A stretch of 52,704 bases of DNA, taken from NCBI GenBank assembly GCA_949297275.1, contig CASFQR010000005.1, forward strand, positions 1-52,704. Reading direction: 5' to 3'. Below the pieces are notes generated by a model that made no database searches, had not been told where the DNA came from, and saw nothing but the letters and a program-made list of their open reading frames with translations. Position numbers and translations under genes: made by a program. Below, piece by piece: positions 1-52,704 of this stretch (position 1 is its first letter; each line of letters opens with the position of its first letter). Source of the stretch: an uncultured bacterium. Its GTDB lineage: Bacteria > Bacillota_I > Bacilli_A > RFN20 > CAG-826.

Positions 1-1
1 A

Positions 2-112
<111 letters not shown>

Positions 113-130
113 ATAATTTAATTTTATAAG

Positions 131-166
131 AAAAAGTCGTTAGGGTTTAAACTTAACGACTTTTTT
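131..166. terminator. Bidirectional Rho-independent terminator
   Basis: The arms GTCGTTA (136-142) and TAACGAC (154-160) pair perfectly. They are extended by an A-run on the left (131-135) and a T-run on the right (161-166). The structure lies between two convergent genes, so it can end transcription of both the clipped rightward gene and the leftward adenosine deaminase gene. Confidence 0.85.
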
Positions 167-181
167 ATTATTCCATTAATT

Positions 182-1177
182 TTATAAAGAATTAACAAAA
201 TCGATTAAAGCAATTTTCTCTTCTTTTGATAAAAAACTCGCGGAGATAGAATTTAAAGTTATTTGATATAAATCATCTTCTGATAAACCCATTTTTACTA
301 GATTATAATATTCTTTCTTTAAGGTCGTTTGACTCACTGTCATATTATCAGTATTAATAGTGACTTTCACCCCAGCTTTTAATAAAGGCAAAACTGGAAC
401 TTCACTTAAAGAATTAAAAGCATGGGTATCGATATTGCTCGTTGGGCAAATTTCTAAATAGACATTATCTCTTCTTAAATGGTCGATTGTATCAATTGAT
501 TCAATGGCTTTAACTCCGTGACCTATTCTTTGCGGATGATAACGCATAATATAATCGATGGCTGAATGATTAGTTGATTCACCAGAGTGACAAGTAAAAG
601 GTAAACCTAAGGCATTAACATATTCAAATAAGCCATCAAGATCTTTATTAGAATATTTTGTTTCATCACCAGCAATATCAATAGCGACCACGCCCTTACC
701 TAAATATTTTTTAGCTAAATCAGCAGTTAAGAGATTTTCTTTATAATGATAATTACGCATCATGCATAAGATTAAATTACATTTTAAACCATATTTAATT
801 TTACCTTCTAAGATGGTGTCTAATAAGGCAATAACAACTTCTTCTTGGCATAAACCGCGTTTAGTGGATAGTTGAGGCGCCATACGGATTTCAACATATT
901 TTAAGCCTTGTTCCGCTAGGCGTTTAATTAAATCTAAAGTACAAATATGGATACCTTCTTTAGTTTGTAAGACGCGATTTGGAATGTCGAATTTAGTTAA
1001 ATAATCTGTTAAAGACGAACAACTTTCATCTACAGCTAAATATTTTTCTAATTCTTTTTCATCGTAGGTTGGTAATAACACATGATCCTTTTTTGCCGCT
1101 TCAATAAGAGCATGCGCGGATAAGGAGCCATCAAGATGAAGATGGAGATCAATAATTGCATATTTACTTAAATTCAT
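182..1177 (-). CDS. add: Adenosine deaminase
   Basis: This 331-residue cytosolic enzyme deaminates adenosine and deoxyadenosine to inosine and deoxyinosine in purine salvage. The zinc and catalytic residues of the family are all visible: HLHLDGS at 12-18 (H12, H14), CHSGE at 196-200 (H197, E200), RIGHG (H220) and NTDN (D277). Length is typical. The ATG at 1175-1177 has an AGGAAA ribosome site just upstream. The gene stands alone on the minus strand, divergent from the peptidase gene and convergent with the clipped gene. A TATAAT box on the minus strand at 1196-1201 is its likely -10 element. Family assignment is secure; preference for adenosine over adenine or another purine is inferred. Confidence 0.93.
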   Translation of the reverse strand: MNLSKYAIIDLHLHLDGSLSAHALIEAAKKDHVLLPTYDEKELEKYLAVDESCSSLTDYLTKFDIPNRVLQTKEGIHICTLDLIKRLAEQGLKYVEIRMAPQLSTKRGLCQEEVVIALLDTILEGKIKYGLKCNLILCMMRNYHYKENLLTADLAKKYLGKGVVAIDIAGDETKYSNKDLDGLFEYVNALGLPFTCHSGESTNHSAIDYIMRYHPQRIGHGVKAIESIDTIDHLRRDNVYLEICPTSNIDTHAFNSLSEVPVLPLLKAGVKVTINTDNMTVSQTTLKKEYYNLVKMGLSEDDLYQITLNSISASFLSKEEKIALIDFVNSL

Positions 1178-1195
1178 AATAATTTCCTCGCGTTA

Positions 1196-1201
1196 ATTAT
1201 A
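1196..1201 (-). promoter_or_regulatory. Candidate -10 box for add
   Basis: The minus strand reads TATAAT here, 18 bases before the add start codon, which leaves room for the AGGAAA ribosome site in the leader. No good -35 hexamer is seen 16-18 bases further upstream. Confidence 0.4.
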
Positions 1202-1313
1202 ACAATTTTAATAGGGAATTTTGAATAAAATTATTCCTAGACAAAAGATTATCATTTTACTATCTTAAAAAAATAATAGTGATAAAATAGGACTTGGAAA
1301 GTAGGTAAAAGTA

Positions 1314-2642
1314 ATGCAAGAAATTACAACTAAACAATTAAAAGAATTTAAAAAAGATTATTTAAAGGATGAAAAGAATAAGATTATTCGTCACGCTTTA
1401 AGTAAATGTGATATTAATGATGTTGCTTATAGTCTTGATGATCGTGCCTCGATGGATTTTAAATTTGATTTAGAAATTAAAACTTTGCCAGTGACCAATC
1501 AAAAGGCGAGTGGTCGCTGCTGGTTATTTGCCGCGACCAATTTATTAAGAGAAAAGATGGCTAAAGATTTAAATTTAGAAAACTTTGAATTATCACAAAG
1601 CTTTTTAGCGTTCTATGATAAGTTAGAAAAAACCAATTATGTATTAGAAGCTATCATTGAAAATATTGATGCTGATTATGATGATCGTACCTTAACATTT
1701 TTATTAGAAAGTGCGACGGGTGATGGTGGACAATGGGACATGTTTGTTTCTTTAGTGAATAAATATGGTTTAATGCCTAAAAAAGCCTTTGATGAAACAT
1801 TCACTTCTTCTAGCACGCGAATAATTAATTCTTTAATTAATAATGAAATTCGTAAATTCGCCGCAAAAATGAAATATTTTAAAGAAAAAGGTGGTATGAC
1901 TTTAGTCGAAAGTGAAAAGGATGATTTATTAAAAAGAGTTTATAATGCTCTAAGTAATGCCTATGGTATTATTCCAGATAAATTTAATTTTGAATATGTC
2001 AATAAAGATGGTCAATATTTTTTAGAAAAAGATTTGACCCCCATTATGTTTAAAGAGAAATATATTGGAAATTATTTAGATGATTTTGTCTCACTAATTG
2101 ACGCTCCTACAAAAGATAAACCTTTAAATAAAACCTATACTGTTAAATATTTAGGTAATGTCGTAAATGGTAAAAGAGTTACCCATCTTAATGTTGGGAT
2201 TAAGCGCTTAAAAGAATTAGTTATCAAACAATTAAGAGATGGTGAAATTGTTTGGTTTGGTAGTGATGTTTCAAATTATGGTGATCGTAAAAATGGTATT
2301 TGGGATGATCGTTATTTTGATTATCAATCGCTCTTAGATTTAGATCATAAACTTGATAAAGGTCTCGCTCTTGATTATCGTTTATCGCAGATGTCACATG
2401 CGATGTGCATTACTGGTGTTGGGTTTTTAGATCGTGAGCCAATTAAATGGAAAATTGAAAATTCTTGGGGCGATGAAAATGGTCAAAAAGGCTATTATAT
2501 TATGTCAAGTTCGTGGTTTGATCGTTATACCTATCAAGCTGTTGTTCATAAAAAATATTTAAATGAAGTGGAACTTAAAGCTTTAGAGGAAGAACCGATT
2601 ATTTTAAAACCATGGGACCCAATGGGTTCTTTAGCCCATTAA
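1314..2642 (+). CDS. pepC: Aminopeptidase C (bleomycin-hydrolase family, peptidase C1B)
   Basis: A 442-residue cytosolic cysteine aminopeptidase of the papain-like C1B family; relatives form hexameric barrels that trim peptides from the N terminus. The catalytic Cys is C69 in QKASGRCW, the catalytic His is H362 in SHAMCITG, and the Asn is N383 in IENSWGDENG. All three are in the expected order and spacing. Length matches the family (about 440-450). The ATG at 1314 follows a weak purine-rich site (GTAGGT at about 1301-1306). It lies 136 bases from the divergent add start, so the two probably have separate promoters. The role is amino acid supply from imported peptides; it may also tolerate bleomycin-like substrates, which the sequence cannot show. 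Confidence 0.93.
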   Translation: MQEITTKQLKEFKKDYLKDEKNKIIRHALSKCDINDVAYSLDDRASMDFKFDLEIKTLPVTNQKASGRCWLFAATNLLREKMAKDLNLENFELSQSFLAFYDKLEKTNYVLEAIIENIDADYDDRTLTFLLESATGDGGQWDMFVSLVNKYGLMPKKAFDETFTSSSTRIINSLINNEIRKFAAKMKYFKEKGGMTLVESEKDDLLKRVYNALSNAYGIIPDKFNFEYVNKDGQYFLEKDLTPIMFKEKYIGNYLDDFVSLIDAPTKDKPLNKTYTVKYLGNVVNGKRVTHLNVGIKRLKELVIKQLRDGEIVWFGSDVSNYGDRKNGIWDDRYFDYQSLLDLDHKLDKGLALDYRLSQMSHAMCITGVGFLDREPIKWKIENSWGDENGQKGYYIMSSSWFDRYTYQAVVHKKYLNEVELKALEEEPIILKPWDPMGSLAH

Positions 2643-2643
2643 T

Positions 2644-3843
2644 TTATTTAGCGGGTTTTTGAACATAGTCGCGGAATTTTAGCATTTCCGCTTTAGTTAA
2701 AAATTTAGCCATGTAATAAGTATCACCTAAATCATCTGATAAGATATAGGGATAGCGGCCCTCTTTACAAATATTATTATGATATTTTTCTAAAATTTGA
2801 TTATGTGAATAATAATAGTTTTTGTTATCTCTTCTAGAGGCACAGCCAGCATAATATTTTTGATGTTCTAAATATTCATAGGTGCGATCAAAGGCTAATG
2901 AGTCGGCCCAGATTTTATAAATATTAACTGAACGCGCGTAATTAATTAAATCGGGAGTATAGCCGCCTGGGGCTCTTAAGTTTGCCTCTAAGGCTACGAT
3001 ATCATTCTTCTTCCCTAAGCCAGCTATATCGCTATCTAATTTAAAAAATTCAATATGAAAAAAGCGATTTTGAATCGAGAAGGCTTTAACAACATTGCGG
3101 CCAATTTTATCTAATTCTTTTGGAATAGAAGGCGCACAATAATAAAACATATCCCCGTTAGTGTGAACAATTTCAGATATTGAAGGCGGGAAATGTTCAT
3201 TATCAGCAAAGATAACTTCGGCTTTAGAATTTGAAACACCATCATAAGAGATGATTTCACCATGAACATATTGTTCAACAATATAATCAACCCCTTGTGG
3301 TTTTGTTTTGATGAAATTTTGTAATTCTGCATTATTGTTTATTTTATACGAGCCATGCGCTCCAACCCCGATATCTGGTTTTGCAAAGAGGGGATAGCCA
3401 ACTTCTTTGCTAAATGCATTAATTTCTTTTTTATTATCGTCGGTGATAACGATAAATTTAGCAACTTTAACACCGGCTTTTAAAAAGCATTCTTTCATTT
3501 TTGATTTGCGTTGATAGCGATCAATATCACTTAAACGCATACCATTAATGTTAAAAGCGTCTCTTAGACGCGCATCTTGTCTAAGCCAATATTCATTATT
3601 AGATTCTAAATATTCAATCGGGCCATATTTTGCTGAGAAAAACGCCAGGGCTTGATAAACTTCGTTAAAGTTTTCTAAATTGCAGCGATAATATTCTGTT
3701 AGATTTTGCTTTAATTCATAACGTAATTCATCATAACTCGCGTCGCCGACGCCTAAAACATTAAAGCCGTTTTCTTTTAAGGCTCTGACGAACATATAGT
3801 ATGTCTCAGGAAAATTTGGGGATATAAAAATAAAATTTCTCAT
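2644..3843 (-). CDS. ATP-grasp domain protein, substrate unknown
   Basis: About 399 residues. The N-terminal third has a Rossmann-like preATP-grasp pattern (FIFISPNFPETYYMF near the start). The central and C-terminal parts have ATP-grasp features: FAKPDIGVGAHGSYK as the glycine-rich nucleotide loop, VEQYVHGE, FHIEFF, and ALEANLRAPGG with the metal-binding Glu and Asn. Such enzymes ligate a carboxylate to an amine or thiol using ATP. The substrate cannot be read from sequence. An in-frame ATG exists nine codons upstream, but it overlaps the promoter hexamers; the ATG at 3841-3843 lies 6 nt after a -10 box and is the more likely start, giving a leaderless mRNA. The stop is one base from that of the convergent pepC. 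It could be a carbamoyl-phosphate-synthase-like or peptide-ligase-like enzyme. Confidence 0.75.
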   Translation of the reverse strand: MRNFIFISPNFPETYYMFVRALKENGFNVLGVGDASYDELRYELKQNLTEYYRCNLENFNEVYQALAFFSAKYGPIEYLESNNEYWLRQDARLRDAFNINGMRLSDIDRYQRKSKMKECFLKAGVKVAKFIVITDDNKKEINAFSKEVGYPLFAKPDIGVGAHGSYKINNNAELQNFIKTKPQGVDYIVEQYVHGEIISYDGVSNSKAEVIFADNEHFPPSISEIVHTNGDMFYYCAPSIPKELDKIGRNVVKAFSIQNRFFHIEFFKLDSDIAGLGKKNDIVALEANLRAPGGYTPDLINYARSVNIYKIWADSLAFDRTYEYLEHQKYYAGCASRRDNKNYYYSHNQILEKYHNNICKEGRYPYILSDDLGDTYYMAKFLTKAEMLKFRDYVQKPAK

Positions 3844-3849
3844 AAAATA

Positions 3850-3877
3850 AATATAATACAATTTTGACAATTTTCAA
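3850..3877 (-). promoter_or_regulatory. Leaderless promoter of the ATP-grasp gene
   Basis: On the minus strand TTGAAA (3872-3877) and TATATT (3850-3855) are separated by 16 bases, and the -10 box ends 6 bases before the ATG at 3843. There is no Shine-Dalgarno sequence. The predicted transcription start is the start codon itself. The 17-base core at 3845-3861 is repeated exactly at 12405-12421 in front of another minus-strand gene. Confidence 0.6.
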
Positions 3878-3909
3878 TTATCATTGATGTATTTTCGGGC
3901 TAGATAATT

Positions 3910-3924
3910 TCTCTTTGCAAGAGA
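3910..3924. repeat. Short perfect inverted repeat upstream of the membrane protein gene
   Basis: TCTCTT (3910-3915) and AAGAGA (3919-3924) are perfect complements with a three-base centre, 38 bases before the start at 3963. It could be an operator half-site pair or chance in AT-rich DNA. Confidence 0.3.
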
Positions 3925-3962
3925 ATAATTAAAATGTCAAAATAAAAAAGAGGAGAAAAGAT

Positions 3963-4979
3963 ATGACCAAAGCCTTGCTAAAGTTTGAGCGCAGCAATTT
4001 AAAGCCATTTTTTGCATCTTTAATCGTTTTATTTTCGAGTCTGCTTACTGTCATTGAAACATTTATTAATCTAAGAGCTTATGGCAGTATAGCAACATTA
4101 TTTTCTAATTTTGATGGGTTTAGATTTTTTTCCATTCTTTATGTTTATTTAGTATTTATTTCTTCTTTAATAACTTTTATTTTGTTATTTGTAAAAAAAT
4201 GCCCACTTATTTTGCTTTATCTGAATGCGATATTTTTAGCAGTTATCCCGACATTTTGGTGTTTAAATGAAGCTATTTATAATGATTCATTGCCTGAAGA
4301 TGGTTTATTGTATGAAGAAACATATTTTAAAACTTATTCCTTCCTCTTAATTCTATTTGATGTCGTTTTAGTTTTTGCATCTAGTTTTGGTTCTATATTA
4401 GCTACCAATTTATTAAAAGAAAATAATTCATATCCTAAAGAAAGTACCTATCGTGTATTAGCTACACTTCCCGTTATAATTATGTCCTTACCTGCCTTAG
4501 TTTCCTTTACTTTCTTTATTCCACCTTTTGATCCAGGCTATACTGTTTCGACCGAACATGTAGCTTTTCCCATCACTTTAGTTATTATTTACGCTTATTT
4601 CTTTTTATATCATCTTTTTAATAAATCAAAACGCCTATCTAAGATATTAAAGATTATTTTGCCCCTAATTACGATGGTTGTCTTTGTTGGTTTAATAGCT
4701 GTTCTATGTATCATTGTATTATTTATTGGAATTGCTATTACTAATAATACTACTGATAGCACGACCGCAACATCTATTGGTGAAGCTGTGGGGGAAGTAG
4801 TTGGAGGAACTATTACTAATCTTGCATTAATGCTTGTCGGCGTAGTTATTATTTTAATTGCTACTTTCCATTTAACTTTCCCTTTAGCGTTTTTAGGCGC
4901 AATTTTTGCCTACGATGCTTTTGGTTATAAAAAGAAAGATAATAGCGAAATAAAAGATCATCCTACTATTGAAACTTAA
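3963..4979 (+). CDS. Polytopic membrane protein of unknown function
   Basis: 338 residues with about eight hydrophobic stretches that look membrane-spanning (roughly residues 16-36, 56-77, 80-97, 124-148, 167-187, 200-217, 228-256 and 277-310). Between the last two is a Thr/Ser/Asn-rich loop followed by a Gly/Val-rich helix (GEAVGEVVGGT), and the C-terminal tail is lysine-rich and probably cytoplasmic. I recognise no family motif or catalytic residues. The start has a good AGGAG site (AAGAGGAGAA before 3963). It is a single gene between a leftward ATP-grasp gene and gpmA. The sequence supports only an integral membrane location. Confidence 0.75.
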   Translation: MTKALLKFERSNLKPFFASLIVLFSSLLTVIETFINLRAYGSIATLFSNFDGFRFFSILYVYLVFISSLITFILLFVKKCPLILLYLNAIFLAVIPTFWCLNEAIYNDSLPEDGLLYEETYFKTYSFLLILFDVVLVFASSFGSILATNLLKENNSYPKESTYRVLATLPVIIMSLPALVSFTFFIPPFDPGYTVSTEHVAFPITLVIIYAYFFLYHLFNKSKRLSKILKIILPLITMVVFVGLIAVLCIIVLFIGIAITNNTTDSTTATSIGEAVGEVVGGTITNLALMLVGVVIILIATFHLTFPLAFLGAIFAYDAFGYKKKDNSEIKDHPTIET

Positions 4980-5056
4980 AACGCTCTAAATAAATAATTT
5001 ATTATTTAAAATTAATTTTTTTAATGCTATCATCTATCTAGAAAAGGAGATAAAAA

Positions 5057-5803
5057 ATGCATAAATTAGTTCTCATTCGTCATGGTGAATCAGAGTGGAA
5101 TAAACTCAATTTATTTACCGGATGGACCGATGTTGATTTAAGCCTAAAGGGCGTTGAAGAAGCTCGTCGTGCGGGTAAAACGCTTTTAAAAGAAGGTTTT
5201 GATTTTGATATTGTTTATACTTCATTATTAAAAAGGGCGATTCATACAATGAATAATGTTTTATTTGAACTTGATCGCGAATGGTTACCGGTGATTAAAT
5301 CTTGGCGTTTAAATGAACGTCATTATGGGGCCTTACAAGGTTTAAATAAAGCTGAAACCGCTGAAAAATATGGTGAAGATCAAGTAAAAGTTTGGCGACG
5401 TAGTTATGATGTACCTCCACCAGCGCTTCAAGAAGATGATCCGCGTAACCCTGCCCTACAAGCGCAATTTAGAGATGTTCCGAAAGATGAACTTCCTTTA
5501 AATGAATCGCTTAAAGATACGGTCGCCCGGGCGGTACCTTACTACGAAAAAGTTATTCGTGTAGCGATGGAAGAAGGTAAACGCGTCTTAGTAGTTGCCC
5601 ATGGTAATTCCCTACGAGCCCTTGTTAAATATTTTGACAAGATGAGCGATGATGAAATTGTCGGAGTTAATATTCCTACCGGCGTTCCTTTAGTGTATGA
5701 ATTTGATGATGATTTCAAAGTTCTTAAACATTATTATTTAATGGATGAAGAAGAACTTAAAAAGGAAATGGAAGCTGTCGCTAATCAAGGAAAAGCAAAA
5801 TAA
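5057..5803 (+). CDS. gpmA: 2,3-bisphosphoglycerate-dependent phosphoglycerate mutase
   Basis: This 248-residue glycolytic enzyme interconverts 3- and 2-phosphoglycerate in the cytosol. The phosphohistidine motif RHGESEW starts at residue 8 (H9), followed by the family stretch [11 protein letters not shown], the acid-base region [12 protein letters not shown], and the second histidine H182 in [11 protein letters not shown]. Length and motif order match the cofactor-dependent class. An AAGGAG site precedes the ATG at 5057, and a strong terminator follows, so this is a single-gene unit. Confidence 0.96.
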
Positions 5804-5819
5804 TTTATTTCTTTAACAA

Positions 5820-5848
5820 AAAAACAACCGCTATTTGCGGTTGTTTTT
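5820..5848. terminator. Bidirectional terminator after gpmA / fucO
   Basis: The arms AACAACCGC (5823-5831) and GCGGTTGTT (5837-5845) pair around a TATTT loop and are flanked by an A-run on the left and a T-run on the right. The structure sits between the convergent gpmA and fucO genes and can serve both. Confidence 0.88.
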
Positions 5849-5865
5849 ATTATAAACGCTGATTT

Positions 5866-7011
5866 TTACATTAATTTTAAGAATAATTCTTTAATTTCTT
5901 CAACGCTGGTATCACGCGGATTACCTGGGCGACATGCATCTGCATATGCTGAAGTCGCTAAGAAATCTAAATCTTCTTTTTTGACGATGCTCTTTAAATC
6001 AGAAGGAATACCAACATCTCTAGCTAAATCTCTTACGGCATCGCAAGCGGCTTTACGATATTCTTCTTGCGTCATTTTTTCGACACCTTTAACACCCATG
6101 GCGATAGCAATATCTTTATATTTGGTGCCAGTAGCAGGGGCATTATATTCCATTACTGTTGGTAATAATATCGCATTAGCGACGCCATGAGGTGTATCAT
6201 ATTTAGCACCTAATGTATGGGCCATGGAGTGAACAATACCTAAACCAACATTTGAGAAACCCATCCCTGCAATGTATTGGCCTAATGCCATTTCTTCGCG
6301 AGCGTGTTTTTCATTTTGAACTGCTCCGCGTAAATTTTTTGAAATGATTTCAATGGCTTTAAGGTGGAACATATCTGTCATTTCCCAAGCGGCTTTAGTG
6401 ATATAGCCTTCAATCGCGTGTGTTAAAGCATCCATGCCTGTTGAGGCGGTTAATCCGCGTGGCATTGTTGCCATCATTTCTGGATCAATAAAGGCGACAA
6501 CTGGGATATCGTGAGTATCGACACAAACGAATTTGCGTTCCTTTTCGACATCGGTAATGACATAATTAATTGTTACTTCAGCAGCGGTGCCCGCAGTTGT
6601 TGGAACAGCAAAGATAGGTTTTGAAGGATTCTTAGTAGGAGCGACACCTTCTAAAGAGCGCACATCCTTAAATTCTGGGTTATTAGCAATAATACCAATC
6701 GCTTTAGCGGTATCAATAGCAGAGCCGCCACCAACGGCAATTAAATAATCAGCCTCCGCTGCGTTAAAAGCTTCATAACCCGCTAAAACATTTTCAATCG
6801 TGGGATTAGCTTTGACCTTTGAAAAGATTTCATAGGATAATTTGGCTTCATCAAGTAATGTTGTTACTTTGTTTGTTACACCAAAAGTTAATAAATCGGG
6901 ATCGGTACAGACTAAGGCCTTTTTAAATCCGCGATTTTTGGCTTCAGTAACAATTTCTTGAATTGCACCTGCTCCATGATAACTAGTTTCATTTAATACA
7001 ATACGATTCAT
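5866..7011 (-). CDS. fucO: Lactaldehyde reductase / 1,2-propanediol dehydrogenase (iron-dependent alcohol dehydrogenase)
   Basis: 381 residues, very like Escherichia coli FucO along its whole length, with shared stretches such as IIANNPEFKDVRSLEG, TTAGTAAEVTINYVITD and MALGQYIAGMGFSNVGLG. Residues matching the iron ligands are D194, H198, H261 and H275, and GGGS near 95 binds NAD. FucO-type enzymes reduce L-lactaldehyde to 1,2-propanediol with NADH, and also act on other short aldehydes. The ATG at 7009-7011 has an AAGGAG site in front; the GTG five codons upstream would swallow that site and is rejected. It follows an aldehyde dehydrogenase gene after 17 bases, so both are probably cotranscribed. 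No fuculose or rhamnulose aldolase is nearby, so general redox balancing is also possible. Confidence 0.9.
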   Translation of the reverse strand: MNRIVLNETSYHGAGAIQEIVTEAKNRGFKKALVCTDPDLLTFGVTNKVTTLLDEAKLSYEIFSKVKANPTIENVLAGYEAFNAAEADYLIAVGGGSAIDTAKAIGIIANNPEFKDVRSLEGVAPTKNPSKPIFAVPTTAGTAAEVTINYVITDVEKERKFVCVDTHDIPVVAFIDPEMMATMPRGLTASTGMDALTHAIEGYITKAAWEMTDMFHLKAIEIISKNLRGAVQNEKHAREEMALGQYIAGMGFSNVGLGIVHSMAHTLGAKYDTPHGVANAILLPTVMEYNAPATGTKYKDIAIAMGVKGVEKMTQEEYRKAACDAVRDLARDVGIPSDLKSIVKKEDLDFLATSAYADACRPGNPRDTSVEEIKELFLKLM

Positions 7012-7028
7012 ATGTTCTCCTTTCACAA

Positions 7029-8399
7029 TTAGTTTTTAATTTTGCTTAACCATTTAAGCATATTATAAGAAGTGTTGCGATAAGGAGGATATTTGACATT
7101 TAATTCCGTCTTTCCTTTCATCAAGACACTTTTTTGGTGAGAAAATGTTTCATAGCTCTTCTTGCCATGATAGGCCCCGTACCCACTTAAACCAACACCA
7201 CCAAAAGGTAAATTTTCATTTGTTAAGTGCATGATGGTATCATTGATACATCCGCCGCCATAACTAACGCTTTTCATGACTTCCTTGGCCTTCTTTTTGT
7301 TCTTAGAAAAATAATAAAAGGCAAGAGGTTTTTCTTTGTCTTTTAATAAATTAATCACTTCATTTAAATTAGTAAATTCCAAGATTGGCATCACGGGGCC
7401 AAAAATCTCTTCACTCATGATTTTATCATCCCAAGTAACATGGTCTAAAACAATTGGTTCAACTAGGCGATTATCTGACTTTTGCCCGATGATAATTTTT
7501 TCTTCATCAACTAAGGACATCACCTTATTTAAGTGCTTTTCATTAATTAAATATGGGAAATTTGCGGTGATTTTATGATTTTGGTCATAATAAAATTGTT
7601 TAATATATTCTTTAACATAATGAATAAATTGATCGTGAATTTTTTGGTGGACATAAATAAAATCGGGGGCAACACATGTTTGTCCAGCATTAAGATATTT
7701 TCCCCAAACGATTCTTCGAGCAGCAATTTCTAAATCCGCATCCTCATCAACGATACAAGGGGATTTGCCACCTAGTTCTAAGGTAACAGGCGTTAAATAT
7801 CGATTAGCTTTTTCTAAGACTAATTTTCCAACTGTTACTCCACCTGTGAAAAAAATATAATCAAAGCGCTCTTCTAATAGTTGTTGGTTTTGTTCGCGAC
7901 CACCTAAAACTACTTTGATTAATCTTTCGTCAAAATGTGATAAGAGTTCGTTGATAGTTTCTGAGACATTTTTGCAATAACTACCAGGCTTTACAACAAC
8001 TGTATTACCGGAGGCTAAAGCACCGACAAGGGGCTCTAACGCTAATTGGAAAGGATAATTCCAGGGTGCCATAACTAAAACTACACCATAAGGTTCATTT
8101 ATAAGATATCCTTTGGAAGGAAAATTAATGAGACTAGTTTTAACCCTTTTAGGTTTAGATAATTTCTTTAAATGTTTAATCATGTATTTGATATCTTCTA
8201 AAACCAAATAAATTTCAGTTGATAAAACATCGAAAGGACATTTATTGTAATCTTTTTTAAAAGCTTCATTAAATTTTGGTAAATATTCTTTAATTAAAGC
8301 TTCTAATTTTTTTAGATTGTTAAGGCGTTCATCAATATTAAGGGTGGCGCCGCTTTTAAAATATTTTCTTTGATTAATGACTATTTGATGGATATCCAT
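7029..8399 (-). CDS. Aldehyde dehydrogenase, class 3-like (NAD(P)-dependent)
   Basis: 456 residues, the short form typical of class 3 aldehyde dehydrogenases. Motifs in order are VLVMAPWNYPFQLALEPL near 108-125, VVVKPGSY (cofactor), the nucleotide glycines FFTGG at 183-187, the general base E208 in TLELGGKSP, and the nucleophile C242 in NAGQTC. It oxidises aldehydes to acids or works with the neighbouring alcohol dehydrogenase to manage aldehydes formed in fermentation. It ends 17 bases before fucO and starts two bases from the end of the LRAT-domain gene, so the three leftward genes look like one operon. Membrane-linked fatty aldehydes are common substrates of this class, but the substrate here is unknown. 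Confidence 0.9.
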   Translation of the reverse strand: MDIHQIVINQRKYFKSGATLNIDERLNNLKKLEALIKEYLPKFNEAFKKDYNKCPFDVLSTEIYLVLEDIKYMIKHLKKLSKPKRVKTSLINFPSKGYLINEPYGVVLVMAPWNYPFQLALEPLVGALASGNTVVVKPGSYCKNVSETINELLSHFDERLIKVVLGGREQNQQLLEERFDYIFFTGGVTVGKLVLEKANRYLTPVTLELGGKSPCIVDEDADLEIAARRIVWGKYLNAGQTCVAPDFIYVHQKIHDQFIHYVKEYIKQFYYDQNHKITANFPYLINEKHLNKVMSLVDEEKIIIGQKSDNRLVEPIVLDHVTWDDKIMSEEIFGPVMPILEFTNLNEVINLLKDKEKPLAFYYFSKNKKKAKEVMKSVSYGGGCINDTIMHLTNENLPFGGVGLSGYGAYHGKKSYETFSHQKSVLMKGKTELNVKYPPYRNTSYNMLKWLSKIKN

Positions 8400-8400
8400 A

Positions 8401-9060
8401 TTATTTTAAGCTCCCTCCGCATTTGCGACAAAATAAGTCGCCCTCTTGAGCCTTATTACCACACTTAGGGCAAAAAGATGCGACTTCACTCACTTCGTTC
8501 ATTTTAATTTCTTTAATTGGTTGATTTGCAATTAATTTTTCATTTTTAGTTTCTTCTTTTACTCTTTTACCAAATTTTTTCTCTTTAAAGAAATTGATAG
8601 CAGATGTTGTTAAATCAACGGCTTTTACTGAGATATCGGCTCCCATTTGTCCAAATTTATGAATTTGGTGAGAATCACCACGACCATAGACACACCAAGT
8701 GGCAAAATGTTCGCAATTATTCATTACGAAATTATATTTACCAGTTACGACTTCGGATTTACCAACATTATCTAACGCTCTTTGGACAACTTGTTCAGGA
8801 GTAAATTTTCTTCTAGTCTCATCTATAACTTGAATTTTTAAGGGATCACCACGCAAAAAATCTTCTAAACTCGTCTTGCGAATTTGAACATTTTTAGGAT
8901 TATTGACATCATCACCAACTGGCCCAGAAAAGTGCACTACCTGATTATCACCAACATAAATTCCATAATGAATATAGATAGCATTTTTTCTTTGAACAGC
9001 TAAAATATCGCCTTTTTCCGGCTTTTTATTTTCATAAAATAAGGGGTTATTTTTATCCAT
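8401..9060 (-). CDS. LRAT-like (NlpC/P60-fold) domain protein with C-terminal zinc ribbon
   Basis: 219 residues from the ATG at 9058-9060. Residues about 14-120 look like an LRAT/H-rev107-type papain-fold domain: H31 in IHYGIYVGD, H43 in VVHFSGP, and the presumed nucleophile C116 in NNCEHFA. Proteins of this fold act as acyltransferases or thiol hydrolases on lipids. After a charged linker, the C terminus has a short zinc ribbon with C197, C200, C211 and C214 (CPKC and CRKC). No signal peptide or membrane segment is present. An upstream in-frame ATG overlaps the TATAAT box and is rejected; the start chosen follows that box by 7 nt, so the transcript is probably leaderless. The gene leads the aldehyde dehydrogenase/fucO group. 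Substrate unknown. Confidence 0.75.
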   Translation of the reverse strand: MDKNNPLFYENKKPEKGDILAVQRKNAIYIHYGIYVGDNQVVHFSGPVGDDVNNPKNVQIRKTSLEDFLRGDPLKIQVIDETRRKFTPEQVVQRALDNVGKSEVVTGKYNFVMNNCEHFATWCVYGRGDSHQIHKFGQMGADISVKAVDLTTSAINFFKEKKFGKRVKEETKNEKLIANQPIKEIKMNEVSEVASFCPKCGNKAQEGDLFCRKCGGSLK

Positions 9061-9067
9061 ATATTTA

Positions 9068-9073
9068 ATTATA
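9068..9073 (-). promoter_or_regulatory. Leaderless -10 box of the LRAT-domain gene
   Basis: The minus strand reads TATAAT, with 7 bases between it and the ATG at 9060 and no ribosome binding site. The divergent promoter of the HAD gene lies within the same 65-bp intergenic region. Confidence 0.6.
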
Positions 9074-9089
9074 CACAATAATATTTTTA

Positions 9090-9119
9090 TTGCTCATGTT
9101 GTTTTAAAATTTGTAGAAT
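9090..9119 (+). promoter_or_regulatory. Leaderless promoter of the HAD phosphatase gene
   Basis: TTGCTC (9090-9095) and TAGAAT (9114-9119) are separated by 18 bases, and the -10 box ends 6 bases before the ATG at 9126. No Shine-Dalgarno sequence exists between them. Confidence 0.6.
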
Positions 9120-9125
9120 AAAGAC

Positions 9126-9902
9126 ATGATAAAAATAATCTTTTTTGATATCGACTGGACGATTTATGATCACAAAGTTAAATCTTTCAATATGAAATCT
9201 TTAAGGGCAATAAAAAAAGCACAAAAAGAAGGCGTAAAGATTATTATTTGTACTTCTAGAAGTTATCATTCGGTTGAAACACTAGGTTTATTTGCTTATT
9301 TATCGCCTGACGGTTTAATAACGAGTAATGGATCGTTGGTGATGGTTGATGACAAAATTATCCGCTTAGAGAAAATCAATAATGAAGATATGCTTAACGC
9401 TATAAATGTTATTAAATCACACCATTTAACTATGGAATATGTTTGTCCAAAAAATGTTTATCTAATTGCACCTAAAAATGAATATGTTGATAAATTATTT
9501 GCTGTTTACTATGAAGATTTGCCAGAAGTAAAAGATTATGAAGGCGAAGATGTAGTGACTTGTTTATTATTTGCCCCACAAGAATACGACGAAATTTTAA
9601 TTAAAGAATTACCTCCGAAAATAAAATATTATCGCTTTGATGATTATGGAGTAGATTTATCGAGTGCTTCTTATAAAAAGGGCGATGGTGTTAAGACAGT
9701 TTTAAATTATTATCATTATCAAGACGATGAAGCGATGGCCTTTGGCGACGATTTAGCAGACATTACAATGTTTGATGAAGTTAAATTTTCAATTGCGATG
9801 GGTAATGCTAAAAAGGAAGTAAAGAATGCAGCTTATTATATTTGTGAAAATATTGAAGATGATGGAGTTTATAACACTTTAGAAAAATTTGGATTAATCT
9901 AA
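9126..9902 (+). CDS. HAD-superfamily (Cof-type) phosphatase
   Basis: 258 residues. The N terminus carries the HAD nucleophile motif as DIDWT (D8, D10), where Trp11 replaces the usual Gly of DxDGT. Motif II is ICTSRSY near residue 40, motif III includes the Lys in YKKGDG, and motif IV is AFGDDLADITMF near 200. The central region matches the C2 cap of the Cof family. These enzymes dephosphorylate sugar phosphates, flavin or pyridoxal phosphate; the substrate here is unknown. The start codon lies at the predicted transcription start (leaderless). The gene is divergent from the LRAT-domain gene and followed 86 bases later by malQ, which has its own promoter. Confidence 0.88.
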   Translation: MIKIIFFDIDWTIYDHKVKSFNMKSLRAIKKAQKEGVKIIICTSRSYHSVETLGLFAYLSPDGLITSNGSLVMVDDKIIRLEKINNEDMLNAINVIKSHHLTMEYVCPKNVYLIAPKNEYVDKLFAVYYEDLPEVKDYEGEDVVTCLLFAPQEYDEILIKELPPKIKYYRFDDYGVDLSSASYKKGDGVKTVLNYYHYQDDEAMAFGDDLADITMFDEVKFSIAMGNAKKEVKNAAYYICENIEDDGVYNTLEKFGLI

Positions 9903-9953
9903 AAATTAATACATTATTTTTAGTCATATTTTTATCAATTATCATTTTTAATA

Positions 9954-9982
9954 TTGCAAAAATGTTTTAAGTATTTTTTAAT
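9954..9982 (+). promoter_or_regulatory. Leaderless promoter of malQ
   Basis: TTGCAA (9954-9959) and TTTAAT (9977-9982) are 17 bases apart, and the -10 box ends 6 bases before the ATG at 9989. There is no ribosome binding site. The rest of the 9903-9988 gap is AT-rich with nothing else recognisable. Confidence 0.5.
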
Positions 9983-9988
9983 ATAAAT

Positions 9989-11443
9989 ATGAAAAAGAAT
10001 TTTGGGGTTTTGATGCCTGTTGCCTCTCTATGTTCTCGCCATGGGATAGGTGACTTTGGGGAAGCGAGTTTTTATTTTATTGATTATCTAAAAAAACAAA
10101 GATATCACTATTGGCAAGTTTTGCCACTTAATCCTTTAGGACCAGGAGAATCTCCTTATATGTCCACTTCCTCTTTTGCTTTAGATTATCGTTATATTTC
10201 TTTAGATTTATTAACCGAGGAGGGCTTACTTGAACGAACGCCTGATTTTGCTAAATACGCTAGGCAATGTGTTTTTTGGAAGATCGGGGAATTTAAAAAA
10301 CCTTATTTATACAAAGCCTATAAAAAATTTATGGCCCTCCATCCACGCGTCTTAGCCCGCTTTAAAGAAGAAAATCCTTGGGTGAGTAAATTTGCTACTT
10401 TTACCGTCTTTAAGGATATGAATAATCAAAGACCTTGGTTAGAATGGCCAAAATGGCAAATTGAATATTATAATGAACATCATCATGTTCCTCGTGCTTA
10501 TTTAGACCAAATTAACTTTATTATTTTTATGCAATATGAAGCCTTAAAACAATGGAAAAATGTCTTAAGATATGCTCATAAGAAAGGCATTGAAATTATT
10601 GCTGATATGCCGTTTTATGTTGGTTTAGATTCTATGGAAGTTTGGCTTAACCGCGATCAATTTTTACTCGATGAAAATAATGTTCCTTATTTAGTAGCGG
10701 GAGTACCACCGGACGCTTTCTCTGATAAAGGTCAATTATGGGGTTCTCCTATCTATAATTTTGAAAAAATGAAAGAAAATGATTATCGACTGATGGTTGA
10801 ACGCACAACTTATTTAGCAAAGCTTTGTGATTATTTAAGAATAGACCATTTTAGAGCCTTTGATACCTACTATGTCGTGCCGCAAGGACGGGAGGATGCG
10901 ATTGTTGGGGAATGGCGAATTGGCCCGCGGGATGACTTCTTTAGAGCTCTATATAATAAGATGCCTGCAATTAAATTAATTGCTGAAGATTTAGGCGAAT
11001 TATTTCCAAGTGTGTTAGAGCTCCGTAATCGCCTTAATCTACCAGGCATGTTTATTGTACAATTTACCATTTTTGATGATAATGCTAAAAGTAATAAGAA
11101 CATGATTGTCTATAGTGGCACCCATGATAATGAAACCCTTTATGGTTGGTTTAAATCATTGAATGAAAATGAAATTTTAAAATTAAAGCGAAAGCTTAAT
11201 TATCAATATGGTTCCTTGTACGATTTATTAATGCGTTATGTCTTTACCATCGATAGTAAGATGACAATTATTCCTTTACAAGATTTAATGAAACTTGATA
11301 ATCGTGGCCGTATTAATACCCCTGGCACTGTTGGGGAACCTAATTGGATGTGGCGCTTAAGAAAATGGGAAGAATTAGATAAAGTTCGTTATCCGAAAAA
11401 ATCTTTCTTTCGCAAAAGAAATTGGGAATATCGCGAATATTAA
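9989..11443 (+). CDS. malQ: 4-alpha-glucanotransferase (amylomaltase, GH77)
   Basis: 484 residues, typical for bacterial amylomaltase. It transfers alpha-1,4-glucan segments between maltodextrins, releasing glucose, in starch, glycogen or maltose use in the cytosol. GH77 landmarks are the opening PVASLCSRHGIGDFG, GPGESPYMSTSSFA near 52-64, the nucleophile D286 in LRIDHFRAF, the acid-base E333 in LIAEDLG, and the transition-state stabiliser D380 in YSGTHDNET. No partner genes (phosphorylase, debranching enzyme, transporter) are in the window. The gene ends 23 bases from the end of a convergent leftward gene, with no obvious terminator between them. Confidence 0.95.
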   Translation: MKKNFGVLMPVASLCSRHGIGDFGEASFYFIDYLKKQRYHYWQVLPLNPLGPGESPYMSTSSFALDYRYISLDLLTEEGLLERTPDFAKYARQCVFWKIGEFKKPYLYKAYKKFMALHPRVLARFKEENPWVSKFATFTVFKDMNNQRPWLEWPKWQIEYYNEHHHVPRAYLDQINFIIFMQYEALKQWKNVLRYAHKKGIEIIADMPFYVGLDSMEVWLNRDQFLLDENNVPYLVAGVPPDAFSDKGQLWGSPIYNFEKMKENDYRLMVERTTYLAKLCDYLRIDHFRAFDTYYVVPQGREDAIVGEWRIGPRDDFFRALYNKMPAIKLIAEDLGELFPSVLELRNRLNLPGMFIVQFTIFDDNAKSNKNMIVYSGTHDNETLYGWFKSLNENEILKLKRKLNYQYGSLYDLLMRYVFTIDSKMTIIPLQDLMKLDNRGRINTPGTVGEPNWMWRLRKWEELDKVRYPKKSFFRKRNWEYREY

Positions 11444-11466
11444 AAAATCCGCAAAACAATAATATT

Positions 11467-12402
11467 TTATTGCAAATCTTTGATATTTAGTTCTTTTAAA
11501 TGCGAATTAATTTTGCTTTTAAATATGAATAATTTTCGTGAGATATAATTCCAAATCATTGTAACAATTGTTTTTAAACCAAAGAATAAAGTAAACCAAA
11601 AGAAAACCATAAAATCCCATTCAGGTGTAAAAATATTTTGAGCCCAAGTATTAATATCAATCCCTAGTAAATTTTCACCAATTAGATAAAAGACTTCCAT
11701 TAAGCCAATGCCGATTAATAGACCAATTGCACTTAAAATTACAAAGACGATAATGGTTTTAATTGATTTATGATTAGTAGCTTTTTGATCAATATTTTTA
11801 TAAACCCAAAAAGCCGATAATAAATAATTTACAATAACGCCTATTATAAAACCGATGATTGTGCATATAGCCGTAATCCATTCATTTGATAAAGTAGTTA
11901 CATTTTTAAAAACGACATTGGCAAAAAGCGAATAAGCACCATAATCCACTAAGGTGGCAACAACTCCGACTACTGCAAATTTAACGATTTCATATAGGAG
12001 ATGTTCTTTTGGTGGTTGATAATAATTTTTGGCGACATAAGACACTAAATCAAACGAAAATGGTATGACTAAAGTTTTAATATCAAAATTTAGTTCATCA
12101 ATTATTTTTTGATCATTTTCATTATCAAATATCATTAAATCTACCAATCTTAGATAATGATTAAATAAATATTTTAAATAATGTTTTTTAAAGAAATTAT
12201 TTTGGGTTTTTATCTCATTTAATAATAACGAACCATTAATAATATTAGGTATTTTATTCTTGCGAGCCTTTCTTAATAAAAATAAATTTTTAAGATTTAA
12301 ATTTTCTAAATAACAGAACGAATATGGTATTTCTTGAGTATCTTGTTTATGATTTATATCAATGATTTTCTCATTTTTTTCTAAATTAATGTAGAATTTC
12401 AT
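11467..12402 (-). CDS. GtrA-family membrane protein with an N-terminal glycosyltransferase-like half domain
   Basis: 311 residues in two parts. Residues about 140-295 have four membrane segments (near 142-162, 176-198, 215-236, 264-288) and the GtrA signature FAVVGVVATLVDYGAYSLF; GtrA proteins are linked to moving lipid-carried sugars across the membrane. The soluble N-terminal 125 residues resemble the acceptor-side half of a GT4 glycosyltransferase: LFLLRKARKNKIPNI, then VDLMIFDNENDQKIIDEL and TLVIPFSFDL, which echo the GT4 pattern of a hydrophobic strand, Ser/Asp-Glu helix and IP-N-G-V-D. The C-terminal nucleotide-sugar half is absent. The resemblance is by eye. The start lies 7 nt from a -10 box and lacks a ribosome site. 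A role in glycolipid or polysaccharide assembly is inference. Confidence 0.75.
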   Translation of the reverse strand: MKFYINLEKNEKIIDINHKQDTQEIPYSFCYLENLNLKNLFLLRKARKNKIPNIINGSLLLNEIKTQNNFFKKHYLKYLFNHYLRLVDLMIFDNENDQKIIDELNFDIKTLVIPFSFDLVSYVAKNYYQPPKEHLLYEIVKFAVVGVVATLVDYGAYSLFANVVFKNVTTLSNEWITAICTIIGFIIGVIVNYLLSAFWVYKNIDQKATNHKSIKTIIVFVILSAIGLLIGIGLMEVFYLIGENLLGIDINTWAQNIFTPEWDFMVFFWFTLFFGLKTIVTMIWNYISRKLFIFKSKINSHLKELNIKDLQ

Positions 12403-12409
12403 AGAAATA

Positions 12410-12415
12410 AATATA
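12410..12415 (-). promoter_or_regulatory. Leaderless -10 box of the GtrA-like gene
   Basis: The minus strand reads TATATT, 7 bases before the ATG at 12402. The surrounding 17 bases (12405-12421) are identical to the promoter core at 3845-3861. No clear -35 hexamer was found. Confidence 0.5.
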
Positions 12416-12427
12416 ATACAAATTGGT

Positions 12428-12433
12428 TATAAT
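12428..12433 (+). promoter_or_regulatory. Leaderless -10 box of the kinase-like gene
   Basis: TATAAT ends 6 bases before the ATG at 12440, with no ribosome site. It shares a 37-bp intergenic region with the opposing promoter of the GtrA-like gene, so the two promoters are back to back. No -35 hexamer is evident. Confidence 0.55.
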
Positions 12434-12439
12434 TAAAAT

Positions 12440-13027
12440 ATGGATAAAATTTTAATTCGTCATCGGCTATATGATTTAATTGAAACAATTAATGAGAATG
12501 ATAATTATGTCGTTAATCTTGTTAAATATCGTAAGCATCAATTTAAAGCCTACTGTTTTAAAAATATTGAGGCTTATAATGAATATTTAAAGAATTATCT
12601 TAAATTAAAAGAATCGGCAATAAATTTGCCTAAACTAATTAAAAAAGATTATCGTAATGGTTTTCTCGTTTTTGAAAATCTTAGTGGCGATAATTTAAAA
12701 GAACTTTTATTAAAACGTGAACTTAACGACGATGAATTTTACGCTTTGTTTATTATCGAATCATTTGCCCGTTATTATAAAATCCGTTTAAATTATTTAC
12801 CTGAAAATTTTTTATATGCAAAAAAGCGTATTTATTATTTAGATAATTTTGTTAGTGATGAAGAAAACCCCAATCAATTTATTGAAAATGATCTTCTTTA
12901 TTATCTCCCAACTAAAAAGCGCTTAAATTACTTAAAAAAATTTGATGAAAATTATCAATCGGAGTGTTTAGAAGGGGCTAAACTAAGTAAACAAATTGTT
13001 TTAACTGCGATTAAATATAGGAGGTAA
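12440..13027 (+). CDS. Unknown protein with a degenerate kinase-like pattern, upstream of prs
   Basis: 195 residues, highly charged, with no signal peptide or membrane segment. I do not recognise a named family. The order of elements loosely follows the small aminoglycoside-kinase/RIO/Bud32-like fold: a strand with Lys (VKYRKHQFKAYCFK), a Glu-bearing helix (NIEAYNEYLK), a hinge-like strand (GFLVFENLSGDNLKELLL), then NYLPENFLYAKKRIYYLDN, which resembles a catalytic loop followed by the metal-binding Asp, but the usual catalytic His-x-Asp is missing. If related, it may be a pseudokinase. Stop and prs start are 5 bases apart and the AGGAGG for prs lies inside this gene, so the two are cotranscribed. 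The start is leaderless. Confidence 0.7.
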   Translation: MDKILIRHRLYDLIETINENDNYVVNLVKYRKHQFKAYCFKNIEAYNEYLKNYLKLKESAINLPKLIKKDYRNGFLVFENLSGDNLKELLLKRELNDDEFYALFIIESFARYYKIRLNYLPENFLYAKKRIYYLDNFVSDEENPNQFIENDLLYYLPTKKRLNYLKKFDENYQSECLEGAKLSKQIVLTAIKYRR

Positions 13028-13032
13028 CTTAG

Positions 13033-13938
13033 ATGTTAAATAATGTTGTGTTATTTTATTTATCGGCAAATAAAGCGTTGACCGAAAAGGTCGCTAAAAT
13101 TTTAAATATAAAAATTGGTAAAGTAGAATTAGAAAATTTTGCTGATGGCGAAATTATGGCGCGCACTCTATCAAATGTTAGTGATAAGAAATGCTATATT
13201 ATTCAATCAACAGCTAAACCTGCGACTGAGCATATTTTTGAATTATTGATTTTTATTGATTCTTTAAAACAAAATAATGCAAAAGAAATAATTGTCATTA
13301 TGCCTTATTATGGCTACGCTAGGCAAGATAGGGTAGCTAGAAAGGGTGAACCAATCAGTGCCAAGATGGTTGCAAAACTTTATCAAGCAGTTGGAGTCGA
13401 TCGCATCATTACAGTCGATTTGCATACCTCGCAGATCCAAGGTTTCTTTTCGTGTCCAGTCTATGAAATTACTCCGACAGATTTATTTGCTGATTATTTA
13501 ACAAAACTATTTAAAGAAAATCATGTTAATTATCAAGATTTAGTTATCGTTTCGCCTGATCATGGCTCAGCCTTAAGGGCTCGTGATTTATGTTCGATGT
13601 TTGAGGGTGCCTCCTTAGCGGTTATTGATAAACGCCGCCCAGCGCCGAATAAAAGTGAAGTTACAAATTTAGTGGGTGATGTTAAAGGTAAAACTTGTGT
13701 CATTATTGATGATATTATTGACACTTGTATGACGATAAATAACGCGGCTGAAAAATTATTACAATGTGGGGCTAATGATATTTATGTCATTGCCACCCAC
13801 GCAGTTTTATCTAGCAATACTTTTATTAAAGAAATTAAAAAAATAATAGTGACCGACACGGTTGAAAAAGATCTTGATAATATTGTTGTCTTATCAGTCG
13901 CACCTTTAATTGCTGAAGTGATTAAAAATGATAATTAA
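13033..13938 (+). CDS. prs: Ribose-phosphate pyrophosphokinase (PRPP synthetase)
   Basis: 301 residues, slightly short at the N terminus against about 317 in Bacillus. It makes PRPP from ribose 5-phosphate and ATP for nucleotide, His, Trp and NAD synthesis. Family motifs include FADGEI near 36-41, PYYGYARQDR near 91-100 (flexible loop), VDLHTSQIQGFF near 128-139, SPDHGS (with D176 and H177), and DKRRPAPN at 199-206. The PRPP loop at 226-235 reads DDIIDTCMTI, where bacterial enzymes normally have DDIIDTAGTI, so the conserved Gly is Met233. Because the rest is well kept, the gene is probably functional, but the change is unusual. A strong AGGAGG (13020-13025) precedes the ATG. Confidence 0.9.
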   Translation: MLNNVVLFYLSANKALTEKVAKILNIKIGKVELENFADGEIMARTLSNVSDKKCYIIQSTAKPATEHIFELLIFIDSLKQNNAKEIIVIMPYYGYARQDRVARKGEPISAKMVAKLYQAVGVDRIITVDLHTSQIQGFFSCPVYEITPTDLFADYLTKLFKENHVNYQDLVIVSPDHGSALRARDLCSMFEGASLAVIDKRRPAPNKSEVTNLVGDVKGKTCVIIDDIIDTCMTINNAAEKLLQCGANDIYVIATHAVLSSNTFIKEIKKIIVTDTVEKDLDNIVVLSVAPLIAEVIKNDN

Positions 13939-13945
13939 ATATCAA

Positions 13946-13973
13946 TAGTCGCACTAAAATAAAAGTGCTACTA
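13946..13973 (+). promoter_or_regulatory. Hairpin in front of the queuosine operon
   Basis: TAGTCGCACT (13946-13955) and AGTGCTACTA (13964-13973) pair over ten positions with one mismatch around an A-rich loop. No T-run follows, so it does not look like a terminator. TATTAT overlaps its end at 13972-13977 and could be the -10 box of the downstream operon, so the repeat may be an operator. Confidence 0.4.
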
Positions 13974-14003
13974 TTATAAGGCTTAAAAGATTGGAGAAAT
14001 AAA

Positions 14004-15572
<1,569 letters not shown>

Positions 15573-15573
<1 letters not shown>

Positions 15574-16610
15574 TGGATATCAACGATTTTAATTATGATT
15601 TACCCGAAGAGTTAATTGCTCAAGAACCTAGCAAGATTCGCTACGAGTCGCGCTTATTAGTAATTAACAAACGAAAGAAAACCTATCAAGATAAAATTTT
15701 TAAAGATATCGTTGATTATTTTCATGAGGGTGATGTTTTAGTAAGAAATAACACTAAGGTATTGCCGGTGCGTTTATATGGGATTAAAGAAGGTACGAAC
15801 GCACATGTGGAATTACTCCTATTAAAAGATTTAGGAAATGATATTCATGAAGCTTTAACTGGGAACGCTAAAGCGGTAAAAAAAGGTAGTATCATTCATT
15901 TTGGAAACGATATTTTAAAAGCTGAATGTATTGAAGTAAAGGAAGAGGGGATTCGCCTCTATAAATTTTTCTATCAAGGTATTTTTTTAGAGCGTTTAGA
16001 AGAAGTGGGGAAAATGCCGCTTCCGCCATATATTCATAAACAGTTATTAGATAATGAGCGTTATCAAACTGTTTATGCAAAAGTTGTGGGGTCAAGTGCA
16101 GCGCCGACCGCAGGTTTCCATTTTACCGATGATTTATTTGAACAACTAAAAGCTAAAGGTGTGGAAATTTTAGATATAACTTTGCACATTGGTTTAGGAA
16201 CCTTCCGACCGGTTAAAACTTCCTTAGTTGAAGAGCACCATATGCATAGCGAATATTATGAAATTTCTCCGATGGTAGCATCTCGCCTTAACCTAGCCAA
16301 AAAAGAAAATCGACGAATTATTGCGTTAGGCACTACCTCGACTAGAACATTGGAAGCTAACTTTACTAAATATGGACAATTTAAAGATAGCAAAGAAGAA
16401 ACAGATATCTTTATTTATCCTGGATATCATTATCAAGCAATCAATGCGTTAATTACGAATTTCCATTTACCTAAATCGACTTTAATTATGCTCGTTAGCG
16501 CCTTTATGGGTCGAGAATTTACTTTAGAAGTTTATCGCCATGCTGTGAAAGAAAAATATCGTTTCTTTAGTTTTGGCGATGCAATGTTTATTTATGATGG
16601 CGAAGATTAA
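15573..16610 (+). CDS. queA: S-adenosylmethionine:tRNA ribosyltransferase-isomerase
   Basis: 345 residues, full length. QueA transfers and rearranges the ribosyl group of S-adenosylmethionine onto preQ1 in tRNA, giving epoxyqueuosine. Recognisable stretches are NYDLPEELIAQEP at the start, RNNTKVLPVRLYG, VGSSAAPTAGFHFT near 172-185, LHIGLGTFRPVK and GTTSTRTLEA. The ATG shares its first base with the tgt stop (TAATG). The last 14 bases overlap the start of queH in another frame. Confidence 0.97.
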
Positions 16611-17238
16611 TTATTATTTAATTGGTGAAAAAATTATCGCAGATTTGCAAAAAAAAGACCGCAAACCACGATTATTATTGCACGCTTGCTGCGCGCCTTG
16701 TTCTTCGTATCCTCTCACTTATTTATGTCCTTATTTTGATGTGACGATTTATTACGCTAATTCAAATATTTATCCGCAAGAAGAATATTTAAAAAGACTT
16801 AATGAACTAAAGAGATTCTTAAAAGAATTTGAAAAGAAAGAAGGATTTCATATTGATTTAGTCATTCCGCCATATAATTTAGATGATTACCAAGACTTTT
16901 TAGCTAATTATATAGAATATCCAGAAGGATCACTTCGCTGTTTTTTATGCTATGAAAAAAGAATGGATGAATCTTATGAATATGCCTCTAAAAATCATTT
17001 TGATTATTTTACGACTACCTTAAGTGTCTCGCGTTTTAAGAATTCTTTAAAAATAAATGAAATTGGAGCTAAATTAGAGAAAATCTACCCCAATACTAAA
17101 TATTTTTATAGTGATTTTAAGAAAAATAATGGCAATTTGATTGTCAAAAAAATGAAAGAAGAATATTCTTTATATCAGCAGCAATATTGTGGCTGCAAAT
17201 ATTCGCTTTTAGAAAGAGAAAAACATCTTAAAAAATGA
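16597..17238 (+). CDS. queH: Epoxyqueuosine reductase QueH
   Basis: About 213 residues. QueH (former DUF208) is the non-cobalamin enzyme that reduces epoxyqueuosine to queuosine in tRNA. It shows the cysteine patterns of the family: HACCAPCSSYPL at 29-40 (C31, C32, C35), CFLCYEKR in the middle, and YCGCKYSL near the end, which together hold the metal and iron-sulfur centres. TLSVSRFKNS is another family block. I chose the ATG at 16597 inside the end of queA; the ATG at 16594 or a TTG at 16573 are possible. No ribosome site is present, so translation is probably coupled to queA. It completes a tgt-queA-queH set and overlaps the next gene by four bases. Confidence 0.93.
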   Translation: MAKINYYLIGEKIIADLQKKDRKPRLLLHACCAPCSSYPLTYLCPYFDVTIYYANSNIYPQEEYLKRLNELKRFLKEFEKKEGFHIDLVIPPYNLDDYQDFLANYIEYPEGSLRCFLCYEKRMDESYEYASKNHFDYFTTTLSVSRFKNSLKINEIGAKLEKIYPNTKYFYSDFKKNNGNLIVKKMKEEYSLYQQQYCGCKYSLLEREKHLKK

Positions 17239-18596
17239 AATTTTTATTCCGCATGTTTGCTAAAATCACTGGAGCGCCATGCTTTTATTTATTTTTAAGA
17301 TTAAAAAAATATCATCTTAATCCGTGGCAAAAAGTCAAATTAAATAAAGAAGGTGCTATTATAATTGCCAACCATACTTCAACCGCTGATTTCTTTATTT
17401 TACTCTTAGCATTCTGGCGAAAATATGTCCATATGTTAATCGGTGAAGATTTTTACCGTAAAAAGTCTTGGGGCACAATGCTTAATCTATGCGGGGCTAT
17501 CCAAGTTAAACGTAATTTACACGATATGTCTTTTATGGGCGAGTGTTTAAAAATTTTAGAAAAAGGCGGCTATATTGGTTTATTCCCTGAAGGTCGCTTT
17601 AATAAAGGTCATAATCTAAATCCTTTTCAACCAGCTGTTGTTTATCTAGCGTTAAAATCTAATAAGCCAATTATTCCTACTTATATTGAAAATAACGCTG
17701 GCACTAAAAAGAGATCGCGCATCATCATTGGCCAAAAGATTTATGTTCGCGATTACATTAAAACTAACAATCCTTCTAAAGAAGAAATTGCTGAATTTTT
17801 GCATCTATTAGAAGGTAAAGTCAACGAATTAAAAAAGCAATTACGCGTTTATAAAAGTGTGCCAGTTTATGGTTATGTGAATCCTCATTGGTGGCTCTTA
17901 GAAATTGTGCGTCTAATCTTTATTCCCTTGACTTGCATCGTCTTCCCAGCAAAGTTTCATTATTTAGATGGCGCGACAAGAAAAAAAGATTTAAACATTA
18001 AAGGTGGTGGACTCGTTTTATCTAACCATCGAACTTTCTATGATCCACCAGCTATTATGATTCATTTCGGCTATCGTCGCGTGCATGTGATTATGGCCGA
18101 GGACGCAACTTTTAAATTTAAATGGTTTTTTAAAGGGATTGGTTGCATTATTTATCACCGTCAACATGGTGCGAGCGATCCGCGTTGTTTTATGACCGCA
18201 ATTAATTATCTCCGTGGTCATGGAGTAGTCGCACTTTATCCTGAAGGTCACTTAACTCGCGGTAAGAAGATGTTGCCTTTAGAAGATGGGGCAGCTTATT
18301 TTGCTATTTCTGGCAATGCTCCAATTTATTTTTATTACATGAAATATCAACATAAGCCCTTTAAAATGAATCACATTTATGTCATTCCTCATCTTGATCC
18401 AAAAGATCATTTTACTAAAGAAGAACTTGCTGACAAAAATACTATTTCCAAATTAACAAAGATGATCGAGGATAAATTTTCCTATCTAGAAAATTATGCC
18501 TTTTCTGATCACACTAGTGACCGTAAAGATATGGATAAATGGTATAAACCAATTGAGATCAAACGCCCAGCTGAAAGTAAAAAAAATCAAAATTAA
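17235..18596 (+). CDS. Double-domain 1-acyl-glycerol-3-phosphate acyltransferase (PlsC-PlsC fusion)
   Basis: 453 residues made of two acyltransferase domains in tandem. The first has the catalytic HX4D as NHTSTAD (H47, D52) and the phosphate-binding LFPEGRF near 116-122. The second repeats this as NHRTFYD (H265, D270) and LYPEGHL near 334-340. Ordinary PlsC is about 200-250 residues with one such set. Each domain has hydrophobic stretches fitting membrane attachment (for example 224-238). PlsC acylates lysophosphatidic acid to phosphatidic acid in phospholipid synthesis. Both domains keep their catalytic pairs, so two successive or two different acylations by one polypeptide are possible. The ATG overlaps the queH stop (ATGA), so it is the last gene of the queuosine operon. 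Confidence 0.9.
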   Translation: MKFLFRMFAKITGAPCFYLFLRLKKYHLNPWQKVKLNKEGAIIIANHTSTADFFILLLAFWRKYVHMLIGEDFYRKKSWGTMLNLCGAIQVKRNLHDMSFMGECLKILEKGGYIGLFPEGRFNKGHNLNPFQPAVVYLALKSNKPIIPTYIENNAGTKKRSRIIIGQKIYVRDYIKTNNPSKEEIAEFLHLLEGKVNELKKQLRVYKSVPVYGYVNPHWWLLEIVRLIFIPLTCIVFPAKFHYLDGATRKKDLNIKGGGLVLSNHRTFYDPPAIMIHFGYRRVHVIMAEDATFKFKWFFKGIGCIIYHRQHGASDPRCFMTAINYLRGHGVVALYPEGHLTRGKKMLPLEDGAAYFAISGNAPIYFYYMKYQHKPFKMNHIYVIPHLDPKDHFTKEELADKNTISKLTKMIEDKFSYLENYAFSDHTSDRKDMDKWYKPIEIKRPAESKKNQN

Positions 18597-18639
18597 TTAA
18601 AAAGTCGAAGTTTTTCTTAGGTGACTTTCTTAAAAAAAT

Positions 18640-18653
18640 TTTAGTCGACTAAA
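18640..18653. promoter_or_regulatory. Perfect 14-bp palindrome upstream of the S10 operon promoter
   Basis: TTTAGTCGACTAAA is perfectly self-complementary. It lies 37 bases before the TATAAT box of the ribosomal operon, roughly -50 to -63 from the expected transcription start, where an activator or repressor could bind. The rest of the 18597-18690 stretch is AT-rich, with a weak AAAGTC/GACTTT hairpin (18601-18628) that might end the upstream operon. Confidence 0.4.
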
Positions 18654-18690
18654 TGTGAAATTTTAAAATTTTTTCTTGCATTATATTTTA

Positions 18691-18696
18691 TATAAT
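18691..18696 (+). promoter_or_regulatory. -10 box of the S10-spc-alpha operon
   Basis: TATAAT, preceded by A/T tracts (18658-18674) like an UP element. No good -35 hexamer is found at 16-18 bases. The predicted start near 18703 leaves a leader of about 125 bases before rpsJ. Confidence 0.55.
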
Positions 18697-18712
18697 AGTA
18701 AACTCATTTTCG

Positions 18713-18802
18713 TTAGCGCACTCTTGACTATTTGAGGTTGCTGATACACAAGCAGGCGTTGTCATGAATCTCGTATCAGGTAATTCAAATAGTAACCGCT
18801 AA
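18713..18802 (+). promoter_or_regulatory. Structured 5' leader of the ribosomal operon
   Basis: Three nested perfect stems are visible: TTAGCG (18713-18718) with CGCTAA (18797-18802); ACTATTTGA (18727-18735) with TCAAATAGT (18785-18793); CTGATAC (18741-18747) with GTATCAG (18773-18779). A possible apical pair is ACAA (18748-18751) with TTGT (18759-18762). The structure ends about 12 bases before the AAGGA ribosome site of rpsJ. In Escherichia coli the S10 leader is bound by L4 for feedback control; a comparable role here is inference. Confidence 0.6.
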
Positions 18803-18827
18803 AAGTCTGTTAGAAAGGAATTCATTC

Positions 18828-19139
18828 ATGGCAAAAGTAAAATCTATTCGGGTTCGTCTTCAAGCTTATGACCATAAGATTCTTGACTTGAGTGTTGAGA
18901 AAATCATTATGACAGCGAAGAAGACTGGGGCTAATGTGGTCGGCCCAATTCCGCTCCCGACGGAAAAACAAGTTTATACGATCTTGCGTGCTGTTCATAA
19001 ATATAAAGATAGCCGTGAGCAATTTGAAATTCGTACCCACAAACGTTTAATCGATATTACTAATCCAACGAAAGATACTGTCGAAATGCTTCGCCGTCTC
19101 GACCTACCTAGTGGAGTTGATATCGATATCAAATTATAG
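18828..19139 (+). CDS. rpsJ: 30S ribosomal protein S10
   Basis: 103 residues, the usual length. Recognisable blocks are [14 protein letters not shown] at the start, GPIPLPTEK in the middle, and [11 protein letters not shown] near 68-78. S10 is a 30S head protein and also partners NusB in antitermination. It is the first gene of the S10 cluster and follows the structured leader, with an AAGGA ribosome site at 18815-18819. Confidence 0.98.
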
Positions 19140-19156
19140 GAAGGAGATTGTCTAGT

Positions 19157-19885
19157 ATGAAAGCAATTATTGGACGCAAGATGGGCATGACAGAAGTCTT
19201 CGCTAAAGATGGCTTAATGTATGCGGTCACTGTCGTTGAAGTTCTTCCTAATTATGTCTTGCAAGTTAAGACAAAAGAAAAAGATGGTTATGATGCTCTT
19301 CAAGTTGGCATTGAAGATCAAAAAGAAAGCCGCGTCAACTCTCCTTTAAGAGGTCACTTTAAAAAAGCTGATGTCGCTCCTAAACAAATTATTCGTGAGC
19401 TTAAAGGCGATGAATTAATGAGTTATCAAGTCGGTGATGCACTTAAAGCTGATTTATTTGCGACTGGTGAAAAAGTTGATGTTATCGGCACTTCAAAAGG
19501 TAAAGGTTATTCCGGTACTATTAAACGATATGGTCATCATATTGGTCCTAAAGGTCATGGTTCGGGTTATCATCGTGGTCAAGGTTCTTTCGCAAATAAT
19601 GGCCGCTGCAATAACCGCGTTTTACCTGGTAAGAAGATGAGTGGTCATCATGGTAATTTATCATCGACCATCCTCAATCTTGCGGTGATTGAAAGCAATG
19701 CTGAAAAGAACTACATCTTAATCAAAGGCGCGATTCCTGGTCCTAAAAAAGGTATTGTCATGATTCGTTCAGCAATTAAATTCTCAAAGAAGAATACTAT
19801 CGATGTGCACGAATTAGTAGATCTTACCCCTGTTAGTGAAACTCCTGTGGAAAATGTCGCTAATAATGAAACGAAAGGAGAATAA
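19157..19885 (+). CDS. rplC: 50S ribosomal protein L3
   Basis: 242 residues from the ATG at 19157, which has AGGAG ten bases upstream; an in-frame TTG at 19148 sits on top of that site and is rejected. The L3 core includes [13 protein letters not shown] at the start and [20 protein letters not shown] near 117-137, the loop reaching the peptidyl-transferase centre. The family is normally near 209 residues; here an extra acidic C-terminal tail of about 30 residues ([16 protein letters not shown]) is present. Confidence 0.97.
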
Positions 19886-19887
19886 AA

Positions 19888-20535
19888 ATGGCTGAAACAA
19901 AAAATATCTCAGTTCCTGTCTATGATTTAAAGGGCGAAAAAGTTTCGACCGTCTCTCTTTCTAAAGAAGTCTTCGGTGTCGAAGCTAATAAGCAAGTTAT
20001 CCATGATGCTGTTTTAGTTTATCAAGCGAATATGCGTCAAGATACTGCTAAAACCAAAAAACGTGATGAAGTTAGTGGCGGTGGTAAAAAACCTTGGTCA
20101 CAAAAAGGCACCGGCCGCGCGCGCGCCGGTTCTTCCCGTTCACCAATTTGGGTTGGTGGTGGCACTGTTTTTGGCCCGACTGGCGAACAAAATCACACCA
20201 TCAAACAAAATCGTAAAGAACATAAATTAGCCCTCAAAGGCGCTTATAGTGATTTAGTCAAAGAAAAAGGTTTAATTGTCGTTGATGATTGGAAAATCGA
20301 AAATGTTAAGACCAAAGAATTTGATATCATCTTAAAAGCCCTTAAGGCCACTAATAAGACACTTGTTGTCTTAGGTAATAGCGAAGACAATGATAATCTC
20401 ATTCTTTCCGCTCGCAATATACCTAATGTTATTATTACGCGTGCGAATAATGTGTCTGTCTACGATTTGTTATATTTCAACAATCTTCTTGTTTCTAAGA
20501 AGACGATTAAAGAAATTGAGGAGGCCTTAAAATAA
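19888..20535 (+). CDS. rplD: 50S ribosomal protein L4
   Basis: 215 residues, normal length. Signature blocks are KKPWSQKGTGRARAGSSRSP near 68-87 (the exit-tunnel loop), GPTGEQNHTIKQNRKE, and VYDLLYFNNLLVSK near the end. An AAGGAG site lies seven bases before the ATG, inside the end of rplC. In Escherichia coli L4 is the feedback regulator of this operon, which makes it the natural candidate ligand for the leader upstream of rpsJ. Confidence 0.98.
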   Translation: MAETKNISVPVYDLKGEKVSTVSLSKEVFGVEANKQVIHDAVLVYQANMRQDTAKTKKRDEVSGGGKKPWSQKGTGRARAGSSRSPIWVGGGTVFGPTGEQNHTIKQNRKEHKLALKGAYSDLVKEKGLIVVDDWKIENVKTKEFDIILKALKATNKTLVVLGNSEDNDNLILSARNIPNVIITRANNVSVYDLLYFNNLLVSKKTIKEIEEALK

Positions 20536-20876
20536 TGCCACGAACAAAAAAAGTTTCCGAAGCGCCTAAAAATAATAAGAAAGCTTCCATCCATGACTTT
20601 GATATCATCATTAAACCCATCATCACTGAAAAAACCATGGATTTAATGCAAAACCAAAACAAAGTCACAGTCAAAGTTAGTAAAAACGCGAATCGTGCTG
20701 AAATTAAGCAAGCGTTTGAAAACGTTTTCGGTGTGAAAGTCGATGATGTCAACATCGTTAATGTTAATAGTAAGCGCACCAGCCGCGGTGGCCGCTATCA
20801 AGGTCATATTGCTGGATTTAAAAAAGCGATCGTGCAACTTAAAGAAGGAGAAGCGCTCGATCTATTTAAAGAATAA
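20535..20876 (+). CDS. rplW: 50S ribosomal protein L23
   Basis: 113 residues. The core begins near residue 18 (FDIIIKPIITEKTMDL) and continues with VFGVKVDDVNIVNV and RYQGHIAGFKKAIVQL. L23 sits at the tunnel exit and docks trigger factor and SRP. It is about 15 residues longer than usual because of a basic N-terminal lead (PRTKKVSEAPKNNKKAS). The ATG shares a base with the rplD stop, implying coupled translation. Confidence 0.97.
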   Translation: MPRTKKVSEAPKNNKKASIHDFDIIIKPIITEKTMDLMQNQNKVTVKVSKNANRAEIKQAFENVFGVKVDDVNIVNVNSKRTSRGGRYQGHIAGFKKAIVQLKEGEALDLFKE

Positions 20877-20900
20877 TTTAGTGAATTATAGGAGGTACAT

Positions 20901-21734
20901 ATGTCAATAAGAACATACCGTCCAACGTCCCCTTCACGTCGCAATATGACGAATTTGACGTTCGACGAAATTACAAAAAGCACTCCTGAAAAACGTCTAA
21001 CGACGAAACTAAGTAAAACTGGTGGCCGCAATAACCAAGGTGTGATTACCACTCGCCATATCGGTGGCGGTCATAAACGCAGATATCGTCTAGTTGATTT
21101 CAGGAGAAATAAGGATAATATTCCCGCTAAAGTACAAGCGATTGAATATGATCCAAATCGTAACGCTAATATCGTTTTATTAGCTTATGTCGATGGCGAA
21201 AAGCGTTACATTATCGCTCCGAAAGGCTTGAAGGTTGGCGATAAAGTTATCAGTGGTGAAAATGTCGATATTCAAGTTGGTAATTGCTTACCACTTAAGA
21301 ATATTCCTGAAGGTAGCCTTGTCCATAATGTTGAGCTCCGTCCTGGTTATGGCGGACAAATGTGCAGAGCTGCCGGTACTAGTGCTCAAGTCTTAGGTAA
21401 AGAAGGTAAATATGTCATCTTAAGATTAGCAAGTGGTGAAGTTCGTAAGGTTTTAGAGACTTGCCGTGCGACCATTGGGGAAGTTGGTAATGAAGATTAC
21501 AACTTAATCAATCGCGGGAAGGCCGGGAAAACTCGTTGGTTAGGTGAACGTCCTACCGTCCGCGGTTCCGTCATGAATCCAAACGATCACCCACATGGTG
21601 GTGGTGAAGGTAAATCACCAGTTGGTCGCGATGCACCGCGTACTCCTTGGGGTAAGCGAGCGCTTGGTGTCAAAACCAGAAAAACTAAGAAAGCTAGTAC
21701 AAAATTAATTGTACGTCGCCGTAACGGCAAATAA
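20901..21734 (+). CDS. rplB: 50S ribosomal protein L2
   Basis: 277 residues, normal for L2, an assembly and peptidyl-transferase-region protein of the 50S subunit. Clear blocks include [15 protein letters not shown] near the start, [30 protein letters not shown], and [19 protein letters not shown] near 226-244, which contains the conserved His. AGGAGG precedes the ATG at 20901. Confidence 0.98.
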
Positions 21735-21752
21735 AGAAAGGAGAAGTAAATA

Positions 21753-22049
21753 ATGGCACGTAGTCTTAAAAAAGGCCCATTCTGTGACGAATACTTACTT
21801 AAAAAAGTAGACGCCCTTAATCAAGCTAATAAAAAAGAAGTTATAAAAACTTGGTCACGTCGTTCAACAATCTTCCCTTCCTTTATTGAACACACCTTCG
21901 CTGTTTATAATGGCAGAGAACACATTACCGTCTTCGTGACTGAAGATATGGTTGGTCATAAGTTAGGGGAATTTGCACCAACAAGAACATATAAAGGACA
22001 TACTGGTCACACCGCTGAAGATAAAGCGGCAGCGGCTCAAAGAAAGTAG
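21753..22049 (+). CDS. rpsS: 30S ribosomal protein S19
   Basis: 98 residues. The start [16 protein letters not shown], then [33 protein letters not shown] and [12 protein letters not shown] are diagnostic. S19 works in the 30S head next to S13. An AAAGGAG site (21736-21742) precedes the ATG; the gene ends in TAG, confirming TAG as a normal stop here. Confidence 0.98.
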
Positions 22050-22060
22050 AGGTATCTTAA

Positions 22061-22519
22061 ATGGCTAGAACTAAAAAAGAAGTTGTTGAAGAAGTTGCAA
22101 CCAAAGAAGAACCTAAAAAATCTAAACGCGCTAAAAAGAGCGAACCAGTTCCTGAAGTTAAACCAACACGCGAAAGTGCGATTGCGACCGCTTATGATCT
22201 TCGCGTCACTCCCCGTAAAGCCCGCCTTGTTATCGATTTAGTTCGTGGCAAAGGCGTTAATGAGGCTCTTGGCATTCTCGCCAATGTCAATAAAGCAGCG
22301 TCTCCCCTTGTCGCAAAAGTTATTAAAAGCGCTGCTAGTAATGCCATCAATAATTTTGGGATGAAAGAAGAAGATTTATATGTCGCCACAATTTATGCTA
22401 ATGATGGTGTGCGCATGAAAAGATATTTACCGCGAGCCAAAGGTCGTGCTTCAGGTTTAGTTAAAAGAACTTGTCATGTCACGGTCATTGTGAGAACTCG
22501 GGTAGGAGGATTAAATTAA
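22061..22519 (+). CDS. rplV: 50S ribosomal protein L22 with N-terminal extension
   Basis: 152 residues, where the family is about 110. The L22 core starts near residue 43 (AYDLRVTPRKARLVIDLVRG) and ends with PRAKGRASGLVKRTCHVTV, the tunnel-lining hairpin region. The first 40 residues are a charged, proline-containing extension (KKEVVEEVATKEEPKKSKR) with no counterpart in typical bacteria. There is a short GAGG ribosome site 11 bases before the ATG. Confidence 0.96.
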   Translation: MARTKKEVVEEVATKEEPKKSKRAKKSEPVPEVKPTRESAIATAYDLRVTPRKARLVIDLVRGKGVNEALGILANVNKAASPLVAKVIKSAASNAINNFGMKEEDLYVATIYANDGVRMKRYLPRAKGRASGLVKRTCHVTVIVRTRVGGLN

Positions 22520-23193
22520 TGGGTCAAAAAGTTTCTCCAGTCGGTATGAGAGTCGGCGTGAATCGCAATTGGAATTCGCGTTGGTTCGCTAGTGATAAAG
22601 AATATGCCTCGAACCTACTTGAGGATATCGCTATTCGTAAATATTTAGAAGGCGAATTAAAAGATGCGATGTTATCGCATATCGATATTGAAAGACGCAA
22701 ATTAGATCGTGGTCATAATATTGTGATCTCAATCTATGTTGCCCGTCCGGGTGTCGTCATTGGTCAAGATGGTGCTAATATTAATCGCATCAAAAAACAA
22801 ATTGAAAGAAAATTCAAAGGCAATCAAATTCGTCTTGATGTCATTGAAGTTAAACAACCTGATTTAGATGCCACCTTAGTCGCGAATAGCATTGCAAAAG
22901 AGCTTGAAAACCGCGCTTCCTTTAGAACGGTACAAAAGAAAGCGATTCAAAGAGTTCGCCGAGCAGGTGCTAAAGGTTGCCGTACTCTTATTAGCGGTCG
23001 ACTTGGTGGGGCTGATATCGCCCGTAGTGAAGGTTATAAAGAAGGGATTATTCCTCTTCATACCATTCGCTCCGATATCGATTATGCCGTTGCTGAAGCG
23101 ATGACCATCTATGGTAAACTCGGTGTTAAAGTCTGGATTTGCCGCGGTGATTACGCTGATGAAGAGCAAGAGAAAGAAGAAAAGGGGGAATAG
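22519..23193 (+). CDS. rpsC: 30S ribosomal protein S3
   Basis: 224 residues from the ATG at 22519, which overlaps the rplV stop by one base. It starts MGQKVSPVGMRVGVNRNWNS and contains the KH-type RNA-binding motif VVIGQDGANINRIKKQ near 74-90, then GAKGCRTLISGRLGGADIAR and the C-terminal IPLHTIRSDIDYA. S3 lines the mRNA entry tunnel. An earlier in-frame start inside rplV would add 16 residues without family support and is rejected. The tail ends in an acidic run. Confidence 0.98.
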   Translation: MGQKVSPVGMRVGVNRNWNSRWFASDKEYASNLLEDIAIRKYLEGELKDAMLSHIDIERRKLDRGHNIVISIYVARPGVVIGQDGANINRIKKQIERKFKGNQIRLDVIEVKQPDLDATLVANSIAKELENRASFRTVQKKAIQRVRRAGAKGCRTLISGRLGGADIARSEGYKEGIIPLHTIRSDIDYAVAEAMTIYGKLGVKVWICRGDYADEEQEKEEKGE

Positions 23194-23196
23194 ATA

Positions 23197-23616
23197 ATGT
23201 TACAACCAAAAAGAGTTAAATATCGTCGCCCTCATGGTGTTAAATACGAAGGTTTATCAAAAGGCGGTAATGAAGTTGCCTTTGGTGAATATGGCTTAAA
23301 AGCGGCGGAAGGTAACTGGGTTAGTGATCGCCAAATTGAAGCCGCTCGTATCGTCATTAGCCGTTATACCCGCAAGGAAGGGAAAACTTATATTCGTATC
23401 TTCCCTCATATTGCTAAGACGAAAAAACCTGCTGAAGTTCGTATGGGTAGTGGTAAAGGTAATCCGGAAGGTTGGGTTGCTGTTGTTAAGAAGGGTCGCA
23501 TTCTCTTCGAAATGGGTGGTGTAAGTGAAGCTACCGCCCGTGAAGCTCTCACTTTAGCAGCTTATAAATTACCACTTAAATGCAAAGTAGTTAGAAAAGG
23601 AGAAAGTAAACAATGA
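23197..23616 (+). CDS. rplP: 50S ribosomal protein L16
   Basis: 139 residues, normal. It starts [14 protein letters not shown] and includes [40 protein letters not shown] and the C-terminal [18 protein letters not shown]16 helps position the A-site tRNA. The stop overlaps the rpmC start (ATGA). Confidence 0.98.
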
Positions 23617-23810
23617 AAATCAAAGATGTTCGTGAACTTACTAATGAAGAATTAAACGATAAAGTTTACTCTCTCAAAGAAGAATTGTTCAATCTTCGCC
23701 GTAAAAAAGCTGTTGGTTCACTTGAACATGGCGAAGATGTGCGTCGCGTTAGAAAAGATATTGCTCGATGCTATTTAGTGCTTAGAGAACGCGAATTAAA
23801 TATTAAGTGA
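23613..23810 (+). CDS. rpmC: 50S ribosomal protein L29
   Basis: 65 residues, helical hairpin: [20 protein letters not shown] then [14 protein letters not shown] and [12 protein letters not shown]29 sits by L23 at the exit tunnel. Translation is coupled to rplP by a four-base overlap. The stop is TGA, showing that UGA is not recoded. Confidence 0.97.
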
Positions 23811-23820
23811 GGAAACTAGT

Positions 23821-24153
23821 ATGGAAAGAAATCGTCGCACAACGCTTCAAGGTGTCGTCACTAGCGATAAGATGGATAAAACCATCGTTGTCTTAGTTGA
23901 AACCCATAAGAAGCACCCTAAGTACGCTAAACGCGTCAAATATGCTAAAAGTTATTATGCACATGATGAAGAAAATACTGCAAAAAAAGGCGATACTGTT
24001 ACCATCATGCAATGCCGACCTCTCTCACACACTAAACGTTTCCGCTTAGTTAGTGTCGATAAGCGAGCAGAAGTTAGCATCAAAGCCGCCGAAGCCGAAC
24101 TTGCCTTAGAAGAACAAGAAGGCGTGAATTTAGAAAAGAAGGAGGAAGAATAA
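23821..24153 (+). CDS. rpsQ: 30S ribosomal protein S17 with C-terminal extension
   Basis: 110 residues against about 85 in the family. The OB-fold core is clear: [39 protein letters not shown] and [16 protein letters not shown]. After the core come about 26 extra residues that are mostly Ala and Glu ([14 protein letters not shown]), likely a free acidic helix. Ends one base before rplN. Confidence 0.96.
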
Positions 24154-24154
24154 G

Positions 24155-24526
24155 ATGGTTCAAAATGAAACGAATCTTGTCGTCGCTGATAATAGCGGTG
24201 CTCGTAAAGTCCGAGTCTTCCGTCAACAAGGTGGCAATCGTAAATCTTCTTCGATTGGCGATATCGTCACCTGTGCCGTTAAAGAAGCAATTCCGAATGG
24301 CCGCGTGAAAAAAAGCGATATTGTTAAAGGTGTCATCGTTCGCACTAAACACGCAATTAATCGTCCAGACGGTTCAACAATCTGCTTCGATGATAATGCG
24401 GTTGTCTTAATCGATAATGATGGGGCCCCAATTGGTACGCGTGTCTTTGGACCAGTCGCCAGAGAACTCCGCGATAAAGGTGAAGGATATATGAAAATTA
24501 TTTCCCTTGCCAATGAAGTTTTATAG
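24155..24526 (+). CDS. rplN: 50S ribosomal protein L14
   Basis: 123 residues, normal length. It has the L14 signature [16 protein letters not shown] near 12-27, [20 protein letters not shown], and the C-terminal [19 protein letters not shown]-like region. L14 forms the bridge to 16S helix 14. The AAGGAGG site lies inside the end of rpsQ. Confidence 0.98.
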
Positions 24527-24538
24527 GAGGAAGGAACA

Positions 24539-24847
24539 ATGAAAATACTTAAAGGTGATAAAGTTGTTGTCATTGCGGGTAAAGATAAAGGTAAAGAAGG
24601 CCTTGTCCAAGCCGTTTATCCTGCTATTAACAAAGTGGTAGTCGAAGGCGTTAATGTCCATAAAAGACATAAAAAACCCACCCAACAAAATCCTGAAGGT
24701 TCAATTGTCGATATGTATTGCCCAATTGATGCTTCAAATGTTGCCTTAGTTGATCCTAAGAGTAAAAAGGCAACGCGCGTTGGTTATCGCATTGAAAAAG
24801 ATAAGAAGGTTCGCTACGCAAAGCGTAGTGGAGCCAAAATTGACTAA
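24539..24847 (+). CDS. rplX: 50S ribosomal protein L24
   Basis: 102 residues. The KOW motif is at the start ([19 protein letters not shown]), followed by [19 protein letters not shown] and a C-terminal [17 protein letters not shown]24 starts 50S assembly. AGGAGGAAGG precedes the ATG. Confidence 0.98.
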
Positions 24848-24861
24848 AGGAGGTTAGATTA

Positions 24862-25584
24862 ATGGCAGAAGAAAAGAAAGTAACCGCTAAAAAAGCGACC
24901 GCTACCAAAAAAACTCCCGCTACTAAAAAGACAGTCACTAAAAAGAGCGAAGCTCCTCAAGAAGTAAAAGAAGTCAAAGAAACTAAAGTAGTGGAAGCTC
25001 CTAAGGCTCCTAAAGTCAAAAAAGGTAATAAAGAACCAAAAGAACATAACCGTTTACTTGATAAATATAATACCGTTATCAAGCAAACATTAATGGATAA
25101 ATATCACTATTCATCCATTATGCAATGCCCACGTTTAGAAAAAATCGTTATCAATGTCGGGGTTGGTGATGCGATTACTAACCACAAAGCGATTGAAGAT
25201 GTCGTGGGTGAAATTAGCTTAATTTCTGGTCAACATCCAGTTGTAACTAAAGCTAAAAAGAGCGTCGCAACCTTTAAACTTCGTGAAGGTCAACCTATCG
25301 GGGTTAAAGTCACTCTTCGCGGTATCAGAATGTATGAATTCTTAGATAAACTCGTCTCAGTGGCTTTACCGCGCGTTAGAGACTTCCGCGGTGTTTCGCG
25401 TAACGCCTTTGATGGCCATGGTAATTATACCCTTGGCATCAAAGAACAATTAATTTTCCCAGAAATTGACTATGATAAAGTCAATAAATTTAGGGGCATG
25501 GATATCGTCATCGTGACGACAGCTATTAGCGATGATGAGGCATTCTCTCTTTTAGAGGGCTTAGGCATGCCTTTCCATCGTTAG
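24862..25584 (+). CDS. rplE: 50S ribosomal protein L5 with long basic N-terminal extension
   Basis: 240 residues, while L5 is about 180. The core begins near residue 62 ([17 protein letters not shown]) and includes [34 protein letters not shown], and [21 protein letters not shown]5 contacts 5S rRNA and the P-site tRNA. The first 60 residues are a Lys/Ala/Thr/Pro-rich histone H1-like tail ([19 protein letters not shown]). The start is firm because AGGAGG (24848-24853) stands eight bases before the ATG, and the extension is in frame with no later well-placed start. Confidence 0.94.
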
Positions 25585-25596
25585 GAGGTACTTTTT

Positions 25597-25782
25597 ATGG
25601 CAAAAATGAGTCAAAAAGTCCGGGCAGCGCGTCCTCAAAAATTCAAAGTGAGAGAATATACTCGTTGCCAAAGATGCGGTCGTCCGCATTCGGTCTATAG
25701 TAAATTTAAATTATGCCGCATTTGCTTACGCGAACTCGCGTATAAGGGCGAAATCCCTGGCTTAAAGAAATCGTCTTGGTAA
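25597..25782 (+). CDS. rpsN: 30S ribosomal protein S14, zinc type
   Basis: 61 residues, the short zinc-binding (C+) form. The four cysteines are in [14 protein letters not shown] and [14 protein letters not shown], and the ending [11 protein letters not shown] is typical. AGGAGG precedes the ATG. No zinc-free paralog is in the window. Confidence 0.98.
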
Positions 25783-25796
25783 GGAGGTAAATATAA

Positions 25797-26186
25797 ATGA
25801 CAGATCCAATTGCCGATATGCTCACACGGATTCGTAACGCTAATCAACTTCGCTACGCATCTGTTAAGATGCCTTCTAGCAAGATGAAAGTTGAAATTGC
25901 GAAAATTATGCTTGATGAAGGCTTTATCTCCGACTATAAAGTCGAAGGTAATGTCAAAAAAGAATTAACTTTATCTTTAAAATATGGTCCGAGTGGTGAA
26001 CGAGTAATTTCCGGTTTAAAGAAAATTTCCAAACCTGGTTTACGCGTCAATGTGCCACATGATAAATTGCCACATGTCTTAAAAGGTCTTGGCATTGCCA
26101 TCATTTCTACTAGTAAAGGAGTTGTCAGTGATAAAGTCGCTCGCACTTTAGGTGTCGGGGGCGAAGTTATTGCTTACATTTGGTAA
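25797..26186 (+). CDS. rpsH: 30S ribosomal protein S8
   Basis: 129 residues, normal. It starts [17 protein letters not shown] and has the C-terminal S8 block [14 protein letters not shown] followed by [10 protein letters not shown]8 binds 16S helix 21 and in other bacteria represses the spc operon. AAGGAGG stands before the ATG. Confidence 0.98.
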
Positions 26187-26191
26187 AAGTT

Positions 26192-26731
26192 ATGTCACGT
26201 ATTGGTTTAAAGCAAATTGTTTTACCAGAAAATGTCACCGTGACAGTTGATGGTAATATCGCTCATGTTAAAGGCCCACGCGGCGAAGATAAAGTTATGA
26301 TTCCTCATTTAATTCATGTTAACGTCGAGGATGGTCACGTCCATTGTTCGCGTGATAATGATGATAAAAGAACAAAACAACTCCATGGCACCACTAGAGC
26401 TAATTTAAATAATGCTGTCATTGGTGTCACCCATGGTTATAAAAAAGAATTAACCCTCGTGGGGATTGGTTATCGTGCGCAATTACGCGGTAAAGACTTA
26501 GTGCTCTTTGTCGGTTATTCGCATGAAATCGTCATTAAACCTCTCGAAGGTGTCACAATTACTTGTCCAAGCGCAACTGAAATTGTTGTCGAAGGCAATG
26601 ATAAACAAGCGGTTGGCCAAGTTGCCGCCGAAATTCATAGAACGCGTGAACCTGAACCTTATAATGGAAAAGGTGTTCTCTATAAAGGTGAACATATTAT
26701 CCGTAAAGAAGGTAAGCGCGCTGGTAAATAA
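26192..26731 (+). CDS. rplF: 50S ribosomal protein L6
   Basis: 179 residues from the ATG at 26192, starting MSRIGLKQIVLPENVTV as the family does. It contains the two L6 repeats, GTTRANLNNAVIGVTHGYKK and the C-terminal EPEPYNGKGVLYKGEHIIRK-like region. No clear ribosome site is present; the start is five bases after the rpsH stop, so reinitiation is likely. An in-frame TTG at 26180 overlaps rpsH and is rejected. Confidence 0.97.
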   Translation: MSRIGLKQIVLPENVTVTVDGNIAHVKGPRGEDKVMIPHLIHVNVEDGHVHCSRDNDDKRTKQLHGTTRANLNNAVIGVTHGYKKELTLVGIGYRAQLRGKDLVLFVGYSHEIVIKPLEGVTITCPSATEIVVEGNDKQAVGQVAAEIHRTREPEPYNGKGVLYKGEHIIRKEGKRAGK

Positions 26732-26744
26732 AGGAGCTAGGTAA

Positions 26745-27101
26745 ATGATCAAAAAAGAATCTAAAAACGCCGTTCGTCTTCGTAAACACGCTCGTGTTAG
26801 AGAAAAAATCTCTGGCACAGCTTCTTTACCTCGCGTCAGCGTCTTCCGTTCAAATAAACATATTGAATGTCAAGCTATTGATGATGTTAATGGTGTCACC
26901 TTAGCCCACGCTAGCTCCGTCATGCTTCAATTAGAAAATGGTTCAAATCAAGAAGCCGCCAAAAAAGTTGGCGAAGACTTAGCGAAGAAACTTAATGCCC
27001 TTAAAATTGATGCCATCGTCTTTGATCGGGGCGGTTATCTCTACCATGGTCGCGTTAAAGCCTTAGCGGATGCGATGCGCGAAAATGGTATTAAGTTCTA
27101 A
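26745..27101 (+). CDS. rplR: 50S ribosomal protein L18
   Basis: 118 residues, normal. Blocks are [35 protein letters not shown] and the ending [21 protein letters not shown]18 brings 5S rRNA into the 50S subunit with L5. AAGGAG precedes the ATG. Confidence 0.98.
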
Positions 27102-27112
27102 GGAGAAAAATT

Positions 27113-27709
27113 ATGTCAAACGAAAATGAAAAAGTAGTAAAAACTGAAGAAGTTAAAAAAGAAGAAAATTCTTCTCCTAAAGGCGAAAGAGTTCGTCGTC
27201 CACATAAAGATGGCGATAATAAACCTCGCCGTCGCAATCGCCCAGCCGAAGTTAAAGAATACGAAGAAACAGTCGTTAAAATTAATCGTATTTCTAAAAC
27301 AGTACAAGGCGGTCGCCGCATGAAATTCTCCGCTTTAGTTGTCATCGGAAATCGCAAGGGTAAATATGGTTTTGCCCATTGTAAAGCTAGTGAAGTTCCT
27401 GATGCGATTAAAAAAGCTTTGGAAAAAGCAAAAAAACATACCTTCAATTTACCAATCGTTAAGGGTGATACAATTCCTCACGAAGTTGAAGGTAAATTCG
27501 GAGCGACCAAAGTTTTCCTTAAACCCGCGAAAGAAGGTACTGGGATTATTGCTGGTGGCCCCGTGCGCGCTATGTTAGAATTAGCAGGTATCCGCAATGT
27601 TGTGAGCAAAGTTTATGGCTCGCGTTCAGCGGTTAATGTCGTTAAGGCTACCCAAAACGGTTTAAAGAATTTAAAATCTTATACGAAGGTCACTTCACTT
27701 CGTAAATAA
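27113..27709 (+). CDS. rpsE: 30S ribosomal protein S5 with N-terminal extension
   Basis: 198 residues against about 165 in Bacillus. The S5 core starts near residue 49 ([20 protein letters not shown]) and includes [19 protein letters not shown] and the second domain [19 protein letters not shown]. The first 48 residues are a highly charged tail ([20 protein letters not shown]). S5 works in decoding accuracy and lines the mRNA entry. In Bacilli the next gene is normally rpmD (L30); here rplO follows after only 17 bases. Confidence 0.96.
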
Positions 27710-27726
27710 TTAGGGAGGTTAAAATA

Positions 27727-28167
27727 ATGGAATTACATGAACTTTCCTTTGTTAAAGGTGCCAAAAGAGCTTCTAAACGTGTCGGTCGTGGTTTAGGTAG
27801 TGGCTTAGGCAAAAATGGTGGATCGGGTAATAAGGGTCAATCATCGCGTAGTGGTGGTGGTACTCGCCCAGGCTTTGAAGGTGGTCAAAACCCCATTTAT
27901 CGTCGTTTACCAAAATTTGGTTTTACTAACCATGATCATAAAGTCTATGCGATTGTCAATATTTCCTCTTTAAATAAATTTGAAGATGGAACTGTGGTCA
28001 ATAGTGCTCTTCTTATCGATAGTGGTTTAATTAAAAAAGAATGCGCTGGCGTCAAAATTCTTGGTAATGGTACCCTTGAAAAGAAATTGACGGTAGTCGC
28101 TAATAAATTCTCGAAATCCGCAGAAGATGCGATTAAAAATGCAGGTGGAACAATCGAGGTAATTTAA
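27727..28167 (+). CDS. rplO: 50S ribosomal protein L15
   Basis: 146 residues, normal. The glycine-rich N-terminal region [19 protein letters not shown] (22-40), then [21 protein letters not shown] and the C-terminal [16 protein letters not shown] are diagnostic. GGGAGG precedes the ATG. Confidence 0.98.
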
Positions 28168-28169
28168 TC

Positions 28170-29537
28170 ATGAAGAAGATTGTTGCGGTTTTTAAGAATA
28201 AAGAAATTGTTGGTCGTATCTTCTTTACGATTATGATGCTCCTCATTTTAAGAATTGGAGCCGCCATCACCGTTCCTGGTGTTTCCACTAGTAGCGAACT
28301 TAGCGATGCTCTTAATGGTGCTTCCGCGGTTGCTTTAATGGATTTATTAGGCGGGGGTGCAATTAGCAATTTCTCAATCTTCGCTTTAGGTGTTTCACCT
28401 TATATTACTTCGCAAATCATTATTCAATTATTATCAAAAGATGTTCTTCCCGCTTTAACGGAATTAACGCGGCAAGGACAATATGGCCGTAAGAAAATTG
28501 AAATGGCAACGCGTTATTTAACTTTATTACTCGGGGCTGTTCAAGCTTATGGCATTATTATGACGATGGAAAATAGTGAATATATTACGATTAATTTAGA
28601 CACTAATTTCTGGACTTATGCTTATTTAGTTACCATTCTTTTAGGTGGTGCGATGCTCACGATGTGGATTGGTGACCAAATTACAGTTAAAGGCTTAGGC
28701 AATGGTATTTCAGTCGTAATTTTTGCTGGTATTGTCCGTTCTTTACCAGTTCAAATTTCGACCGCTTTCCAAACTTGGATTAGTAATGCTGAGGGACATG
28801 GTGCCAACGAATTAATTAAAGGCTCTTTACAATTTGCTGTTTATGTTTTAGCCCTCATCCTCATTATTGCCTTTGTCGTCTTTATTGAATTAAGTAAAAG
28901 AAAAATACCAGTGCAACATTCTGGTAAAAGTGGTGGCCAAACTGCTTCGATGTCGCGCGCCTCTTTCTTACCAATTAAACTTAATAGCGCTGGTGTTATT
29001 CCTGTTATCTTCGCTTCATCCATTATGATGGCGCCTTCAGTTATTGCTTCATTTTTTACCGATGATTTATCTGCGAATTGGTTAAATATTTTTAATTATA
29101 GTGCATTAACTGAAATGCCAGGAGCGGATGGCTCAACTTGGGGAATGCCTTGGGGATTATTAATTTATATTACTTTAATTATTCTCTTCACATTCTTCTA
29201 TTCTTCCATTCAAATTTCTCCTGAAACGCTCGCTGAGAATTTCCGTAAGAACGGTTCATATATTCCAGGGATTCGTCCAGGGAATGAAACTGAAAGATAT
29301 GTGCGTAAAGTTACTAACCGCGTGACTTGTATTGGGGCTTTAGCCTTAACATTTATTGCCGCTTTACCAGTCGTCTTAACCTTATCAGGGGTTTTTGGTA
29401 ATAATTCCTCTTTAGCGATCGGTGGTACTGGCTTAATTATTGCGGTTGGTGTTTCAATTGAAATTATGAATCAAATTAATGGCTTGCTTGCCGGTAAGAC
29501 TTTCGATGAAGTCCAAGCAACAGCCGGAAGGGGTTAA
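28170..29537 (+). CDS. secY: Preprotein translocase subunit SecY
   Basis: 455 residues with ten membrane segments, the channel of the Sec translocon. Family blocks include ITVPGVS near the first segment, SNFSIFALGVSPYITSQII (plug and TM2), GNGISVVIFAGIV, QRKIPVQ-like region as SKRKIPVQHSG, and PGIRPGNETERYV near the C-terminal cytosolic loop that contacts SecA and the ribosome. It begins two bases after rplO. Its partner secE is at 51005-51271. Confidence 0.98.
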   Translation: MKKIVAVFKNKEIVGRIFFTIMMLLILRIGAAITVPGVSTSSELSDALNGASAVALMDLLGGGAISNFSIFALGVSPYITSQIIIQLLSKDVLPALTELTRQGQYGRKKIEMATRYLTLLLGAVQAYGIIMTMENSEYITINLDTNFWTYAYLVTILLGGAMLTMWIGDQITVKGLGNGISVVIFAGIVRSLPVQISTAFQTWISNAEGHGANELIKGSLQFAVYVLALILIIAFVVFIELSKRKIPVQHSGKSGGQTASMSRASFLPIKLNSAGVIPVIFASSIMMAPSVIASFFTDDLSANWLNIFNYSALTEMPGADGSTWGMPWGLLIYITLIILFTFFYSSIQISPETLAENFRKNGSYIPGIRPGNETERYVRKVTNRVTCIGALALTFIAALPVVLTLSGVFGNNSSLAIGGTGLIIAVGVSIEIMNQINGLLAGKTFDEVQATAGRG

Positions 29538-29546
29538 TAGTTAATT

Positions 29547-30209
29547 ATGGCAATGAATATTATTTTAATGGGTCCGCCAGGCGCTGGTAAGGGTACACAA
29601 GCTAAAAAAATTATTCAAGAATTTGCTATTCCTCATATTTCCACTGGTGATATGTTCCGCGAAGCAATTAAAAAAGGAACACCCTTAGGCATTTTAGCTA
29701 AATCCTATATTGATAAAGGTGATTTAGTGCCCGATGATGTCACCATTGGCTTAGTTAAAGAACGATTATCGCAAGATGATTGTCAAAAAGGTTATCTCCT
29801 CGATGGTTTTCCGCGGACGCTTAAGCAAGCGGAAGCCTTAGAAGGTTTAACAAAAGAAATTGGTCGAGAAATTGCTCTATGCTTAAACATCGATGTTAAG
29901 AAAGAAGAGCTTATTCGTCGCATTTCAGGTCGTCGCGTCTGTAAAAATTGTGGTGCGCCTTTCCACATTGAAAGTGCGAAACCCAAAGTTCCAGGCGTCT
30001 GCGATATTTGTGGCGGACCTCTCTACCAACGGGCAGATGATAATGTCGAAGCTTTAGAAACGCGTTTAACGCATTATGAGCACGACACCAAGCCTCTCTT
30101 AGATTTTTATCAAAAGAGAAATCTTCTCGTCTTATTAGATGGGGAAGAAGGTTCGGAAAAATTATTTGCTGACATTTCTCGTTTATTAAATGAGGTCAAG
30201 GATGATTAG
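29547..30209 (+). CDS. adk: Adenylate kinase, zinc-binding type
   Basis: 220 residues. It balances ATP, ADP and AMP. Visible features are the P-loop GPPGAGKGTQ near 9-18, the AMP site STGDMFREAI, LLDGFPRTLKQAEAL, and the lid with four cysteines (CKNC near 132 and CDIC near 152) that hold zinc as in Gram-positive enzymes. It lies between secY and map as usual in Firmicutes and overlaps map by eight bases. Start could also be two codons downstream. Confidence 0.97.
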   Translation: MAMNIILMGPPGAGKGTQAKKIIQEFAIPHISTGDMFREAIKKGTPLGILAKSYIDKGDLVPDDVTIGLVKERLSQDDCQKGYLLDGFPRTLKQAEALEGLTKEIGREIALCLNIDVKKEELIRRISGRRVCKNCGAPFHIESAKPKVPGVCDICGGPLYQRADDNVEALETRLTHYEHDTKPLLDFYQKRNLLVLLDGEEGSEKLFADISRLLNEVKDD

Positions 30210-30957
30210 CATTAAAAGCGAACGAGAAATTGCTTTGATGAAGGAAGCAGGCAGGGTTGTAGCCTTGGTCTTTGAAGGGATTAAGGACAAAATTAAACCC
30301 GGCCTTACGACCTTAGAGCTCGCTGATATTTGTGAAAATATCATCCGCGAGTGTGGCGCAATTCCAACTTTTAAAAATTATCAAGGTTTCAAAGGTGCAG
30401 TTTGCATCTCCATCAACGAAGAGCTAGTTCATGGTACTCCGAGCGCGCATCGGGTATTAAAAAATGGAGACATTGTCTCTGTTGATGTTGGGGCAACTAA
30501 ACACGGATTTGTTGCGGATGCTTGCCGCACTTATCCGGTTGGCACTGTTTCTAAGGAAGCCTTGGAATTGATTAAAGTGACCGAAGAATCTTTCTATGAA
30601 GGCTGCAAAGTCATCAAAGAAGGCGTGCATTTAGGAGACGTTTCTAACGCTATTCAAACTTATGTTGAAGCGCATGGCTATTCCTTACCGCGCGATTTCT
30701 CAGGTCATGGAGTTGGCGAACATCTGCATGAAGATCCCGTGATCTTCAATTATGGACCTAAAGGTGTAGGTCCCATCTTGAAAGAAGGTATGACCTTAGC
30801 GATCGAACCAATGGTCGCGATGGGTCGTCCTGAAGTAAGAATTGGTAAAGATGGCTGGGTTGCTAGAATGAAAGATGGTAAATTATCTAGCCATTATGAA
30901 AATTCAATCGTCGTCTTAAAAGATGGTTATGAAATCTTAACGAGGTTAGAAGATTAA
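30202..30957 (+). CDS. map: Methionine aminopeptidase, type I
   Basis: 251 residues from the ATG at 30202. It removes the initiator Met from nascent proteins. The five metal ligands are recognisable: the two Asp in [17 protein letters not shown], the His in [14 protein letters not shown], the Glu in AIEPMVAM, and the Glu in HYENSIVV near the end. An ATG four codons earlier exists, but the chosen one gives the usual [12 protein letters not shown] start. It overlaps adk by eight bases and infA by one. Confidence 0.97.
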
Positions 30958-31178
30958 TGGCAAAAGCAGATGTCTTTGAAGTCGAGGCGACAGTCGTTGA
31001 AAAACTCCCAAATGCGAGTTTCAATGTCATACTCTCAAATGGAGTCACCATCATTGCCCACGTTTCTGGTAAAATCCGTATGAATTACATTCGCATTTTA
31101 CCAGGTGATAAAGTGATGGTTGAAATCTCGCCTTATGATTTAACACGTGGACGTATCGTTTATCGATACAAAAATTAA
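30957..31178 (+). CDS. infA: Translation initiation factor IF-1
   Basis: 73 residues, the OB-fold factor that closes the A site during initiation. Typical blocks are [39 protein letters not shown] and [15 protein letters not shown]. The ATG overlaps the map stop (TAATG). Confidence 0.98.
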
Positions 31179-31197
31179 TTAAGGAGGATTCATATTT

Positions 31198-31311
31198 ATG
31201 AAAGTAAGACCCTCAGTCAAACCGATGTGCGATAAATGCAAAGTGATTCGCCGCCACGGCAAAGTCATGGTGATTTGCGAAAATCCTAAGCATAAACAAC
31301 GCCAAGGTTAA
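31198..31311 (+). CDS. rpmJ: 50S ribosomal protein L36, zinc type
   Basis: 37 residues: [20 protein letters not shown], then [17 protein letters not shown]. The zinc residues are C11, C14, C27 and H32. AAGGAGG stands before the ATG. It lies between infA and rpsM as in other Firmicutes. Confidence 0.97.
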
Positions 31312-31330
31312 TTTATAGGAGGAAAGAAAT

Positions 31331-31705
31331 TTGGCACGTATTGTTGGTGTAGATATACCAAATGATAAGCGCGTTGTTATTTCCTTAACTTACATCTATG
31401 GAATTGGATTAACAACGGCAAAGAAAATTTGTAAAGACGCTAATGTGAGTGAAGACATTCGCGTCAAAAATTTAAGTGAAGAACAAATTACTCGTATTCG
31501 CGCGGAAATTGGCAAATATAAAGTTGAAGGTGATCTCCGCCGCGAAGTTGCGATGGATATTAAAAGATTGACTGAAATTGGCTGCTATCGCGGCTTAAGA
31601 CATCGTCATGGTTTACCTGTTCGCGGCCAAAGAACGCGCACGAATGCTCGCACGCGTAAAGGTAAAGCTAAGACCATCGCTAATAAGAAGAAAGCTGTGA
31701 AGTAA
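31331..31705 (+). CDS. rpsM: 30S ribosomal protein S13 (TTG start)
   Basis: 124 residues. It starts at a TTG, with AGGAGG (31318-31323) eight bases upstream and the family start [14 protein letters not shown] directly after, so the rare codon is well supported. Other blocks are [35 protein letters not shown] and the basic tail. S13 sits at the subunit bridge in the 30S head. Confidence 0.98.
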
Positions 31706-31719
31706 AGGAGGTAAATGTT

Positions 31720-32109
31720 ATGGCGACAAAATCAACAACCCGCAAGAAAAAAATTAAACGCGCATATACTAAAGGTAGAGCCCATATTCATTCTACCTTC
31801 AATAATACCATCGTGACAATTTCCGATGAAAATGGTAATGTCATCGCTTGGAGCAGCGCTGGTGCCTTAGGCTATAAAGGTGCAAAAAAATCTACTCCCT
31901 TTGCCGCCCAAATGGCTGGTGAAGCGGCTGGTAAGATGGCCTTTGATCAAGGCTTAAGAACCGTTGATGTTAATGTCAAAGGACCTGGTCCAGGTCGCGA
32001 AAGTGCGATTAGAGCATTATCAAATAGTGGTTTACAAGTTTTGTCAATTACCGATAAGACACCCATTCCACATAATGGCTGCCGCCCACCAAAAAGACCA
32101 CGTCGATAA
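31720..32109 (+). CDS. rpsK: 30S ribosomal protein S11
   Basis: 129 residues, normal. It includes [48 protein letters not shown] and the end [21 protein letters not shown] precedes the ATG. Confidence 0.98.
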
Positions 32110-32122
32110 GGAGGAATAATTG

Positions 32123-33097
32123 ATGGCTAAATTAGCAAATCCATTTGAAAAGAGCGATTTTAAAGTCGCAAAAGTTGATGAAAACGATAACTATGGTAAG
32201 TTTGTTATCGAGCCTCTTGAACGTGGCTATGGTTTAACAATTGGCAATTCTTTACGTCGCGTCTTATTATCATCGCTTCCTGGCGCTTCAATTTATGCGA
32301 TTGAAGTTGAAGGCGCTCGCCATGAATTTAGTGCTCTCCATGGCGTAATTGAAGATGTGACTGGCATCATTCTTAATTTAAAAGATTTAGTTTTAAAAAT
32401 TGATGATGACGATAATCAACCTAAAAGATTAGTTATTGATGTTACTGGTCCAAAAGTAGTTACTGCTGGCGATATTATTCTGCCGGCTTTTGTCAGTGTC
32501 ATTAATCCAGATTTAGAAATTGCCCATGTTGCTGAAGGTGGTCATTTAAAGATGACAATGTTCGCGCGTAATGGTCGTGGCTATGTTACTAGTGAAGGCA
32601 ATAAAATGGATCGTGCAACTCGTCCAGTCGGTATTATTTCCACCGATTCTAATTATTCACCTGTCACCCGTGTTTCTTATTTAGTTGAACCAACCCGTGT
32701 TGGTCATGATTCACGCTTTGATAAATTAACGATTGAAGTTTGGACTAATGGTTCAATTCGCCCCGATAGTGCGATTGCTTTAGCAGCTGAAATGCTCGTG
32801 GTCAATTTAAAACCCTTTACCGAACTTGAAAAAACCGTTGAAGAAATCAATATGGTGAAAGAAGAAGTTGCTGTACCGGAAGATAAATATGAAGGTATGA
32901 CAATCGAAGAACTTGATCTCTCTGTTCGTTCTTATAATTGCTTAAAAAGAGCCTCTATTCTTAGTATCTCTGATTTAACTCAAAAGACCGAAGAAGAGAT
33001 GATGAAATATAAAAATTTAGGTAAAAAATCGCTCAAGGAAATTAAAGAAAAATTAGCGGCTTTAGGCCTTTCCTTCCGCGAGAATATCCCTGAATAG
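32123..33097 (+). CDS. rpoA: RNA polymerase alpha subunit
   Basis: 324 residues from the ATG at 32123; a TTG directly before it is in frame but unneeded. The N-terminal domain has YGKFVIEPLERGYGLTIGNS and LRRVLLSSLPGASI, the dimerisation and assembly surface. The C-terminal domain, joined by an acidic linker, has LDLSVRSYNCLKRASILSIS and KNLGKKSLKEIKEKL, which bind UP elements and activators. AGGAGG precedes the start. Confidence 0.98.
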   Translation: MAKLANPFEKSDFKVAKVDENDNYGKFVIEPLERGYGLTIGNSLRRVLLSSLPGASIYAIEVEGARHEFSALHGVIEDVTGIILNLKDLVLKIDDDDNQPKRLVIDVTGPKVVTAGDIILPAFVSVINPDLEIAHVAEGGHLKMTMFARNGRGYVTSEGNKMDRATRPVGIISTDSNYSPVTRVSYLVEPTRVGHDSRFDKLTIEVWTNGSIRPDSAIALAAEMLVVNLKPFTELEKTVEEINMVKEEVAVPEDKYEGMTIEELDLSVRSYNCLKRASILSISDLTQKTEEEMMKYKNLGKKSLKEIKEKLAALGLSFRENIPE

Positions 33098-33106
33098 GAG
33101 GTTAAT

Positions 33107-33502
33107 ATGGCTAGAGAAGGTCGTAAGAATGTTCATGGTAAAGCTGGCGTTAGATTTAAAGCCGGTTATACCAAAAGTAAACATGAAAATAAATTGCGCA
33201 CATTAGTGACTGATTTAATCATTCATGAAAAAGTTATGGTCACTAGTGGCATTGCCCAAGATTTAAAGACAAAAGCTGATCACCTAGTGACATTAGCAAA
33301 GCGCGGCGATTTGCACGCTCGTAGGCAAGCCGCCAGTGTGCTTCGCGATGTTAAGGCGGATGAAAATCGCTCAGCCCTCGATAAATTATTTGCGGAAATT
33401 GGTCCGCGTTATGCTGCCCGTAATGGTGGTTATACGCGCGCAATTAAGGCTAATAATCGTCGCGGCGATAACGCTCAAATGGTTATTGTCGAATTAGTAT
33501 AA
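33107..33502 (+). CDS. rplQ: 50S ribosomal protein L17
   Basis: 131 residues, last gene of the ribosomal cluster. The core has LRTLVTDLIIHEKVMVT, KADHLVTLAKRGDLHARRQA and GGYTRAIKANNRRGDNAQM. It is about 12 residues longer than usual at the N terminus. AGGAGG lies before the ATG and a strong terminator follows. Confidence 0.97.
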   Translation: MAREGRKNVHGKAGVRFKAGYTKSKHENKLRTLVTDLIIHEKVMVTSGIAQDLKTKADHLVTLAKRGDLHARRQAASVLRDVKADENRSALDKLFAEIGPRYAARNGGYTRAIKANNRRGDNAQMVIVELV

Positions 33503-33530
33503 TTTATTTTCATCATTTTATCGATAAATT

Positions 33531-33556
33531 AGGTCACCAATAGGTGACCTTTTTTA
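33531..33556 (+). terminator. Terminator of the S10-spc-alpha operon
   Basis: AGGTCACC (33531-33538) and GGTGACCT (33543-33550) pair perfectly around an AATA loop and are followed by a T-run. It ends the unit that starts near 18703. Confidence 0.93.
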
Positions 33557-33618
33557 CTAGTTTAACTATAAATGATTTGTTAAGTCTTTTAATAAATATT
33601 TTTATAGTATTTCGCTTC

Positions 33619-33660
33619 GATTATTTGATTATTATTAAAGAATAATAAGAATAAATAATC
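33619..33660 (+). promoter_or_regulatory. Two-stem AT-rich hairpin in the pyrG upstream region
   Basis: GATTATTT (33619-33626) pairs with AAATAATC (33653-33660), and TTATTATT (33629-33636) pairs with AATAATAA (33641-33648), around an AAAG loop. A small hairpin (CTTGA, TTAT, TCAAG) follows at 33660-33673. The 33557-33801 gap is otherwise AT-rich; TAGAAT at 33777-33782 is a possible pyrG -10 box. No T-run or C-run of a CTP-sensed attenuator is seen. Confidence 0.35.
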
Positions 33661-33801
33661 TTGATTATTCAAGCAAAATTTATCTAATTCCTGCAAAACT
33701 AAGATATTTTTGTCGATTTAATAATTTTAAAAAGAGAAATTTATTTATTTAAATAGAATATTTAAGTTAGATTGTTTAGAATATTTTATCGAGGTTAGTT
33801 T

Positions 33802-35436
33802 ATGGCAAAATTTATATTTGTTACTGGTGGTGTTGTTTCTAGTTTAGGTAAAGGGATTGTAGCTAGTTCGATTGGTCGCATTTTAAAAAATAAAGGTTTT
33901 AAAATCTTTATGCAAAAATTTGATCCTTATATTAATGTTGACCCAGGAACCTTATCACCTTATCAACATGGCGAAGTTTATGTGACTGACGATGGCGCTG
34001 AAACCGATCTTGATCTAGGCCATTATGAAAGGTTCACTAATGAGTCATTAACTAAATTATCTAATATTACAACCGGTCGCATATATAGCGAAGTAATTCG
34101 TAAGGAAAGAGAAGGTAAATATTTAGGTAAAACCGTCCAAGTTATTCCTCATATTACTAACGAAATTAAATTGCAATTAAAAAGAGCTGAAGATAAAAGC
34201 GAAGCAGATATTATTATTACGGAAATTGGTGGCACGGTCGGTGATATTGAGTCGCTACCATTTTTAGAAGCTATCCGACAATTTCGTCGGGAAAGAGGAG
34301 TGGACAATACCTTATTTATTCACTGTGTTTTATTACCATATTTAACTAAAAGTGGTGAAATAAAAACTAAACCCGCTCAACATTCCACTAAGGAATTAGG
34401 GTCCTTAGGTATTCAACCTGATATGATTGTTTTACGTAGCGAAGTTAATATTAATAATGAAATTCGTGAAAAGATATCTTTATTTTGCGATGTCAAAAAA
34501 GAAAATGTCTTTTTATCGAAGGATGTCGATATTATTTACGATGTCGTATTGAATTTATATAAACAAAAAATTGATAACCAGATTTGTGAGCATTTTAATT
34601 TACCTGACCAAGTTGCTGAAATGGCAAATTGGGAGAATTTAGTTAAAAAGATTAAGAATCTTAAATCTGTAATTAAAATTGCATTAGTGGGTAAATATGT
34701 TAGTCTTCACGATGCTTATTTATCGGTTGTGGAAGCTTTAAATGCGGCTGGTTATGCTTTTAATGAAAAGATTGAAATAGGTTGGATTAATAGTGAAGAA
34801 CTTAGTGATTTAAACGCCGCAGAGGTTTTAAAAGATTACCAAGGCATTGTTGTTCCTGGTGGCTTTGGTGAAAGAGGTAGTGAAGGGAAGATTGCGGCTT
34901 TAAAATATGCGCGCATTAATCAAGTACCATTATTAGGTATTTGTTTTGGCCTGCAATTAATGGCGATTGAATTTGCAAGAAATGTTTTAAAGTTAAAGGA
35001 CGCTAATACGACGGAATTTAAACCGCATTGTGAAAATCCCATCATTGATTTATTAGAGAATCAATATGAAGGTATTTCTTTAGGCGGCACTCTGCGTTTA
35101 GGGGTGTATGAATTATCCCTATCTTCCGAATCAAAAGTTTATCCTTATTACCGTCATTTCCCGATTTTTGAAAGACATCGTCATCGCTATGAATTTAATA
35201 ATAAATATCTACAAATGTTTAATGATAACGGGATGTTCATTTCTGGTCTAAATCCTCATAGCCGTTTAGTTGAAGTAATGGAACTTAAAAATCATCCCTA
35301 TTATGTTTCAAGTCAATTTCACCCTGAATTTAAGTCTCGGCCCAATCATCCTCATCCTTTCTTTTTAGGTTTAATTGAGCACGCGAAGGAATATCGCAAT
35401 TTAAAAGAAGATGCCAACATTAAAAGTAATCAATAA
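33802..35436 (+). CDS. pyrG: CTP synthase
   Basis: 544 residues, normal. It aminates UTP to CTP using glutamine and ATP. The synthase domain starts FIFVTGGVVSSLGKGI, with DPYINVDPGTLSPYQHGEV and TEIGGTVGDIES. The class I glutaminase domain has the nucleophile Cys in LLGICFGLQLMAIEFAR and the His/Glu pair in SSQFHPEFKSR. A GAGG ribosome site at 33791-33794 precedes the ATG. The end overlaps the next gene by 26 bases. Confidence 0.98.
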   Translation: MAKFIFVTGGVVSSLGKGIVASSIGRILKNKGFKIFMQKFDPYINVDPGTLSPYQHGEVYVTDDGAETDLDLGHYERFTNESLTKLSNITTGRIYSEVIRKEREGKYLGKTVQVIPHITNEIKLQLKRAEDKSEADIIITEIGGTVGDIESLPFLEAIRQFRRERGVDNTLFIHCVLLPYLTKSGEIKTKPAQHSTKELGSLGIQPDMIVLRSEVNINNEIREKISLFCDVKKENVFLSKDVDIIYDVVLNLYKQKIDNQICEHFNLPDQVAEMANWENLVKKIKNLKSVIKIALVGKYVSLHDAYLSVVEALNAAGYAFNEKIEIGWINSEELSDLNAAEVLKDYQGIVVPGGFGERGSEGKIAALKYARINQVPLLGICFGLQLMAIEFARNVLKLKDANTTEFKPHCENPIIDLLENQYEGISLGGTLRLGVYELSLSSESKVYPYYRHFPIFERHRHRYEFNNKYLQMFNDNGMFISGLNPHSRLVEVMELKNHPYYVSSQFHPEFKSRPNHPHPFFLGLIEHAKEYRNLKEDANIKSNQ

Positions 35437-36247
35437 TTATCAAAAGAAATTATTTGGATGTTTATTAGCAATCATCTTGCTAGGTGTAGTATTTTGTTTA
35501 ACATCATTTATTTTCTTTTTTCTTTATTTGTTTTTGGACTATTTGAAGATATATATAATTCTTTTTAGTGTTTCGATTGGTTTATTCGCACTTTGTTTTG
35601 TTTCATATATATTTTTAAACAATTATTTTAATAAATTATTTATCAGCCAAATAATTCAGAAAGTGCTAAATGAACTTTACGATGATTACTTTTTTGCCTT
35701 GGAAAAAAATATATCTAAAGAAATTATTGAAAGATCTTTTATCTATGGAGAAGCCTTAATTTCTGTCCAATCAAAGAATTTTCTTGCGATTAAATTAGGA
35801 AAGGTTTCGCTACAATCTTATGAGATTAATGTCAATGAAACCGATTATCATCATCGCCGATTAAATGGTGTGTTCATTCATTTTATTTTCCAAGAAATTT
35901 TTTTAGACGATATCATTATTTTTCCACGAACAAAAGAAGACTATATTAATTTTCAAAAAGGCGAATATGAATTAATGAATAATCACGAAATGGAACCTTT
36001 TTGTGTTTATACCATGCAGGAAACTCCCGTTGATGAAAAATTAAAAAGATTAAGTAATTTTCTTTTGAATAAATACGAGAACGAAATTTTCTTTATTTCT
36101 ATAAAAGGGAAGGAATTATTTATACAAATTGAAAAGATTAATAATTATAATTTAAGTGTTTACCATCCTTTCTATAAAAAGGATTATCTCAAGTTGAAAG
36201 AAGATTTAAAAATTTATCAAGAAATTAAAGATATTATGGAGTTATGA
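35411..36247 (+). CDS. Two-TM protein, DUF3137-like
   Basis: 278 residues: two membrane helices close together (about 13-40 and 47-68), then a soluble domain of about 205 residues. In that domain, a strand LISVQSKNFLAIKL, then VFIHFIFQEIFLDDIIIFPR and EIFFISIKGKELFIQI give an alternating pattern like the DUF3137 family, whose function is unknown. It overlaps pyrG by 26 bases, so translation may be coupled; an internal TTG start is possible. The following gene has the same architecture and is probably a diverged duplicate. Confidence 0.65.
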   Translation: MPTLKVINNYQKKLFGCLLAIILLGVVFCLTSFIFFFLYLFLDYLKIYIILFSVSIGLFALCFVSYIFLNNYFNKLFISQIIQKVLNELYDDYFFALEKNISKEIIERSFIYGEALISVQSKNFLAIKLGKVSLQSYEINVNETDYHHRRLNGVFIHFIFQEIFLDDIIIFPRTKEDYINFQKGEYELMNNHEMEPFCVYTMQETPVDEKLKRLSNFLLNKYENEIFFISIKGKELFIQIEKINNYNLSVYHPFYKKDYLKLKEDLKIYQEIKDIMEL

Positions 36248-36248
36248 A

Positions 36249-37094
36249 ATGAAAGAATTTTTAAGCAAAAGAAATCAAGCTAAAAAAGAATCGTTTATCT
36301 ATTTTTTAATAGCAGGCGTTTCATTGATTGTTTCTTTAATTTTTCTTATTGTTCAACTAGTTTGTTATTGGGAATATTACTTCTTTATGCCTTTCTTTTT
36401 AGGACTTATTTTATTTTTAATATTTTTAGTGCTTGCGTTAGCAAAAAAGGAACTATTTCTTGCAAAGAACAAAAGTATTTTAATTAATGAATTATTAAAA
36501 GAACAATATTTAAATGCTCTCTATAGACCAATCAATGGTTTAAAAAAAGATGATTTGAAAAGCGCGAATGTTTTCAATTTTAAACACACTTTTTTTGCCT
36601 TTAATACAATTACTGGCGATTATAATAATCAACAATTTATTATGTCGGATTTGAAAGTCTATCGGGTAAAACCAATTATTAATACCAAATATTCTAATTA
36701 TGTTTATTTAGAACTTTCCTTGCCTTATGAAATATCGTCCTCTTTATTGATTTATAAGAATAACATTTCGAATGTCGCTGATCTTAAACATTTATTTCCA
36801 ATGACAAATGAAAAGCAGGTCGATGAGTTTATAATTTCCTATTATGATGAAAAAGAATTCATATCGTTAATTAAAGAAGACACCTTGAAGAAAATTGATG
36901 ATATTTTAAAAGCCATCGACGCGAATAAAATTATTATCATTTTCGAACGTAAACACATTAATATTTATATCGAAAATAAGAATTTTAATTTAGATAAAAT
37001 CCCTTTCTATCATCAGGATAGTCAAGAATATTTAACCCAGCGCTCTAACTACCTTGCTCTAGCAAAAAACTTATTTGATAATCTTTCTCGTTAA
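36249..37094 (+). CDS. Two-TM protein, DUF3137-like, related to the previous gene
   Basis: 281 residues with the same layout: two helices (about 16-39 and 44-66), then a soluble domain containing FNTITGDYNNQQFIMSDLKVYR, which fits the DUF3137 pattern of a Gly-x-Y-N strand followed by S-D, and KIIIIFERKHINIYIENK near the end. It starts one base after the previous stop. The pair forms a small operon with pyrG. No enzyme motif is visible. The IS element is inserted 13 bases past its stop. Confidence 0.65.
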   Translation: MKEFLSKRNQAKKESFIYFLIAGVSLIVSLIFLIVQLVCYWEYYFFMPFFLGLILFLIFLVLALAKKELFLAKNKSILINELLKEQYLNALYRPINGLKKDDLKSANVFNFKHTFFAFNTITGDYNNQQFIMSDLKVYRVKPIINTKYSNYVYLELSLPYEISSSLLIYKNNISNVADLKHLFPMTNEKQVDEFIISYYDEKEFISLIKEDTLKKIDDILKAIDANKIIIIFERKHINIYIENKNFNLDKIPFYHQDSQEYLTQRSNYLALAKNLFDNLSR

Positions 37095-37106
37095 TTAATC
37101 CCTCTT

Positions 37107-37130
37107 TTATTCAATTTTCTTTCAAAGAGA
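37107..37130 (+). repeat. Left 24-bp direct repeat (target site duplication of the IS)
   Basis: This 24-base sequence, starting TTATTCAATTTT, is repeated exactly at 38252-38275 and directly abuts the left end of the IS. Confidence 0.85.
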
Positions 37131-38251
37131 TGTTAACTTTCAAATGATGTGAGATGTTTCCGACACCTTATCTCACCAGTAGTTTCTAATAATTCTTTCA
37201 ACTTTTCAAGTTCAACTTCGTTAGGTGTTTTAAATCCAAGTACTAATTTAGGTATATTGTTATATCTTTTATTCCATGCTTCACCTTGTTTTCTAAGATC
37301 ATCAAGGGAGTAGAATTTGAGTTTCCTATAGAACTTATCTTGGTCGATTCTATGACTTCTTTCGACCTTTCCATTATGTTCAGGGGTTCTAGGTCTAATT
37401 AGGTGATGTTTGATGTTATTTTCTAAACAAAATCGTTCTAATAGATTGTCATATTGTCTAGATACTTTTGAGTTAGCATTCCTTCTAGCTTTGTCAGTAA
37501 ATTCTAAGCCATTATCTGTTTGTATTTCCTTAGGAAAACACCCGAATTTACTATATGCAAACTTTAATGCTTGTACAGTTTCATACATCGAATGTTCCTG
37601 AGCAAAATAGAGAATTCTTTTCCTAGAACATTCATCAAGGATGGTATATTGATAGAAACGCCCAATTAAATCATCTGCCTTACACTCTTTAGGAACATAT
37701 TTGACATCTACTTGCTACTTCTCATGTACCATCTTAGGTGTATGGTAATGTTTATCATGTTTTTTAGGATTTGGGATATATTTTATATATTCGCCATTTC
37801 TTTTAAATATTCTTAAAACACTTGAAGGTGAGATTTCTATTCCATCGTGTTTAAGACGCACCCATATCTCCACAAATGATTGATCAGGATTTCTTCTATG
37901 AAGATCTAATACTTTTTTGACTATATCTTCTTTTAGTTTGTTAGGATGATCACTTTTTGGTCTATGTGAATGATCTAGCAAAGATTCATCTGTTCCATCA
38001 TATCTACCTAACCACCTATAAAGTGAACTTCTTTTAACATGATAGAAAGATAAAATCTTACTTATAGGCCATTTTGAAATAAGCCTTCTTTTGCAGGCAT
38101 GTAATCTTGTTTGAATGTCTATTGGTATATAGTTTCGTTCTGGTGTTAAAATATTCATGGACATCTCCTTCTATAAGCTTTTTCAACTTAATTATAGATA
38201 AGATGTCCTTTTTAGTATTTAATTTTGTCTCACATCAATTGATATTAAACA
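37131..38251 (-). mobile_element. IS481-family insertion sequence, 1121 bp
   Basis: The element begins TGT and ends ACA. The 24-bp terminal inverted repeats (37131-37154 and 38228-38251) agree at 20 of 24 positions and share the inner block TGATGTGAGA. Exact 24-bp direct repeats flank it. It carries one transposase gene on the minus strand, whose reading frame is broken by a single TAG. A second element with the same end pattern starts at 52606. Perfect flanks indicate recent insertion. Confidence 0.85.
37133..38158 (-). pseudogene. IS481-family DDE transposase interrupted by one amber codon
   Basis: The frame starts at the ATG at 38156-38158, six bases after an AAGGAG, and runs for 341 codons to a TAA inside the left inverted repeat. 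An N-terminal helix-turn-helix region (KWPISKILSFYHVKRSSLYRW) and an rve integrase core are clear: QVDVKYVP (first Asp), EIQTDNGLEFT (second Asp) and PEHNGKVERSH (Glu). Codon 148, at 37715-37717, is TAG where relatives have Trp (W-Q-V-D). Both halves are in the same frame, so no frameshift is involved. As TAG is an ordinary stop here, the product would be a 147-residue DNA-binding fragment unless suppressed. Confidence 0.9.
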
Positions 38252-38275
38252 TTATTCAATTTTCTTTCAAAGAGA
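38252..38275 (+). repeat. Right 24-bp direct repeat (target site duplication of the IS)
   Basis: Exact copy of 37107-37130, abutting the right end of the IS. It ends just before the promoter of preT. Confidence 0.85.
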
Positions 38276-38279
38276 TTTT

Positions 38280-38309
38280 TTGCATCTAGTAACAAAAGTA
38301 TAGTAAAAT
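38280..38309 (+). promoter_or_regulatory. Candidate promoter of preT
   Basis: TTGCAT (38280-38285) and TAAAAT (38304-38309) are 18 bases apart. The -35 box begins four bases after the right repeat of the IS, so the insertion left this promoter intact but removed anything further upstream. Confidence 0.4.
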
Positions 38310-38325
38310 TAAATAAGAGGTAAAA

Positions 38326-39555
38326 ATGATGAAAGAAAGATATTTATTAGACTATGAGAAACCTTTATCGCCTTTAGGCGTGATTGAAGAGGCTTCGCGA
38401 TGTTTATTATGTTATGATGCACCATGTTCTAAAGAGTGTCCTGCTCACACTGAGCCGGATAAATTTATTAGGGCTGTACGTTTTCATAATTTTGATGGCG
38501 CGGCTGAAATCGTTCGTGAGAACAATGTTTTAGGCGGCATCTGTGCGCGCGTTTGTCCAAGTGAAAAATTATGCCAAAAAGGTTGTTTAAGAGCGGGTTT
38601 AGATAAGCCAATTAATATTCCATTAATTCAACGCTTTATTACCGATTTTGAAGAGGACACTAAAATGGACATTCTAGCTAAAGGTAAAGATAATGGCAAA
38701 AAAGTTGCTTTTATCGGTAGTGGACCTTCTGCTTTAGAAGCAAGTTATGTATTAATTAACAAGGGTTATAAAGTTAAAATATATGAAAAAGAAAATGTAT
38801 TAGGTGGAGCGCTTAGATTAATTCCGCCATATCGGCTAAATGATCAAGTTATCGATCAAGAAATTAATAAAATTATTAAGCTAGGTTTAGAATGTGAATT
38901 GAATGTTGAAGTTGGTAAAGATATTCCTTTAAACGAACTTCTTGATGAATTTGACGCTGTTATATTAGATGCTGGTTTAAGTTATGGAAAATCTTTAACG
39001 ATGTTCGATAATTACAATAATGTTGAATTAGCTATTGATTTTTTAAGAAGAGTTAAAAAAGAAAAAGGAAGTATCCCTTTAGATGATAATTATTTAGTTA
39101 TTGGTGGTGGCGATGTCGCGATGGATGTTGTGACGACTTTAAAAATGTTAGGCGTGCAATATGTTAACGATGTCGTTTATGAAACTTTTGATGAATTTAA
39201 AGCTAGCGAAAAGGAATTGACGAACGCTAGAAGCGAAAAAGTTTCGATTATTGATGGCTATGTTCCAGTTGCTTATGATGGAAAAGTAGTAACCTTCAAG
39301 CATCGTTTCTTAGAAAATGAGTTAAAAATTAAAGCTAATAAGATAATTCTTGCAATAGGCCAATACGCAAAATTAGATGGATTTGATGTCGCGATAGAAA
39401 AAGGTGAAGTTGCTTCTAAAATGTATCATATCCGCGATAATTTCTTTGTGGCTGGCGATTTAGCTCCTTCTAAGCAGAGCAAAACCGTCGTTGGAGCAGT
39501 GCGGGTTGGTAAAGAAGTCGCCTATTATGTTGACGCTTATTTAGGAGGAAAATAA
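38326..39555 (+). CDS. preT: Dihydropyrimidine dehydrogenase (NAD) subunit PreT
   Basis: 409 residues, the same size as Escherichia coli PreT and alike throughout its N terminus: [40 protein letters not shown] and [13 protein letters not shown] hold the cysteines of two [4Fe-4S] clusters. Two dinucleotide motifs follow: [15 protein letters not shown] for FAD near 126 and [12 protein letters not shown] for NAD near 258. With PreA it forms a cytosolic enzyme that reduces uracil and thymine with NADH, or runs in reverse. A GAGG site lies before the ATG, and the gap to preA is two bases with AGGAGG in it. Confidence 0.94.
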
Positions 39556-39557
39556 TT

Positions 39558-40805
39558 ATGGTTAAGAAAGATTTATCAATTACATTTTTAGGCGTTAAAT
39601 TTCCAAATCCTTTTTGCCTTTCTTCCTCTCCGGTCGGCAATTGTTATGATATGTGTAAAAAAGCTTATCAAAGCGGCTGGGGTGGCGTCGTTTTTAAAAC
39701 CATTGGACCAAAACATTATTTGATTGACGAGGTCTCTCCTCGCTTCGATAAATTAAATAAAGAAAGCACGCCTTTTGTTGGCTTTAAAAACATGGAACAA
39801 ATCGCTGAACATTCCTTAGAAGAAAATTTAGCTGATTTAAAGCGTTTAAAAGAGGAATTTCCCGATAAAGTTTTAATTGCTTCTATTATGGGTTCAAATG
39901 AAGAAGATTGGACTGAACTTGCTAGATTAGTGACTCTTGCTGGCGCGGATATGATTGAAATGAATTTATCTTGCCCTCAGATGACTTCACATGCAATGGG
40001 GAGTGATGTTGGCACGAACCCGGAATTATGCAAAAAATATTGCCAAGCAGTTAAAAGAGGCTCCTCCTTACCAATGATGGCTAAGATGACACCTAATATT
40101 ACTGATATGGTGCCAGTTGCTCTTGCTTGTTTAGAAGGGGGAGCAGATGGCATCAGCGCAATTAACACAATTAAATCAATTTGTAATATTGATTTAGATA
40201 AATGTGTCGGTTTACCAATTATTGATGGTAAATCTTCAATCTCGGGTTATTCTGGTAAGGCCATTAAACCAATTGCATTAAGATTTATTCAACAAATGCG
40301 CGCAGATCCGCGATTAAAGAACTTAGAAATTTCTGGTATTGGTGGAATTGAAACTTGGGAAGACGCGATGGAATTTATCTTAGTTGGTGCCTCTACCTTA
40401 CAAGTAACCACAGCTATTATGCAATATGGTTATCGCATCATTGATGATTTAAAGAATGGTTTAATGCATTACATGAACAAAAAAGGCGTTGATCATTTAG
40501 CTGATTTAGTTGGGCTAGCGAATAAAAACATTATTCCAGCCGAAGAACTTAATCGTGATTATATTGTTCATCCTTCGTTAAATGAAGATAAATGTCTACA
40601 TTGTGGTCGCTGCTATATTTCTTGCTATGATGGTGCGCATCAAGCGATTAGTTGGGATAAAGTTAAGCGCTTACCAATTTTTGATGAAAAGAAATGTGTC
40701 GGTTGTTTATTATGTGGACATGTTTGTCCTAGTGGAGCAATTAGTCTAGGTGAAATAACAATTAAACCTCATCGCCAAACGAAAATTAGCGAAATTAAAT
40801 TATAA
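39558..40805 (+). CDS. preA: Dihydropyrimidine dehydrogenase (NAD) subunit PreA
   Basis: 415 residues, very similar to Escherichia coli PreA. The FMN barrel shows [37 protein letters not shown] with the catalytic Cys, [16 protein letters not shown], and [16 protein letters not shown]. The C-terminal ferredoxin domain has two [4Fe-4S] sets, [11 protein letters not shown] and [17 protein letters not shown]. It is the pyrimidine-reducing subunit that works with PreT. No dihydropyrimidinase is in the window, so how far degradation goes is unknown. The next gene starts four bases later. Confidence 0.96.
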
Positions 40806-40809
40806 AATT

Positions 40810-42720
40810 ATGAAAAAATATTGGGCTTTTGCATTAATATTAAGTATTTTCCCAATATTTTTTTCTAGTTGTATTTCTAATGAAGAAAACGAACATCAAG
40901 TCAATGTGGCAATCGATGATTTAATTAAAAATTATAATCAAGTCGATAATCATTATGTTGATGAGGATGGCTATTCACTTACATTAAATAATTATCGTTT
41001 CGACAATAATGAATTATATATCGAGCATGGCGGCTCTATCATTATCCATGGTGGAGAAATTGATGAGATTAAAATTCAATATGAAGAAGTTGAGGCATTA
41101 AACGATATTCGATATAAATTTAGTTCTTATAGTCTAGGATTAAATAATCCACATCAAGGAAATTTTGCTTTAGAAAATGATACTTTAATTAAATCTAACG
41201 ATAAAGCAAATGATTATTTTTCGCTTTATGTGCCTTATGGCGAATATCTTATTGAAAGCATCAGTTTTAGTTTCAAGAATCTTTTTCGTCCAGAATTCAC
41301 TTCAATCGGACCCGTTGATATTTATGCCTTTAATGATTGGCATGGTTATGTAAATGAAAATATAGACGAGCAGCAAGTGGGTATGTCGAGGTTAGGAGCG
41401 TTTTTAAAAGAAAGAGCCCTCTTAAATGATGAAGGAACGATTATTTTATCGGGTGGTGATTCCTTTCAAGGTACAGCTGATAGCAATTTAGTTCGCGGCG
41501 AAATCGTTAATAATTTCTATAATTTGATTGGCTTAGATGCTTCTAATTTTGGGAATCACGAATTTGATTGGGGTACGGATACACTAAAAGAGATAATTGC
41601 GATGGCTAATTATCCCTTTTTAGGAATTAATATTTATGACACAAATAGTGATAATCTGGTTGATTACGCTCAAAAATCTACTCTCTTAAGAAAAAATAAT
41701 CTTTTAATAGGAGTGATTGGGGCAATAGGTGATGTTTATTCTTCGATTTCACAAACGATTACTAATCAAGAAAATTTTGAATTTATTAGTGGCATTAATC
41801 TCATTAACATTGTGCGAAGCGAAGCTTTAAATTTAAGAAATCAAGGCGCGCAATTTATTATTTATTTAGTGCATGATGGGGCAGAAGGTATTCCATCTAG
41901 CGATGATTATTTTCGTAGTTTTTATTCTACTTCCTTAACGGATTATGTCGATTTAGTGATTGAAGGCCATACCCACACGCAATATATCTATTTAGATGAA
42001 GGTCAAACATATCATCTTCAAACTGCTTCTTATGGTCAAAATATTAACCATATTCAAATTGGTTTAGGGGAAAATGGAGTCGATGTGATTAATGTTGAAA
42101 ATATTGACTTAAATCAATATCTTATAAAAGATCAAGAGATTGATTATTTATATCAATTTTATGAAGATAATTTCATTAAGGAAATTCGTGATGAAGTTCT
42201 TTATGACGACGTTCCTTATTGTTATAGTTATCGGCCATTTGTAGAATTTTATTATTCTTATTTTAATGAATACGCGAATTCTTATTTATTAAGTCAGGGG
42301 ATTAGAGAAGAATTATTTGGGGCAGTTGCCCTTGATAATCTACGCACCGCAATTAGTGGCAAGAACTTTACCTATGGCCAATTATATGAAGCCATGCCGT
42401 TTGATAATAGTTTTGCAATCGCCTCGATTAGTGGTCAAAATTTAATTAACCGTTTCCAAAATAACCCTTCTTATTGTTATTATTTTATTGATGATAATAT
42501 CATCCCTAGTGAAACTTATTATGTCATCGCCGATTCATATAATTACGATTATAGTTATAATAATATGCATTTAGAAAAATTACTTTTAATTAGTGAACTA
42601 AAGGATTTTGATCAAAATTATTATTCATTACTCCGTTCGGATATTGGGGTTGATTATTTATATAATCGCGATGTTAGTCGCGTGGCCTTATTAACCAATG
42701 AGGTTAATTGGTTATATTAG
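40810..42720 (+). CDS. Lipoprotein 5'-nucleotidase / metallophosphatase
   Basis: 636 residues. The N terminus is a lipoprotein signal with a hydrophobic stretch and lipobox FSSC (C21), so it is probably anchored outside the membrane. After a region of about 150 residues, the two-metal phosphoesterase motifs follow in order: DIYAFNDWHG, LSGGDSFQGTADS, NFGNHEFDWG, LVHDGAEG and IEGHTHTQY. The C-terminal 5'-nucleotidase domain has GAVALDNLRTAI and FDNSFAIASISGQNLINRF. It would release nucleosides and phosphate from external nucleotides. The four-base gap to preA suggests cotranscription and a shared pyrimidine-scavenging role. The substrate (nucleotide, UDP-sugar or cyclic nucleotide) is not settled by sequence. 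Confidence 0.9.
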   Translation: MKKYWAFALILSIFPIFFSSCISNEENEHQVNVAIDDLIKNYNQVDNHYVDEDGYSLTLNNYRFDNNELYIEHGGSIIIHGGEIDEIKIQYEEVEALNDIRYKFSSYSLGLNNPHQGNFALENDTLIKSNDKANDYFSLYVPYGEYLIESISFSFKNLFRPEFTSIGPVDIYAFNDWHGYVNENIDEQQVGMSRLGAFLKERALLNDEGTIILSGGDSFQGTADSNLVRGEIVNNFYNLIGLDASNFGNHEFDWGTDTLKEIIAMANYPFLGINIYDTNSDNLVDYAQKSTLLRKNNLLIGVIGAIGDVYSSISQTITNQENFEFISGINLINIVRSEALNLRNQGAQFIIYLVHDGAEGIPSSDDYFRSFYSTSLTDYVDLVIEGHTHTQYIYLDEGQTYHLQTASYGQNINHIQIGLGENGVDVINVENIDLNQYLIKDQEIDYLYQFYEDNFIKEIRDEVLYDDVPYCYSYRPFVEFYYSYFNEYANSYLLSQGIREELFGAVALDNLRTAISGKNFTYGQLYEAMPFDNSFAIASISGQNLINRFQNNPSYCYYFIDDNIIPSETYYVIADSYNYDYSYNNMHLEKLLLISELKDFDQNYYSLLRSDIGVDYLYNRDVSRVALLTNEVNWLY

Positions 42721-42814
42721 TTTGCTATTAGTTATTTAAACATCAATTTAGTTTATTGTTAGTGATAAAAAAATATATTTTATTCTCTTTTCCTAACGAC
42801 GACTAAAAATCATC

Positions 42815-42843
42815 TTGTCATCGCCTTAATATTTTATTAATAT
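42815..42843 (+). promoter_or_regulatory. Candidate promoter of the hydrogenase operon
   Basis: TTGTCA (42815-42820) and TAATAT (42838-42843) are 17 bases apart, predicting a start near 42850 and a 30-base leader containing GGAGG. The remaining part of the 42721-42880 gap is AT-rich without recognisable features. Confidence 0.45.
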
Positions 42844-42846
42844 TAA
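42826..42846. promoter_or_regulatory. Inverted repeat overlapping the hydrogenase promoter
   Basis: TTAATATT (42826-42833) and AATATTAA (42839-42846) are perfect complements with a TTATT centre. It covers the spacer and -10 box of the candidate promoter, an operator position. It does not match the Rex consensus. Confidence 0.45.
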
Positions 42847-42880
42847 AAACGGATATTTTATTATAGTGGAGGTTATTTAG

Positions 42881-43366
42881 ATGGGTAGAATACAACCTGA
42901 AGCAAAAGCTAAAATTGAAGCGATTTGCGATAAGTACTTAGATGAACCTACTCCTTTGATGTTGATTTTATCTGATATTCAAACCGAGTTTGGTTATATT
43001 CCCTTAGAAGTCCAAGAAATTGTTTCGGATAAGACTGGTATTCCTGTTAGTGAAATTTACGGGGTCGTTACCTTTTATTCCTTCTTTTCTTTACAACCTA
43101 AAGGCAAATATATTATCGGTGTTTGTTTAGGTACAGCTTGCTATGTTAAAGGCGGACAAAATGTTTTAGATAAGTTTTGTCAAGAACTAGGCACTAAACC
43201 GGGTGGTACGAGCGAAGATGGTTTATTTACTATTGACGCTCTTCGATGTATTGGAGCCTGTGCGATTGCCCCGGCTTGTACAATTAACGGGGAAGTTTAT
43301 AGTCGTGTCAAAGTGAATGAAGTGCCAAAGATTATTAAAAAATATCGCGACATGGAGGCTTTATAA
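42881..43366 (+). CDS. Bifurcating [FeFe] hydrogenase, NuoE-like gamma subunit
   Basis: 161 residues, thioredoxin-fold [2Fe-2S] protein of the NuoE family. The cluster cysteines are in VCLGTACYVKGG (C-x4-C) and ALRCIGACAIAPA (C-x3-C). It passes electrons between the flavin subunit and the hydrogenase. A GGAGG site precedes the ATG and the next gene follows after two bases. The three-gene order (NuoE-like, NuoF-like, [FeFe] hydrogenase) is that of the HydCBA / HndACD trimeric enzymes. Confidence 0.94.
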   Translation: MGRIQPEAKAKIEAICDKYLDEPTPLMLILSDIQTEFGYIPLEVQEIVSDKTGIPVSEIYGVVTFYSFFSLQPKGKYIIGVCLGTACYVKGGQNVLDKFCQELGTKPGGTSEDGLFTIDALRCIGACAIAPACTINGEVYSRVKVNEVPKIIKKYRDMEAL

Positions 43367-43368
43367 AG

Positions 43369-45237
43369 ATGGAAAAATTATCGACATTAGAAAAATTTCT
43401 TTCTCATAAAAATCATTGTGAAGAATGCTTAAAGCAAAAATTTAGTTCAACTGATGGCACTTATACTTTATTAATTTGTGGTGGCTTAGGTTGTGAAACC
43501 GCTAATTCGTTAAAATTAAAAGAAAGATTGATTAACGCTATCAAAGAGCGTCATCTAGAAAATACCGTAAAAGTTGACGAAGCTGGCTGCTTTGGTTTTT
43601 GTAGTGAAGGCCCTTTTGTTAAAGTCTTCCCTGATGATGTTTTATATCGTTTAGTTAAACCTGAAGACGCTGAACGCATTATTGAAGAACATATTCTTGG
43701 TGGTCATATTATTGATGATTTATGCTTCAAAAATAAAGAAGGTAAAACTATTACCAAAGAAAAAGATGTCGACTTCTATAAAAAGCAAGTGAAGATTGCC
43801 CTTTATGGTGTTGGGGTTATTAATCCTGAACGCCTTGATGATGCGATTGGTTATGGTGCTTTCCAAGGTTTAATTAACGCTTTAAAGATGAAACCGCAAG
43901 AAGTCATTAACGAAATCCTTGCCTCTGGTTTAAGGGGTCGTGGTGGCGGTGGTTTCCCCACTGGCCGCAAATGGCAATTTGCTTATGACCAAGTTAATGA
44001 CACTAAATATGTTGTCTGTAATGGCGACGAAGGTGACCCAGGAGCTTTTATGGATCGTAGTGCTCTAGAAGGTAATCCTTTCTCGGTCATTGAAGGGATG
44101 ATGATTGCTGGCTACGCGATTGGAGCACAAAATGGTTATTTCTATGTTCGTGCGGAATATCCTTTAGCTATTAAGCGTTTAAGAAACGCGATTAAATTAA
44201 TGGAAGAAGCGGGCTTATTAGGCGATAACATTTTAGGCACCGATTTCTCCTTTAGAGCGCATTTACGTTTAGGTGCAGGCGCATTTGTGTGCGGCGAAGA
44301 AACCGCTTTATTAAATTCAATTGAAGGTCAACGCGGTATGCCGCGTCCTCGCCCTCCTTTCCCAGCTGTTAAAGGCTTATGGGGCAAACCAACAATTATT
44401 AACAATGTTGAAACCCTTGCTTGCGTTCCTTATATTTTGCGTAATGGCGCAAAAGAATTTAATAAATATGGGACTGAAAAATCTAAAGGGACAAAGGTCT
44501 TTGCTTTAGGTGGTAAGGTCAATAATGTTGGTTTAGTTGAAGTACCGATGGGGACGACACTCCGCGAATTAATTTATGATATTGGTGGTGGTGTGCCACA
44601 TGGTAAAAAATTTAAAGCCATTCAAACTGGTGGCCCTAGTGGTGGATGTCTAACTGAAGAAGATTTAGATACCCCTATTGATTATGATAATTTAATTGCT
44701 GCTGGCTCAATGATGGGTAGCGGTGGTGCAATTGTCATGGATGAAGATAATTGTATGGTTGATGTCGCTAAATTCTATATGGAATTTATTGTCGATGAAT
44801 CGTGCGGTAAATGTTCACCTTGTCGCATCGGTACGCGTCGCATTTTAGAATATTTATCAAAAATTACACGCGGCACAGCCACGAAAGAAGATTTAGATGA
44901 ATTAAAAGATTTATGCGAAAATGTTCGTTCAAATTCTTTGTGCGGTTTAGGGCAAACTGCTCCTAATCCTGTTTTATCAACGATGCGTTCATTCTATGAT
45001 GAATATTTAGAGCATGTGGTAGATAAGAAGTGCGACGCGCATGTCTGTAAAGATTTAATGCGCTTTGTCATTAAACCAGATGTTTGTAAGAAGTGTGGCA
45101 TGTGTGCGCGTAATTGTCCAACCCACTGCATTAGTGGTGAACTTGGTAAGACAGTCTTTAAGATTGATCAAAGTAAATGTATTAAATGTGGCTCTTGCTT
45201 TAGCACTTGCCCATTTAAAGCCATTGAAAAGATTTAA
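43369..45237 (+). CDS. Bifurcating [FeFe] hydrogenase, NuoF-like beta subunit (NAD(H)- and FMN-binding)
   Basis: 622 residues in three parts. Residues about 29-120 are a thioredoxin-like [2Fe-2S] domain (CGGLGC, then GCFGFC). Residues about 150-540 are NuoF-like: GLRGRGGGGFPTGRKW for the nucleotide, NGDEGDPGAFMDR, FVCGEETALLNSIEGQRG for FMN, and SCGKCSPCRIGT for a [4Fe-4S] cluster. The last 60 residues have two ferredoxin clusters (CKKCGMCARNCP and CIKCGSCFSTCP). In trimeric hydrogenases this subunit oxidises NADH and ferredoxin. Direction and ferredoxin use are inferred from homologous enzymes. Confidence 0.95.
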   Translation: MEKLSTLEKFLSHKNHCEECLKQKFSSTDGTYTLLICGGLGCETANSLKLKERLINAIKERHLENTVKVDEAGCFGFCSEGPFVKVFPDDVLYRLVKPEDAERIIEEHILGGHIIDDLCFKNKEGKTITKEKDVDFYKKQVKIALYGVGVINPERLDDAIGYGAFQGLINALKMKPQEVINEILASGLRGRGGGGFPTGRKWQFAYDQVNDTKYVVCNGDEGDPGAFMDRSALEGNPFSVIEGMMIAGYAIGAQNGYFYVRAEYPLAIKRLRNAIKLMEEAGLLGDNILGTDFSFRAHLRLGAGAFVCGEETALLNSIEGQRGMPRPRPPFPAVKGLWGKPTIINNVETLACVPYILRNGAKEFNKYGTEKSKGTKVFALGGKVNNVGLVEVPMGTTLRELIYDIGGGVPHGKKFKAIQTGGPSGGCLTEEDLDTPIDYDNLIAAGSMMGSGGAIVMDEDNCMVDVAKFYMEFIVDESCGKCSPCRIGTRRILEYLSKITRGTATKEDLDELKDLCENVRSNSLCGLGQTAPNPVLSTMRSFYDEYLEHVVDKKCDAHVCKDLMRFVIKPDVCKKCGMCARNCPTHCISGELGKTVFKIDQSKCIKCGSCFSTCPFKAIEKI

Positions 45238-45251
45238 GGAGGAATTTAACA

Positions 45252-47024
45252 ATGTCAGAATTAGTTAATATTAAGATTGAAGGTCGACCTTACCAAGTAG
45301 AAAAAGGTCTAACAATTTTAGAAGCCGCGCATCGCTGCGGTTATGATATTCCCTCTTTATGTGCTTTTAATAATGGTAAATGTTCTTTAGCTAGTTGCCG
45401 GGTGTGTTTAGTTGAAGTTAAAGGAGCGCGCGGATTAGTTGCTAGTTGTGTCTATCCAATCAATGAAGGAATGGAGATTACTATTTCTTCACCAAAAGCT
45501 GTTAACGCTCGTAGAACTTCGGTTGAACTCCTTTTATCTAACCACAATAAAGATTGTCAAGAATGTCCAAAAAATGGTAAATGTGAACTACTAGATGTCG
45601 CTAAACTAGTGGGAGCTAAAGAAGGGCGTTATGTAGGTCATAAGACCCCTGTCACAATTGATAATTTAGCCCCGGGCTTAATTAGAGATACTTCTAAATG
45701 TATTTTATGTGGTCGTTGTATTGTGCGATGTAAAGAAGCACAAGGTATCGGCATCTTAGGTTTTGAAAATCGTGGTTTTGCTACGATTGTTTCGCCAGCT
45801 GATAACCGTTCATTTAGTAATGTTCCTTGTATGCAATGTGGCCAATGCACATTAGTTTGTCCTACTGGTGCCTTAATGGAAAATGATCAAATTACCTTGG
45901 TTGATCAAGCGATGTTAAAGGGTAAAAAAGTTATCGTCCAAACGGCCCCGGCTGTTCGCGCGGCAATTGCGGAAGAATTTGGCGAAAAGATTGGTACACC
46001 TGGGACTGGCAAGATGGTCGCGGCTTTGCACCGCTTAGGATTTTATCGTGTTTTTGATACGAATTTTGCCGCTGATTTAACAATTATGGAAGAAGCTAAT
46101 GAATTGTTGGAGCGAATAACTAGTGGAGGTGTTCTGCCAATGATTACTTCTTGCTCACCAGGCTGGATTAATTATTTAGAATATTATTATTCTGATATCA
46201 TCCCGCATGTTTCATCTTGTAAGTCACCACACGAGATGATGGGTGCGATTATTAAATCCTATTACGCAAAAGTTCATAATCTTAATCCTGAAGATATTTT
46301 TGTTGTATCAATTATGCCTTGCACTGCAAAAAAATATGAAGCGCAACGGGATGAGATGAAAAATAAAAATGGTCTAGCTGATGTTGATTGTGTCTTAACT
46401 ACGCGCGAATTAGGACGCCTCATCCGCCGTTCTGGAATAAATTGGCAAAAACTTCCTGAAGAAGAATTTGATAATGATTTAATTGGCGAATATAGTGGAG
46501 CGGGTGTCATCTTCGGTGTTACTGGCGGTGTCATGGAAGCTGCTTTAAGAACTGCTTATCATACATTAACTGGCAAAGAAGCTGGCTTCTTAGATTTTAA
46601 AGCTGTCCGCGGTCTAGAAGGTGTTAAAGAAGCCTCCTTAGAAATTAACGGTCAAGTCATTAACGTAGCCGTAACTAGTGGCATGAAAAACGCTAAACCA
46701 TTATTAGATGATGTTAGGGCCAATAAGAGCAAATATCACTTCATCGAAATTATGGGTTGTCCAGGTGGTTGCATTAATGGTGGTGGTCAACCATATGTTA
46801 AACCTGCTTTTTTACCTAATGAAGATGATAATATTTTAGATACCTTTGCCTCTAAAAGAGCCTCAGTTCTTTATAGTGAAGATGAACGACAAGTTGTTCG
46901 TCAATCGCATAACAATAAAGATATTATTCGCTTATATGATGATTATTTGGAAAAACCTGGTTCTCATTTAGCCCACGAATTGTTACATACCACCTATGTA
47001 ACTGATCGTAAAAAATATAAATAA
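45252..47024 (+). CDS. [FeFe] hydrogenase catalytic alpha subunit
   Basis: 590 residues. N-terminal [2Fe-2S] domain (CAFNNGKCSLASCRVC), the HNKDCQECPKNGKC cluster near 98-111, and two [4Fe-4S] sets (CILCGRCIVRC and CMQCGQCTLVCP) lead to the H-cluster domain. H-cluster motifs are TSCSPGW (299-305), SCKSPHEMM near 322, MPCTAKKYEAQR (C357), and GCPGGCINGGGQPY (C503, C507). The usual second Cys of TSCCPxW is Ser. It makes or oxidises H2 in the cytosol. AAGGAGG precedes the ATG. The maturases HydE, HydF and HydG are not in the window. Confidence 0.95.
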   Translation: MSELVNIKIEGRPYQVEKGLTILEAAHRCGYDIPSLCAFNNGKCSLASCRVCLVEVKGARGLVASCVYPINEGMEITISSPKAVNARRTSVELLLSNHNKDCQECPKNGKCELLDVAKLVGAKEGRYVGHKTPVTIDNLAPGLIRDTSKCILCGRCIVRCKEAQGIGILGFENRGFATIVSPADNRSFSNVPCMQCGQCTLVCPTGALMENDQITLVDQAMLKGKKVIVQTAPAVRAAIAEEFGEKIGTPGTGKMVAALHRLGFYRVFDTNFAADLTIMEEANELLERITSGGVLPMITSCSPGWINYLEYYYSDIIPHVSSCKSPHEMMGAIIKSYYAKVHNLNPEDIFVVSIMPCTAKKYEAQRDEMKNKNGLADVDCVLTTRELGRLIRRSGINWQKLPEEEFDNDLIGEYSGAGVIFGVTGGVMEAALRTAYHTLTGKEAGFLDFKAVRGLEGVKEASLEINGQVINVAVTSGMKNAKPLLDDVRANKSKYHFIEIMGCPGGCINGGGQPYVKPAFLPNEDDNILDTFASKRASVLYSEDERQVVRQSHNNKDIIRLYDDYLEKPGSHLAHELLHTTYVTDRKKYK

Positions 47025-47048
47025 AAATAATTAAAATATCTTTAAATT

Positions 47049-47080
47049 AGCTAGGATACTTTGCAAATCCTAGCTTTTTT
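47049..47080 (+). terminator. Terminator of the hydrogenase operon
   Basis: AGCTAGGAT (47049-47057) and ATCCTAGCT (47067-47075) pair perfectly and are followed by a T-run. Confidence 0.92.
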
Positions 47081-47164
47081 ATTAGAAATATCTATCAAAA
47101 GTAAATTTAAGAAAAAGAATCTTTTAACTTTTTAAAAGTTAATGCATCTTTATCTCTAAACCGC

Positions 47165-47170
47165 TATAAT
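47165..47170 (+). promoter_or_regulatory. Leaderless -10 box of cysS
   Basis: TATAAT, with 7 bases to the ATG at 47178 and no ribosome site. No clear -35 hexamer at 16-18 bases. Confidence 0.55.
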
Positions 47171-47177
47171 TGATTAT

Positions 47178-48515
47178 ATGAAAGATGTTTATTTATATAA
47201 TTCCTTAACCAATAAAGTTGAAAAATTTGTTCCTATAAAAGAGGGTGAAGTTTCTTTATATGTTTGTGGTCCAACAGTTTATAATGATGCGCATTTAGGT
47301 AATATTCGTCCTGCAATCTTTTTTGATTCCTTAGTCCGCTTTTTTACTTATCTAGGATATAAGGTTAAATATGTATCTAATTATACCGATGTCGATGATA
47401 AAATTATTAACCGCGCGAAAGAATTGGGGATCTCAGAAATTGAAGTCGCTAATCAAAATATTGCTAAATATGAAGAGGTCCTTCAAAGTATCAATTGTTT
47501 ACCTTTTTATCAACATCCGCGGGCAACTGAATACATCAATAATATGATTAGTTATATCCAAGATTTGATTAATCAAGGTGCCGCTTATCAAATTGCTGGC
47601 GATGTCTTTTTCCGCGTGAAGGCGGTTAATGACTACGGTAAATTATCTAATACAAATATTGATGATTTAAAAGTCGGCGCAAGGATTATGAGTAACGACA
47701 AAAAAGAATCGCCTTTAGATTTTACTTTATGGAAAGAAACTAAAGAAGGGATTGCTTGGGATTCGCCTTTTTCTAGAGGTCGCCCTGGTTGGCATACAGA
47801 ATGCTGCGTCATGATTGATGCTATCTTTGGCGGTAAAATTGATATTCATGGTGGTGGTTTTGATTTAAAATTTCCTCATCACGAGAACGAATTAGCCCAA
47901 GCCGAAGCTCATAATCATCACTTATTAGCGAATTATTGGCTCCACAATGGTTTTGTTAATGTTAATAATGAAAAGATGTCAAAATCTTTAGGTAATGTCG
48001 TTTTAGCGAAAGATGTGATTAAGGAATATGGTGGGGATGCGATTCGTTATTTAATTTTATCCACCTATTATCGTTCACCGGTTTCTTTTAGCCAGGAGGT
48101 CGCTAGTGGGGCTAAAAAGGAAATTGATAAAATTAAAAATACATATTTAAAGGGCGCTGCTTTATTGCAATTAAATGATTATGAAATTAATCAAAAATAT
48201 GCCACTAAAATGGATAACTATTTAGATGCTCTTTCACATGATTTAAATTTCGCGAATGCGATTAGTGAAATGCATAATATTATTAAAGAAATCAATACTA
48301 TGATGCGTCAAAAAGAAATAAATCTCCCCCTTTTAAAAGAATTAGTTTCTTCTTTAAAAGAGATGCTTTTTATCCTTGGTATTGATAATTCTTATCCTAA
48401 TATAAACGCGGATGATAAAATGTTGTATAATAAATATCTAGAATATCGCTCAAAGGGCGAATATGCTAAAAGCGACGAGCTTAGACCAATCTTGATTTCT
48501 AAGCACATAATTTAG
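47178..48515 (+). CDS. cysS: Cysteinyl-tRNA synthetase
   Basis: 445 residues. It charges tRNA-Cys. Class I motifs are present: CGPTVYNDAHLGNIRP near 30-45 (HIGH-like, with a zinc Cys), WHTECCVM and HGGGFDLKFPHHENELAQ for zinc and substrate, and EKMSKSLGN (KMSKS). It is slightly short: it stops right after the helix RSKGEYAKSDELRP and lacks the final dozen or so residues usual in the family. The start has a TATAAT box just ahead and no ribosome site, so the transcript is probably leaderless. It heads the cysS-mgtC-rlmB-sigma group. Confidence 0.96.
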   Translation: MKDVYLYNSLTNKVEKFVPIKEGEVSLYVCGPTVYNDAHLGNIRPAIFFDSLVRFFTYLGYKVKYVSNYTDVDDKIINRAKELGISEIEVANQNIAKYEEVLQSINCLPFYQHPRATEYINNMISYIQDLINQGAAYQIAGDVFFRVKAVNDYGKLSNTNIDDLKVGARIMSNDKKESPLDFTLWKETKEGIAWDSPFSRGRPGWHTECCVMIDAIFGGKIDIHGGGFDLKFPHHENELAQAEAHNHHLLANYWLHNGFVNVNNEKMSKSLGNVVLAKDVIKEYGGDAIRYLILSTYYRSPVSFSQEVASGAKKEIDKIKNTYLKGAALLQLNDYEINQKYATKMDNYLDALSHDLNFANAISEMHNIIKEINTMMRQKEINLPLLKELVSSLKEMLFILGIDNSYPNINADDKMLYNKYLEYRSKGEYAKSDELRPILISKHII

Positions 48516-48525
48516 GAGAAAGAAA

Positions 48526-49275
48526 ATGCCAATTACATCTATCGATCAACAAATTGTCGAATATTTTGAAGGCCTATTTAATGGTAATGGCTGGGGGATT
48601 GTTATCCTTGCTTTATTATCATTATTATGCGCGGCTTTTTGTGCGGGGATAATTGGTTTTGAAAGAGAATATCATGGCCATGCTGCGGGCTTAAGAACCC
48701 ATCTTTTAGTAGCTTTAGGTTCAGCCTTAGTCATGGTTATTTCGATTTATGGTTTTGGTCAAATTGGCGCGGAAGGCGCTTTCCCTAATCGCGATCCAGC
48801 TAGACTAGCTGCACAAGTTGTAAGCGGGATAGGCTTTTTAGGGGCCGGAACAATTATGCAAACTGGTAGTGATGTTAAAGGTTTAACAACCGCGACTACT
48901 TTATGGCTAGTTATGGCGCTTGGCTTAGCAGCTGGTAGCGGCAATTTTATCATTTGTGGCATCGCTACTCTTATTGCTTTATTCATTTTAATTGGCCTAA
49001 GATGGCTTGAAAGATTTGCCGCTAACCGTAATCCTTATATCATTTTAGTCGTGCCTTTAGATCAACCAGTTTTAAAAGAAATTCTCGTTTGTGCTTCGCG
49101 CTTTGCTATTAATGTTAAAGATATGGATTCGCGCATTATCAGTTATCAAAATCAATCATTATTAAGAGTGACATTAAGAGTTAATAATCTCTCGCGTGCT
49201 TCAATTACTGCCTTTGCTGATGAACTGCGCGAATACATTCATCCAATCGATATAAAAGTAACAAATGAAATCTAA
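48526..49275 (+). CDS. MgtC/SapB-family membrane protein
   Basis: 249 residues. The N-terminal 150 residues have four or five membrane segments and the MgtC signature: GFEREYHGHAAGLRTHLLV, VSGIGFLGAGTIMQ and VKGLTTATTLWLVMALGLAAG. The C-terminal 80 residues form a soluble ACT-like domain. The family is tied to growth at low magnesium and, in pathogens, to survival in host cells; biochemical function is still unclear. AGGAG precedes the ATG. It overlaps rlmB by 11 bases and takes the place held by mrnC in the Bacillus cluster. Confidence 0.93.
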   Translation: MPITSIDQQIVEYFEGLFNGNGWGIVILALLSLLCAAFCAGIIGFEREYHGHAAGLRTHLLVALGSALVMVISIYGFGQIGAEGAFPNRDPARLAAQVVSGIGFLGAGTIMQTGSDVKGLTTATTLWLVMALGLAAGSGNFIICGIATLIALFILIGLRWLERFAANRNPYIILVVPLDQPVLKEILVCASRFAINVKDMDSRIISYQNQSLLRVTLRVNNLSRASITAFADELREYIHPIDIKVTNEI

Positions 49276-50023
49276 TTATCAACGAAATGAGAATAGAAAA
49301 TTAGGCCAGGATGTAAATTATATTTACGGGAGAATTCCTGTATTAAGTTATTTAGATAATGGCCGTGTCTATGAAGTTTTTTTAGCTCAAAATTTTTCTG
49401 ACCAAAAAATTATTCAAGCTTTAAAAACGCGTAAGCTTAATCCGAAGTTTGTTTCTAGTCATGAACTAGATAAGTTGTCCTCATTTAATAATCATCAAGG
49501 AATTGTCGCTAAAGTTGATGAATATATGACTTATTCTTTGCTTGATTTAATCAATTCATTAAAAGATAAGCATCATCCAGTTATCGTTATGCTTGATGAA
49601 ATCATGGACCCTCATAATTTAGGCGCCATTATTCGTAATTTAGATGCATTTAATATTGATGGATTAATTATTAAAAATAAAAACCAAGCGCCTTTAAGTC
49701 CAATTGTTTATAAAGTATCGACCGGCGCATTATCTTTTGTTAAAGTAGCAGTAGTCGCTAATCTTAATAACGCGATTCAGCAGTTAAAAGATAATGGTTA
49801 TTGGATTTACGCTATTTCGCAAAAAGGCTCAAAACCTTATTACGAAGTTGATTTTGATAACCCTTCAGTTTTAATTTTTGGTAACGAAGGCAAAGGTATC
49901 TCTAAATTAGTCCTTGATAACTCTGATTATTATGTTTCAATTCCAATGTTCGGTCATGTTGAATCATTGAATGTTGCTTCTAGCTCAGCGATTTTATTAT
50001 CTTATTTAAGAAACAAACATTAA
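49265..50023 (+). CDS. rlmB: 23S rRNA (guanosine-2'-O)-methyltransferase RlmB-like (SpoU/TrmH family)
   Basis: 252 residues. An N-terminal substrate-binding domain (YIYGRIPVLSYLDNGRVYEV) is followed by the SPOUT knot with its three motifs: MDPHNLGAIIRNLDAF, ILIFGNEGKGIS-like region as VLIFGNEGKGIS, and IPMFGHVESLNVASSSAILL. RlmB methylates a guanosine in 23S rRNA; the family also contains tRNA enzymes. Position between cysS and the sigma gene matches Bacillus. The start overlaps the MgtC-like gene. Confidence 0.93.
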   Translation: MKSNYQRNENRKLGQDVNYIYGRIPVLSYLDNGRVYEVFLAQNFSDQKIIQALKTRKLNPKFVSSHELDKLSSFNNHQGIVAKVDEYMTYSLLDLINSLKDKHHPVIVMLDEIMDPHNLGAIIRNLDAFNIDGLIIKNKNQAPLSPIVYKVSTGALSFVKVAVVANLNNAIQQLKDNGYWIYAISQKGSKPYYEVDFDNPSVLIFGNEGKGISKLVLDNSDYYVSIPMFGHVESLNVASSSAILLSYLRNKH

Positions 50024-50026
50024 GAA

Positions 50027-50044
50027 TTCTCCTCTTTAGGAGAA
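50027..50044 (+). promoter_or_regulatory. Hairpin masking the sigma factor ribosome binding site
   Basis: TTCTCCT (50027-50033) pairs perfectly with AGGAGAA (50038-50044) around a CTTT loop. The right arm is the Shine-Dalgarno sequence of the gene starting at 50048. The hairpin begins four bases after the rlmB stop, so ribosomes ending rlmB could open it. Confidence 0.55.
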
Positions 50045-50047
50045 ACA

Positions 50048-50677
50048 ATGGATCAATTTAAGCATCTACAAGATGAAGATTTAATTTTAGCGTATATTCA
50101 AGGCTACGATGATGCCTTTAAGTCGCTCGTTGAACGCTATAAAAATTACGCACGCAAAATACTTAAAAATTATCTTTTAGCTGAATCAATACAATTTTAT
50201 CAATCTTTAAATTTCGATTATATTTTTTATCTTTCCTTATATTCAGCAATTTATACTTTTCGCTTTAATGTCGTCCCCTTTTTAAATTATTTTAAAACCC
50301 TTTATTTAAGAGATATTGCTCAAGCAATTAAAGAGCATCTAAAAGATGAAAATAATCGCTCTTTATCTCTCGATAATAGTGTTGATAATAATGGTTCAAC
50401 CTATGTTGATTTTCTTGAAGATTATAGCGCTAAAAAAGATATTAACAACCAAATCGATTTTGAAGAAACAATAACTATTTTATCTTCACCAAGCGAAGAA
50501 AAATTACCGCAAGAAAAGTATCAGTTATATCGCCAAATAATCATTTTAAAATACGAAGGTTATACAATTAGAGAAATAGCTGAAAAATTAAAATTGCAGC
50601 CTGGTGTCATCAAAAGAATTATTAAAAAGATTCAAGAAACATCAGTGATAGTAGATGGCACATTAATCATAAAATAA
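50048..50677 (+). CDS. Sigma-70-family factor, SigH-like
   Basis: 209 residues. Region 2 is recognisable near 8-110 (DEDLILAYIQGYDDAFKSLV, YKNYARKILKNYL, FLNYFKTLYLRDIAQAI), and region 4 near 163-200 (LYRQIIILKYEGYTIREIAEKLKL, then VIKRIIKKIQ), a helix-turn-helix for the -35 box. The sequence is divergent, but its place between rlmB and rpmG-secE-nusG is exactly that of sigH in Bacillus, where it controls the transition to stationary phase, competence and sporulation. Nothing else here points to sporulation. Its ribosome site is enclosed in a hairpin. Confidence 0.85.
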   Translation: MDQFKHLQDEDLILAYIQGYDDAFKSLVERYKNYARKILKNYLLAESIQFYQSLNFDYIFYLSLYSAIYTFRFNVVPFLNYFKTLYLRDIAQAIKEHLKDENNRSLSLDNSVDNNGSTYVDFLEDYSAKKDINNQIDFEETITILSSPSEEKLPQEKYQLYRQIIILKYEGYTIREIAEKLKLQPGVIKRIIKKIQETSVIVDGTLIIK

Positions 50678-50751
50678 GGGACTTTTGCATAGTTTTATCT
50701 TAAAAAGCCGTTTATTTTCTTGATTTTTTAGAGTTAATAAAATTCTCACCG

Positions 50752-50782
50752 CTTGTTCAATAATATAAAAATTATTGACAAG
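50752..50782. promoter_or_regulatory. Inverted repeat overlapping the candidate rpmG promoter
   Basis: CTTGTTCAATAAT (50752-50764) and ATTATTGACAAG (50771-50782) are complementary apart from one bulged T, with an ATAAAA loop. The right arm contains TTGACA, the best -35 box for rpmG. No T-run follows, so an operator is as likely as a terminator. Confidence 0.45.
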
Positions 50783-50803
50783 ACGATTTTTCAACATTAT
50801 TCT
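50775..50803 (+). promoter_or_regulatory. Candidate promoter of rpmG-secE-nusG
   Basis: TTGACA (50775-50780), the consensus -35, and TATTCT (50798-50803) are 17 bases apart. TAGAAT at 50810-50815 is an alternative -10 without a partner. Confidence 0.45.
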
Positions 50804-50836
50804 TCTATGTAGAATGTATAGTTAGGAGGAAGATAA

Positions 50837-50986
50837 ATGAGGAAAAAGATAATTTTAATTTGCCCCCGTTGTCTTTCTAGAAACTACACGACGTATGTTT
50901 CTAATAGCTGTACAGACTCACGTTTTGAGATTAAAAAATATTGTCCAAAATGTGGTGAATATACATTGCATAAAGAAAGTAAATAA
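50837..50986 (+). CDS. rpmG: 50S ribosomal protein L33, zinc type
   Basis: 49 residues, MRKKIILICPRCLSRNYTTY onward, with two zinc pairs CPRC (C9, C12) and CPKC (C35, C38). AGGAGG (50823-50828) precedes the ATG. It stands ahead of secE as in most Firmicutes. Confidence 0.96.
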   Translation: MRKKIILICPRCLSRNYTTYVSNSCTDSRFEIKKYCPKCGEYTLHKESK

Positions 50987-51004
50987 TTTGATGGAGGATT
51001 TGCT

Positions 51005-51271
51005 ATGGGTTTAAAGAAATATGCTTCAGAAGTTATTAAAGAAGGTAAGCGTGTTCGTTGGCCAAAATGGGATGATTTTTTCCCAACTTTAGCGGCTGTC
51101 TTAGTAATTTGTTGTATCGCGGCTTTATTCTTGTCTTTAGAAGACTGGGCTGCTGGATCTTTGATTAATCAACTAAAAGATATTTTTTCTTCAATCGTTC
51201 CTGATAGTGGCGATTCTAGTTCAGTTGATTCAGTCGCAAGTGCGCTTAGAATGCTTTTAGGAGGTTTTTAA
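51005..51271 (+). CDS. secE: Preprotein translocase subunit SecE with C-terminal extension
   Basis: 88 residues; the Bacillus form is about 60. The amphipathic helix and its hinge are seen as EVIKEGKRVRWPKWDDFFPT, and one membrane helix follows at about 29-46 (AAVLVICCIAALFLSL). SecE clamps SecY. After the membrane segment come about 40 further residues including an Asp/Ser-rich patch (PDSGDSSSVDSVA), which would lie outside the membrane if topology is standard. GGAGG precedes the ATG. Confidence 0.93.
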   Translation: MGLKKYASEVIKEGKRVRWPKWDDFFPTLAAVLVICCIAALFLSLEDWAAGSLINQLKDIFSSIVPDSGDSSSVDSVASALRMLLGGF

Positions 51272-51274
51272 TCA

Positions 51275-51841
51275 GTGGAAGATATTAATAAATTAGGCGA
51301 AAAACAGTGGTACATCGTTACCGCCTATTCAATGCATGAACGCAAGGTTGCCGATAACTTATTAAAACGCATTAAAACTGCTAATTTAGAAGATAAAATT
51401 TTTAATGTTTTAGTCGCTGAAACCGAAGAAGAAACCGTCCGCTTAAAAAAGGGTGTGCCAGAAGTTGTTATGAAAAAGAAAAATCTTTACCCTGGCTATA
51501 TCTTTATCGAAATGATTATGACTGATGACACTTGGTATGTTGTTCGTAATACTCCAGGCGTTACGGGTATTGCGGGTTCTGCTGGTGGTGGTCAAAAACC
51601 AACTCCGGTTGCTAAAGAAGAAATTGAACCGGTCTTAAAGAGAATGGGCATTGTTGATTCTTCGATGTACGCTCGTTATCAAGTTGGCGATAATATTAAA
51701 ATTATTCGCGGCACACTCGAAGGAACCGAAGGTCGAATTCTTAGCATTGATTCGGAAACCGGCAATGTTAAAGTTGAAATTTCTTTCTTTGGCCGTAGTA
51801 CAGAAGCCGATGTCGATTTCTCTGAAATTGAAAAAATCTAA
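51275..51841 (+). CDS. nusG: Transcription termination/antitermination factor NusG (GTG start)
   Basis: 188 residues. The NGN domain has QWYIVTAYSMHERKVADNLL, KKNLYPGYIFIEM and WYVVRNTPGVTGIAG. The C-terminal KOW domain has VGDNIKIIRGTLEGTEGRI. It binds RNA polymerase and influences pausing. The start codon is GTG at 51275, three bases after the secE stop, with AGGAGG (51259-51264) inside secE. A strong terminator follows. Confidence 0.97.
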   Translation: MEDINKLGEKQWYIVTAYSMHERKVADNLLKRIKTANLEDKIFNVLVAETEEETVRLKKGVPEVVMKKKNLYPGYIFIEMIMTDDTWYVVRNTPGVTGIAGSAGGGQKPTPVAKEEIEPVLKRMGIVDSSMYARYQVGDNIKIIRGTLEGTEGRILSIDSETGNVKVEISFFGRSTEADVDFSEIEKI

Positions 51842-51864
51842 ATTATTATTCTTATCTTAATCTT

Positions 51865-51885
51865 AAGCTGCTTCGGCAGCTTTTT
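51865..51885 (+). terminator. Terminator after nusG
   Basis: AAGCTGC (51865-51871) and GCAGCTT (51876-51882) close a stable TTCG tetraloop and lead into a T-run. Confidence 0.93.
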
Positions 51886-51904
51886 AATTTCTAATTTAGA
51901 GGTT

Positions 51905-51910
51905 TATAAT
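51905..51910 (+). promoter_or_regulatory. Leaderless -10 box of the P-type ATPase gene
   Basis: TATAAT, with 6 bases to the ATG at 51917 and no ribosome site. No convincing -35 hexamer. Confidence 0.55.
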
Positions 51911-51916
51911 CATCAT

Positions 51917-52576
51917 ATGAAGAAAATTATCTATCGCATTAAAGGTTTTGATTGCGCTAATTGCGCTATCAAAAGCGAAAAGCATTTAAATGAAGATCCG
52001 CGAATTGAATTAGCAACGATTGATTTTGCTAGTGAGCGATTATTTGTTACTTATAAAGACGCTCCGATGAGCGAAAAGGAACTTATTAACAAAATCAAAG
52101 AAGTTGAATCTGATAAAATCGAAATTACTAAATTTGGTGCTATTAAAAAAGAAAAAGTAAAAATATTTACATTAAAATTTTGGGTGACACTAGTAAGAAT
52201 TTTAATCTCCTTAATCTTAATTTTACTTGCGCGTTTTGCTTTTATAGATTACATCTATCTTCCGACGATTTTATATTCAATCGCTTTGGCAATCATCTTA
52301 TATGATGTTGCTTGGAAAGTTTTCTATAATATTATTAAATTAACTAATCCGCTAGATGAATTTTTATTAATCTTAATTGCTTCAATTGGTGCATTTTTAA
52401 TGGTCTTTTTAGGGGAACCTGAATATTTTGAAGGGGTGATGGTTGTTTTACTTTGGCAGATTGGCCAATTATTTGAAGATATTGCAACAAAAAAATCAAA
52501 AGAAGCTATTTCTAGTGCAATTGATTTAAGAGCAGACACTACCCATAAGATAGTTGAGGACCGGGTTATTAACTGA
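51917..52576 (+). pseudogene. Truncated heavy-metal P-type ATPase (ZntA/CadA-like)
   Basis: 219 residues, the N-terminal third of a metal-exporting ATPase of about 620-700 residues. Residues 1-70 are a heavy-metal-associated domain with the ligand pair in GFDCANCAIKSEKHL. Three or four membrane helices follow (about 87-108, 113-131, 148-165, 168-185), then QLFEDIATKKSKEAISSAIDL, which matches the start of the actuator domain. The frame ends at TGA followed by TAG, before the TGE, DKTGT and CPC-type motifs. An IS begins 30 bases later. The gene is therefore broken, unless a remainder lies beyond the IS. Confidence 0.85.
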
Positions 52577-52605
52577 TAGATATTTATTATAAAAAATTTA
52601 AAAAA

Positions 52606-52704
52606 TGTACTAATTCAAATGATGTGAGACTAAATTAAAACATAAAAAATAGTCCTCGCTTATAATTAAGTTATCCAACACTTAAAAGGAGGACTATATG
52701 GATA
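52606..52704 (+). mobile_element. Left end of a second IS481-type element (clipped)
   Basis: The sequence begins TGTACTAATTCAAATGATGT and matches the inverted repeat of the element at 37131-38251 at 19 of 24 positions, including all of TGATGTGAGA. The following bases resemble the region ahead of the first transposase, though they are not identical. It is a relative, not a copy. Confidence 0.8.
52698..52704 (+). CDS. Start of the second IS transposase (clipped)
   Basis: An ATG followed by GAT sits six bases after AGGAGG (52687-52692), in the same place relative to the IS end as the transposase start of the first element. Only two codons are inside the window. Confidence 0.6.

Follow-up and report, generated by a model that had tools for sequence, protein, structure and literature searches.

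The S10 leader of E. coli is a long 5′ untranslated region with a Rho-independent terminator, and uL4 acts there on both transcription and translation (PMC10931766). The L10 leader is a ribosomal-protein leader based on a kink-turn and mimics 23S rRNA (PMC4538822). PMC7247131 cites an S10 ribosomal-protein leader predicted in Firmicutes in 2007 (Yao 2007) and extends it to Clostridia; the corresponding Rfam family is RF03136, the S10-Clostridia leader. For the S10-spc-alpha genes of Bacillota, the literature searched establishes no controlling protein. This cluster accounts for much of the cell's ribosomal-protein genes.

Here we analyse the region upstream of rpsJ in an uncultured bacterium of the Bacillota (GTDB lineage RFN20; CAG-826). 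The window, that is, the whole stretch of DNA analysed, spans 52,704 nucleotides (assembly GCA_949297275.1, contig CASFQR010000005.1, forward strand). We propose that a hairpin arm at 18713–18802 is probably the autogenous leader of the S10 (S10-spc-alpha) cluster and a divergent version of the Bacillota S10 leader.

The leader arm and its setting

The original prediction placed three nested perfect stems of 6, 9 and 7 bp between the likely promoter and the ribosome site of rpsJ. Direct reading of 18713–18802 gives exactly these lengths and this nesting. The features are as follows.

18676–18704, + strand: inferred promoter, TTGCAT (18676–18681), 17 nt, TAAACT (18699–18704); by-eye homology with the promoters of relatives
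18713–18802, + strand: whole leader arm; match to covariance model R1 at 18716–18802, E 1.1e-16
18713–18718, + strand: P1 5′ strand TTAGCG, pairing with 18797–18802, 6 bp; in relatives, P1 shows covariation in a register of its own
18719–18727, + strand: P1/P2 junction, 5′ side, CACTCTTGA, where relatives have the bulged strand of a kink-turn
18727–18736, + strand: P2 5′ strand, pairing with 18784–18793
18737–18740, + strand: conserved internal loop, 5′ side, GTTG; alignment columns 24–26
18741–18747, + strand: P3 5′ strand CTGATAC, pairing with 18773–18779, 7 bp
18748–18772, + strand: apical region, containing the conserved GCGTTGTCATGA at 18756–18767
18773–18779, + strand: P3 3′ strand GTATCAG; letters checked
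18780–18783, + strand: conserved internal loop, 3′ side, GTAA; letters checked, alignment of 99 leaders
18784–18793, + strand: P2 3′ strand; letters checked
18793–18796, + strand: P1/P2 junction, 3′ side, TAAC; kink-turn GA here in 91 of 99 leaders, eroded in the window's genus (three members)
18797–18802, + strand: P1 3′ strand CGCTAA; letters checked
18814–18819, + strand: ribosome-binding site AAAGGA; letters checked
18828–19139, + strand: rpsJ (uS10), first gene of the cluster; PF00338
18828–33502, + strand: colinear cluster from rpsJ to rplQ, downstream of the leader; from ORF lists
24539–24847, + strand: rplX (uL24), tentatively proposed ligand; PF17136 match at 24650–24841, E 1.4e-26

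The core of P2 joins ACTATTTGA (18727–18735) to TCAAATAGT (18785–18793) in 9 bp, and a wobble pair, G18736–T18784, extends it. Among 2000 dinucleotide shuffles of 18700–18827, none had three nested perfect stems that were each at least 6 bp long and summed to 22 bp, and 48 had a single perfect stem of at least 9 bp. The folding energy of the window leader is ordinary (−28.1 kcal/mol versus −26.6 ± 3.9 kcal/mol in shuffles, z −0.39). Thus, the case for the arm rests on conservation, which is analyzed below.

The promoter elements of the window sit, by eye, in the same register as the better-looking promoters of its relatives. They were too weak to be picked up by a consensus promoter scan. The arm begins 9 nt past the end of the likely −10 element, and its 3′ end is 11 nt short of AAAGGA. 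Judging from the promoter position, transcription likely starts upstream of the arm. The segment from 18301 to 19200 has no terminator-like sites.

Cluster genes other than rpsJ and rplX carry the names that we take to be right from their translations. In the interval 27113–28167, rplO comes directly after rpsE, and no rpmD (L30) ORF of at least 55 aa lies between them. The spc gene order of E. coli differs from that of the window at this rpsE–rplO interval (PMC10931766). The gene upstream of the leader (17235–18596) encodes a 453-aa protein in which, by eye, two PlsC-like acyltransferase-type halves are joined in one chain.

Conservation and covariation of the leader

The gene rpsJ was located in 55 of 58 related genomes, and 33 rpsJ-upstream leaders of the host's order served to build a covariance model, R1. 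Among loci held out from the R1 training set, 21 of 23 match at E 8e-4 or better. The two misses are L041, which by eye is a decayed copy, and L056, from a 0.4-Mb genome. In the window's own genome, 18716–18802 is the sole strong match. At class level, R1 matches were obtained in 323 of 395 genomes, representing 175 of 192 genera. When genomes were instead drawn by phylum, 252 of 392 matched; this draw overlaps the class draw, as all its listed members belong to the same class. When regions around class matches were fetched, rpsJ lay downstream in 37 of 38, the remaining one being a 300-nt contig end.

In named Bacillales, chosen by a scan with the B. subtilis S10 protein, R1 matches all 45 of the loci examined (80 were fetched) at E 2.4e-5 or better, always about 120–30 nt upstream of rpsJ. 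The matching named genera include Bacillus, Listeria, Lysinibacillus, Paenibacillus, Halobacillus and Sporolactobacillus, among others.

Two families depart from this picture. Family f11, with complete genomes of about 0.8–1.3 Mb, was seen in both draws only among the listed R1 misses. Family f22 is uneven, with R1 matches from E 1e-11 to E 0.009 and no match in some genomes. The pattern in the two families suggests that strongly reduced genomes have lost the leader or let it decay. A separate case is the relative G048 (86% complete, 3% contaminated), where two distinct rpsJ genes are each preceded by a leader (L037 and L054); both leaders also match RF03136. The double rpsJ could be the result of contamination.

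Compensatory changes in the rpsJ upstream regions of relatives, the original prediction's own check on the arm, were found in two alignments and against a tree-based null. In alignment A1, both sides change in 12 of 20 pairs, with a covariation score of 0.247 versus 0.151 when shuffled. A larger alignment, made by R1, holds 99 leaders (100 sources were given and one was missed), 33 of which are training sequences. With P1 in a register chosen from the data, both sides change in 15 of 16 pairs in these leaders. Pairing is found in 90.9% of cells, versus 31–46% when the strands are slid, and the score is 0.537 versus 0.234 shuffled and 0.05–0.11 slid. The paired fraction is 95.4% for P2 and 93.6% for P3. 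Measured against a null obtained by simulation on a tree of these sequences, and applied to the core of the leader, four pairs attain the resolvable limit of E 0.03. Two of them belong to P3, one to P2 and one to P1; the P1 pair is absent from the structure in the model. The runners-up (E 0.3 to 1) also lie in P1–P4 or adjacent to them.

Unpaired letters are conserved as well. In the internal loop between P2 and P3, column 24 is T in 99 of 99 leaders, column 25 is T in 97, and column 26 is G in 95; the apical GTTGTCAT is present in 60 of the 99. In alignment A2, columns 26 and 112 (window 18740 and 18780) are G.G in 93 leaders and A.A in four (E 8), and columns 23 and 119 (window 18737 and 18784) are G/U in 82 and A/C in nine (E 0.8). 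This non-canonical covariation is suggestive only; it hints at a defined non-Watson-Crick loop. To summarize, the leader is, as judged from these alignments, a real, conserved, covarying and functional-looking control element before the S10 operon.

The P1/P2 junction and its likeness to Kt-7

The P1/P2 junction of the leaders has C-NNN-GA in its 5′ strand, facing GA-G in its 3′ strand. This was noticed only after the alignment had been made; in that alignment, 1b.1n is G.A in 93 of 99 leaders, 2b.2n is A.G in 91, and both hold in 91. The adjacent C-helix pairs are standard in 94 of 99 (column pair 8–129) and in 86 of 99. By its letters, the junction in most leaders fits the PMC5061560 definition of a standard simple kink-turn. 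The 3b.3n pair fits the ion-alone folding rules of that source in 69 of 99 leaders and is Watson-Crick or G.U in 15. The RF03136 consensus bears the same kink-turn letters, though its structure line leaves them unpaired. The kink-turn in the S10 leader is a new observation here. No report of one, or of uL24 as a ligand, was recognised in the part of the literature that was searched; the main text of PMC7247131 contains neither "kink" nor "k-turn" nor "L24".

In the window's genus (L001–L003), the 3′ strand is UAA, versus GGA elsewhere, P2 is longer, and the C helix is interrupted in L001. The junctions read CTTGA with TAAC or TAAA in L001 and L002, and ATTGCG with TAAGAG in L003; that is, 2n is A, as is known from the rare Kt-23 (PMC5061560). 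The 5′ side in the window ends in GA like those of its relatives, but without a contiguous C helix. On account of the A at 2n and, in L001, the interrupted C helix, we do not count the window copy as a standard simple kink-turn. From these letters, the kink-turn is eroded in the window's own genus.

The rRNAs were scanned with a signature comprising a C helix of G-C then C-G, a U as third loop base, and A.G or U.G at 3b.3n; like the kink-turn itself, it was set after the alignment. Among the best three places per gene, one place only reaches the full score, in 3 of 3 23S genes, at positions 97 and 83 of 23S. The best 16S places score lower, 4 and 5 of 6. We take the full-score place to be Kt-7, from its sequence and position. 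It shows the same core letters in all 17 of the rows that could be read, which come from 15 genomes (18 loci were looked at, one of them unreadable). Like the leader junction, 23S Kt-7 places an NNN-GA strand opposite a GA-GC or GA-GU strand, beside a pyrimidine-closed C helix. The order is reversed, however, since the rRNA motif has its bulge on the 3′ strand and its NC helix on the outside. As a control, the kink-turn of the L10 leader was put through the rRNA scan and gave inconsistent places, so the Kt-7 result stands without a working positive control. Moreover, the agreement with Kt-7 may be non-specific, since kink-turns share a general consensus.

In the window's genus, joint change of the leader and of Kt-7 in 23S was looked for and not found: the leader has lost the kink-turn G, while the 23S Kt-7 of the congener G001 is standard. 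The window's own assembly gave no 23S hit. Direct mimicry of 16S or 23S by the letters of the leader loops was also dropped: profiles of the apical loop, the internal-loop sides and the junction gave p 0.14–0.76 in 16 tests against 16S and 23S. Searching four rRNAs for the two sides of the P2/P3 internal loop as a pair returned 0 places.

Proposed control and relation to known leaders

We suggest that the arm acts as follows. A ribosomal protein of the cluster, when in excess over rRNA, would bind the arm. The bound arm, stabilised some 11 nt ahead of the ribosome site, would reduce initiation on rpsJ, and expression of the cluster would then be lowered by coupling or decay. Translational control is favoured because no terminator-like site lies in the segment surrounding the leader. 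Repression at this level is also the reading favoured by the position and conservation of the arm and by analogy with studied leaders, i.e., the L10 leader (PMC4538822) and uL4 (PMC10931766). In the window's genus, the protein contact at the eroded kink-turn may have been weakened, changed or lost.

As to the protein, uL24 is a tentative candidate. It is proposed because most leaders of the family have a Kt-7-like kink-turn, L24 binds Kt-7 (PMC5061560), and rplX lies in the same cluster. L24 is also one of the two initiators of 50S assembly (PMC2672003). Against uL24 stands the window's genus, where the kink-turn has eroded and the 23S Kt-7 of a congener is intact. The full proposal, in which uL24 would set the Bacillota S10-spc-alpha supercluster through a reversed-strand mimic of Kt-7 that has decayed in the window's genus, is rather doubtful. 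If true, the genus would show, as a natural experiment, how a ribosomal feedback loop is lost or re-targeted. The same leader might instead be bound by uL4, as in enterobacteria, or by another early-gene protein (uS10, uL3, uL2 or uL23), which we hold to be possible though not probable. uL4 regulates the S10 operon of E. coli (PMC10931766), the genes of these proteins are closest to the leader, and both Rfam and PMC7247131 name the leader after its first gene; the window leader, on the other hand, has no terminator-like site, and its loops have no significant letter match to rRNA.

The kink-turn need not be the site that a regulator reads. It could be merely architectural, or be bound by an L7Ae-type protein (YbxF/YlxQ), with the regulator recognising the P2/P3 internal loop and the apical loop. 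The 3b.3n pairs that fit the ion-folding rules would need no protein to fold, and a SAM riboswitch kink-turn bound by YbxF is listed in the same source (PMC5061560). The internal loop, with its invariant T in column 24, and the apical GTTG are kept in the window despite the eroded kink-turn, yet no known rRNA site was found for either loop. This too is a possibility that we rate as unlikely. Much less likely is a long hairpin that merely protects the mRNA or tunes basal initiation with no protein ligand at all: no ligand is known and the folding energy is ordinary, but conserved unpaired letters and covariation, across the class and in named Bacillales, exceed what a protective hairpin needs. 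For the autogenous leader that we prefer, the Kt-7-lettered kink-turn in nearly all leaders makes uL24 a concrete candidate that can be tested, with uL4 as its rival, on the leader of B. subtilis.

The uL4-bound S10 leader of E. coli is likewise a structured leader before rpsJ, with the same operon and position. It is long and has a terminator, whereas the leader in the window is a single arm of about 90 nt with 0 terminator-like sites. The L10 leader (RF00557), a kink-turn plus UAA bound by L10(L12)4, works like the mechanism proposed here. Unlike the S10 leader, it precedes rplJ and acts by transcription attenuation in B. subtilis, and its kink-turn letters, read from the sequence, differ (ACC-GAA-GA-C / C-GA-GGU). 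RF00557 has no match in the window. Elsewhere in the window's own genome (G000), a probable L10 leader (contig C33, 3759–3876; L220) scores 39.7 bits, a little below the Rfam cut-off of 44. Rfam leader models seem to under-call in the host's lineage.

RF03136 and the window leader both lie directly upstream of rpsJ and share P2, P3 and the conserved internal-loop letters (GAGGTTGC, 18734–18741; CAGGTAATTC, 18777–18786). The RF03136 consensus has the topology and letters of the leader family (UGAA, GAGgUUGC, GGUuUUC, GGAGC, then a hairpin). R1 supplies a homology link, as it matches both the window (E 1.1e-16) and the RF03136-positive loci L109, L133, L137 and L138. After P2, RF03136 has GGAGC, where the window has GTAACCGC instead. 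RF03136 also has a conserved hairpin just before the ribosome site, which the window copy is without. Downstream of the arm there is only a weak 4-bp CTAA/TTAG hairpin (18799–18813) that shares bases with P1 and, by eye, is not kept in L003. In the window's wider family, f1, a downstream hairpin is not above chance (30 leaders, mean z −0.2). A switch between P1 and the downstream hairpin was dropped on these grounds. An outer duplex toward the mRNA 5′ end does exceed chance, with a mean z of −1.47 over 30 f1 leaders, versus shuffles of its two segments; that of the window alone is no better than shuffles (z −0.3). A possible kissing contact between an apical AGGC and a downstream GCC was seen by eye in f1 leaders.

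The gathering cut-off of RF03136 is 35.1 bits. Rfam at gathering thresholds gave no match in the window, and RF03136 gave none at E 10 in 18600–18900 or in L057, and none at E 1 in the window's own genome. Among the 58 relatives, two are above the cut-off and 28 match at E 1. In a test of ten loci from relatives, four passed the cut-off, three of them being Bacillus, Lysinibacillus and Listeria. Being below Rfam detection and without the downstream hairpin and GGAGC, the window copy counts as a divergent variant. The RF03136 structure line leaves thirteen 5′ positions and GGAGC unpaired, and P1 and the kink-turn are hence missing from it. This suggests that the public model has no place for the junction or the outer helix, and that in one order of small-genome Bacillota most leader copies score under its cut-off.

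The idea of a distinct leader RNA, raised in the original prediction, thus holds in part. The window has a structured, covarying S10-operon leader unlike that of E. coli, but one of a kind already known as a prediction (RF03136; PMC7247131). By its homology and its letters, the window copy is a divergent, lineage-specific homologue of the Bacillota S10 leader.
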